A DNA stretch of 64,000 nucleotides from contig NZ_CP025543.1 of assembly GCF_002865545.1 (NCBI RefSeq), positions 1 to 64,000 on the forward strand, written 5' to 3'. Positions 1 to 64,000 of the stretch are shown here, in pieces (the first letter of the stretch is position 1; each line of letters starts with the position of its first letter). Source of the stretch: Spiroplasma monobiae MQ-1 (lineage in GTDB: Bacteria; Bacillota_I; Bacilli_A; Mycoplasmatales; Mycoplasmataceae). The position numbers and the translations under genes are program-made. The notes beneath the pieces were generated by a model, which saw only the letters and a program-made list of their open reading frames with translations, ran no database searches and was not told the origin of the DNA.

Positions 1-1332
1 ATGACTAACGCAGCTTTATGAAAAAAAATAAAAGAATGGCTTATATCTTCTGATTTAATCGAACCTAATGTATATGAGGAATATGTTAAGAATGCCTCAA
101 TTGAAGATCTTTCTGAAAACCAAAAGGCTATAGTAGTTAGCAAAGAAATCTCAAAATACTATTTAGAGAACATTAAAACTGAACTTAAAGAAAAGATCAG
201 TATTATATTAGAAAAAGACACTTCACTTACATTCCTTTCTAAAGATGAATTTAGAAAGGAAAAGAAAATAAGTGAAATAATAACTAAGAAAAAGAAAAAA
301 AATAATGGTAAAGAATTTATTTTTGAAAGTTTTATATCTGGTAAAAGTAACAGTGAAGCTTTTAATGCATCAAAAGCTGTAATTAACAGCTTAGGAAACA
401 AATGAAATCCATTATTTATTTATGGAGATTCGGGTTTAGGTAAAACACATTTACTAAAAGCTATTTTAAATGAACTTGAAAACACAAATGAAGATTTAAA
501 TGTGAAATACTTTGCTTCAAATGACTTCAGAAAAGAAATATTAGATTCATTATTAAGTAGTTTTAAAGATATTGAACAAACTAAACTTGAAATGAATGAA
601 ATTGATGTTTTATTAATTGATGACATTCAGTTCTTAGCAAATAGTGGTAAGACTAATGAAATCTTCTTTAATATTTTTAACTCTTTTATAGAAGAAGGAA
701 AACAAATAGTTATTACTTCTGATAAATTTCCTGAGTTGTTAAATGGTTTTGATAAAAGACTCGTATCAAGATTCAATCAGGGTTTAAGTGTTAAAATAGA
801 AACTCCAGACTTGGATACAGCTCTAAAAATAATTGATTATAAAACTGGTGGATCTAACTTAAATTTAACTTCAGATTCTAAAAAATATATAGCATCTCAC
901 TTTGGATCAGATGTTAGAAAAATTGAAGGTATTATAAATAAAATTGAATTTAAATTAATTCAAGAAAAGGATACAATCGGAGAAGTTATTGAATTAGATA
1001 CAGTTCAAAAAATGTTAGAGGATTATTCATATGCACCTGGTGGTGAAATAACCGTTCAAAAAATCAAAAATGTTGTAGCTTTGAATTACGGTGTTAATGT
1101 TAAATCAATAGACGCAAAGAATAAAGTTGCAAACGTTGTTCTTGCAAGACATGTATCTATGTATTTGACAAATGAATTAATGAAAAAGAACTACTCTGAG
1201 GTAGGTATTTTATTTGGTGGGAAAGACCACACAACCGTTATCAACGCATGTAATAAAATTAAGAAAGCTTTAAATGAAGATAAAATTTTCAAAACAACAA
1301 TGAAAAAAATTAAAAAGGAAATAACTTCTTAA
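1..1332 (+). CDS. dnaA: Chromosomal replication initiator protein DnaA
   Basis: DnaA binds DnaA boxes at oriC, melts the origin with ATP and helps load the helicase. The 443-residue reading frame opens with the ATG at base 1 and reads through TGA as Trp. The AAA+ core shows Walker A GDSGLGKT at residues 142-149 and a Walker B strand ending in Asp207-Asp208. The C-terminal DNA-binding domain has GGKDHTTV at 406-413; most bacteria have GGRDHTTV, so the Arg is replaced by Lys. Length is normal for the family. It is followed by a 132-bp gap with a perfect DnaA box and then dnaN, the classical origin arrangement. Identity is certain; the ribosome-binding site lies outside the window. Confidence 0.98.
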
Positions 1333-1351
1333 TCTGCTAACAGATATTAAG

Positions 1352-1360
1352 TGATAAAAT
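1352..1360 (+). promoter_or_regulatory. Probable dnaN promoter, extended -10
   Basis: TG-A-TAAAAT is an extended -10 element with no good -35 box. The same TGATAAAAT string precedes ftsH (14630-14638) and the ABC ATPase gene (17526-17534), which suggests a recurrent promoter form in this genome. It lies about 105 bp before the dnaN start, so DnaA bound at 1400-1408 could affect transcription. Confidence 0.5.
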
Positions 1361-1399
1361 TATTCTATAAAACTCTTTTGGTGTTTAGTTTTTTAAAAG

Positions 1400-1408
1400 T
1401 TATCCACA
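1400..1408 (+). promoter_or_regulatory. DnaA box
   Basis: TTATCCACA matches the consensus DnaA box at all nine positions. It sits between dnaA and dnaN. No second perfect copy was noticed in the gap on either strand. Confidence 0.85.
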
Positions 1409-1464
1409 AATTAAGAGCATAATAATAATATAAATAATTAGTAATAAATATGGAGGTATTTTCA

Positions 1465-2589
1465 ATGTTCTTTAGTGTAAATAGATTAATTTTTATTGAA
1501 GAAATTAATAAATGTAATAGGATTATAGATCCTAAAACACCAACACCTAGTTTAGCTGGTATTCTTTTAGAGGTAGAAGCTGATAAGGTTTCTTTAATTT
1601 CTTCAAATACTTCAATGTCTATAAAAACTACTATAGATATGGGAAGTAACGATTTATTAATTAAACAAACTGGAACAATATTAATTAGAGGAAAATATTT
1701 TTTAGAAATTTTAAGAAGAATGGATGATGAAATTATTAATATTTCTAGTGTTGAAGATAATCTAGTTATGTTATCTGGTGAAAAATCTGAATTTTCATTA
1801 AATATATTAAATTATACAGATTACCCTTCTCTTGCTTTTAGAGAAAAAGGAGATAATGTTAATGTTAATAATATAGAACTTAAGAAAAGCTTAAATCAAA
1901 CAATTATTTCAGTAAATGAGTGAAATCAAAAAATAGTTTTAGCTGGCTTAAATTTTTCATTAGATAATTCTATGTTTTATATAACTGGAACAGATGGTTT
2001 TAGAGTATCAAGAAAGAGAACTCAAATTTTAGGAGATGTTCCTGAAAAATTTGAAACCAATATTCCACATAAAAGTATTTTGGAGATTATTAAATTACTT
2101 CCTGAAAAAGGAGAATGTAAAATTGTTTCTGTTGATAGTCATGTAACTTTTATTATTAATAATACAATTTTTCAAACAATAATTTTAGAGGGACAATTCC
2201 CAAATGTTAATGCAGTATTCCCAACTGATTTTAATACAACATTATATGTTGAAAATAAAAAGTTCTTTAAATTAATTTCAAGAGCTGATATTCCAAGCGA
2301 GGATAATGCATCAACTGTTGTAAATTTAATTTTGAATGATGATAGTATTTTTATTAAATCAAATATTCATCAAATCGGAAGTTTTGAAGAAGTTTTTAAG
2401 GAATTTGAAATAAAAGGATTGGATGAACAAAATATTTGTTTTAATTCTAAATATTTAATCGATTCACTTAGAACATTTGAAACTAAAAATATTGAGATCA
2501 ATTTAATTGATTCAAAAAAACCGATTGTAATTTCTTCTTCTGAAGATGTAAATTTAAGTCAAATAATACTACCGATGTTTTCAAATTAA
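1465..2589 (+). CDS. dnaN: DNA polymerase III beta sliding clamp
   Basis: The beta clamp encircles DNA and tethers the replicative polymerase. The 374-residue product has the usual clamp length, with three similar domains expected. One in-frame TGA (1921-1923) encodes Trp. The start is the ATG at 1465, because a strong GGAGG sits 9 bases before it; a second in-frame ATG at 1450 overlaps that Shine-Dalgarno and is rejected. It follows dnaA across the putative origin and precedes gyrB, as in many Gram-positive relatives. Confidence rests on synteny plus clamp-like sequence such as the conserved TDGFR segment near residue 175. Confidence 0.96.
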
Positions 2590-2601
2590 CTATTAAGAAG
2601 G

Positions 2602-2650
2602 AGTACCTTTCACTGACTTAAATGATATAATTAAGTTCGTGAGAGGTATT
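2602..2650 (+). promoter_or_regulatory. Inverted repeat with extended -10 and gyrB Shine-Dalgarno
   Basis: Arms at 2602-2621 and 2631-2650 give a 20-position stem with 16 Watson-Crick pairs, 3 G-T wobbles and 1 mismatch around a 9-base loop. The 3' arm contains the gyrB ribosome-binding site GAGAGG (2641-2646). The loop region also carries TG-A-TATAAT (2623-2631), a textbook extended -10. Either the DNA repeat frames a gyrB promoter as an operator, or read-through mRNA from dnaN folds to hide the Shine-Dalgarno. Both are inferences from the sequence. Confidence 0.55.
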
Positions 2651-2655
2651 TTATT

Positions 2656-4560
<1,905 letters not shown>

Positions 4561-4584
4561 TAATAACAGGAAGGTGGAAACTAA

Positions 4585-7017
4585 ATGAGTGATATTAAAC
4601 ATGGTCGTATTTTAGAAATCGATATTAAAAATGAAGTAGAAAAAGATTTTCTTGAGTACTCAATGAGTGTTATTGTTAGTCGTGCCCTTCCGGATTTAAA
4701 AGATGGATTAAAACCAGTTCATAGAAGAATTATCTATGCAATGAATGATTTAAAGATAACTTCAGATACCCCACATAAAAAATCAGCTCGTATTGTTGGA
4801 GAAGTTATTGGTAAATATCACCCACATGGTGATTCATCTGTTTATGAAGCAATGGTAAGAATGTCGCAAGACTTTTCATATAGATATCCTTTAGTAGAGG
4901 GTCATGGTAATTTTGGTTCAATCGACGGTGATGGAGCTGCTGCCATGCGTTATACTGAGGCTAGACTTGCCAAAATAACTTCAGTCTTGTTAAAAGATAT
5001 TGATATGGATACAGTCCCTTTCATTGACAATTATGATGCTTCTGAGAGAGAACCGAAATATTTAACTGGTTACTTCCCTAACCTTTTAGTTAACGGAGCT
5101 ACAGGTATTGCAGTTGGTATGGCAACAAACATACCACCTCATAATTTAAGAGAAGTTATTCAAGCAATTGTTGCATATATAAAAGATGATCAAATAACTA
5201 TTGATGATATTTTAAAATACATCAAAGGACCTGATTTCCCTACAGGAGCTTTAATGACAAATGGGAAAAGTATGATTGATGGTTATAAAACCGGTAAAGG
5301 TAATTTAATCATAAGATCAAAAATTGATATTGAAGATACTGGCAAAAATCAAAGAATTGTTATTAGTGAAATACCTTATCAAACTAATAAATTGAAAATC
5401 GTAGAAAAAATAGCTGAGTTATATAAAAATAAACTTATAAGTGGTATATCAGATATTAGAGATGAATCTAACTATGAAGGGATTAGAATTGTTGTTGAAC
5501 TACAAAAAAATTCAAATCCTCAGTTAATAATTAAAAAACTATACAAGTATACAAATTTACAATCAAGTTTTGCAATAAACATGTTGTCTTTAAATAATGG
5601 AATACCTGTAGTTTTAAATATTAGAGATATTATTAAATTTTACGTAAAGCATCAAATTGAAATCATTGTTAAGAGAAGTCTTTTTGAAAAAAATAAATTG
5701 AACGCAAGATTACATATTTTAAATGCGATAAGAATAACTTTAGATCACATTGATGAAATTATAAAAATTATTAAAGAATCAAAAACAACCGAAATAGCAA
5801 ATCAAAAATTGTTTGATACATTTCAATTTGATGAAAAACAATCTAAGGCAATTTTAGATATGAGGCTTCAAAGACTTGTTGGACTTGAAAGAGAAAAAGT
5901 TGAGCTAGATATTAAAAATATTGAAATAAGAATTTCTGAGTTAGAAGAAATTTTATCTTCAAAAGAAAAACAAGATGAACTTCTAATCAAACAACTTGAA
6001 GAGATAGCTCAGAAATTTGGAGACGACAGAAGAACAAAAATAATTGAAGAAGACGAAACACAAATTGATGAAGAAGAATTAATTCAAGATTCACAAATGT
6101 TAATTACTTTATCTAATGAAGGATATGTTAGAAGATTATCTAATGAAGAATTCAAAACACAAAAACGTGGAGGTAAGGGTGTTATCATTAACAACAATGC
6201 TGATGACAATATTGTTATAGCTAAAGTTGGAAAAACAAAAGATGATGTGTTGTTTTTCTCTGATGAAGGAAAAGTTTACAGAATCAAAGGTTACAACATT
6301 ACTCAATTTTCAAGAAATGCAAGAGGAGTTCCTGTGATTAACTTTATTGGAATAAATTCTTCAGAGAAAGTAACTTCAATTTTATCTTTAAAGGATAAAA
6401 AAAATATTTATAAATATTTATTATTTGTGACTCAAAACGGAATTGTTAAAAAAGTTGAAATTGAAGAATTTAGTAGAATTAATAATTTTGGAAAAATTGC
6501 AATCAATTTGGATGAAGATGATAAATTAGTTTCTGTTATTCCGACTGTTGGATCAACTGAAATTTTAATAGCATCTCAAAATGGAAAAATTATTAAAGTA
6601 AATGAAGATGACTTTAGACCAATGTCAAGATCTTCTCGTGGAGTTAAAGGTATGGGTCTAGATAAAAATGATGTTGTTGTATCTTCATGTTCAAGTTATA
6701 AAAACGAATGCGTAGCAACTGTATCAGAAAAAGGAATTGTTAAAAAAACACTTATAAGTGAGTATAACATTTTTGGTAGAGGAGCTAAGGGTGTAGTTGG
6801 TATGAAACTAAGTGATAAAACAGGTAAATTTAAATCTGTATTACCAATTAGAGAAACCGATGAAATACTTATGATCTCATCAAAAGGTAAAGCTATAAAA
6901 ATCGGAGCGCAAGATATAAATTTACAGTCAAGAAACTCCACAGGGGTTATTGGTTTCAATCTTGAAGATGACGAATTAATAACAGCTGCAACACTAGAAT
7001 GAAATAAAGGTGAATAA
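4585..7017 (+). CDS. gyrA: DNA gyrase subunit A
   Basis: GyrA is the DNA cleavage and rejoining subunit. The 810-residue product has the catalytic Tyr at 123 in the MRYTEARL context and a GyrA box, QKRGGKG, at 526-532 (consensus QRRGGKG). That box and the six-bladed C-terminal domain distinguish it from ParC. It starts 24 bp after gyrB behind GGAAGGTGG. The true end is the TAA at 7015-7017: the TGA at 7000-7002 is a Trp codon, leaving a short tail WNKGE. It is followed by serS after 3 bp, so gyrB-gyrA-serS are probably cotranscribed. Confidence 0.97.
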
Positions 7018-7020
7018 GAA

Positions 7021-8286
<1,266 letters not shown>

Positions 8287-8302
8287 TGTTTCACGTGAAA
8301 CA
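8287..8302. promoter_or_regulatory. parS: parS site 1 (ParB/Spo0J binding)
   Basis: TGTTTCACGTGAAACA is a perfect 16-bp palindrome and belongs to the ParB/Spo0J binding class known from Bacillus and most bacteria. The symmetry extends to 30 bp (8280-8309), so the DNA could also form a hairpin followed by T residues and act as the serS terminator. It is about 8.3 kb from dnaA, where parS sites are expected. No parB or soj gene is in the window. Confidence 0.88.
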
Positions 8303-8319
8303 TTATTTTTTTTATAAAT

Positions 8320-8335
8320 TGTTTCACGTGAAACA
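8320..8335. promoter_or_regulatory. parS: parS site 2 (ParB/Spo0J binding)
   Basis: This is a second identical 16-bp parS core. Its flanking symmetry runs to 38 bp (8309-8346), different in sequence from the flanks of site 1. The two centres are 33 bp apart, about three helical turns, so ParB dimers would load on the same face of the DNA. Confidence 0.88.
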
Positions 8336-8344
8336 ATTTATAAA

Positions 8345-8369
8345 AAGCAAAATTACTATAATTTTGCTT
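8345..8369. repeat. Third inverted repeat next to parS
   Basis: Arms AAGCAAAATTA (8345-8355) and TAATTTTGCTT (8359-8369) are perfect complements with a 3-base spacer. It lacks a CACGTG core, so it is not a parS site. No T run follows on the + strand, so it is not an obvious terminator there. It directly precedes the SRP RNA promoter region. Confidence 0.6.
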
Positions 8370-8390
8370 AAAAAATGTTATTATATAAAT

Positions 8391-8472
8391 GTCATTGTAA
8401 GGGTGACGTTCGAATTTGGTCAGGACCGGAAGGTAGCAGCCATAAGAATCTAGTGCCTTGTACAGTGACTTT
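8391..8472 (+). ncRNA. ffs: Signal recognition particle RNA (4.5S-type)
   Basis: The small bacterial SRP RNA binds Ffh and guides nascent membrane proteins to FtsY. The conserved domain IV loop GGTCAGGACCGGAAGGTAGC is present at about 8418-8437. The outer ends pair: GTCA (8391-8394) with TGAC (8466-8469), continuing with imperfect pairs. A T run from 8470 gives the terminator. TATTATATAA just upstream is a plausible -10. It lies between serS and tadA/dnaX, the usual Mollicutes and Bacillus position. The ends are approximate. Confidence 0.95.
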
Positions 8473-8495
8473 TTTTATTTTTTAGGAGAATTTAC

Positions 8496-8921
8496 ATGGA
8501 CAAAATTTACTACACCCTTTTAAAAGAACTTAAGAAATGTAAAAAAAGTAAAGACGTTCCTGTTTCAGCTTTACTTATTAATCAAGAAAATAAAATAGTC
8601 GCAAAAGACTTTAATACAAGACAAAAAAAGTACAACTTTACAAATCATGCAGAAGTTGGTGTTATAAATAAGATTTATAAGAAATTCAGAACTAAAAATT
8701 TATCAGAATATATTTTAGTTACTTCTTTAAAACCTTGTTTAATGTGTTTGACAATAATAGAAGAGGCAAATATTAAAAAAGTTTTTTATTATTTGGATAA
8801 TTTGAAATGTAATTATAAAAAATTAAAAACAGATATTTTATTTGAAAAATTTGGAACAATAAACCAACAAAAGGAATTCAATATTCAATTAAAGGAATTC
8901 TTTTTAAAATTAAGGAAATAA
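8496..8921 (+). CDS. tadA: tRNA-specific adenosine deaminase TadA
   Basis: TadA converts A34 to inosine in tRNA-Arg(ACG). The 141-residue protein has the zinc deaminase motifs: His51-Ala-Glu53 and Pro80-Cys81-x-x-Cys84. The usual Glu before PC (consensus EPC) is Lys here. ATG 8496 follows AGGAG with 8 bases of spacing. The position beside the SRP RNA and dnaX is the standard tadA location, which favours TadA over cytidine deaminase. It may be read from the SRP RNA promoter if the SRP terminator leaks. Confidence 0.88.
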   Translation: MDKIYYTLLKELKKCKKSKDVPVSALLINQENKIVAKDFNTRQKKYNFTNHAEVGVINKIYKKFRTKNLSEYILVTSLKPCLMCLTIIEEANIKKVFYYLDNLKCNYKKLKTDILFEKFGTINQQKEFNIQLKEFFLKLRK

Positions 8922-8955
8922 CTAGGTAAAATATTTATGCAAGAGGAGATATGCT

Positions 8956-10809
8956 ATGGAAAATAAGAAATCACTTTATAGAGAATATAGACCAAAAAAC
9001 TTTGATCAAGTAGCTGGTCATGAAGGAATCAAAGAAATTTTAATATCACAGATTAGTACAAATTCATTTGGGCATGCCCTATTATTTTCGGGTCAAAGAG
9101 GAACTGGAAAAACATCTATAGCTAAAATATTTTCTAAAGTAGTTAATTGCCAAAATTTAAATGGTTACAATCCTTGTGATGAATGTATAAGTTGTAAAGA
9201 ATTTAATAACAACTCTCATTCAGATATTTTTGAAATCGACGCAGCTTCTAATAATGGAGTTGAAGAAATTAGGAATATAAAAGCTAATGTGTCTTTAATG
9301 CCAAACTTTTCTAAATTTAAAGTTTATATAATAGATGAAGTTCATATGTTATCTAATTCAGCTTTTAATGCTTTATTAAAAACTTTGGAAGAGCCTCCAA
9401 AACACGTTTTGTTTGTTTTGGCAACAACAGAATTTTCAAAAATACCAGCAACAATTATTTCGAGATGTCAGCTATTTAATTTTAAAAGAATTGCCCAAAA
9501 TTCTTTGGAAAAAAAAGTTAAAGAAATTTGCAACTCTGAAGGTAAGGACATTACACAAGATGCATTAAACGAAATATATTACATGTCTGACGGTTCTTTA
9601 AGGGATGCTCTAAATTATTTAGAACAATCACTTACAATATCTTCTGAAGAAGTTACAACAGATGTGCTTAAAAAAATATTTTACATAGCAACCAAAAACG
9701 AAAAAATAAATATAATAAAGAATGTTCTTGAAGGAAATTCAAAAGAAATAATTTCATATTTTGAAACTTCAAATAATCAGGGTATAGATTTTCAAACAAT
9801 GACTTTAAGTTTGTTGGATATTTTAAAAGAAATAATTGAAGTTAAACTTACTGGGGATAAAACTTTTTTAGCAAATTTAAATAGTGAAGATTTTTCGTAT
9901 TTTGAAAATAAAGATCTAAAAAAACTATTTGAATTATCAGACAACATTGCTGAATCTTACACAAAATCTAAAAATTCAAATATTAGTTTTCAGTACATAT
10001 TAATAAATATATTAAAGTCTATTTCGAAAGATAAACTTATAAGTGTTAGTGAGAAATTGTTAATTGATAACTCGCTTGAAAATGAAATTCTCGAAAATGA
10101 AATTCTCGAAAATGAAATTCTCGAAAATGAAGTTGTTGAAAATGAAGTTGTTGAAAATGAAATTCTTGAAGAACATAAAATTGAAAACAAAGTTTCTCGT
10201 GATGAATTAGATGCTAATATAAATGATTTCTTTAATTCTCAAGATGATGCAAAATTTTTAAAATTGCAAATGAAATTATTGATATCAGAATCAAATATGT
10301 ATAAAAAAGCCATAGATTTTTCTAATGATCAAATTATAAATGTTTTGGTTGGTGCCAATAAAGAAGCAAGAAATTACTTTGATGAAAAATTTAGTTTAAT
10401 TTTTAATGAGGACTCAATAAAAAATGATGCCAAATTTATTGAAAATTTTATTATGTTTTTTGGATCAAAAATTACCGCTGCAAGCCATGACTCTATAATT
10501 TTGGTTTGTGACGAAAGAACAATTTCTAAATGAATAAATAATAAACTTCAAAATGAAAATGTAAGATATGAAATTTTTAAATACTTTAATAAAGAAATCA
10601 AAATAATATCTATAGATAAAAAGCGATGAGCAGAAATAAAAATAGACTTTATGGATAGAAAACAAAATAATAAGCTAGAACAATACCGTGAAGATGATAT
10701 TCAAGATTTTTACAAAAATTTAGTTATGGAAAATGATCAAGAAGAAAATGAATATCTTAAAAGAGCAAAAGAGATTTTGGGATCTCAAAATATTAAGGTT
10801 GTGAACTAA
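8956..10809 (+). CDS. dnaX: DNA polymerase III gamma/tau subunit
   Basis: DnaX is the clamp-loader ATPase. The 617-residue protein has Walker A GQRGTGKT near residue 47, a Cys4 zinc module around residues 65-80, a DEVH Walker B and the sensor SRC motif. TGA codons at 10531 and later are Trp. Between the AAA+ part and the C-terminal domain lies a run of six 5-residue repeats, ENE(I/V)(L/V), at residues 375-404, probably a flexible linker. ATG 8956 follows AGAGGAG. The stop TAA shares its last A with the recR ATG. No slippery sequence for a short gamma form was confirmed. Confidence 0.95.
10078..10167 (+). repeat. Six tandem 15-bp repeats in dnaX
   Basis: The unit GAAAATGAAATTCTC occurs three times exactly, then two copies of GAAAATGAAGTTGTT and one of GAAAATGAAATTCTT. 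They encode Glu-Asn-Glu followed by Ile-Leu or Val-Val. All copies are in frame. The exact copies suggest recent slippage expansion, and copy number is probably variable between strains. Confidence 0.9.
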
Positions 10810-11375
10810 TGGAAAAAATGATTGAGGAATTAAAAAAACTTGATGGAATTAGTAAAAAAACTGCTGAAAAAATAATCTTTGACTTGATAATTAATAAAGA
10901 AAAAATTTCTTCATTGGAGGAAATAATAAAAAAAATAAAAGAAACTTATAGTGAATGTGAAAAGTGCTTCTTTTTTAAAGAAAATAACATATGTTCTTTC
11001 TGTGAAAACAAAAATAGAAATGAAAAAATAATTTGTGTTGTCTCAACAAAGCTGGATGCATTGAAAATATTAGATAGTAACTATAATGGTATGATTCATG
11101 TCCTTAATGGAGAAATAAATTTAAATAAAAATATAGGTCCTGAAAAATTAAAAATGAGTGAATTATTTGTTAGAATAAATAAAGGAATTGAATTATTGTT
11201 GGCTTTAAATTTGACTTTTGAAGGAGAGGTTACTTCAAATTACATTGCAAACAAAGCTAAAGGTATAAGTGAAAAAATTTCAAGGATTGCAAGGGGGATT
11301 CCCTTGGGAGGTGTTATTGATTATATAGATCAAGAGACACTTAATGATGCGATTATTAATAGAAAGAAAATGTAA
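10809..11375 (+). CDS. recR: Recombination protein RecR
   Basis: RecR works with RecO to load RecA at gaps. The 188-residue protein has an N-terminal helix-hairpin-helix (LDGISKKTAEK), a Cys4 zinc finger (Cys50, Cys53, Cys62, Cys65), and a TOPRIM domain ending in the conserved C-terminal RGIPLG segment. It is a little shorter than E. coli RecR (201). The ATG overlaps the dnaX stop by one base (TAATG), so translation is probably coupled. The dnaX-recR pairing is conserved across bacteria. Confidence 0.94.
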   Translation: MEKMIEELKKLDGISKKTAEKIIFDLIINKEKISSLEEIIKKIKETYSECEKCFFFKENNICSFCENKNRNEKIICVVSTKLDALKILDSNYNGMIHVLNGEINLNKNIGPEKLKMSELFVRINKGIELLLALNLTFEGEVTSNYIANKAKGISEKISRIARGIPLGGVIDYIDQETLNDAIINRKKM

Positions 11376-11393
11376 TTTTAAGAGGGTATTGAT

Positions 11394-12023
11394 ATGTTAT
11401 TTATTTCTTTAGAAGGTATAGATGGTTCAGGTAAAACAACTATCTCAAAAATGATTAAAGATAGTTTGATGCAAAAAGGTTACAATGTCTTATTGACAAG
11501 AGAACCTGGTGGAGAACCATTGGCGGAGGAGTTAAGAAGGATTATTCTTGATGAAAAAACTAATATAAATCCTTGGCCTGAGACACTATTGTATGTTGCA
11601 GCCAGAAAGCAACACTTAGACTCAATTATATTACCGGCTTTAAAAGAAGGAACAATCGTTATTTGCGATAGATTTATGGATTCCACTTCCGCTTATCAAG
11701 GTTATGCTAGAAATATTGGGATGGCTGACGTTGCAGAATTGCAAAATATAGTTCTTGGCTCAACAAAACCGGATTTAACTATTTTCTTTGATATCACACC
11801 CAAAGAATCTCAAATTAGATTAATAAACAGAAAAAGAAATGCCGATAGAATGGAACAAGAAAATCAAAAATTCCACGAAGCAGTATATGAAGGTTACCAA
11901 ATATTAATATCTGAAAATTCAGATAGAATTAAAGTTGTTGATTCAAGAAAACCAATAAATGAAGTTTTACAGCAAGTGGATTTTCTAATTGATAATGCAC
12001 TAAATGAGAGAACAAAAAAATAA
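11394..12023 (+). CDS. tmk: Thymidylate kinase
   Basis: Tmk phosphorylates dTMP to dTDP. The 209-residue product has the P-loop EGIDGSGKTT at residues 7-16, the DR(F/Y) motif in CDRFMDS and the lid region rich in Arg and Lys (INRKRNADRM). ATG 11394 follows AAGAGGG. It has in-frame TGG rather than TGA for Trp, one of the few such codons around. Its stop overlaps the holB ATG in a TAATG, so tmk and holB are translationally coupled, as in many Firmicutes. Confidence 0.96.
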   Translation: MLFISLEGIDGSGKTTISKMIKDSLMQKGYNVLLTREPGGEPLAEELRRIILDEKTNINPWPETLLYVAARKQHLDSIILPALKEGTIVICDRFMDSTSAYQGYARNIGMADVAELQNIVLGSTKPDLTIFFDITPKESQIRLINRKRNADRMEQENQKFHEAVYEGYQILISENSDRIKVVDSRKPINEVLQQVDFLIDNALNERTKK

Positions 12024-12769
12024 TGAAAAAAATAGAAGTATTTAAGACTGTGAATGAATTGATAAAAGAAAACAAATTTTATCATTCAATAATAATTTCA
12101 AACGAAAATCAAAACGAATTAAATGAAATATCAACAGAAATAACTAGACAAATTTATTGCTCTAGTAAATCTTTTGAAAATGATAGTTGTGATTGGTGTT
12201 TAAAAGTTATTAAAGGAAACAACCTAAATACTTTTTTTATTGGAGATGGATCAACTAAAATTTCCAAAGAAGAAATAAAGGAATTAATAATAAGATTTTC
12301 ATCAACTGGTCTTGAAGAAAATAAAAATAAAGTTTATATAATAGCTAATGGAGAAAACTTGAGTGAGTCAGCTTCAAATTCAATATTAAAGTTTTTAGAA
12401 GAACCACCAAAGAACACTTATGCAATAATATTAACTAATGACAGAAATCAAATTTTATCAACTATAAAATCTAGATGTAAATTATTCTCTATTGAGAATG
12501 ATAGTGAAAAGTTAGAATTGGATTCTCAAATAATAAACTTAGTTATAAATAAAGATAAAAGTGGCCTTCTTGAATATTTAATAGATTTTAAGAAGATGGA
12601 TAAAAATGAAATTATTAGAATTCTTAAAAACACTTTTAATATTTCTCTTGAGTTAAATATGAAATACCTGCAAGAGATGTTGTTGGATTCAATTAATGAA
12701 ATAAAAAATTCAAACTATATTAACTTGATATTAGAAAATCTATTTATAAAAATATATGAGGTAATTTAA
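12023..12769 (+). CDS. holB: DNA polymerase III delta' subunit
   Basis: HolB is the stator subunit of the clamp loader. The 248-residue protein resembles the DnaX AAA+ fold: it has LKFLEEPPKNTYAI and the SRCKLF sensor motif, but no intact Walker A, as expected for delta'. It is shorter than E. coli HolB (334), which is common in Mollicutes. Both ends overlap neighbours by one base (TAATG with tmk before and with the methyltransferase after). Assignment depends on the DnaX-like motifs plus location. Confidence 0.9.
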   Translation: MKKIEVFKTVNELIKENKFYHSIIISNENQNELNEISTEITRQIYCSSKSFENDSCDWCLKVIKGNNLNTFFIGDGSTKISKEEIKELIIRFSSTGLEENKNKVYIIANGENLSESASNSILKFLEEPPKNTYAIILTNDRNQILSTIKSRCKLFSIENDSEKLELDSQIINLVINKDKSGLLEYLIDFKKMDKNEIIRILKNTFNISLELNMKYLQEMLLDSINEIKNSNYINLILENLFIKIYEVI

Positions 12770-13491
12770 TGAAAATAGTAAATGCTGTTTTAAATTATAA
12801 AAATCTAAAAATAATTCAAGACAACAACATGTTTAATTTTTGTATTGATTCAGTTTTATTGGCAAGATTTTGAGAACCTTCTAAGAAATTTAAAAATATT
12901 TTGGATTTTGGAACAAATAATGCAATAATTCCTTTAATAATTTCAAGATATACAAATTCTAAAATAGCAGCCGTAGAAATCCAAAGTGAAGCTTGTGAAA
13001 TTGCAAACGAGAATATTAAAATAAATAATTTGGAAAATCAAATCGAAATTTTTAATTGTGATATTAAAGAATTTGTAAAAGATAAAAACAATAAATTTGA
13101 TTTATTGTTTTGCAATCCACCGTTTTTTAAAGTTGATCAAGGTGCAAATTTAAACAAGAGAAGTGAATTATTAACACCCGCAAGACACGAAGTGTTAATT
13201 ACCTTGGAGGAAATAATAAAGAGTGCAAAAATAGCATTAAAAAATGGTGGTAAGTTTTTGATGGTTCATCTAAGTGAGAGGTTTGATGAAATAATAGTTA
13301 TTTTAAAACAAAATAACTTTGCTGTAAAAAGAATTCAATTTGTATATTCTAAAGAAAATCAAGAAGCAAAAAGAATATTGATAGAGGCAATAAATGATGG
13401 AAATGATGGAATGAAAATTTTAAAACCTATTTATATCCATAACGAAGATGGCAGTTATAAAGAAAATATTTTAGAAATGTTTGGTGATTAA
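12769..13491 (+). CDS. tRNA1(Val) (adenine(37)-N6)-methyltransferase-like protein
   Basis: This 240-residue class I SAM-dependent methyltransferase has motif I DFGTNNAII at 46-54 and the N6-adenine catalytic motif NPPF at 115-118. The family (YabB/TrmN6, COG4123) modifies A37 of tRNA-Val in E. coli; the exact substrate here is inferred. In Bacillus the yabB gene lies close to tmk and holB, which supports the call. One TGA (Trp) lies near residue 35. The start overlaps the holB stop in TAATG. The downstream tilS start lies within or next to its stop codon. Confidence 0.85.
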
Positions 13492-13492
13492 T

Positions 13493-14629
13493 TTGTTGGA
13501 TAAAGAACGAAAATATATTATAGGTTTATCTGGTGGAGCTGACAGTGTATTTCTTTTTCACAAACTTATTGAAGAAGGTTATAAAAATTTTGTAGCTTGT
13601 CATGTTAATTACAATTTTAGACCAGATTCAAATAAAGATTTAGATTTAGTAAGAAGACTTTGCGAACAATACAAAATTAAACTAATAGTTAAAAACTTAA
13701 AGCAAGATTATTCTAATCTTGCTCAAAATTTTGAATCTTGAGCAAGAGAAGTAAGGTATGATTTTTTTTGTGAAAATCTACTAATAGAAAAAGCTGAAGG
13801 AATTCTTATTGCACATAATTTGAATGACAACATAGAAACATATATAATGCAAACTAAAAATAATAAAACAGTAAAATTTTATGGAATAAATGCAATTGGC
13901 GAATACAAAGGTAATAAAATTTTAAGACCAATTATTGATTTAAAAAAATCATTTATTGTCAACTCTTTAAATGAAAGGTCTATACCTTATATAATAGACA
14001 TTACAAATTTTGATGAAAAATATGAAAGAAATAAAATAAGAAAAAAACTAAAAGAAGAAGATTTCCATAAATATTTATCTTTAATTGAGGAAAGTAACAA
14101 AAAAATTGACTCATATAATTTGAAAATACAGAAAATTGATTTTTCAAAAGATTTAAATATTGATTTTTTAAATGAAGATAATATTTGAAATGAAAAGTTA
14201 ATATTTAAATTTCTGGAATTTAACGGAATGGGAAATGAAATTTATAAATCAAAAAAATCACTAATAAAAGAGATTGTTAAACAAACAAGATCTAATAAAA
14301 GTCTTGTAGAAATTATCAAAGGAAACTTCTTGATAATGAAAGATTATAAAAAACTTAGAGTTTTAAAAAATAGTGATTTTAAGACTTATGAATATTTAAA
14401 TAATAAAGAAGATATGTTTCAAAAAATTTTGAATGAAAACAAAATAATAGAAACCGAAGGGCTAATTATAACTAATGACTGAAAAAAGTATCAGTCACTA
14501 TTAGAATACGACAACAAGAAGTTATCAAAAGTATATAAAGACAATAAAACTAGTTATTTTGAAAGATACAAAAATATTTTGATTTTTAACAAAACAAAGA
14601 AAATAGTTTTAAATAAAATAACTATATAA
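13493..14629 (+). CDS. tilS: tRNA(Ile)-lysidine synthase TilS
   Basis: TilS attaches lysine to C34 of the CAU-anticodon tRNA-Ile, so that it reads AUA. The N-terminal PP-loop SGGADS is at residues 13-18. There is no ATG; TTG at 13493 is preferred because GGTGAT (13483-13488) gives a good Shine-Dalgarno, and TTG 13481, GTG 13484 and TTG 13496 are alternatives. Three TGA codons (13739, 14186, 14480) are Trp, giving 378 residues, within the family range. It begins 1 base after the methyltransferase stop. The C-terminal part is Lys-rich and weakly conserved. Confidence 0.9.
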
Positions 14630-14638
14630 TGATAAAAT
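14625..14638 (+). promoter_or_regulatory. Probable ftsH promoter
   Basis: TATAAT (14625-14630) overlaps an extended -10, TG-A-TAAAAT (14630-14638), right at the tilS stop. The ftsH ATG is about 32-45 bases downstream. No clear -35 box is visible. Confidence 0.5.
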
Positions 14639-14669
14639 CATTATTGGTATTAGAAGACGGTGAAAAATA

Positions 14670-16592
14670 ATGAAAAAGAAAAAATCTATATGGTTATGGG
14701 TTTTATTCATAGTAATGATAATTGTTATAGGACTTGTTATTTGACAATTTATAGCAGGAACTGCCGACAAACTTACTCTTGATGAGTTTAATAAAATTTT
14801 TACTCAAGGTGGAAGTGTGGCAACAGAAAGAACTTCAGAGAAAATTTATAATGGAGTTCACGTTATATCTGGTGTTTATACAACTGCTGATGGTGTAACA
14901 AGGAAGTTTGTTTTAACATTAAATAATGCAAATTATGATAAAGCTCTTGCTGAAGACCCTGGTTTTGCAGAATTTGTAAGTAAAATAACTTTAATCGCGG
15001 ATGCAAATTCACCATTTATGAGCCTAATAATCGGTTTATTACCAATGGTGATATTAATTGGTTTCTATATTTGAATGTTTTCATCTATGTCTAAAGGTGG
15101 AATGGGTGGAGGAATGTTCGGCCCAGGTAAATCAACAAGACCTAGAGAAATCAAATCTGATGTTAAATTTTCAGATGTAGCAGGAATAAATGAAGAAAAA
15201 ACAGAACTAGTTGAACTAGTTGACTACTTAAAAAATCCAAATAAATACGCACAAATGGGTGCTAGAGTACCGAAGGGTGTTCTTATGGAGGGTCCTCCTG
15301 GTACGGGTAAGACTTTACTTGCAAAAGCAGTTGCTGGAGAGGCTGGAGTAGCATTCTTCTCAATGGCTGGTTCAGAGTTTGAAGAAATGTTTGTTGGGCT
15401 TGGGGCAAGTAGGGTTAGAGATCTATTTAGTGATGCTAAAAAAGCAGCCCCATGTATTATCTTTATTGATGAAATAGATGCTGTTGGTAGAAAACGTAGT
15501 GGTGGAATGGGTTCATCAACAAATGAACAGACATTAAACCAATTACTTGTTGAAATGGATGGGTTTGGTTCAAACTCTGGAGTAATAGTTATGGCCGCAA
15601 CCAACAGGGTTGATGTTCTAGATAACGCTTTATTGAGACCTGGAAGATTTGATAGAACAATTCAAATTTCTCTTCCAGATATTCGCGAAAGAGAAGATAT
15701 CTTAAAATTACACTCAAGAAATAAATCTGTTTCTCCTGAAATAGATTGAAAACGTATTGCAGAAAGAACTCCTGGTTTCTCAGGAGCTCAATTAGAAAAC
15801 GTTCTTAACGAAGCTGCAATTCTTGTTGTTAGAGATAAAAGAAAAATGATTACTTTAACAGACATTGACGAAGCTATTGATAGAGTTGTTGGTGGACCTG
15901 CTAAAAAATCAAGAGCAATGACACTTCAAGACAAACAAATTGTTTCATACCATGAAGCTGGTCATGCTTTGATGGGATTAAAATTAGAATCTGCATCAAA
16001 AGTTCAAAAAGTTACAATTATCCCAAGGGGTAATGCTGGTGGATATACAATTATGACTCCTAAAGATGAATCAAACTTTTCATCAAAAGAAGATCTGTTT
16101 GCATCAATTGCCGGTTACTTGGGTGGTAGAGCAGCAGAAGAAATTATGTTTGGTAAAAACAAAATTACAACCGGAGCTCATGATGACTTGGATAAAGCAA
16201 CAAATATTGCGAGAAGAATGGTTACGCAATTTGGTATGTCTTCATTGGGACTTACAAAATACTTAACCATGCAAGAAGAATCATATGGACAAACAAAAGG
16301 GGTTTATTCAGATGAAGTCGCTTATAAAATTGATACTGAAATTAATGTAATTTTAGAACAATGTTACAAAACTGCAGTTGAAGTTATTAACAAGCACAAA
16401 GATGTTTTGGAATTAATAGCTGAATCATTAAGAGTTTTAGAAACAATTACAGCTGAGCAAATTGATTATATTGATAAAAATAATCAATTACCAAAAGAAG
16501 TGGTTGAAGAAAAAAACAGAAGAGCAGTTGAAGATAAGAAAAAAGAATCTGGAGAAATATTGGAATTTGAACCAGACGAAGAAGATAAATAA
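14670..16592 (+). CDS. ftsH: ATP-dependent zinc metalloprotease FtsH
   Basis: FtsH is a membrane-anchored hexameric protease that extracts and degrades membrane and damaged proteins. The 640-residue protein has two transmembrane segments (about residues 7-30 and 112-135) around a small extracytoplasmic loop, Walker A GPPGTGKT at 208-215, a DEIDAVGR second-region motif, and the zinc site HEAGH at 428-432. Two TGA codons are Trp. The start ATG at 14670 has only a weak GGTGA Shine-Dalgarno. It follows tilS, as in Bacillus (tilS-hpt-ftsH), but hpt is absent here. Confidence 0.97.
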
Positions 16593-16618
16593 AACACTTT
16601 ACTAAAAAGTGTTTTTTT
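16592..16618 (+). terminator. Intrinsic terminator after ftsH
   Basis: Arms AAACACTTT (16592-16600) and AAAGTGTTT (16606-16614) with a 5-base loop, followed by further T residues, starting at the last base of the ftsH stop. Confidence 0.85.
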
Positions 16619-16669
16619 ATTTCTAAACAAGTATAATAAGAAAAGTTAAATTGTAAGGAGAACAAAAAC

Positions 16670-17521
16670 ATGGATATGGAAATTAGAGCTTTAAGTGAAA
16701 AGAATAATGTAAAAATTTCAATTGTTGATATATCAGAGGGATTTAATGAAATTGTAAAATTACAAGGAACTAATCCGTTAACCTCAGTGGCTTTAGGAAG
16801 AACTGTTATTAATAATGCTCTATTAAGTTTATCTTTAAAAGATGGAAGTAAAATGACAACAAATTTAAATGGAATGGGTCTTGGTGGATCTATAATAGCT
16901 GAATTTCAAGATAAAAAATTTAGAGGATATATTCAAGTTCCTAATTTTGAAGTGGATAAAATTGAAGAAGGAAATGGAAGCCCCTTATCTCAAGTGGTGG
17001 GAACACAAGGTTTCTTACAAATTTCAAGAGATAATGGCGGAACTGAACCATATACTTCAAGAGTTGATTTGGTTTCTGGAGAAATAAATTTAGATTTCAT
17101 GTATTACTTACAACAAAGTGATCAAATTCATTCTTTAATAAGTTCAACTGTAGAAATAAATGAAGATGGTACAATTAAAAAAGCTTGCGGGATAATAATT
17201 CAATTATTACCTGGATTTAGCGATGAAGATATAGATTTTATAGAGGAAAAAGTTGGCTCTTTAGAACATTTGGTAAAAACTTTAATTAGCACAACTAATT
17301 ATGAATCTTTAATTAAAGATATCTGTGAAGATGCTAAAGTTCTAAGTGTCGGAGAATTAAAATTTGAATGTACTTGTAATATGGAAAAAGTTATTGATTC
17401 AGTTAAAATGTTAGGTCAAGAAGACATTAAGAAAATTATTTCAGAAGGAGAAGTTGTGGAAGTTGTTTGTGACTTTTGTAAAAAACAATATAATGTTAAA
17501 CCTGAAGAACTTGCTAAATAA
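16670..17521 (+). CDS. hslO: Redox-regulated chaperone Hsp33
   Basis: Hsp33 is a cytoplasmic holdase activated when oxidation releases zinc from its C-terminal cysteines. The 283-residue protein has the four zinc ligands as C-x-C (Cys234, Cys236) and C-x-x-C (Cys267, Cys270). ATG 16670 follows AAGGAG with 9 bases of spacing; the ATG two codons later is an alternative. TATAAT at 16632-16637 is a likely promoter, so the gene is separately transcribed after the ftsH terminator. hslO next to ftsH is also the Bacillus order. Confidence 0.94.
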   Translation: MDMEIRALSEKNNVKISIVDISEGFNEIVKLQGTNPLTSVALGRTVINNALLSLSLKDGSKMTTNLNGMGLGGSIIAEFQDKKFRGYIQVPNFEVDKIEEGNGSPLSQVVGTQGFLQISRDNGGTEPYTSRVDLVSGEINLDFMYYLQQSDQIHSLISSTVEINEDGTIKKACGIIIQLLPGFSDEDIDFIEEKVGSLEHLVKTLISTTNYESLIKDICEDAKVLSVGELKFECTCNMEKVIDSVKMLGQEDIKKIISEGEVVEVVCDFCKKQYNVKPEELAK

Positions 17522-17525
17522 TTTG

Positions 17526-17534
17526 TGATAAAAT
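17526..17534 (+). promoter_or_regulatory. Extended -10 for the ABC ATPase gene
   Basis: TG-A-TAAAAT just after the hslO stop is the same extended -10 string seen before dnaN and ftsH. The ABC ATPase ATG lies about 40 bases downstream. Confidence 0.5.
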
Positions 17535-17574
17535 TATTTTGGTGTATTTAAGTTCTATATTAAGGAGAATTAAT

Positions 17575-18582
17575 ATGGAAGAAAAAGATTTACAACAACC
17601 TGTTTCTGTGGGTGAGGGTGAATTAAAACAATCTAAAGAAAAAAAAGAAAAGATTGTTAAAGAGAAACCAGTTAAAAAGCAAGTGGCTGGTGATCAAGAA
17701 CCTCGTATTAGAGAGTTCGAACATGTTCAGGTAGAAGAAGTAACTGAAGATGGAGTTAAAGGGTTAAAGCAAAAAGTAAAAATTCAAAAACAATTAACCT
17801 CAAAATATTCTAAAGATATTTTGGAAGGAAAAATAATTTCTACAACAGGTAACAAACCTGATTTTGAAAAAAACGTTATTGAATTGTATGGTGCTAAAAA
17901 ATGATACGTAACTGGAGATTTAGTAACACCAGTTCTACGTGGAGTGGACTTGAAACTTGAAAAGGGTAAATTTATTGTAATTTTAGGACCGTCTGGTTCT
18001 GGTAAAACAACTTTATTAAACGCAATTTCGGGATTAGATAAAACAACCGAAGGTGACGTTTTCGTTCTAGGTAGCAATTTGTCTTTATTAAAAGACTCAC
18101 ACTTAACAAAATTCCGTAGAGAAAATGTTGGGTTCATTTTCCAACAATATAATCTACTTTCAAACTTAACTGCAAAAGAAAACGCAGAAGTTGGGGAAAA
18201 CTTAAGTAAATCAAAAGAAAACAAAATGTCAATTGAAGAAATCTTCAAAACAATTGGTATGGAAGAACAAATGAATAAATATCCACACCAAATGTCGGGA
18301 GGACAACAACAAAGGGTTTCTATTGCTAGAGCTTTAGCTAAAAACCCAGAGATTCTATTTGGTGATGAACCAACTGGAGCTCTTGATGAAGAAATGGGTA
18401 GAAAAGTTCTTGATATTTTAGTTGATGTTAAAGAAAAATATAACACAACTGTAATTATAGTTACACACAACCCTAACATTAGTGAAATTGGAGATACAGT
18501 TATACATGTTAAAAACGGTAAAATTGATCAAATTAAACAAAACGCTAAACCAAAAAAGCCTTCAGAAATTGACTGATCATAG
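17575..18582 (+). CDS. ABC transporter ATP-binding protein (LolD/MacB type)
   Basis: This 335-residue ATPase has Walker A GPSGSGKT at 138-145, signature MSGGQQQR, Walker B ending in GDEPTGALD and the switch His in IIVTH. The core resembles the LolD/FtsE/MacB group, which pairs with FtsX-fold permeases. An unusual N-terminal extension of about 100 residues is rich in Lys, Glu and Gln. No permease gene is adjacent, so the partner must be elsewhere. Start ATG 17575 follows AAGGAG; an in-frame upstream codon at 17539 is rejected. The stop is TAG 18580-18582, after a TGA read as Trp. Substrate is unknown. Confidence 0.9.
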
Positions 18583-18588
18583 AAAAAC

Positions 18589-18622
18589 AAACTACAAAGG
18601 GAAATCTTTTGTAGTTTTTTTT
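18589..18622 (+). terminator. Intrinsic terminator after the ABC ATPase gene
   Basis: Arms AAACTACAAA (18589-18598) and TTTGTAGTTT (18608-18617) with a 9-base loop and a trailing T run. A TATAAT at 18637-18642 follows and probably starts the next transcript. Confidence 0.85.
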
Positions 18623-18670
18623 CTGCTAAAAAAGTATATAATTATATTTGTTAAAAGGTGGGAAAAAGAC

Positions 18671-18985
18671 ATGCCAATATTTAATTTTAAAGGTGTAGAC
18701 GAAAGTAAAGTTAACGAATACTTTAAACAAGTTGGGGAACTGGCTTTAATCATTAATGCCGATGTTAAGAAGTTTGTATTTTGACACGATCCAAGTACTT
18801 TAATAGGTAATGGTTACGAAAAAGACGCAATTCAAGTTTCAATAGAATGAGTCGGAAGACCATTGAAGCAAGAAGAGGTATCTAAACACATTCAAAAATT
18901 CTTTGGAAATATTTCAAAAAATATCTATGTTAAATTTGAGGAAATTAACAGTTTCTTATATTTAAATGGAGAATGTATTGGATAA
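18671..18985 (+). CDS. DUF1904 family protein
   Basis: This 104-residue protein matches the DUF1904 family by its start (MPIFNFKGVD), a central strand like VSIEWVGR and a C-terminal FEEINSFLYLNGE. The family is small, tautomerase-like in outline and of unknown function in Firmicutes. Two TGA codons are Trp. ATG 18671 follows AAAAGGTGGG. Its TAA overlaps the dusB ATG (TAATG), so both are probably translated from one mRNA started at TATAAT 18637-18642. The family match is from memory of the motif pattern, not a search. Confidence 0.7.
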
Positions 18986-19971
18986 TGAAAATTAAAAATG
19001 TTGATATAAAGGGTCAAGTATTTTTAGGTCCTATGGCAGGAACTACTAATGCTGCCTTTAGAATTATTTGTAAAGAAAAAGGTGCAGCACTTGTTTATGC
19101 TGAAATGGTTAGTACTGAAGGTTTGGTTCATAATAATCAAAAAACTAAAACTATGATTGAAGTATCTAATTTGGAACACCCCATCACTTTGCAAATTTTT
19201 GGTTTTGATGTAAATTCGTTTGTCGAAGGAGCCAAAATAGTTGAAGAATTTTCTGAATGTGACATTATAGATATTAATATGGGTTGTCCGGCACCAAAGG
19301 TAGCATTAAGAAGTCAAGCTGGAGCAAATTTATTAAAGTACCCAGAAAGAGTTGGGGAAGTAATAAAGGCTGTTGTTGATAACACATCAAAACCAGTTAC
19401 AGTAAAAATGAGAATTGGTTGAGATGATGAAAACAGAAATGTAGTTGAGCTTGCTAAAATTGCAGAAGCAAATGGTGCAAGTGCCATTGCAGTGCATGGT
19501 AGAACAAGAAATCAATTTTATACTGGAAAAGCAGATTGAACTTGAATTAAAAAAGTTAAAGAAGCTGTTAGTATACCTGTAATAGGTAATGGTGATGTTG
19601 TTGATGGTCCATCGGCAAAAGCAATGATTGAAGAAACTGGTTGTGATGGAATAATGATAGCAAGAGCAGCTCAGGGTAATCCATGAGTTTTTAGAGAAAT
19701 TCAACATTATTTAGATACTGGTGAAACCTTGGAAAAACCATCATACGAAGAATGAAAAGAAACGGTTATTAGACATGCAAATCTATTAATGGAAATGCGT
19801 GGAGAAGAGTTTGCAATGAGAGAAATGAGAAAACAACTTCTTTGATATTTAGGAACACTGGGAAATGACAATATAATTAAAGAAATGAAACAAATGGCAA
19901 CTACTATTGAATCATTAGGAGATATTAATAATATATTTAGTTTTTATGAAAGCAAAAATTTAGGAGAATAA
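18985..19971 (+). CDS. dusB: tRNA-dihydrouridine synthase
   Basis: DusB reduces uridine to dihydrouridine in tRNA D-loops using FMN and NADPH. The 328-residue TIM-barrel protein has LGPMAGTTNAAFR at the N-terminus, the catalytic Cys101 in NMGCPAPKV, and the FMN-phosphate motifs GNGDV and MIARAAQGNPW. Several TGA codons are Trp. The start overlaps the DUF1904 stop; an in-frame ATG at 18973 is possible but less likely. dusB directly before lysS is also the Bacillus arrangement. The subfamily (DusB rather than A or C) is by order and length. Confidence 0.92.
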
Positions 19972-19975
19972 TCAG

Positions 19976-21486
<1,511 letters not shown>

Positions 21487-21487
<1 letters not shown>

Positions 21488-22494
21488 TGAAATACGGTAT
21501 AGCTTTAGGTTATGTTTCTAAATTAAATTTTCAAGAAACAATTCAAGGAATAGAATATATCAAAGAAAATACTTTCAAAGCTTTAAAAGAGAAATTCAAT
21601 TTATTAAATGTATCAAGTGGTATTGTGACTAACAAGAACCTTTGATTAAATGATGACTTTCAACAAACAAAAAGGCCAATAGATTTTGATGTTACAAGTC
21701 AAAATGAATATGGTGAAATAATTCAATCAAACAACAAATGAAGAAGATATTTTTTAAAGAATTTTGATGAAGATAATGAAACGGTAAATGGAATAATTAC
21801 AAACTTTACAACCGTTAATAGAGATGCCGTTTTGGACAATATAAACTCATTAATTTTTGATGAAGTTGGACTAGAGATTTTAGTTGATGAAGTTGATATG
21901 GATATTTTGAATAATAATCTTATAGAGATTTATAAAATACTTTGTTCAATTGATACAAATTTGAGTAAAGAATATGATAATTTGAATAGTTTTCATTTTT
22001 CAAAGACATTAACTTTCATAACATATAAAAAATTAAGAGAATTATATCCGCTATTAACGTTTTCAGAAAGATTAAATAAGTTTGGAAAAGATCACGGCAG
22101 TTTTGTAATACAAGATTATGCTGAAAAAATAATGAATCAAAAAAATATAAGTCAATTCTCAGAAGATGTATTTAATTTGAAAACCTACTCAAAATTATAT
22201 ATTTATAATGGAGAGTGCGAAAAATCAGTTTCATTAGTTTATGCCGGTTTCCAAGTTGATAGAAAAACACTTCAAGAACAAAATCTTATTTTAAAAGAAA
22301 ATAGCAAAATAAATAATGAGTATAATCACTTGATAAAGTCAAACGAACTTCCTTTGACTTTATCTGTTGGAATCTTTACGAATAGAGTTTTGATGACAAT
22401 ACTTGAAAAACAGCATATTGGAGAAGTGCACTCTTCTATATGGGGAAGCGATTTTCTTGAGTACTGTAAAGCAAACAATATTAAAATACTTTAA
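21487..22494 (+). CDS. AsnA-like (aspartate-ammonia ligase family) protein, divergent
   Basis: The 335-residue protein aligns by eye along its whole length with AsnA, an ATP-dependent aspartate-ammonia ligase with a class II synthetase fold. Matching parts are the N-terminal helix, KRPIDFDV (62-69), NKWRR, LVDEVDMD (132-139, like YVDQWDWE), the YP-x-L segment, GFQVDRKTL (254-262), and the ending HIGEVHSSIW. Arg300 keeps the family's ATP-binding Arg. However, the catalytic ELSSMG segment is SLVYAG here (249-254), and HSLAKWKR becomes QSNNKWRR. It may have changed or lost activity. Its start overlaps the lysS stop. TGA codons are Trp. Confidence 0.75.
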
Positions 22495-22518
22495 TCACAA
22501 CTTAGTTGTGATTTTTAT
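22493..22518 (+). terminator. Intrinsic terminator after the AsnA-like gene
   Basis: Arms AATCACAA (22493-22500) and TTGTGATT (22506-22513) with a 5-base loop and T-rich tail. TATAAT at 22520-22525 immediately follows and probably drives ispD. Confidence 0.85.
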
Positions 22519-22541
22519 TTATAATTAAATTGGTGATAAAA

Positions 22542-23141
22542 ATGGTATCCTTAATTATTGTAGCTAACGGATCGGGACAAAGATTCGGTGAAAATAAAAT
22601 GTTAGCAAAAATTAATAATGAATATTTAATAAATGAGACAATAAAATGTTTTGAAAATCTAAATGAAATTCAAGAGATTATCGTTGTTTCTAATTTGGAA
22701 ATTTTTGAAATAATTAAAAATAAAGATGCAATACTTGTTGAGGGTGGGAAAACAAGGGGTGAGTCTGTAAAAAAAGGTTTGGAGCTTGCAACCAAAGATT
22801 TTGTGCTAATCCATGATGGTGCAAGACCTTTTGTTTCAAAAGAAACTATTTTGGAAATTATAGATAACTTAAATGAAAATGATTCTGTAATTCCTACTTT
22901 AAAAGTTACAAATTGTTTAAAAAGAATCGTGGGAAATAAAATTGAAACAGTTAATAGAGAAGAGTATTTCCAAACTCAAACACCACAAGGGTTTAAGACA
23001 AAAATAATTAAAGACCAATACAATGAAAATCAAAATGATTTCTTTGATGACTGTCAATTAATTGAAAAATTAAACTACAAAATAAAATTTATAGAAGGTG
23101 ATGAAAAAAATAAGAAAATTACTTTTAAAAGAGATTTATAA
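22542..23141 (+). CDS. ispD: IspD-like cytidylyltransferase
   Basis: IspD makes CDP-methylerythritol in the MEP isoprenoid pathway. The 199-residue protein has the nucleotide-binding start VANGSGQRFG (consensus AAGxGxRxG, so the second Ala is Asn), LIHDGARPFVS and TQTPQGFK, the last two typical of IspD. The related CDP-ribitol synthase TarI is the main alternative. Start ATG 22542 lies 4 bases after GGTGAT; the in-frame codon at 22530 is rejected. The gene is transcribed alone, from TATAAT 22520-22525. No other isoprenoid gene is in the window. Confidence 0.82.
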   Translation: MVSLIIVANGSGQRFGENKMLAKINNEYLINETIKCFENLNEIQEIIVVSNLEIFEIIKNKDAILVEGGKTRGESVKKGLELATKDFVLIHDGARPFVSKETILEIIDNLNENDSVIPTLKVTNCLKRIVGNKIETVNREEYFQTQTPQGFKTKIIKDQYNENQNDFFDDCQLIEKLNYKIKFIEGDEKNKKITFKRDL

Positions 23142-23172
23142 ATATACCTTGAATATAATATAACTTTTACTA

Positions 23173-23249
23173 TATAATAAATAGGCGAGTTAATTTTTTA
23201 TTAACTCCTTGCCTTTTAGTAGGCCAAAAGACCACAAGGAGATAGAAAT
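23173..23249 (+). promoter_or_regulatory. rpsF leader, candidate S6:S18-binding RNA
   Basis: A -10 TATAAT (23173-23178) precedes a structured leader. The first hairpin has arms GAGTTAAT (23187-23194) and ATTAACTC (23200-23207). The second pairs CCTTG (23207-23211) with CAAGG (23235-23239), enclosing CC/GG pairs and an ACC bulge, and covers the rpsF Shine-Dalgarno AAGGAG. This fits the known autoregulatory leader bound by the S6:S18 complex before rpsF. The class call is from recalled features and needs a covariance search. Confidence 0.65.
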
Positions 23250-23798
23250 ATGATTAGAAAATACGAAGTAATGTACATCATCGATCAAGATACAACAGAT
23301 GTTAAAGTTGTTCAAACAAAATTACATGATGTTCTTACTGCTAATGGCGGAAAAATCTTAGAATCAGAAGACTGAGGATTAAGAGATTTCGCTTATATAA
23401 TTAAGAAAAAGAAAAAAGGTTACTATACAGTAGTGATCGTTGAAACAGATTCAGCAAACATTAATGAATTTGAACGTGTTTCAAGAATTGATAAAAATGT
23501 AGTTAGATACCAAGTGCTTAACACAGAAAACGAAAAAAAATACATTCAATCAACAAAATTATCTAAAACAGATATGTCAAAATTTAAAGAAGAGAAAAAA
23601 CCTTCAAGAGGATTTGACAGAAGAATGCCAAGAAGAGATGAAAACCCAAGAGTTGAAGAATCAAACGAAGTAAAATCTGTAAAAGAAGAAAAAGAAGTAA
23701 CAGTTGTTAAAGAAGTAAAAGAAAAAAATGCTGCAACTAAAGAAGCTAAACCAGCTGCTAAAAAAACAACTAAAAAAGTTGAAGAAAAAGAAGCTTAA
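23250..23798 (+). CDS. rpsF: 30S ribosomal protein S6 with C-terminal extension
   Basis: S6 binds S18 in the 30S platform. The first 95 or so of 182 residues are the S6 fold (start MIRKYEVMYII, later FAYIIKKKKKGYY, with Trp from TGA). The last 85 residues are an extension rich in Lys, Glu and Ala, ending KKTTKKVEEKEA, absent from short S6 proteins of about 95-100 residues. ATG 23250 follows AAGGAG. It leads the rpsF-ssb-rpsR operon. Confidence 0.96.
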
Positions 23799-23819
23799 TA
23801 GCTTTAAAGGAGAATTCAA

Positions 23820-24269
23820 ATGAACTCAGTAAACCTAATAGGAAGAATTACAAAAGACCCAGAACTAAGAAGTTCATCAAATGGTAAATCATTTGTTGCA
23901 TTTACACTTGCTGTAAATGAATTTTCTGGAGGGAATCAATTCACTCAATTTGTACCTTGCTTTGCATGAGAAAAGACTGCAGAAAACTTGGCAAAATTTG
24001 TTAAAAAGGGTGCTCAAATTTCTGTGGAAGGTTCAATAAATGTTAGACAAGAAAACAACAATGGACAATTTTCACAAATCGTTACAATTAGAGCTAATAG
24101 AATTGAATTCCTGGGTGGTACTGGTAACGGAACTCAATCAGGTTCAAATAATTCATTTGAAACAAACCAACCAAAACAATCTACTCAACAAACATCAAGT
24201 AATTTTGATTTTGATCTAATAGACGATGTTAAATCAAACGATGATGATTCGATTTTATGAGAAGACTAA
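23820..24269 (+). CDS. ssb: Single-stranded DNA-binding protein
   Basis: SSB coats single-stranded DNA in replication and repair. The 149-residue protein has an OB fold over residues 1-105 (start [16 protein letters not shown]), a Gln/Ser/Asn-rich linker and an acidic tail [15 protein letters not shown]. The usual DDDIPF tip is changed: it ends ILWED, with Trp from TGA, so the partner-binding tip is atypical. ATG 23820 follows AAAGGAG. It lies between rpsF and rpsR, the widely conserved order. Confidence 0.95.
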
Positions 24270-24288
24270 TATAGGAGGAAAAAATACA

Positions 24289-24510
24289 ATGAAAAAATTT
24301 GTAAGAAGAAAAAAAGTAAATTTCTTTGCTAAAAACAACATTGATTATATAGATTACAAAGATGTGGATTTATTAAAAAAATTCATTTCTGCTAATGGGC
24401 AAATATTACCAAAAAGAATTACAGGTACATCACCAAAACACCAAAGAATGTTAGCTGTTGCTATTAAAAGAGCAAGAGGTATGGGGTTGTTACCATTCGT
24501 GGTTCAATAA
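24289..24510 (+). CDS. rpsR: 30S ribosomal protein S18
   Basis: S18 is the S6 partner in the 30S platform. The 73-residue protein has the family pattern: basic N-terminus [22 protein letters not shown], and [18 protein letters not shown]. Start ATG 24289 follows TAGGAGG; an upstream in-frame ATG at 24226 lies inside ssb and is rejected. It is the last gene of the rpsF-ssb-rpsR operon and is followed by a clear terminator. Confidence 0.97.
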
Positions 24511-24518
24511 TAATTATT

Positions 24519-24540
24519 AAACACCTACAAGGTGTTTTTT
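24519..24540 (+). terminator. Intrinsic terminator after rpsR
   Basis: Arms AAACACCT (24519-24526) and AGGTGTTT (24530-24537) with a 3-base loop and T run. Confidence 0.88.
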
Positions 24541-24544
24541 TATT

Positions 24545-24553
24545 TGTTATAAT
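24545..24553 (+). promoter_or_regulatory. Extended -10 promoter of rplI-dnaB
   Basis: TG-T-TATAAT is a full extended -10 element directly after the rpsR terminator. The rplI ATG is 18 bases downstream, giving a very short leader. Confidence 0.6.
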
Positions 24554-24570
24554 TAAGAAGGTGAAAATAA

Positions 24571-25017
24571 ATGAAAGTAATTTTATTAGCTGATGTGAAA
24601 AATTATGGTAAAAAAGATCAAATTGTAAATGTGTCTGATGGATATGGTGCAAATTACTTAATACCAAAAGGATTAGCAATTCTTGCAACAAAAGATGATG
24701 TAAGTCATTTAAATGTAAGAAAAAGAAAAGAAGAAGAATTAAATAAAGAAAAGCAAAACGAAATAAACTTTTTAAAGGAAAGAATTGAAGGGTTACAATT
24801 AAATTTTAAAATTAAAACAAAAGACGGAAGACCATTTGGTTCAATTTCTCTTTCGCAAATAACCGAAAGGCTGAAAAAGGAATTTTCTATCGAATTAGAT
24901 AAAAGAAAATTTGAAAAACATGAAAATATTAATAAGTTAGGTTTATTTTATTTAAAAGTTAAACTTGAATTTAAAGTAATGGCAACTTTAAAAGTGTTTG
25001 TAGAGGGTACAGAATAA
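24571..25017 (+). CDS. rplI: 50S ribosomal protein L9
   Basis: L9 binds 23S rRNA near the L1 stalk. The 148-residue protein has the signature start MKVILLADVKNYGKKDQIVNV and SDGYGANYLIPKGLA, then a long Lys/Glu helix and a C-terminal rRNA-binding domain, the usual two-domain shape. ATG 24571 follows AGAAGGTGA. Its stop TAA overlaps the dnaB ATG by one base, so the two are coupled, as found in many Firmicutes. Confidence 0.96.
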   Translation: MKVILLADVKNYGKKDQIVNVSDGYGANYLIPKGLAILATKDDVSHLNVRKRKEEELNKEKQNEINFLKERIEGLQLNFKIKTKDGRPFGSISLSQITERLKKEFSIELDKRKFEKHENINKLGLFYLKVKLEFKVMATLKVFVEGTE

Positions 25018-26363
25018 TGAATGAAAAAATAGATTTAAATAGTGTTCTAATAGATTCGGAAAAAGCTGTATTAGCAATTGCAATGCACTCACCAAAAGCG
25101 AGTTTTGATATTTTAACTCAACTAAACTCTGAAGATTTTAGTTTGGAAAAACACCAAACTATTTTTGAAGCAATCAATAGCGTTTCGCAAAATAGCCAAA
25201 ACGTTACAATAACAAAACTAGCTGAATTTTTAGAAGATAAAAAAATGTTAGATAAAATCGGTGGAGTTGGATATTTATCTGATGTATCTGGATACTTCTA
25301 TACTGATGAAGGTTTTGAAGATTATGTTGAAATAGTTTTTAAAAATTCTATTGGAAGACAGTTGGATAGAGCTTTAATACACATTAAACAATTAAGAGAT
25401 AGCAAATCGCCAATCGATGAAGTTTTTATGGTGGCTCAACAAAAAATTTTAAACATTAAAACAGATATAAAAAAGGACGACGCAACAGAGGTTAAAGAAA
25501 CTGTTGTAGAAGTTATTAAAAAAATTGAAGCACTAGAAAAAAATGGAGGACTTGTAAATGGTGTTCCTTCTGGTTTCTCTGATTTGGATCAAATAACTAA
25601 TGGATGACAAAAAGGAGATTTCATTATTTTGGCAGCTCGTCCTTCTATGGGTAAAACTGCTTTCGCACTTAACTTAGCTGTTAATGCAGCGGAAAGACAA
25701 AAGGGTGTAGCATTCTTTTCTCTAGAGATGCCCAAAGAACAATTGGTGCAAAGGGTATTAAGTTCTGTTTCTGGAATAGATTCTGGAGCATTAAGAAATG
25801 CTCAAGGATTAACAACAGAAAAATGAACTAGAATTACGGCCGGTGGAGAACAAATTAAAAACATGAATATTGTTATTGATGATACTCCTGGTATTACGGT
25901 ATTACAACTACAATCAAAACTAAGAAAAATGAAAAGAGATTTTGGAGTAGAAATATGTTTTATTGATTACCTTCAATTAATTTCATCTATGTCAAATAAG
26001 TTTGATAGTAGACAAAACGAAGTTGCAGCAATATCAAGACATTTAAAAAAAATTGCTCGTGAATTGAATATGCCTATAGTTTGTCTTTCTCAATTATCAC
26101 GTAGTGTTGAAAAAAGAGAAGAAAAAACCCCTTTAATGTCAGATTTAAGGGATTCGGGAGCCATTGAACAAGATGCAGATATAATTATGTTTTTATATAG
26201 GGATGCATATTATAAAGCCAAAGAATATAATGTTGGAGCAGATGATCCAACAGATGAGACAGATATTATAATTTCAAAACACCGTAACGGAGCAACGGGT
26301 GTTGTTAAAGTTAATTTCTTAAGAAGTTATGGTAAATTTATAGATCAGTCAAAAAATTCATAA
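25017..26363 (+). CDS. dnaB: Replicative DNA helicase DnaB (DnaC of Bacillus)
   Basis: This hexameric helicase unwinds the fork. The 448-residue protein has the N-terminal DnaB domain and a RecA-like C-terminal domain with Walker A ARPSMGKT at 207-214 and the DnaB motifs [12 protein letters not shown] and [17 protein letters not shown] codons at 25605 and 25824 are Trp. The start lies in a TAATG with rplI. Length and motifs are standard. It is named dnaC in Bacillus; no separate loader gene is adjacent. Confidence 0.96.
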
Positions 26364-26434
26364 TGGGTTTTTTAATTTTTTAATGTAGAATAAACAATAG
26401 AGATTTGTTTTAAAAAAAAGAGGTTAGTTAAATT

Positions 26435-27799
26435 ATGAAAAAATTACTTTCAGTGTTGGGGACATTTGCAATAGTTACACCAGGTATTTCTGCTGTAGCG
26501 TCTTGTGGTATAAGCACTAATTCAATCAAAACTTTAGTTGATAATGATAAAGAATTTAAAATTGGAGATGAGACTGTTGGATACTCAAAAGTATTTGGAA
26601 GTAACTCAACACTTTCTGTTTTGGGATATCAAGTGTTAGATGCACTTACTTTTACTGAGGATAAATACCCCGGAAAAGATAATCCAAAAAAACAAAAGCA
26701 AAAGGATGTTCTTGGTGATACTGGTTTAGCAATGGCACTTACAAACGCAAACAAAGAAGAACAAAAACAAGATATAAAATTCTCTGGAGATGCTATTGAA
26801 GATTTTGTAAAAGATTATAATGAACCTGTTGACTCAAACTTTACAGAAGTTAATTTTAATTTAGGTATCACAAATAAAGAAATTAAAGAAGGAGAAAAGT
26901 GATCAGCTAGCAAAGCTACAACTTTTAATTCTAATGATGCAAAAACTATTCAAGCAGAAGTGAAGTATCAATATAAGGAAAATGGTAATTTAGATAAAAC
27001 AACAATTGATCATGACACTTCTTCTAGTGAAACTAGTTTAGAAGATTACCTTTCAAAAACATGATCAACCGAAAAAGCAAATGTTGATTGAACTAAAGGG
27101 CTTTCTGAATATAAAGATAAACCATATTATGCAATGAGCAGTGATGATGCTGAAAAAATGTATTCAGCAATTTTGAAAGAAGATGAAAAAAATCAAGAAG
27201 AATTGCTTGGAAATCCAAAAGTTAACTTAGCAACTTTCAAAAATGATCATACAAAATTAACCAGCTCTAAAACTAGATATGAAAATGGTATATTGATGCC
27301 CGGGCAATACAATCTTCCTGGAAATGCAGACAAACAAATAAAGGACTTTAATGAAGAAATAAAGTCACAAGACATTTCGGGATCAAGTGTATTTTATAGA
27401 AACAAAGATAAAAATGCTCTTCAATCACAAGTTGTGGGTGGCTATGATAATGAAAATAGAACATTCATGTACAGCAAAAGCACATCTCCTCTAAAAATTG
27501 ACTTCACATTCACAATGCCTGAAGATAAAAAAAGAGAAAGAGAAGAAGTTAATTATAAAATTGAAATAACTTTAAATAATTTAATTGTTGGATATCAATT
27601 GGTAGGAGTTAACTTAGAAACTGAAATTAAGGATAAAAAAATAGAGTCTGCAAAAAACGTTTATTGATATGAGCCTGCCTTTTATCAATTTACAAATAAA
27701 GAAATGTTTAGAATTAGTTCTAATAATGTAGATGGAACTACAGATGTTTTTAAAGACTTAAAAGGGGCAACTATTAATATATCTAAAAAAACAAAGTAA
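26435..27799 (+). CDS. Putative lipoprotein, lineage-specific
   Basis: This 454-residue protein begins with a lipoprotein signal peptide: KK, a hydrophobic stretch and a lipobox ending in Ser23-Cys24, so mature protein should be anchored on the outer face of the membrane by Cys24. The rest is hydrophilic, with many Lys, Asp, Asn and Glu and several Trp from TGA. No known domain was recognised. ATG 26435 follows AAGAGG. It is isolated between dnaB and another lineage-specific gene, with no clear terminator after it. It is probably a surface antigen or a binding lipoprotein. Confidence 0.8.
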
Positions 27800-27846
27800 T
27801 AATTTGTGAGATAATTGAATAGAAAAAAAGAAACGGGGCACTTCTT

Positions 27847-29031
27847 ATGAACTACTACATCAGATTTGATAGTAATTTTTATAATGTTGTTGATGGTAAT
27901 ACAAATCAAGTGATTGCGTCATTTGTTAGTGATTTTGAAGCTAACAAATTTATACAATCACTTTTTGGCTTTGCCTTAAACCCATTTGCAAGAAATCAAC
28001 CTCAAGTAATTAATCATTATCCTATTAATAATCAGATACCTATGTATACAAACCAAATACCAATGCAAATAAATCCAAACAATCAATACCAATTAGTGCC
28101 ACCCCTGAATCAAGGCACTATTCAACAAGGTATCTTGCAACAACCTCAAATGATGCAACAACCTCAAATGATGCAACAACCTCAAATGATGCAACAACCT
28201 CAAACGATGCAACAACCTCAAATGATGCAACAACCTCAAATGATGCAACAACCTCAAATGATGCAACAACCTCAAACGATGCAACAACCTCAAATGATGC
28301 AACAACCTCAAATGATGCAATCACAAACAATGATGCAAGAACCAAATATTGTACAACCTCAAACGATGCAACAAGTTGCTCCAGAACCAAATTTGAAAGC
28401 TGTAGAGCCCAATCAAAGTGTTGTTCAAGAACAAATTTTTGAACAATTAAACCAAAATACAGTTGTTAAAACAAACGAAAATAACATCTTTGAAGAAAAA
28501 GAAGAAGAGTTTAAGTTTGAATTTAATGACAATACTTTATCGATAGATTCAAGTTTATTTGAAGAAGATAAAATGGGAGCAATAATACAGGAACCAAATA
28601 GTTTTGTTAACAATACTGACGATGATAGTCTTGGAGAAGTTTCTGCATATAAAGACATAAAACATGTAGAACAAAAACAAGTAGAAATAATTGATGATAA
28701 TACATTTGGATTTGAGGATATACCGGACTTAGACGAAGACTTTGCTTTTAAGGAACCAGTTTCTAAAAGCACAGAAGAAGAAAAAGCCATTACAGAAATT
28801 TATGAGGAAAACTTAATACCAGAAAGTAGAGTTACATCAAAAAAGGATGACGGTTTAATTGATCTTGGACCAATGAATGAAGAAGATGATATATTCTCAA
28901 CACCAAGAAAAGATGCTGAACAAGATGATTTTGAAGTATTCTCCTTATCTAAAAAGGAAAAAGCAGAACTTAAAAAAGCCAAAAAAAGAGAAGAACTTTC
29001 AAGAAAGAGATATCAAAAACTTTTAAGATAA
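27847..29031 (+). CDS. Hypothetical protein with Gln-Gln-Pro-Gln-Met-Met repeats
   Basis: The 394-residue protein has three parts. Residues 1-60 look like a small folded domain (start MNYYIRFDSNFYNVVDG). Residues 98-157 are ten exact or near-exact QQPQ(M/T)M hexapeptides within a Gln/Asn/Pro-rich segment (about 50-185). Residues 195-394 are acidic and end in a basic helix, KKEKAELKKAKKREEL. No signal peptide or membrane segment is seen, so it is probably cytoplasmic and partly disordered. ATG 27847 is the first in frame; the Shine-Dalgarno is weak (GGGG). The stop overlaps the ung ATG (TAATG). Function is unknown; a scaffold role is only a guess. Confidence 0.85.
   Translation: MNYYIRFDSNFYNVVDGNTNQVIASFVSDFEANKFIQSLFGFALNPFARNQPQVINHYPINNQIPMYTNQIPMQINPNNQYQLVPPLNQGTIQQGILQQPQMMQQPQMMQQPQMMQQPQTMQQPQMMQQPQMMQQPQMMQQPQTMQQPQMMQQPQMMQSQTMMQEPNIVQPQTMQQVAPEPNLKAVEPNQSVVQEQIFEQLNQNTVVKTNENNIFEEKEEEFKFEFNDNTLSIDSSLFEEDKMGAIIQEPNSFVNNTDDDSLGEVSAYKDIKHVEQKQVEIIDDNTFGFEDIPDLDEDFAFKEPVSKSTEEEKAITEIYEENLIPESRVTSKKDDGLIDLGPMNEEDDIFSTPRKDAEQDDFEVFSLSKKEKAELKKAKKREELSRKRYQKLLR
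28138..28317 (+). repeat. Nested 18-bp/72-bp tandem repeat
   Basis: There are ten 18-bp units, CAACAACCTCAAATGATG. Units 4 (28192) and 8 (28264) carry ACG in place of the first ATG codon and are otherwise identical. The pattern M-M-M-T, M-M-M-T, M-M means a 72-bp block (4 units) was itself copied. Nucleotide identity is essentially perfect, so the expansion is recent. Both other-strand frames stay open only because of the periodicity. Confidence 0.95.
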
Positions 29032-29699
29032 TGAAATTAATAAACGAATTAGATCAAGAATGAATAGATTTATTTTTGAAAAAAGATATTTATAAAGATA
29101 TTGAAAGTATTCTTAATAAAATTGAAGACTTTGAAAATGTATATCCTCCACAAGAGGATATTTTTAGAGTTTTTAAGATAATAAAACCAAAAGATATTAA
29201 GGTTGTAATTATTGGACAAGATCCTTATCACGGACCCCAACAAGCAAACGGAATAGCCTTCAGTGTTTCAAATAATGTAAAAACACCTCCTAGTTTAAAA
29301 AATATATTTAAAGAATTAAAAAGTGATTTGGATATAGATCACTTCAACAATAATGATTTATTGGGTTGAGTAAAGCAAGGTGTCTTTTTAATAAATTCGT
29401 GTTTGACTGTAAAAAAAGGAGAACCAAACTCTCACAAGAATCTCGGTTGAGATAAAGTAATTTTAAAAATTTTAGATGAAATAAATAATTTTAATAAAGA
29501 CATTATTTATTGTTTGTGGGGAAATTATGCAAAAAAAATATATAATAGTCTTGTATATAAAAATGAAAAGAAAATTATTTTTTCAGCTCACCCATCACCA
29601 TTTAGCTTTAAAAATGGTTTTGAAAAAAGTAATCCTTTTTCAAAAATAAACTTAATGTTGAAAAGTACTAATCAAAAAGAAATTAATTGAGAGTATTAA
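29031..29699 (+). CDS. ung: Uracil-DNA glycosylase
   Basis: Ung removes uracil from DNA. The 222-residue protein has the catalytic water-activating motif GQDPYHG with Asp64 and His67, and the C-terminal HPSPFSF with the second catalytic His. TGA codons (29061, 29367 and later) are Trp. The true start is the ATG at 29031, overlapping the previous stop, rather than the ATG at 29076; this restores the N-terminal WIDLFLK helix. The length is normal. Confidence 0.95.
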
Positions 29700-29709
29700 G
29701 GAGCGTACC

Positions 29710-30618
29710 ATGAATAATATTAGTAAATGATTGCTTGAAGGAAATAATATGGCGTATGCTATGTCTGGTTTTATTGGCTTCTTTATATTCTTGTATTTCT
29801 TATACAACGCCATGTCTTTTTGAATTTTAAAAGAAAAATACCATGGCATAAGATTCACAACTAAAAACATTGCTTATATTACAATGTTTACAGCAATAAA
29901 TGTAAGTATAACTGTTGTAATTTCATTAACTTTACCAATTACTGTTTTTCCTCCAATCAGAATTGCATTTGAAGGGGTAATGGTTAAAATAACGGGCTTT
30001 ATTTTCGGTCCAATCATCGGGGTTTTGGTGGCTCTAATCACTGAAATATTAGTAATGATTTTTGTTCCCTCATTCGTTCACCCAGCTTTTATAGTTGTAA
30101 TTATTTGTTATGGATTTATTGCTGGTATAGGATCGAGTTTTTTAAGATTAGGCAAAGGTTACAATTGAGTGCCGGTTCTTTTAATTAATTTGTTTTTAAT
30201 TGCATTTGCGGCATTTATGGTTTTTGTTATTGATGGATATCCAGCAGAAGAAACAATCAAGGTTTTGGGTTTTGAAGTTGACAAAGAAACTTATAAATGA
30301 ATATTCCTTGGTTCTATAATAGCTTGTATAGCTATTTTCTGAGTAATTTATTTTACACTATTAATAAAAGGTCAGCGAAAAACGCTGCATGTTTTATTAC
30401 CGATCATCTTGTTTGCTACGGCATCTGAATATTTGGTAACAGCCGTAATTTCTGCTTGGGGTGATGCTGGATTTTTAGGTATACCAACAGAAAACGGGGG
30501 ATATACTGCTATGTTTATTGGAAGACTTGTTCAAGCTCCTATGAAAATTATATTTAACTCAGCCGTTTTATATTTAACTTATAAAGCTGTTTCTCCGTTA
30601 ATTAAAAGAGACAGATAA
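29710..30618 (+). CDS. ECF transporter S component-like membrane protein
   Basis: This 302-residue protein has about seven hydrophobic segments. The central part (about residues 50-165) has the S-component pattern IRIAFEGVMVKITGFIFGP followed by a Glu in the next helix, close to the folate/FolT-like S family. S components bind a vitamin and work with a shared EcfA-EcfA'-EcfT module, which is not in this window. It is longer than typical S components (about 180-200), with an extra N-terminal helix and a loop at 178-200. Start ATG 29710 follows AAGGAG. TGA codons are Trp. The substrate is not predictable here. Confidence 0.75.
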
Positions 30619-30635
30619 TAGAAGGAATTAAATTA

Positions 30636-31967
30636 ATGAAATTATATGATTCTTTAACAACAAAACTAAAAGAAATAGATGTTCCTAAGGTTTGTATTTA
30701 TAATTGTGGACCAACTGTTTATGACTATATACACATAGGAAATGCAAGACCTTTAATTTTAACTGACATTATTATTAAATATTTAGAGCACAGAGATATT
30801 AAATATAAATATTTATTAAATATAACAGATATCGATGACAAAATAATAAATAAAGCTTTAGAAAAAAATATGACAGAAGAAGATTACACAAAAAAATTTA
30901 CCAATGCTTTTTTGGAGGATATAGATTCTTTGAACATAAAAAGACCAACAGCTATTCTACCTATATCTACAAAAATAAATGAAATTTTAATTTTCATAGA
31001 CGACCTAATTAAAAAAGACTTTGCCTATGAAGTTGATGGTAATGTTTATTTTGACATTAGTCAATGAGAGACAAAATACGGAATGCTATCCAAACAAAAT
31101 TTGGAGCAATTAAATATGGGTGAAAGAATAGAGGTTGATCAAAATAAAAGAAGTCCTCAAGATTTTATTTTATGAAAAAAAACTGATACCGGCAAAAAAT
31201 GACTATCTAAATGAAGTTTAGGAAGACCTGGATGACACACCGAGTGTGCATTGCTAATTGATGATTATTTTAATAACTCAATTGATATTCACATCGGAGG
31301 AATAGATTTAAAATTTCCACATCACGAAAACGAAAGAATTCAATACATGGCTAAAAATTCAAAGGAAATAGCTAAGGTTTGAGTGCATAATGGCCATTTA
31401 TCAATTGATAATGTTAAAATGTCAAAATCTTTAAAGAATACAATATCTGTTAGAGATTATATAAAAGATAACGGAAGCAATTCTTTAAGATATATTTTTA
31501 CAAACTCAAACTATAAACAACCTTTAAATATTACACAAGAATTAATAAATCAATCTAAGGATTGAGTTTCAAAAATTGAAACTATGTTAAAAACTGTCAA
31601 CTGATCAAGTGCTATAGGTGAAGTTATTTTAACAAACCAAACTCCAATTGATGAAGATTTTAACTCATACAAATATCTAACAAAATTTAGAGCAATAATT
31701 AGAAATGATTTAAACACTCCAATGGCAATATCTTTAATTGATGAAATGTGTAGAAATATCAATAAGCAAATAAAAGCAAAAATGGTAGATTTAACTTTTT
31801 CAAAACTAAAAGTTATACTAGATATACTGGGCTTTAAATTTGAAGAAAAAAAATTAACACCAGAAGATATTGAAAAAATTAAAAAATGAAAATCATGTAT
31901 TGATACAAAAGATTTTGAAGAAGCAGATAAATTGAGGGAACAACTTAAACAGGAGAATATCATCTAA
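30636..31967 (+). CDS. cysS: Cysteinyl-tRNA synthetase
   Basis: CysRS charges tRNA-Cys. The 443-residue class I enzyme has the zinc Cys24 in [12 protein letters not shown] at 33-36 (HIGH motif) and KMSKS at 261-265. Many TGA codons are Trp. ATG 30636 follows GAAGGA. It is slightly shorter than E. coli CysRS (461). Its stop overlaps the rlmB ATG (TAATG), and the order cysS-rlmB-sigma is that of Bacillus, although mrnC (ribonuclease) and yacP are missing between them. Confidence 0.96.
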
Positions 31968-32686
31968 TGAAAAATTATATTTATGGAAAAAATGCAGTTG
32001 AAAACATAATAAGAAATTTTAAAAGCGAAATAAAGCAAGTTTTCATTTTAAAGGGACACTCATTTGATCCAGAAATTTATAATTTAATAAAAGAACAAAA
32101 AATAGAATGACATTCCTTGGAAAAACAAGAATTTAATGTTTTAATAAAAGAAGGTGTAAACCACCAAGGGCTAATAGCGCAAGTTAAGGATTTTAAATAT
32201 CTAGAACTTAAAGAATTTTATAATGATTCAAAATTAAAACAAATAGTTTTAATTTTAGACAAAATACAAGACCCACAAAACTTTGGGTCAATTATAAGAA
32301 CAGCAAGTTTATTTGGGGTTGATGGAATAATAATACAAGAAACAAATCAAGTTCAAGTTACTCCGGCTGTTATGAAGGCTTCTGCTGGAACCATTTATAA
32401 CGTACCAATTATAAAAGTTAGTAATCTAAAATCTGCAATAAGCAATTTGAAAGATAGGGGATTTTGGATATACAGTTCGTATCTAAATGAACAAAGTGTA
32501 TCGATTAAGGAAATTGATTTTGACAATAAGTCGGCAATAATAATAGGGAATGAGGGAAACGGTATCACAAACAAAATCGTAGAAATGTCAGATTTTGTTT
32601 TTAAGATTGATACCACTAACGTAATAGATTCGTTAAATGTTTCGGTAGCAACAGGAATTATACTTTTTGAATTATCTAATAATTAA
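31967..32686 (+). CDS. rlmB: 23S rRNA 2'-O-methyltransferase (RlmB/TrmH family)
   Basis: SPOUT-class enzyme, usually methylating G2251 in 23S rRNA. The 239-residue protein has an N-terminal substrate-binding domain (YIYGKNAVENII) and SPOUT motifs: motif 1 DPQNFGSIIRTA, motif 2 around IIIGNEGNGI, and motif 3 SLNVSVATGIILFE. One TGA is Trp. It starts within the cysS stop. Bacillus has the homologue yacO at the same locus. The exact rRNA or tRNA target is inferred. Confidence 0.9.
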
Positions 32687-32707
32687 AATATAGATAGGAA
32701 TAAAAGA

Positions 32708-33331
32708 ATGAACAATTTTAAACACATTATCAATGAGGTGATAGCATCTGAATTTTCAGAACAACTAACAAAAGAGACACTAATGCATTTTCAAAGATCA
32801 GTAATTAAGATAATAAATACAGAACACCAAAAAATTAGTTTCTTACAATTAGAGAAAGATGACCTTACTTCACAAGTTTTTCTTGCAATTAAAGAAGTGA
32901 AAGAGAAATATGACATAAATAAGAATGTTCCATTAATAGCATATGCAAATTTTATAATAAAAAGAAGAATACTTGATTATGCAAAATTTCTAAAAAGAGA
33001 TAAAAGAAAAATAACTATTCAAATGATAAATTCATATAGAAGCGGTTTAACAGATGAGGGTCAAACATTTTTAGAAAGAGACATAGATCGTTTTTCTTTT
33101 GTAAAAAGCAAGGAAGATGACAGGAGTAATGAAATAAAGGAATTATTCTTTCTTTTTATTGAAAAAACAAAAGATAAAGTAGAGAAGAAAGCGGCTATGA
33201 TGCTTTACAAAGGATATAGTCAAAAAGAAATTATAGAAAAAAATAATATAACAAGAAAAGATTTCTTGAAATTAAAAGAAAAACTAAAAAAGTTTTTTAA
33301 CTATTTTATTAAAGATATAAGTAAGTTATAA
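32708..33331 (+). CDS. SigH-like sigma-70 family factor
   Basis: The 207-residue protein looks like a divergent sigma-70 factor of the SigH type. Region 2 is suggested by DLTSQVFLAIKEVKEKYD and VPLIAYANFIIKRRILDYAK (about 50-100), followed by a basic segment RDKRKITIQMINSY. Region 4 with a helix-turn-helix is at about 158-195 (LYKGYSQKEIIEKNN). It lies between rlmB and rpmG-secE-nusG, exactly where Bacillus has sigH. Start ATG 32708 follows TAGGAA. Whether it is an active sigma factor is inferred; it lacks a sporulation context in this organism. Confidence 0.72.
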   Translation: MNNFKHIINEVIASEFSEQLTKETLMHFQRSVIKIINTEHQKISFLQLEKDDLTSQVFLAIKEVKEKYDINKNVPLIAYANFIIKRRILDYAKFLKRDKRKITIQMINSYRSGLTDEGQTFLERDIDRFSFVKSKEDDRSNEIKELFFLFIEKTKDKVEKKAAMMLYKGYSQKEIIEKNNITRKDFLKLKEKLKKFFNYFIKDISKL

Positions 33332-33358
33332 TAACTAGGAAAAGAAGAGAGTGTTATC

Positions 33359-33517
33359 ATGCCACAATCAAAGAAAAAAGTTATATTGGTTTGTAGTGAG
33401 TGTCTTTCAAGAAACTACACTATTCAAAAGAGCACAATTTCTCAAAGAGAAAGATTACAAATCAAAAAACATTGTATAACATGCAACGCTCATGTTCTAC
33501 ATAAGGAGACAAGATAA
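33359..33517 (+). CDS. rpmG: 50S ribosomal protein L33
   Basis: L33 is a small zinc-ribbon ribosomal protein. The 52-residue product has Cys pairs CSEC and CITC and the family segment RNYTIQKS. The ATG at 33359 has AAGAAGAGAG upstream. It is 27 bp after the sigma-like gene and 3 bp before secE, the Bacillus rpmGB-secE-nusG order. The zinc-binding form is the C+ type of L33. Confidence 0.95.
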
Positions 33518-33520
33518 AAA

Positions 33521-33931
33521 ATGTCTGACAAAAAAGATTTAAGAGAGCAAAAAGCTCAAGATAAATTAAATAAAATTAAAGAAAAACAAGCTCAAAAAGA
33601 AGCTAAGAAAGAAACTAAAAAAAATAAAAAAGAAGAATTCACTAAGCTTTACAATGAGTTTGAAGGGCATGACGGAACACAAGAAGGTAAAATCAAAGCC
33701 GCTAAAAACAAAAGAGTCAAAAAAGAAAAAGAAAAAATAGATTATAAATTAGCTTTAAAAGAAGCACCTGTTAAATTTCTTAAAGAAGTAAACAAAATAC
33801 AATGATCATCAAGAAAAAATTTAGGAACTAAATTTTTATGGGTTATAATATTTATTGCAATATTTGGAGTGTTTTTCTTCTGTGTTGATTTAGCATTCCA
33901 AAACTTATTTGAACTTATCAGAATTATCTAA
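33521..33931 (+). CDS. secE: Preprotein translocase subunit SecE
   Basis: SecE is part of the SecYEG channel. Only the last 45 or so of 136 residues are the SecE core: a basic amphipathic helix ending in WSSRKNLGTKFLW and one transmembrane segment (about 104-128). Residues 1-90 are a charged, Lys/Glu/Gln-rich extension, unlike the 59-residue Bacillus SecE. One TGA (Trp) is at 33803. ATG 33521 follows AAGGAGA. Its place between rpmG and nusG settles the identity. Confidence 0.9.
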
Positions 33932-33943
33932 AAGGAGATTATC

Positions 33944-34573
33944 ATGGAACAAAACTTATTTGAATTAGAAGATGAACTTTCATCTTACAAAGGACAATGA
34001 TTTGTAATTAACTGTAACAGTGGGCACGAGGATCGTGTCAGAGCCGATTTACTACAAAAAATAGAAACATCAGGATTAGAAGACAGAATATTCGATATTA
34101 GAATTTCAAAAGGGCCTGTAATGGGTAAAAACAACAAAATTAATGAAAAGAATAAATTTCCCGGATATTTATTTATAAATATGAACATGACTGACGAAAC
34201 ATGATTTATTGTTAGAAACACACCTGGTGTAACAGGGTTTATTGGTTCATCTGGTAAAGGGGCCAAACCTTTACCATTAACAGTGGAAGAGGTTTCAAGA
34301 ATGTTGGAACAACAATCAACCCAACAATCAAAAGGAGAAAAATCTTCAAAAGGGAATGCAAATCAACCCAAAAGAGAAAAAGTTTTATATACAGCTAATT
34401 TCAATGTGAAAGATGTTGTCCTTGTTAAGGATGGTCCCTTTGCAGGTACTGAAGGGCAAGTTATGGAAATGGATTTCGAAAAGGGTGTTGCGGTTGTTAA
34501 CATCGAACTATTCGGAAGAATTACACCAACTGAATTTGAATTCTCAAGTTTAGAAAAAGCTTTTGTTAACTAA
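33944..34573 (+). CDS. nusG: Transcription termination/antitermination protein NusG
   Basis: NusG binds RNA polymerase and modulates pausing and termination. The 209-residue protein has the NGN domain (WFVINCNSGHE start, YLFINMNM, WFIVRNTPGVTGF) and a C-terminal KOW motif (DVVLVKDGPFAGTEGQV). A Ser/Gln-rich linker of about 30 residues separates them, longer than usual. TGA codons are Trp. ATG 33944 follows AAAGGAG. A strong terminator follows. Confidence 0.96.
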
Positions 34574-34601
34574 GAACTTTATGAAAATAAAGTTCTTTTT
34601 T
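34572..34601 (+). terminator. Intrinsic terminator after nusG
   Basis: Arms AAGAACTTTAT (34572-34582) and ATAAAGTTCTT (34587-34597) pair perfectly around a GAAA tetraloop, with a T run. It starts inside the nusG stop codon. Confidence 0.92.
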
Positions 34602-34634
34602 CTTGTAAAATTTACCTAAGGGAGAAAATTAATT

Positions 34635-35147
34635 ATGAACAATATTAAATTCGAAATAATTTTGGAAGATGGTAGAAAAATGAATGGAGAATTGTATCCA
34701 GAACTTGCTCCAATATCAGTTGAAAACTTTGTTAACTTAATTAAAAATAAATACTTTGATGGATTAATTTTTCACAGAGTTATAAAAGGATTTATGATTC
34801 AAGGAGGGGGTATGTTTCCTGATATGTCAGAGAAAGGTGGATTAAATCCAATTAAAGGTGAATTCTCAATTAATGGATGAAACAAAAATGCCACATCATT
34901 GCCTCATAAACCGGGTGTATTTTCAATGGCTAGAACAAATGTTATGGATAGTGCAACAAGTCAATTCTTTTTAGTGACAGGAGATGCTGGTTTTTTAGAT
35001 GGTCAATATGCTTCTTTTGGTAAATTATCTGATGAAGCAAGTTTAGAAGTTGCCTTATCAATTGAAAAAGTTGCTACAGGATCAAAAGGTTATCATGATG
35101 ATGTTCCTTTAGAACCAATTATTATAAAAACAATGAATCTTATTTAA
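34635..35147 (+). CDS. Peptidyl-prolyl cis-trans isomerase, cyclophilin type
   Basis: Cyclophilins speed up proline isomerisation during folding. The 170-residue protein has the family segments FDGLIFHRVIKGFMIQGG, FSMARTNVMDSATSQFF (Gln-Phe-Phe active site) and DGQYASFGKL. One TGA is Trp. No signal peptide is present, so it is cytoplasmic. ATG 34635 follows AAGGGAG. It sits alone between the nusG and its own terminator, inside the nusG-rplK cluster where Bacillus has none. Confidence 0.94.
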
Positions 35148-35162
35148 TTAAGATTTTTTTTA
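35136..35162 (+). terminator. Intrinsic terminator overlapping the cyclophilin stop
   Basis: Arms AATCTTA (35136-35142) and TAAGATT (35149-35155) and a T run. The stem includes the stop codon. Confidence 0.75.
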
Positions 35163-35194
35163 TTTAAAAATTATGTTAATATTATTTATGGCAG

Positions 35195-35267
35195 ATTTTA
35201 ATTGTGGAAGTAAGTATGCAAATGCATAACTACGTTAGGACCACAGCGAAAACAGGAGGTGTTGTTC
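35195..35267 (+). promoter_or_regulatory. rplK-rplA 5' leader with stem-loops
   Basis: Between a TATTAT -10-like element (about 35180) and rplK, TGTGG (35203-35207) can pair with CCACA (35241-35245). Inside lies a TATGCA/TGCATA inverted repeat (35215-35220, 35223-35228). The rplK Shine-Dalgarno AGGAGG follows. rplK-rplA operons are controlled by L1 in other bacteria, so it could be an L1 target, but no characteristic motif was proven. Confidence 0.4.
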
Positions 35268-35702
35268 GTGGCAAAAAGAATCACACGTATAGCAAAATTA
35301 GAATTTATGGCAATGCAAGCAAAACCTGGTGCAGAATTAGCTTCACTTGGAATTAACATGCCAGTATTCACACAACAATTTAATGACGCCACTAAAGATA
35401 GAGCTGGAGAAATAGTGCCTGTAGTTATTACAGCTTATGACGATAAATCATGCGATTTCGTTTTAAAAACTACTCCAGCAGCATTTATGCTTAAAAAAGC
35501 AGCAGGAATTCAAAAAGGTGCATCTAAATCAGGAACTGAAACAGTTGCAACTATTACAGCAGAAGATATTAAAAAAATTGCTGAATATAAATTACCTGAT
35601 TTAAATGCAAATACAGTTGAAGCAGCTATGAGAATTATTGAAGGATCAGCTAGAAATATGGGTATAAAAGTTACTGGAATGCCTGAAAAAGAAGGTAAAT
35701 AG
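35268..35702 (+). CDS. rplK: 50S ribosomal protein L11
   Basis: L11 forms the stalk base with 23S rRNA and the factor-binding centre. The 144-residue product has [17 protein letters not shown] and the long C-terminal helix. The start is GTG at 35268, since it gives [12 protein letters not shown] and lies 6 bases after AGGAGGT; in-frame GTG at 35259 is inside the Shine-Dalgarno. It is followed 2 bp later by rplA. Confidence 0.96.
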
Positions 35703-35704
35703 TA

Positions 35705-36391
35705 ATGGCAAAATTAAGTAAAAAATTAAAAGCTGTTAACGAAAAAGTTGACAAAACAAAATTATACTCAATTTCAGAAGCTCTAAAATTAGCTAAAGAA
35801 ACTTCAATCACAAAATTTGACTCAACTGTAGAAATAGCATTCAACTTAAATGTTGATCCAAGACATGCTGACCAACAAATTAGAGGGGCATTAGTAATGC
35901 CTGGTGGAACTGGAAAAACTCAAAAAGTTTTAGTTCTTACAAAAACTAAAGTAAAAGAAGCTGAAGATGCAAAAGCAGACTTCGTAGGAGCAGAAGACTT
36001 AATCCAAAAAATAGCAAAAGAAAACTGATTTGATTTCGATGTTATTGTAGCAACTCCAGAAATGATGGCAGAATTAGGAAAAATCGGTAAGGTTTTAGGA
36101 CCTAAAGGATTAATGCCTAACCCAAAAACTGGAACAGTTACAATGGATGTAGCAAAAGCTTTAGATGAAATTAAAAAAGGTAAAGTAGAATACAGAACTG
36201 ATAAAGAAGGAAATGTTCACTCAATCTTAGGAAAAGTTTCATTTAATGAAGATAACTTAATGAAAAACTATATAGCTCTTTTAGATGTAATTAAAAAGGC
36301 AAAACCTGCAGCAGTTAAAGGTACATATATTAAAAATATATCAATCTCAACTACTATGGGCCCTGGAATCAAAGTTTTAATTGAAAACTAA
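35705..36391 (+). CDS. rplA: 50S ribosomal protein L1
   Basis: L1 binds 23S rRNA to form the mobile L1 stalk, and represses its own operon in other bacteria. The 228-residue protein has [42 protein letters not shown] and the C-terminal STTMGPGI. One TGA (36026) is Trp. It follows rplK by 2 bp; TAGTAATG places the start close to the stop, so translation is coupled. Confidence 0.96.
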
Positions 36392-36396
36392 AATCA

Positions 36397-36423
36397 AAAA
36401 CTCACTTAAAGTGAGTTTTTTTT
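36397..36423 (+). terminator. Intrinsic terminator after rplA
   Basis: Arms AAAACTCAC (36397-36405) and GTGAGTTTT (36411-36419) with a T run. TATAAT at 36428-36433 follows and should serve the next gene. Confidence 0.88.
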
Positions 36424-36459
36424 ATTCTATAATTATATTGAAAGATGAAGGTAATGATG

Positions 36460-37254
36460 ATGAAATGATGATTTTCTGATTATGATGGCACAATTAATTT
36501 AATGCACAATAACTTTATAGATCCTAGAGATTTGGAATTTATAAGAAATTGAATTAAGGATGGAAACAAGTTTGCTATTGCAACTGGTAGAATGGAACAT
36601 GAAATTAGACCTGTATTAGAGGAAGTTAATATACCTTATGACTATATGATATGCAATAACGGAGCTATTATTTATGAAAAAGATAAGGGAATTATTGAAA
36701 ATGCAACAATTCCAATGGAATCTAGAGAAGACATAATCAAGATTTTTAAGGAATTAAAAGAACAATATGTTATGGGTTATTGTATAAAAGATGAGAGAAA
36801 ACCATTTTCAAAAGTTGATGAACCTGAAGTTTATACAAATCCATTTTTAGAACAATATGCACCTTCATATAATAATTTTGAAGAGGGTGAAAATGATATT
36901 TTAAATTCTCCAGATCTTAACTTGCTATATTTTTTTGTGGCAGAAGCTGATGTATTGACTGTTAAAACCTTATTAAAAGATAAAATAAAAAAATGTAAAG
37001 CTGTAACAACTCATAGAAATGTCATTGAAATTATGAGAGAAGATGTTTCAAAAGCTTATGGAATAAAAAAAATACAGGAAATTAATAATTTTCAAGATTC
37101 AGATGTTTATGCAAGTGGTGATGGTGAAAATGATATTGAAATGTTAAAGTTTGCATCAAATTCCTTCGCAATGAGAAAGTGTCAGCCAAAAGTGGATAAA
37201 GCGGCAAAAAATATAATAGATAATGTATTTGAAATTGAAAAATTTTTAAAATAA
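36460..37254 (+). CDS. Cof-type HAD-superfamily hydrolase
   Basis: This is a HAD phosphatase, probably acting on sugar phosphates or flavin mononucleotide. The roughly 264-residue protein has motif I DYDGT, motif II TGR and motif IV GDGENDIEML, with an IIB-type cap. Three ATG codons in a row (36454, 36457, 36460) precede Lys-Trp-Trp; the last is chosen for spacing from AAGG. Trp codons are TGA. Its promoter is TATAAT 36428-36433. No metabolic partner is adjacent, so the substrate is open. Confidence 0.85.
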
Positions 37255-37267
37255 TTCAAAAAAGTGC

Positions 37268-37298
37268 TTGCATTAAAGTAACTTTAATGAAATATACT
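37268..37298 (+). promoter_or_regulatory. MerR-type promoter with 19-bp palindromic spacer
   Basis: The -35 TTGCAT (37268-37273) and -10 TATACT (37293-37298) are 19 bp apart, as in MerR-regulated promoters. The operator CATTAAAGT-A-ACTTTAATG (37271-37289) is a perfect palindrome in that spacer. It lies just upstream of the MerR regulator gene, so autoregulation together with the aldo/keto reductase is expected. Confidence 0.8.
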
Positions 37299-37320
37299 TA
37301 AAAATGAGGAATGTCCTTAA

Positions 37321-37328
37321 GGGGGGGG
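37321..37328 (+). repeat. G8 tract in the MerR-gene ribosome-binding site
   Basis: Eight G residues directly follow AA, so the tract is the Shine-Dalgarno itself. G tracts of this length are rare in such AT-rich DNA. Slippage would change spacing to the ATG at 37335. Confidence 0.8.
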
Positions 37329-37334
37329 TCTGGT

Positions 37335-37704
37335 ATGAAAAAAATTTATATGAATGAATTGGCTAAGATCTTAAATATAAATGAATCTGCTTTAAGATAT
37401 TATGATTCAAAAGAACTATTGCCAAATATTCAAAGAGACTCAAATAATTATAGGTTTATATTTGAACAAGATATTGAAAGAGCAAATACAGTGATTTGTT
37501 TAAAAAAAACAGGTATGCCTTTAAATGAAATAAAAAAATACTTGGATCTTTTAGAACAAGGCAATTCCTCTTTAGAAATAAGATACAAGATGATTTTAAA
37601 ACAAGAAAAAATGGTCTTAGAAAAAATAGAAGATATCAAAAAACAAGTAGAATTTATAAACTTTAAAAAAGATATTTACGAGAAAAAAATAGAAGAGGAA
37701 AAAT

Positions 37705-37715
<11 letters not shown>
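37335..37715 (+). CDS. MerR family transcriptional regulator
   Basis: The 126-residue protein has an N-terminal winged helix-turn-helix (MNELAKILNINESALRYYDSK, with the RYYD hallmark) and a C-terminal Lys/Glu dimerisation helix (about 85-125). No Cys pair for metal sensing is seen; a single Cys lies near residue 56, as in some aldehyde or nitrosative-stress sensors. ATG 37335 is preferred over an in-frame codon at 37311. The stop overlaps the next gene by 11 bp. It probably controls itself and the aldo/keto reductase through the palindrome at 37271-37289. Confidence 0.9.
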
Positions 37716-38697
<982 letters not shown>

Positions 38698-38744
38698 TAA
38701 AAAAATTATGTAGAGACTTAAAGAATATGATATTATATAAGTGC

Positions 38745-38882
38745 TATTCGTACCGAAGAAAGTAACTGGGATTTTATCCCTTAATTTGTTACCGAGGAAT
38801 GAAACTACATATACTATTTGTAAGGTTTTCTTACAATGTTTATTGTATTTTTAATTGACCTCGGAATTATCTGAGGTTTTTA
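38745..38882 (+). promoter_or_regulatory. L10 (rplJL) leader with attenuator
   Basis: The leader has the L10-binding core (GAAGAAAGTAACTGGGA...TTACCGAGG) at about 38754-38797. CCGAGG (38792-38797) can pair with CCTCGG (38859-38864) as an antiterminator. Alternatively ACCTCGG (38858-38864) pairs with CTGAGGT (38871-38877), making a terminator followed by T residues. Binding of L10(L12)4 upstream would thus control read-through to rplJ, as in the known L10 leader. Confidence 0.85.
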
Positions 38883-38925
38883 TTTTGATTTTAAAAAACG
38901 AAAGTACAAAAGGAGGTCGTTACGA

Positions 38926-39426
38926 GTGTCAAACGCAAGACCAGCTCATGCTAAAAAGAATGAGGTAGTTAAAGAAATTGCAGACAGAATCAAAAACTGT
39001 AAAGGTATGGCGATTGCTGAATACAAAAATTTAACTGTAGCACAAATGACAGAATTAAGAAACAAAGCTCGTGAACAAGGAATCTTTATTAAAGTTTATA
39101 AAGACTCATTATTCAGAAGAGCGGTTGAAGAATTAAAAATTACTGGATTAGATGCTTATTTAGTTCAACAAAATGTTTACATTTTTTCAGACGAAGAAGC
39201 TCTATTTCCTGCAAAACTAGTTTCAGAATTTGCAAAAACAAATGAATCACTAGTTCTTAAAGCGGGAATATATGAAGGAAACGTTATGGATACAGCGGCA
39301 ATTAATGAAATTGCTTCTCTTCCATCAAAAGATGAATTATACTCAATGTTTGCTTCATCACTTATTTACCCATTACGTCAATTTATGTTGACTGTAAAAG
39401 AAATAGCAAATACAAAATCAGAATAA
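38926..39426 (+). CDS. rplJ: 50S ribosomal protein L10
   Basis: L10 anchors the L7/L12 stalk and represses its operon. The 166-residue product has KGMAIAEYKNLTVAQMTELR, VYKDSLFRRA and the C-terminal L12-binding helix. The start is GTG 38926, following AGGAGG with 9 bases of spacing. The L10 leader is directly upstream, and rplL follows after 66 bp, with no terminator between. Confidence 0.96.
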   Translation: MSNARPAHAKKNEVVKEIADRIKNCKGMAIAEYKNLTVAQMTELRNKAREQGIFIKVYKDSLFRRAVEELKITGLDAYLVQQNVYIFSDEEALFPAKLVSEFAKTNESLVLKAGIYEGNVMDTAAINEIASLPSKDELYSMFASSLIYPLRQFMLTVKEIANTKSE

Positions 39427-39492
39427 ATAAACAATTAAGCGTACAAATAGCGATTAATTAAATTAAAAGAAAGAAAATAAGGAGAAAAAATC

Positions 39493-39861
39493 ATGGCAAT
39501 TACAAAAGACGATATTATTAAAGCTTTAGAAGAAATGAAATTAACTGAATTAAACGATTTAGTTAAAGCAATCGAAGATCACTTCGGAGTTGTTGCAGCA
39601 GCTGCAGTTGCAGCACCTGCAGCAGGAGCTGGAGGAGCAGCAGCACCTTCAGAAGTTTCAGTTATGTTAACAAATGCTGGAGGAAACAAAGTTTCAGTTA
39701 TTAAATTAGTTAAAGAAATGACTGGATTAGGATTAATGGATGCTAAAAAATTAGTTGATGGAACATTACCTGTAGCTATTAAAGAAAACGTAAAAGTTGA
39801 AGAAGCTGAAGAAATGAAAAAACAATTAATGGAAGCTGGAGCATCAGTAGACTTAAAATAA
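39493..39861 (+). CDS. rplL: 50S ribosomal protein L7/L12
   Basis: L7/L12 recruits translation GTPases. The 122-residue protein has the N-terminal dimerisation helix, an Ala/Gly hinge (about 36-52) and the C-terminal domain with KKLVDGTLP. Codon use is strongly biased toward GAA, AAA and TTA, as expected for a very highly expressed gene. ATG 39493 follows AAGGAG. A strong terminator follows, which separates it from the acetyltransferase gene. Confidence 0.97.
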
Positions 39862-39873
39862 TAAATTATTTAT

Positions 39874-39897
39874 AATGACCCTAAGGGTCATTTTTTT
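39874..39897 (+). terminator. Intrinsic terminator after rplL
   Basis: Arms AATGACCC (39874-39881) and GGGTCATT (39885-39892) with a 3-base loop and seven T residues. Confidence 0.92.
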
Positions 39898-39914
39898 ATA
39901 TAAGGAGAATAAGT

Positions 39915-40496
39915 ATGTCTAAATCATCAAAAATATATTTTTTAAAAGACTATATAACCAATGAAGGAATAGAGGTTGGCGAGTATACTTATTTTTATAG
40001 TTTTAAAAATGAACAAGGACTTAAAGAGTTTCAAAATAGAAATGTTTTATACCACTTTCCAAAAATTTATAATGATAAATTAATTATAGGAAAATTTTGT
40101 GCAATAGCAGATGATGTTAAATTTCTTATGAATGGTTCAAATCACAATATGGATGGAATATCAACTTTTCCCTTTGCAATGTTTGATGAATTCGGGGCGA
40201 ATCATGAATCCCTGACAAAAGTAAATTCCAAGGGTGATACAACTGTTGGCAATGATGTTTGAATTGGTTATGGTGCAACAATAATGCCTGGAATTAAAAT
40301 TGGCAATGGTGCCATAATAGCTGCAAAATCGGTTGTAACAAAAAATGTAGAACCTTATTCTATTGTTGGGGGAAATCCTGCAAAGTTAATTAGAATGAGA
40401 TTTGATAAAAATAAAATTAATGAGCTAGAAGACTTGAAATGATGGGATGAAAGTATAGAATCAATAGGTAACATGATAGACAAATTAACTAAATAA
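39915..40496 (+). CDS. Vat-family (xenobiotic) acetyltransferase
   Basis: This 193-residue left-handed beta-helix protein closely follows the streptogramin A acetyltransferases (VatD) and hexapeptide XAT family: [26 protein letters not shown] with the catalytic His77, [25 protein letters not shown] and [13 protein letters not shown]. It uses acetyl-CoA. ATG 39915 follows AAGGAG. It sits between rplL and rpoB, where related genomes usually have rpoB or rsmC. Sequence similarity suggests an antibiotic-inactivating enzyme, but sugar or small-molecule acetylation is also possible. TGA codons are Trp. Confidence 0.88.
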
Positions 40497-40515
40497 GATT
40501 AAAAAGGCAAAAAGG

Positions 40516-40538
40516 TAAACAAAATTGTTTATTTTTTT
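40516..40538 (+). terminator. Intrinsic terminator after the acetyltransferase gene
   Basis: TAAACAA (40516-40522) and TTGTTTA (40525-40531) form the stem, followed by seven T residues. The flanking GCAAAAA and TTTTTGC lengthen it. Confidence 0.7.
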
Positions 40539-40618
40539 GCTATTTACTATTGAATTTAAGTGAAAAATAATATAGAATTTGTTTGCGTATGTTTTATTTG
40601 AACGGGGGAAATTATTAA

Positions 40619-44434
<3,816 letters not shown>

Positions 44435-44452
44435 TAAGGAGAAGTTTTTAAA

Positions 44453-48202
<3,750 letters not shown>

Positions 48203-48203
48203 A

Positions 48204-48226
48204 AAAAAGGTGGTAACACCTTTTTT
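48204..48226 (+). terminator. Intrinsic terminator after rpoC
   Basis: AAAAGGTG (48205-48212), loop GTAA, CACCTTTT (48217-48224) and a continuing T run. Confidence 0.9.
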
Positions 48227-48280
48227 TGTTTTTCTTTACTAAGAAAATAGTGTATATTCATTTAGAGGAGGATTCTTAAA

Positions 48281-48706
48281 ATGAAAATTTTTATAGGAAA
48301 CGACCATGCAGCTGTTGAAATGAAAAATAAGATAGTTGAATTTTTAAAAGAACAAGGTCATGAAGTTGTAAACATTGGAACAGACTCTAATGATTCAGTG
48401 GATTATCCTGACTTTGGAAAAGAAGTTGCACAAAAAGTTGTGCAAGAAAATACATTAGGAATAGTAATTTGTGGAAGTGGTATTGGAATATCGATAGCTG
48501 CAAATAAAGTAAAAGGGGCTAGAGCAGCGCTTTGCTACGAAGATCAAACAGCGATGTTAGCAAGAGAGCACAACAATGCAAACATATTAGCTCTTGGAGC
48601 AAGATTTATTGCAAACGAAAAAGCAATTAGATTGGTGGATATTTTCTTAAATGCTGAATTTGAAGAAAGACACGCAAATAGAGTTGAAAAATTAAATAAC
48701 CAATAG
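48281..48706 (+). CDS. rpiB: Ribose-5-phosphate isomerase B
   Basis: RpiB interconverts ribose 5-phosphate and ribulose 5-phosphate. The 141-residue protein matches the RpiB/LacAB family: IGNDHAAVEMK near the N-terminus, the catalytic Cys in ICGSGIGIS and the HNNANILALGAR segment. LacA/LacB galactose-6-phosphate isomerases are the alternative, but a single gene with upp beside it favours RpiB. ATG 48281 follows GAGGAGG. It feeds ribose phosphate for PRPP, which upp uses. Confidence 0.93.
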   Translation: MKIFIGNDHAAVEMKNKIVEFLKEQGHEVVNIGTDSNDSVDYPDFGKEVAQKVVQENTLGIVICGSGIGISIAANKVKGARAALCYEDQTAMLAREHNNANILALGARFIANEKAIRLVDIFLNAEFEERHANRVEKLNNQ

Positions 48707-48716
48707 GAGAGATAAA

Positions 48717-49366
<650 letters not shown>

Positions 49367-49419
49367 TAAGAAGATAATTTTAATAGATTTTGTAAATTAA
49401 TAGGAGTATTATTATTTAG

Positions 49420-49800
49420 ATGGAACTTAATAGGGGTGAAATTGTGTTGTTTAAAAATAAAAAAACAATTATAAGCTTATCTCTAATTTCAATGATTCTA
49501 GTTTTATTAACCATTCTTACTTTATTGAAAGTTATTGATTATACATTTATTACAGGTTATCTTTTAGGGACTTGTTTTGTGTATTTATCATTTATATTTA
49601 TGAATTTATCTATAAAAAACTTGACTATAAACTTAAACCCATTTAATTTTATATTTTTTTCAATATTAAGAATTGGATTCTACATCGTTCCATTCCTTAT
49701 AAGTATTTATTTACCAATTGCATTCAATGTCTACGGATTGCTAATTGCTTTTGTTATAAATTGAATTCCTTCAATTTTTTTAAAAAGTAAAAGTAAGTAA
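49420..49800 (+). CDS. AtpI-like membrane protein
   Basis: This 126-residue protein has four hydrophobic segments (about 17-38, 42-63, 75-95 and 98-118) and lies at the head of the ATP synthase operon, where AtpI (Mg transporter/assembly factor for the c ring) is usual. Sequence similarity to AtpI is not clear, so the call rests on position and topology. The start is uncertain: ATG 49420 has a distant GGAG, while GTG 49444 and TTG 49447 lie right after GGGGTGA and would give 118 or 117 residues. One TGA is Trp. Confidence 0.65.
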
Positions 49801-49839
49801 GTTTTTATATGGTAACCAAAAAATAAAAAGGAGGTTCTT

Positions 49840-50613
49840 ATGTTCCTTGCTGATGAAGAAGGTATGATGGATGTTTGAAATAAAATAACACCTCAACTTT
49901 TATCTATCCTATTAACTTGCATTATAATTTGTACATTTTGTATAGTTTATAATGTTAAGATCAGAAACTATAAAGAGGATAAAAAACTCACAGGCTTTTT
50001 AGTTTTAACGGAAATGTTTATTACGAAAGTGGAAAACATGGTTGTTACAATTATGGGAAAAGCTCACAGAAAATTAACACCATATATTATGTATTTATTT
50101 ATGTACATAATGGTTTCTTCGATAGTTGCTTTAATTGGAATAGAGCCTTTAACTAGTTCTTATACAGTAACATTCTCAATGGCGATAGTTACTTTTTTAG
50201 GAATTTATTATTATGGATTGAGATATCAGAAACTAGCTTTCTTTAAAAGGTATTATAATCCAATAGAAATTATTGGACAATTTGTTCCATTAATTTCACT
50301 ATCATTCAGGTTATTTGGAAATATTCTTGGAGGATCAATTCTATTAGGTTTACTTTATGGAATGATGTTAAATCTTCAAGGTAACATATTTTACCCAAGT
50401 GGTCCTGGAATGGAATGAGATAACAAATTAAGTTACTGATGATCAGGATTTAATATATTTACAGTTATTTCGCTTCCGTGATTACATTTATACTTTGACT
50501 TGTTTGACGGAGCAATTCAATCAATTGTCTTTTCAATGTTAACTCTTTCATATTGATCTGGAGCCAAAAATGGTGAAAGTGCAAATGAAGGAAAAGAAAA
50601 ATTAGAAAGATAA
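49840..50613 (+). CDS. atpB: ATP synthase F0 subunit a
   Basis: Subunit a forms the proton path beside the c ring. The 257-residue membrane protein has several transmembrane helices and the conserved LSFRLFGNILGGSILLG segment carrying the essential Arg. Multiple TGA codons are Trp, including a cluster at 50416-50442. ATG 49840 follows AAAAGGAGG. The order a-c-b-delta-alpha-gamma-beta-epsilon is complete downstream. Confidence 0.95.
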
Positions 50614-50634
50614 TTTTAAAAGGAGAAAAAGAAT

Positions 50635-50979
50635 ATGTTTATAGAAACACTTACAACATTAACGGTAACAATGGGTGGTAACTTTATATCAGTTATGCCA
50701 ATATACTCAACTTTATTTATGTTTTTAACTGTGTCTGAGGATCATCCAGATTCAATAGCAATAGGATTAAAATTATTGGGTGCAGGTCTTACTGGAACAG
50801 GTATGATCGGAGCGTCAGTTGGACAAGGTATGGTTGGTTATGGTGCTTGTATCGCAATTGGTAGAAACCCAGAAACAGCACCAAAAATTACTTCAACATT
50901 AATTATTACAGCAGGATTTTGTGAATCTGGAGCTATCTATGCTTTAGTTGTTGCTATCTTGTTAATCTTTGTGGCATAA
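50635..50979 (+). CDS. atpE: ATP synthase F0 subunit c
   Basis: Subunit c makes the rotor ring. The 114-residue protein has two transmembrane helices, the polar loop RNPE (77-80) and the proton-carrying Glu97 in [12 protein letters not shown]. An N-terminal extension of about 35 residues precedes the standard 75-residue c fold; it contains another hydrophobic segment, as seen in several Mollicutes. ATG 50635 follows AAAGGAG. No Na-binding pattern was evident. Confidence 0.95.
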
Positions 50980-50995
50980 GAAAGGTGTGAAGTTT

Positions 50996-51511
50996 ATGCT
51001 TTTAGTAGCAGGAGTTCCTAATATTATAGAAGGACTTTTTCCTAACTTAGCTAATTTTATTGCACATATTTTATCAACAATAGTTATTTTGATATTGCTA
51101 ACAAAATTAGTTTACAAACCTTTTAGGGAAATGATCAAAGAACGCAGAAAAAAAATTAATGAGCTGTTAGATGATGCTGCTGCAAAACAAGCAAAAGCTA
51201 ACAGAAACAATAAAGAGGCTTCTAAGTTTTTAGATTCTGCAAAAGAGGAATCTAAACAAATCATTAACACAGCAAAACTTTCGGCAGATACATTAAAATT
51301 AGAAATAATTGAAAATGCGAGAACTGAGGCAAGCAACATTCAAACTCACGCTAAAAAAGCGATTGACTTTGAAAGAAATGAAATGCAAGAACAATTAAGA
51401 CAAGAAGTTATTGACCTAGCATTTGTTGCAGCTGAAAAATTAATGAATGAAAATATTTCAAAAGAAAAAAATGAAAAAATGATTGAAGACTTTATAAAAG
51501 GTTTAGATTAA
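50996..51511 (+). CDS. atpF: ATP synthase F0 subunit b
   Basis: Subunit b is the peripheral stalk. The 171-residue protein has one transmembrane segment (about 18-40) and a long charged coiled coil rich in Ala, Lys and Glu. The start is ATG 50996 behind AGGTGTGA; a GTG at 50969 would overlap atpE and is rejected. Unlike many mycoplasma b subunits, no lipobox Cys is seen. Confidence 0.94.
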   Translation: MLLVAGVPNIIEGLFPNLANFIAHILSTIVILILLTKLVYKPFREMIKERRKKINELLDDAAAKQAKANRNNKEASKFLDSAKEESKQIINTAKLSADTLKLEIIENARTEASNIQTHAKKAIDFERNEMQEQLRQEVIDLAFVAAEKLMNENISKEKNEKMIEDFIKGLD

Positions 51512-51515
51512 TTAA

Positions 51516-52061
51516 ATGTTGAAACAATCTTTAATTAACAACTGAGCAACTGCAATTTGTGAAATTGCAAAAGAGGAAAATAAAGTTCAAACATTTACAG
51601 AAACATTAGAGGACTTGAGTAAAATTTTTGAGTCTAATGAAGAAGCTATAATTTTTTTATCAAATAAATTTATACCTTTAGAAAAAAGAATAAATTTTGT
51701 TGATGATATCTTTAAAAAAGAAATTGATGTATTAATTTTAAACTGTTTGAAATTAATAGTGGAGAGAGAAAGTTTCTCATCAGTAAATTATATTTTACAG
51801 TCAACTATTAAAAAACTTTGAGAGAGTTTGGAAATTAAAAAGGGAATAGTTTATTCTACAATTGAAATTGATAAAAAATTTATTTCAATAATGGAAGAAA
51901 AAATAAACAAAAAGATTAATCAAAAAATCAAATTAGAAAATAAAATAGACAACTCATTAATTGCAGGAATAAGAATTGAAGTTGCCAACAATGTTTTTGA
52001 CTATTCTTTAAAAGGAAAAGTTGAAGATATGAAAAATAGTATTTTAGAAAATAGAAAATAG
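51516..52061 (+). CDS. atpH: ATP synthase F1 subunit delta
   Basis: Delta links F1 to the b stalk. The 181-residue protein has the six-helix N-terminal domain and the family C-terminal segment IAGIRIEVANNVFDYSLKGKV. TGA codons are Trp. ATG 51516 is 4 bp after atpF, with the Shine-Dalgarno AAAAGG inside it. Identity follows from order and from the C-terminal motif. Confidence 0.94.
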
Positions 52062-52071
52062 AGGCGATAGC

Positions 52072-53646
52072 ATGTCACTTAAAATAAATGAAATATCTGA
52101 AGTTATCAAAAAACAAATAAAAGAATATGGTAAACAAGTTATTGAATCACAAGAAGGTACTGTTGCAAGTATCGGTGATGGTGTTGCTCTATTATTCGGC
52201 TTAGATGATGTAATGATGGGTGAACTTTTAATTTTCTCAAAAGATATTTATGGAATGGCACTTAATTTAGAAGAGGGTGCTGTTGGTGCTGTTATCATTG
52301 GTGATGATTCAAAAATTCGCCAAGGTGATAAAGTAACCAGAACTGGAAAAGTGGTTGAAACACCAGTTGGAGATCAATTACTTGGAAGGGTTTTAAATGG
52401 TATTGGAATGCCAATTGATGGAAATGGTCCTTTGAATAATGAAAAATTTTCACCAGTTGAAAAAATGGCCTCGGGAGTTATGTCAAGAAAATCAGTTAAC
52501 GAACCAATGGAAACAGGAGTTCTTGCTATAGACTCAATCATTCCAATTGGAAAAGGTCAAAGAGAATTGATTATTGGAGATAGACAAACAGGTAAAACTG
52601 CGATCGCAATTGATGCGATAATTAATCAACAAGGTAAAAATGTTAAGTGTGTATATGTTGCAATTGGACAAAAAGAATCAACAGTTGCACAAGTTGTTGA
52701 GAAATTAAAACAAGCTGGAGCAATGGAATACACAACAGTTATTTCTGCTTCTGCAAGTGAGTCATCTCCTATGCAATACATTTCACCTTATACAGGAGTA
52801 TCGATTGCTGAAGAGTGAATGTCAAAAGGTGATGATGTTTTAATTGTGTATGATGATTTATCAAAACATGCAATTGCTTACAGAACTTTGGCTTTACTTT
52901 TAAGAAGGCCACCGGGTCGTGAAGCATATCCTGGAGATGTTTTCTACTTACACTCAAGATTGCTTGAAAGAGCTGCAAGAGTGAATGAAAATTTTGGAGG
53001 GGGAAGTATCACTGCACTTCCCATTATTGAAACTCAAGCTGGGGATATCTCTGCCTACATTCCTACAAATGTTATTTCAATTACAGACGGACAAATATTT
53101 TTATCAGAACAATTATTTAACTCAGGTATAAGACCTGCTGTAGACACTGGTTTATCGGTTTCAAGAGTTGGATCATCAGCTCAAATAAAAGCTGTTAAGC
53201 AAGTGGCGGGGACTTTAAAACTCGAGCTGGCACAATATTATGAATTACAATCATTTGCAAAATTTGGAAGTGACTTAGATGAAACTACAAAAGAAACTTT
53301 AAGTCATGGTCAAAAAATTGTTGAGTTATTAAAACAAAGACAGTACAAACCAATTTCACAAATTGATCAATCAATAATATTATTGGCTATAAAAGAAAGA
53401 ATTATAAAATGGTTACCACTAAATGAAATGGTTAATTTTAAAGAAGAAATAATAAACCACTTCGAAAATGACAAAGATGCGAAAGCATTAAGGAAATTAT
53501 TAACAACAGAAAAAGAGTTTAGCGATAAACTTTATTCTGACATTAAATCACAAATCATAACTATTTTAAAAGTTATGACATCAAAAATAAAAGGTTATGA
53601 AGCAGCTGATTTTGGTAAGATAGAAGAATTTAATAAATTAAAATAG
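52072..53646 (+). CDS. atpA: ATP synthase F1 subunit alpha
   Basis: Alpha holds the non-catalytic nucleotide sites. The 524-residue protein has Walker A GDRQTGKT at 169-176, the [27 protein letters not shown] segment of which Arg is the catalytic finger region, and FGSDLDETT. One TGA (52816) is Trp. ATG 52072 follows GAGGCGA. It is 10 bp after atpH and 1 bp before atpG. Confidence 0.97.
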
Positions 53647-53647
53647 T

Positions 53648-55907
<2,260 letters not shown>

Positions 55908-55908
<1 letters not shown>

Positions 55909-56192
55909 TGGAACTTACTAAATTAAAAATAATAACTCCAGAAGGTATATACATAGATGATTTAAAAGTTGAATCAGTTAGCGTGAGAACTGCCGATGGA
56001 CAAGTTACTGTCTTTGCAAATCACTCACCAATAGTTTCTACATTGCTTATTGGTGATATGAAATATGAACTTAACGGTACTTCTAAGTACATACACTTAC
56101 ATAGAGGTATTTTGCAAGTTTCAAAGGAACAAGTAAAAATTTTAACTCAAAGATTATACGAAGTTGATGAACAAGGTCGCAGATTAAAATAG
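55908..56192 (+). CDS. atpC: ATP synthase F1 subunit epsilon, short form
   Basis: Epsilon couples the rotor to F1 and, through its C-terminal helices, can inhibit ATP hydrolysis. Only 94 residues are present: the beta-barrel domain (LKIITPEGIYI, VTVFANHSPIVS) is complete, but the C-terminal helical hairpin of usual 130-residue forms is missing. After the TAG, the +1 frame (56194-56256) encodes a 20-codon Gln/Glu/His-rich run, possibly a frameshifted remnant. The start is in a TAATG with atpD. Confidence 0.92.
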
Positions 56193-56278
56193 TTCAATTG
56201 AACTTGGTATTCACCATGAACAAGAACAAATAAGAAAACATGAACAAAATAGGTAACTTTAAAAAGTTATAAAAAGTG

Positions 56279-56307
56279 TTGCATAGCAAGATTAACCTAT
56301 ATATAAT
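56279..56307 (+). promoter_or_regulatory. Promoter of the unassigned small RNA
   Basis: TTGCAT (56279-56284) and TATAAT (56302-56307) with the ideal 17-bp spacer. It points into a stretch with no open frame, towards a terminator at 56371-56397. Confidence 0.75.
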
Positions 56308-56311
56308 TAAG

Positions 56312-56397
56312 ACATCCAGGACTTTCATTTGGCCTAGGGGTGTTTGAAATTAACACATTACGAGATCTTTACCCCACCGAAAGGTGATGGGTTTTTA
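56312..56397 (+). ncRNA. Candidate small structured RNA, unassigned
   Basis: A good promoter and a strong terminator bracket about 85 bases with no reading frame. ACATCCAGG (56312-56320) pairs with CCT and GGGTGT (56333-56343, 2-base bulge). The terminator pairs ACCCCACC (56371-56378) with GGTG...GGGT (56383-56392, AT bulge) around a GAAA tetraloop, then T residues. GGGGT (56337-56341) can instead pair with ACCCC (56371-56375), so the two helices compete. No riboswitch class was recognised, and the next gene is on the other strand. Exact start is uncertain by a few bases. Confidence 0.62.
56371..56397 (+). terminator. Intrinsic terminator of the small RNA
   Basis: Stem ACCCCACC/GGTG(AT)GGGT with a GAAA tetraloop and five T residues. 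Confidence 0.85.
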
Positions 56398-56405
56398 TTT
56401 AGAAA

Positions 56406-56455
56406 TAAAAAAGCAGAACTAAGAAGTTGATTCTTGTTCTGCTTTTCTTTTTTCT
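56406..56455. terminator. Bidirectional hairpin at the end of the exonuclease gene
   Basis: AAGCAGAAC and GTTCTGCTT arms, extended inward by AAGAA/TTCTT, lie across the 3' end and stop codon of the minus-strand gene. T-rich DNA flanks it on both strands, so it could stop convergent transcription. Confidence 0.7.
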
Positions 56456-57348
56456 CTGTAAGCCAGTTGTCTTTGCACTTTATCCTCAATCATTTTTGTG
56501 AATGCTCACATTTTCTCTCTTTTTAAGAACCCCATAAATCTAACATAGTTTATCCTTAATGGTTTAAAATTGATTCTTCCAATTTCGACATTTTTTAATA
56601 TTCTAGTTATTTGTTTATTCATTAAAACTTGTTCTCTACATTGTTCAAGTTTTTTTCTTTGTTCCTCAGGAAAGTCGTTTAAGTTTTTAAATACATTTTC
56701 AACACAACCATATTTAGAAATTAATTTTGTTGCTGTATTATAATGCATGCCCCTAACGCCTTTAATATTATCTGATTGATCTCCTAATAAAGATTTTATG
56801 TCTGGAATTTGACATGGTTTACAACCAAATTTTTCATAAACTTCTTTAGCTGTAATTATTTCTTGTTTACACTTTTTGGATTGCTGTGAAACGATTCTTA
56901 CATCATCAGATACTAATTGATAAGTATCTTTATCATTTGAAACAATATCAACTTGATAACCTAGTTTAACTGCAATTCTAGCAATTGTTCCCATAATGTC
57001 ATCACCCTCAAATGAAACCTTTTCATATCAAGGTATATTAGCTGATGTTAAAAAATCCCTTACTAATTGCATTTGTGGAATTAAATCTGATGGTGTCTCT
57101 TTTCTTGTAGCTTTATATTCTGGATATATTTCTTTTCTTCAACATTCTTTACCAACATCAAAAGTTACAATAACTGTATGATATTCGTTTGATTGAACTA
57201 GTTGAAAAATGTTTGCTACAAAAACGTAAACTGCATTTATTAAAACACCTTCTCTGTTCATTGCCACTTTTTTTCTTTTTAAACTTCCATAATAACCCTT
57301 ATGAAGAAGGTGATATCCATCGATGATTACCACTTTTTTCTTATCCAT
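56419..57348 (-). CDS. 5'-3' exonuclease (PolA N-terminal domain type)
   Basis: Stand-alone flap/5'-3' exonuclease that removes RNA primers. The 309-residue protein has the metal-binding Asp clusters in IIDGYHLLHKGYYG, FEGDDIMGTIAR and VSNDKDTYQLV, then the helix-hairpin-helix GDQSDNIKGVRG. It lacks a polymerase domain, which is usual in Mollicutes. TGA codons (for example near 57140, 56506) are Trp. ATG 57348 (minus strand) follows AAAGGAGAG. It is transcribed after the YigZ-like gene, 13 bp downstream of its stop. It is the only minus-strand pair in the window. Confidence 0.93.
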
Positions 57349-57361
57349 TGTTGCTCTCCTT

Positions 57362-57970
57362 TTAATAATACCCTTGTACTTTTTTTATGATTTTAATTTT
57401 ACTTTTTATTGGATCAAGTTTTTCCATCTGATCCAATTTTAGTTTTGCATAAACCAAATCATCGATGTAGTTGTATTTAATTTCGCTTGCTATATTTTTT
57501 AAGCTTGAACTTATAGTTTTAATATCAGATATATTAAAAATAATCTCTAGATTATAAAGAAATTCCAATTGTTTGGTGTTCAACTCTTTTAACATCTCTA
57601 TTGCAAGATGGCTATATGCTTTTTGTAATCCACCAGTTCCTAGTTTAATTCCACCATAGTATCTTATTACTAAAATAACTATATTGGTTAGATTGTTGAC
57701 TTCAATTAACTTAAGCAATGGTTCTCCGGCTGTTCCATTGGGTTCGCCATCATTATTATAACCATAAGTTAATTTTTCATCGCCACACCTGTAGGCATAA
57801 CAATTATGAGTTGCGTTTTTATCGCTGAATTTTTTAATAAAGATATCCAACTCTTCTTTATCTTTGACTTTTGAAATATAGGTAATGAATTTAGATTTTT
57901 TTATTGTGAAATTTCTTTCTACAACTTTTTCATCGTTTAATATTCTTAAAAATATCATAACTTTAACCAT
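57362..57970 (-). CDS. YigZ/IMPACT family protein
   Basis: The 202-residue protein has the YigZ/UPF0029 signature: KKSKFITYISKV, ATHNCYAYR, DGEPNGTAGEPLL and VIRYYGGIKLGTGGL. Homologues include eukaryotic IMPACT; the bacterial function is not settled, although a role in ribosome or tRNA-related control is suggested. The minus-strand ATG at 57970 follows AAGG; a longer start at 58003 is possible. It is the first gene of the minus-strand operon with the exonuclease. Confidence 0.88.
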   Translation of the reverse strand: MVKVMIFLRILNDEKVVERNFTIKKSKFITYISKVKDKEELDIFIKKFSDKNATHNCYAYRCGDEKLTYGYNNDGEPNGTAGEPLLKLIEVNNLTNIVILVIRYYGGIKLGTGGLQKAYSHLAIEMLKELNTKQLEFLYNLEIIFNISDIKTISSSLKNIASEIKYNYIDDLVYAKLKLDQMEKLDPIKSKIKIIKKVQGYY

Positions 57971-58060
57971 TAATAATAATACCTTGTAATTGGTAAAAAA
58001 CATATATTATTTGCTATATTCTTTTAAAAGTGTTAATCTCTTGAAAAGGGAGACAACAAT

Positions 58061-58549
58061 ATGCAAGATAAAAAAGTAATTAATGATTTTTATGAAGCTT
58101 TTAAAGCCGGGGATGCTAACAAAATGGTTGGTTTATATTCTCCAAAAGCAACTTTTAAGGACCCTATGTTTGGAGACTTGAATTATGAAGAAGCAAAATT
58201 TATGTGAATAATGCTTGTTTCAACAAGAGCAACTTCACAATTTGAATTAAATTATACTGTTGAAGAACACAAAGGAAAAATAGTTGTTATTTGAAAAGCA
58301 ACATATTTATTTGGAGATAAAAAAAGAAAAGTTATTAACATTGTAACTTCAAAAATGGAAACCGAAGACGGTTTAATTACAAAGCATGTTGATAGTTTTA
58401 ATTTTAAAAGATGAGCAAAACAAGCTATTGGCTTTTCTGGTTTGTTATTTGGTAATGCTAAATGATTTAGAAAAAAAGTTAGCGATGGAGCAAAAGAAAA
58501 ATTATATAAATTTATGGATTATATGAAATCTCAACAAGCAGGAAAATAA
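58061..58549 (+). CDS. SnoaL/NTF2-like protein
   Basis: This 162-residue protein begins NDFYEAFKAGDANKMVGLY, with PKATFKDPMFG soon after, a pattern typical of the NTF2-like/SnoaL fold. The last 40 residues are Lys-rich (FRKKVSDGAKEKL). Substrate or role is unknown. It contains four TGA Trp codons, so it is missed with the standard code. ATG 58061 follows AAAAGGGAG. It is divergent from the YigZ-like gene and is followed by a terminator. Confidence 0.75.
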
Positions 58550-58553
58550 AAAG

Positions 58554-58577
58554 ACCTTTAATATAAAGGTTTTTTTA
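58554..58577 (+). terminator. Intrinsic terminator before secA
   Basis: ACCTTTA (58554-58560) and TAAAGGT (58564-58570) with a 3-base loop and T run. Confidence 0.85.
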
Positions 58578-58600
58578 TTTATAAATATTGGCTAGATACC

Positions 58601-58629
58601 TTTATATTTGGCGTCTTTCATTGTATAAT
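58601..58629 (+). promoter_or_regulatory. Probable secA promoter
   Basis: TTTATA (58601-58606) and TATAAT (58624-58629) with a 17-bp spacer, ending 39 bases before the secA ATG. Confidence 0.6.
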
Positions 58630-58668
58630 GATTAAGATTTTTGACTTAATAAAAAAGGAGTAGTTTTA

Positions 58669-61572
58669 ATGGCAAGAGATAAAGCGATAATTAAAAAGCA
58701 TGGTAAAACAGCTGATGAAATTATCTCACTAGAATCAGTTTATGAAAAATTGAGCGATTCTGATTTAGCAAATAAGACACAAGAATTTAGAGATAGATTA
58801 GAAAAGGGTGAAACTCTTGACGATCTATTGGTTGAAGCTTTTGCGGTAGTTAGGGAAACTGCATTTAGAGTTTTAAAGATGAGAGCTTATAGAGTCCAAC
58901 TTATTGGAGCAATAATATTGCATGAAGGTGACATAGCAGAAATGAGAACTGGTGAAGGTAAAACTTTAACTGGTCTTTTTCCTGCTTATCTAAATGCTCT
59001 TTCAGGACTTGGGGTTCACGTAGTTACGGTAAATGAATACTTATCACAAAGGGATAGTGAAATAAATGGTCAAGTATATAACGCTTTAGGTTTGACTGTT
59101 GGTTTAAATGGAAGAGATTTATCAAAGGAGCAAAAGAGAAACGCCTATGCTCAAGACATCACATATACAACAAATGCAGAGTTAGGATTTGATTATTTAA
59201 GAGATAATATGGTTTACCGTTTAGAACAAAAAGTTCAAAGAAAACTAAACTTTGCAATTATTGATGAGGCCGACTCAATATTAATTGATGAGGCAAGAAC
59301 CCCTCTAATTATTTCCGGGGGAAGCCAAAATAGAATTAATATGTATAAAGCAGCCGATGGTTTTGCAAAAACTTTGGATGAAAACAAAGATATTGAAATG
59401 GATTTAGAATCAAAACAAGTTTACTTAACTGATTCTGGTATTAAAAAAGCTCACAGTTTTTTCAGTATAGAGAATTTATTTGATTTTAGAAATACAGAAT
59501 TATTTCACTTAATAATGAATGCCTTAAAAGCTTTGTTCACATTTAAACTTGAAGTTGAATACACCGTTCAAGATAACGAAATAATTTTAATTGATCAATT
59601 TACTGGAAGAACTATGCCTGGTAGAGCTTATAGTGATGGTTTACAACAAGCACTACAAGCAAAAGAGGGTGTTGAAATAGAAGAAGAAACAACAACGCTT
59701 GCAACAATAACATACCAAAACTTCTATAGGCTTTACAATAAATTATCAGGTATGACCGGTACTGCAAAAACTGAAGAGGAAGAATTCTTAAAGATTTATA
59801 ATACAAGAGTTATTGTCTGTCCTACCAACAAACCAATAATAAGAAAAGATGAACCCGACCTAACTTTTGGTACTACACATGCGAAATTAAAACATTTAGT
59901 AAGAGATTTAGAAGAAGTTGTTCAAGCGGGTAGACCTGTATTGATTGGTACAACTTCTGTGGAATCTTCAGAACAAGTTTCTCGCTATCTAGAAAAAGCT
60001 GGTTTAAAATTTGAAATGATTAATGCAAAAAACCACCACAGAGAAGCAGAGATTGTTGAAAAAGCTGGACAAGTTGGATCAATAACTCTTGCAACTAATA
60101 TGGCCGGTCGTGGAACAGATATCAAACTATCTCGTGAAGCAAGAGAAAATGGTGGATTATTTGTTATGGGTATAGAACGTAACGAGGCAAGACGTATTGA
60201 TAATCAATTGCGTGGTAGAGCTGGAAGACAAGGAGATCCTGGTAGTTCAAGATTTTACATCTCAATGCAAGATGAATTGATGGTCAGATTCTCTTCAGAA
60301 AAACTAAGACAAATGTTTTTAAAGCTTGGTGATGACTACATAAACTCAAAAATGTTTACAAGAGCAATTACTAATGCGCAAAAAAAACTAGAAGGTTTAA
60401 ACTTCGATCAACGTAAGAATGTTTTAGATTATGATAATATTCTTTCACAACAACGAGAAGCTATTTATGCTCAAAGAGATTCAATTTTAGAACAAGAAAC
60501 TTTAAAGGTTGTTCTTTCAAGATTTCAATACACAATAGCTTTTGAAATGGTTGAAAGAAATTCTGAACTTGTTCGCGGAGAAAGAACAATAAGCATTCCT
60601 TCTTTAATACAGGAAATAAACGGTAAATTTGTTTTTGAAGGAGCCTTATCGGAATCTGATTTTGTAGGATTAGAAAAACAAGAAATTGCAAAAAAAATAT
60701 CACAAAACATGATGGAATATTATTTATCAAAAACTTCAGCTGTTCCAGAAGAAGTTATAAGTGAAATGGAAAGAAGAACTATTCTTCAAACTCTAGATCA
60801 TCATTGACAAAAACATATTAACTTAACTCAAAAACTTAGAAGTGGTATTTATCTGCAACAATATGCACAGAACAACCCATTACATGAGTATGTTGAAGAA
60901 TCGGCAAGATTATTTAACAAAATGAAAGTTATGATTGCAGAAGAAACAATTGTTAAATTAAATGGATCATTTGTTAGTGAAATGAAACCAAATCAGGAAA
61001 ATGTCTCTTTTGTTGAATCTGAGACAAAAACAGTCAACATATCTGATAAAGATATAGATGAAATATTATCAGAATGAAAAATACCAAAAGAAAAATTTTC
61101 AAGAATTATTGTAGAGAAAAGATTTGAAGAACTTAAAGATGAATTTAAAGAAGATCAAAAAAATTACGATAAAACTGAATTCCAGTTTGCAGTATTAGAT
61201 GGATTGATGAAAAAACTTGATAATATGTTTGCCCAACAAACAAAACAAGCTGGAGAATTATCTTTTGAAGCTATTGATAAAATTGTTAATAAATTTAAAC
61301 TTGAAAAAATATTTACAAGAGAACAAGTCAAAGAAAACTTTGATAAGTTAATGAAAACATGCAAAGACGAAAAAGAGAAAACAACATTATTGATTGAAAC
61401 TCAAATATTAATGGCTTTAGCAAATCAATTTGAATCTAAGCAAAATGAATTTAAAATAACTGATGAAAAAGGTAATGTTAAAAAAGTTTTCAAAACAAAT
61501 CCAGACGGTTCAATCTCTGATGAAGATATCGAAGATACAGAACAAATACAAACTAAAACAAAAATAGGTTAA
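58669..61572 (+). CDS. secA: Preprotein translocase ATPase SecA
   Basis: SecA drives proteins through SecYEG with ATP. The 967-residue protein has MRTGEGKTL (GEGKT at 95-99), DEADSILIDEARTPL and the second ATPase domain LRGRAGRQGDPGSSRFY. TGA at 60805 and 61077 are Trp. The last 120 residues are a Lys/Asp/Glu-rich tail (ending QTKTKIG) without the SEC-C zinc motif, so it is longer than the Bacillus protein (841). ATG 58669 follows AAAGGAG. Confidence 0.96.
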
Positions 61573-61600
61573 TAAAACATTTTAGCAATAAAAGATAGAG

Positions 61601-61631
61601 ACAAGAAAATTAAAAAATTCTTGTTTTTTTT
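61601..61631 (+). terminator. Intrinsic terminator after secA
   Basis: ACAAGAA (61601-61607) and TTCTTGT (61618-61624) and a run of T residues. Confidence 0.85.
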
Positions 61632-61667
61632 ATTTAACTATGTAAAATATTGCTAGGTCATAGTATC

Positions 61668-61693
61668 TCTAGGGGCAAAGCTCTAGATTTTTT
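61668..61693 (+). terminator. Leader terminator or attenuator before uvrB
   Basis: TCTAGGG (61668-61674) pairs with CTCTAGA (61681-61687, one G-T), followed by six T residues, 24 bases before the uvrB ATG. A plausible promoter (TTGTTT 61621-61626, TAAAAT 61643-61648) lies just upstream, so this hairpin would be in the uvrB leader. Confidence 0.6.
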
Positions 61694-61717
61694 AAGTCCT
61701 ATTTAAGAGGTGAAAAT

Positions 61718-63703
61718 ATGGAAAGTACAAATCAAAAATTTGAATTAGTTACTGAATATAAGCCTGGAGGAGATCAACCTCAAGCAATTGAAAAACTAAT
61801 CAAAGGTTTAAAAGATAATGTTAAACACCAAGTTTTGATGGGTGCTACTGGTACTGGTAAAACTTTTACAATGGCAAATGTTATTAAAGAAGTAAATAAA
61901 CCAACACTTGTTTTAGCTCACAATAAAACATTGGCGATGCAATTGTATATTGAATTAAAAGAATTATTTCCAAATAATAGAGTTGAATATTATGTGTCAA
62001 ATTTTGATTTTTATCAACCAGAAGCATACATTCCATCAAGAGATTTATATATTGATAAAGATGCAAAAAGAAATAATGATCTTGAAATGATGAGATTAAG
62101 TTCTATGAATGCACTTATGATTAGAAAAGATACAATAGTTGTTGCTTCTGTCGCATGTATTTACGCAACTCAAGATCCAAAAGAATATGGAGATGTATTC
62201 TTTGAATTACAAGTTGGGCAAATCTTATCTAAGAAAGATTTGCTAACTTTTTTAGTACACACAGGTTATACAAGAGATGAAAATGATTTGGCTATGGGAT
62301 ACTTTAGTGCAAAAGGTGATGTTATAAGAATTGCTCCAAGTTGAACTGACAAATATCACATAAGAATTTCTTTGTTTGGAGAAGAAATTGAATCTATTGA
62401 AATGATAGATATATTAAATAATACTGTGATAGAAAAACTAAGAATGTTTACAGTCTATCCCGCAGCAGCGTATGTAACAAATTTTGACAAAATGAAACTT
62501 GTTGTTGAAAATATAGGGAAAGAATTAGAACAGAGGGTTCAATGATTTCAAGAACAAAAGAAATTTATTGAAGCAGATAGATTAGCAAAAAGAACTAAAT
62601 ATGATATGGAAACTATGAGTGAGTTTGGAATTTGTAGTGGTATAGAAAACTATTCTCCTCATTTAGATTTTAGAGCTCCCGGAGTACCTCCATTTACATT
62701 ATTAGATTATTTTGGGGATGATTTCTTAACAATAATAGATGAATCACATATGATGATTCCACAATTAAATGCTATGTACAATACAGACAGAAGTAGAAAA
62801 GAAACTTTGATTGAGCATGGATTTAGATTACCTAGTGCAATTGATAATAGACCTCTTAAGTTTGAAGAGTTTGCAAAAAAATTAAAAAATGTAATTTATA
62901 CTTCAGCAACACCCGGTCCATATGAATTGGAATTAACAAATAATGAAACTGTAGAACAAATAATTAGACCTACAGGTTTGGTTGACCCGCAAATTGAAAT
63001 ACGTCCAACTATTAATCAAATGAATGATATAGTTGATGAAATAAATAAGGTTGTTGAAAAAGGCCAAAAAGTTTTTATTACAGCAATCACAATTAGAATA
63101 TCTGAAGATATAACAACCTACTTACAATCAAGAAATTTAAAAGTTGCCTATCTTCACTCTGAATTAAAAACCTTAGAGAGAAATCAAGTGCTTACTGATT
63201 TAAGAAAGGGTGTCTATGATGTTATAGTTGGTGTTAACCTTTTAAGAGAGGGACTAGACATTCCTGAAGTTAGTTTGGTTTGTATATTAGATGCTGATAA
63301 ACAAGGTTTCTTAAGAAACACAAGAAGTCTAATTCAAACAATAGGTAGAGCTGCAAGAAACTCTGAGGGTAGAGTTATATTTTATGCTGACTCAACTTCT
63401 CAAGCAATGAAGGAAGCTATAGAGGAAACTGATAGAAGAAGGTCAATCCAAGAAGCTTATAATAAAAAGAATGGAATAATTCCTAAAACTATTATTAAAA
63501 AAATTACAGACATTATTTCAGATTCAAACATTAGAAATAAAGTTGATGAATTGAAAAAACTAAAGAAAAAAGAAAAAGAAAAGAAAAAAGAAGACTTAAT
63601 AAATGATTTAAGAAAACAAATGCTAACTGCAGCTAAAGAACAAAATTATGAAAAAGCAGCAGAACTAAGAGATCTTATTTTAGAATTACAAGCAGAAAGT
63701 TAG
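61718..63703 (+). CDS. uvrB: Excinuclease ABC subunit B
   Basis: UvrB is the DNA-damage verification helicase of nucleotide excision repair. The 661-residue protein has Walker A GATGTGKT at 42-49, the helicase motifs DESH and LREGLDIPEVSL, RAARNSEGRV, and a C-terminal UVR domain (AKEQNYEKAAELRDLI) for UvrC binding. TGA codons are Trp. ATG 61718 follows AAGAGGTGA. uvrA follows after 10 bp, in one operon. Confidence 0.97.
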
Positions 63704-63713
63704 AGGTTGAATT

Positions 63714-64000
63714 ATGAATAAAAAAATAATTGTTAAAGGTGCTAGAGAGCATAACTTAAAGAATATCGATATTGAAATACCAAAAGAAAAACTGGTTGTT
63801 TTTACAGGTCTTTCTGGTAGTGGTAAATCATCTTTGGCTTTTAATACAATTTATGCAGAAGGTGAAAGAAGATATATTGAATCACTTTCTTCTTTCTCTA
63901 GACAATTTTTAAAATCTGTTGAGAAGCCAGATGTTGATGAGATAGAAGGGCTTAGCCCAGCCATCTCAATTGATCAAAAAACTACCAGTCATAACCCAAG
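63714..64000 (+). CDS. uvrA: Excinuclease ABC subunit A (partial, cut at window end)
   Basis: UvrA is the ABC-type damage-recognition ATPase. Only the first 95 codons are in the window: [11 protein letters not shown], Walker [10 protein letters not shown] at residues 32-40, [13 protein letters not shown] and the [15 protein letters not shown] start of the signature region. ATG 63714 follows TAGAGGTTGA. The gene continues beyond 64000. Confidence 0.96.

Follow-up and report, generated by a model that had tools for sequence, protein, structure and literature searches.

The usual model of mollicutes has a single sigma factor, and the gene that lies between rlmB and rpmG in Spiroplasma monobiae MQ-1 raises the question whether a non-sporulating member of this group has kept the SigH of its Firmicute relatives, and what such a protein would do. 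The window analysed here is a stretch of 64,000 nt (positions 1 to 64,000 of contig NZ_CP025543.1) from a genome consisting of a single contig of 891,575 bp (code 4). The gene, sigH (32708..33331, plus strand), starts with ATG, is intact and open in code 4 and 11, and follows a probable ribosome-binding site (AGGA, 32696..32699, plus strand); its product of 207 aa was assigned to the SigH family from its sequence, its homologues, profile-profile alignment and a structure model. On the same strand it is preceded by cysS (30636..31967), the upstream part of the conserved block, and by rlmB (31967..32686), the 5' neighbour that defines the SigH slot and ends 21 bp before sigH. It is followed after 27 bp by rpmG (33359..33517), then by secE (33521..33931), nusG (33944..34573), a peptidyl-prolyl isomerase gene, rplK (35259..35702), which closes the block used for synteny, and rplA.

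Three further features of the window were recorded. SecE (33521-33931) has 136 aa and a long lysine-rich N-terminal extension (typical Bacilli, ~60 aa). The ORF at 27847-29031 contains an 18-bp tandem repeat (28136-28374, 13.4 copies) that encodes a Met/Gln/Pro-rich MMQQPQ repeat and may vary in copy number. Two minus-strand genes at 56419-58003, named by eye as 5'-3' exonuclease-like and YigZ/IMPACT-like, lie where the GC skew goes negative; the rest of the window is plus-strand.

Single-sequence scans of the window protein found the generic sigma70 model TIGR02937 (E = 4.8e-8, residues 26-194), which matches 16 of the 17 intact orthologues (best 2e-12), and the Pfam model Sigma70_r2 (PF04542; E = 3.9e-4, under the gathering cut-off, residues 48-93), which matches 15 of them (best 7e-7) and has two matches only in the own genome, RpoD and SigH. 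The Pfam region-4 models gave no match to the window protein itself; region 4 is seen by profile-profile alignment and in the structure model. Three parts can be delimited, all on the plus strand: sigma region 2, the core-binding and -10 recognition domain (residues 22-112; 32771..33043), from Sigma70_r2, high-pLDDT helices (22-42, 50-67, 76-112) and hhalign to SigH; a flexible linker without region 3 (residues 113-134; 33044..33109), with pLDDT mostly below 60; and sigma region 4 (residues 135-206; 33110..33325), with a helix-turn-helix at ~157-206, from the model, hhalign and the reach of TIGR02937 to residue 194. In the AlphaFold model (mean pLDDT 83.7) a loose linker joins two helical domains, both predicted with confidence. 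A Foldseek search with this model places 9a4r_A first ('RPSH-RPOB', which we read as B. subtilis SigH), with sigma factors making up the listed matches; a different relative orientation of the two domains keeps the TM-scores low (0.29). The rows of the AlphaFold alignment were SigH outgroup proteins, including those from the NusG-based locus search (mostly Erysipelotrichaceae), and the model is therefore supporting, not independent, evidence.

The decisive comparisons are order-wide. The same slot holds SigH in Bacillales and Erysipelotrichales (Sporosarcina, Caryophanon, Salsuginibacillus, Holdemania, Erysipelothrix), and it holds an ORF of 165-245 aa in most genera of the own family and in families f2, f3, f4, f7, f8 and f11; in one genome of f5 the slot ORF has been relocated along with rlmB. 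An alignment of 38 slot ORFs from between rlmB and rpmG/secE/nusG across the order (A2) has a region-2 signature (IPLExxD), a C-terminal helix-turn-helix and, after region 2 in many members, a KHxxLN motif, which the own-genus proteins lack and many other genera have. TIGR02937 matches 36 of the 38 members, and the SigH model 12 (best 1.3e-11). The best PDB match of the A2 profile is sigma-H 3mzy (E = 2e-19 over 49-188; next match 1e-11), and hhalign aligns it over nearly its full length, sigma2 and sigma4, with the SigH proteins from other orders in the class (E = 6.7e-28; own genus alone, 4e-14). The curated NCBIfam SigH model (TIGR02859) matches 3 of the 17 orthologues at all, with its cut-off not reached (best 0.004); none of the 120 genomes sampled from the class reached it either, though many have SigH in the slot, so that this model singles out the sporulation equivalog and not the family at large. 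Synteny through intermediates, profile-profile alignment and the structure model together leave hardly any doubt that the window gene is a SigH orthologue at its ancestral locus.

The sequence-only reading had proposed a SigH-like factor from the Bacillus-like gene order and from very divergent region-2- and region-4-like sequence. The order cysS-rlmB-sigH-rpmG-secE-nusG is confirmed, also via intermediate Bacilli; the sigma-like regions and the divergence (identity down to 22%) are borne out as well, and the SigH identity with them. The lack of any profile-level sigma-domain match, which it had named as a refutation, did not arise: Sigma70_r2 (below its gathering cut-off) and TIGR02937 both match the window protein. 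The Pfam region-4 models do not match it, and the TIGR02859 cut-off was not reached. With SigH of Firmicutes (B. subtilis sigma-H; the staphylococcal, listerial and L. sakei proteins) the protein shares the locus, the two-domain architecture, profile and structural similarity, and strong divergence amid conserved surroundings; unlike these, the Spiroplasma copy occurs without sporulation, has an eroded KHxxLN motif and misses the NCBIfam SigH equivalog cut-offs. A SigH at cysS-nusG with a role in competence is already known from non-sporulating Firmicutes (PMC3364868, PMC3486894). We regard the Spiroplasma gene as the vertical descendant of Firmicute sigH, which would have lost any sporulation role.

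What such a factor might control is suggested by a sequence element consisting of a T-tract, ~10 nt and CGAT(A/T), with CGAT 13-16 nt upstream of the ribosome-binding site. The element lies upstream of recA in 20 of 20 same-genus genomes (19 CGAT, 1 CGAC), in intergenic DNA that is otherwise divergent, and upstream of ssbB-dprA in 16 of 17 (15 of 16 without the own genome); the ssbB start was not found in G011, G016 and G006. The candidate members in the own genome, collected by one pattern search and from syntenic stretches, are recA (272399), with a CinA-domain gene (PF02464) in front of it; a short SSB gene, ssbB (PF00436; 287104), with dprA (PF02481) directly after it; a 94-aa peptide gene (238816; L287:1530-1811) with a double-glycine-like leader (REIVGGKG); and ORFs of unknown function of 250 aa (307356), 498 aa (739032) and 108 aa (669759). 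The peptide has no family match, is bacteriocin-like by eye and is conserved in G007, G017 and G002; the peptide, 250-, 108- and 498-aa genes keep the element in 8 of 8 orthologues examined in these three genomes. The late-competence-type genes identified here are ssbB, dprA, cinA and recA only. The separate gene set that the sequence-only reading expected under a second sigma factor thereby has a concrete candidate: recA, ssbB-dprA and four further units. A 170-aa ORF (MFFYSKDEF...) in L340 (minus strand, offset 4673 of the reverse complement), with CGATAGTAATATTGAGG upstream, is a possible further member.

As a genome-wide signal the pattern CGATN8-14GGAG was rejected, with 25 matches in the own genome vs 27 in the reversed control and hence no excess; only the intergenic, T-run-preceded, ORF-leading subset stands out, and the pattern was retained as a position- and context-restricted signal. 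Nine of 97 promoters (200 kb, three species) carry CGAT at the position, and seven of the nine are predicted members. The element is present in 23 of 24 orthologous promoters vs 2 of 89 controls (Fisher ~1e-20), a comparison among related, not fully independent species with controls drawn from three species only. Across 48 sites the column information is 2.84 bits for C, 2.84 for G, 1.47 for A and 1.28 for T, and the T-tract is centred 14-17 nt upstream; a consensus sigmaA -10 occurs in 16 of the 48 element promoters vs 49 of 88 controls.

These data suggest an alternative sigma factor, compact and with two domains (sigma2 + sigma4), which would work like SigH/ComX of non-sporulating Firmicutes and like sigma20; when active, it would direct RNA polymerase to a small regulon of recombination/competence type, and the promoter that it reads would be the conserved T-tract/CGAT(A/T) element before recA, ssbB-dprA, the GG-leader-like peptide gene and the three unknown genes. 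What the analysis demonstrates is the family, the locus, the two-domain model and the element with its conservation and specificity, whereas SigH as the reader of that element, like the trigger of its activity, is inferred. A role as a competence/recombination sigma factor in Spiroplasma is likely, from the shared, conserved and specific promoter-like element and from the analogy with sigma20 and ComX, and SigH probably drives recA and ssbB-dprA through the CGAT element; the explanation as a whole, an inherited SigH directing a late-competence-like regulon, we hold with reasonably good confidence. The candidate regulon resembles that of streptococcal ComX/SigX (ssbB, dprA, recA beside cinA, a peptide gene), whose gene sits at a different locus and whose SigX-box, TACGAATA (PMC6328492), has the CGA core; the putative -10 in Spiroplasma, CGAT, differs from the GAAT-type of Firmicute SigH. 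Overexpression of SigH in L. sakei raised dprA over 2000-fold (PMC3364868).

The alternative that survives best, although it is unlikely, is a functional SigH with some other regulon, the CGAT element being an RNA element, the binding site of a repressor or an atypical sigmaA promoter. It gains from the indirect tie between protein and element, from the sigmaA-like hexamers that one element promoter in three contains, and from the sigma20 promoter of M. genitalium, TTGTCA-N18/19-ATTWAT, which is unlike the Spiroplasma element. On the other side, position, spacing and gene set of the element fit the -10 of a competence sigma factor, its CGA core resembles the SigX-box (PMC6328492), its genes are classic SigH/ComX late genes, and recA and ssbB of several other genera have in common an element that is specific to the genus and unlike that of Spiroplasma. 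Such elements, often common to recA and ssbB-dprA, are CGTTAACCTAAG in g22, GACGTTATA in g21, CTAATCTATA in g3 and CTTATNCTAT in g4; the case for one is weak in g17, g19 and g20, and the Spiroplasma element was not found unchanged in the other genera compared. Upstream similarity of recA and ssbB is greater within than between genera (p = 2.5e-4, from hand-entered sequences and with kinship ignored), which fits, rather than proves, a co-divergence of sigma factor and promoter.

Within the own genus, sigH occurs at the same place in 20 of 20 genomes (E 3e-7 to 1e-82), with identity to the window protein as low as 22% among the 17 intact orthologues, where the neighbouring genes are still alignable; the ORF is real and conserved more than by chance. 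The three broken copies have lost the stretch before the helix-turn-helix (G013), are frameshifted (G009) or contain several stops (G005). In Spiroplasma poulsonii MSRO (G201) the slot holds sigH as two fragments only (L172:1794-2234), and recA is fragmented too.

A functionless, decaying remnant retained only by its position within an essential operon would account for these broken copies, for those in several genomes of g18 and for the very fast divergence of the protein. We consider it very unlikely: 17 of 20 copies remain intact across divergences down to 22% identity, Mesoplasma-type genomes and M. genitalium have kept sigH although it no longer lies in the operon, and a 'similarity gulf', a divergent sigH in conserved surroundings, is described for the functional staphylococcal SigH (PMC3486894). 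Losses of sigH are also associated with losses of recA. In the own family recA is lost in 7 of 12 genomes with sigH lost or broken (G013, G105, G123, G150, G174, G198, G201) vs 1 of 46 with intact sigH (Fisher 2e-5; counted by hand from tables, with kinship ignored and the recA state of G096 ambiguous), and within genus g18 alone the co-loss has p = 0.03. G123, G150 and G174 are without sigH, recA and dprA alike. Of 17 own-genus genomes, only G013 and G005 have no intact ssbB ORF in front of dprA, and G005 retains the recA element despite its broken sigH. The two genes, sigH and recA, tend to decay together, more often than expected.

A SigI-type factor (heat-shock / RsgI-controlled) sitting by chance in the SigH slot is highly improbable and was rejected: SigI models are the best single-sequence matches (E = 1.6e-9, 17 of 17 orthologues) and the genus profile matches SigI1/SigI6 structures, but the similarity, in a region 2 common to both, is for most matches limited to the N-terminal half and for the A2 profile to region 2 (E = 1.5e-4 only), the genus profile scores 3.6e-6 against SigI vs 4e-14 against SigH, no SigI-C domain is matched, no RsgI gene lies beside sigH whereas the SigI of G281 has its RsgI partner, and SigI occurs in 1 of 100 sampled genomes.

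SigH, the preferred identity, extends well beyond Spiroplasma. Searching the order with the A2 profile gave matches in 242 of 246 genomes; the weak ones (~1e-4 to 1e-6) are RpoD, so that genomes with SigH are fewer than 242, and in genera g12 and g24 of family f7 many genomes have RpoD-type weak matches only. The '87 aa' matches in f7 were likewise rejected, as in the inspected loci (L067, L075) the stretch lies in or beside rpoD. The slot is empty in g5, g2 and g19, where sigH has been relocated: behind a RelA/SpoT-like gene in G054, G059 and G020, and beside glpK in g19. The position 3' of the RelA/SpoT-like gene in the Mesoplasma-type genomes (L378, L379, L380) may point to a link with starvation signalling. 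Genome G155 of family f3 has sigH, a dprA-like and a topA-like gene side by side (L063:572-4238). In G054, which we take to be Mesoplasma florum L1, the A2 profile finds a second, previously unreported sigma factor, the relocated sigH homologue at 323372-323926; one sigma factor was predicted in a study of M. florum (PMC7745072). A survey of 50 mollicutes described alternative sigma factors mostly as species-specific partial homologues (PMC5138195), and SigH goes unmentioned in a 2024 paper on how the Mycoplasmatales lost sporulation (PMC10868615).

One relocated gene links the family to experiment. G035, presumably M. genitalium G37, has a gene of 171 aa between an OsmC-like gene and ptsI, which we take to be MG428; the A2 profile, built without MG428, matches it with E = 4.2e-15 (57.9 bits, positions 25-186), and MG428 matches TIGR02937 with 6.6e-12. 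Judged from these alignments, MG428/sigma20 (MPN626 of M. pneumoniae) belongs to the same order-wide family as Spiroplasma SigH, with both sigma regions homologous. In M. genitalium MG428 reportedly activates recA, ruvA, ruvB and others (PMC9262362). The family therefore includes an experimentally studied alternative sigma factor, and its recA target is a candidate target here; MG428 differs in the relocation of its gene and in a role tied to antigenic variation. No link between MG428 and SigH was found in the literature searched, a scope that leaves Torres-Puig 2015 outside.

The first reading was right that SigH is kept in a non-sporulating mollicute; the idea of a relic in a single species fails, as nearly every family of the order has the slot gene. 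Its premise of one sigma factor matches the usual model; an alternative sigma factor in mollicutes nevertheless has a precedent in MG428/sigma20, from the same family. It is somewhat better than an even chance that the Mycoplasmatales as a whole kept SigH as a second sigma factor for late-competence-like recombination (recA, ssbB-dprA, small peptide genes), with protein and promoter co-diverging by genus and MG428/sigma20 being the relocated M. genitalium copy. The presence of SigH across the order runs against the one-sigma view of mollicutes, and its homology to sigma20, the one alternative factor with a demonstrated role, would tie recombination and gene transfer in mycoplasmas to the SigH/ComX competence switch of Firmicutes. 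A defined candidate promoter element with its gene list bears on whether these wall-less bacteria keep a competence-like state.
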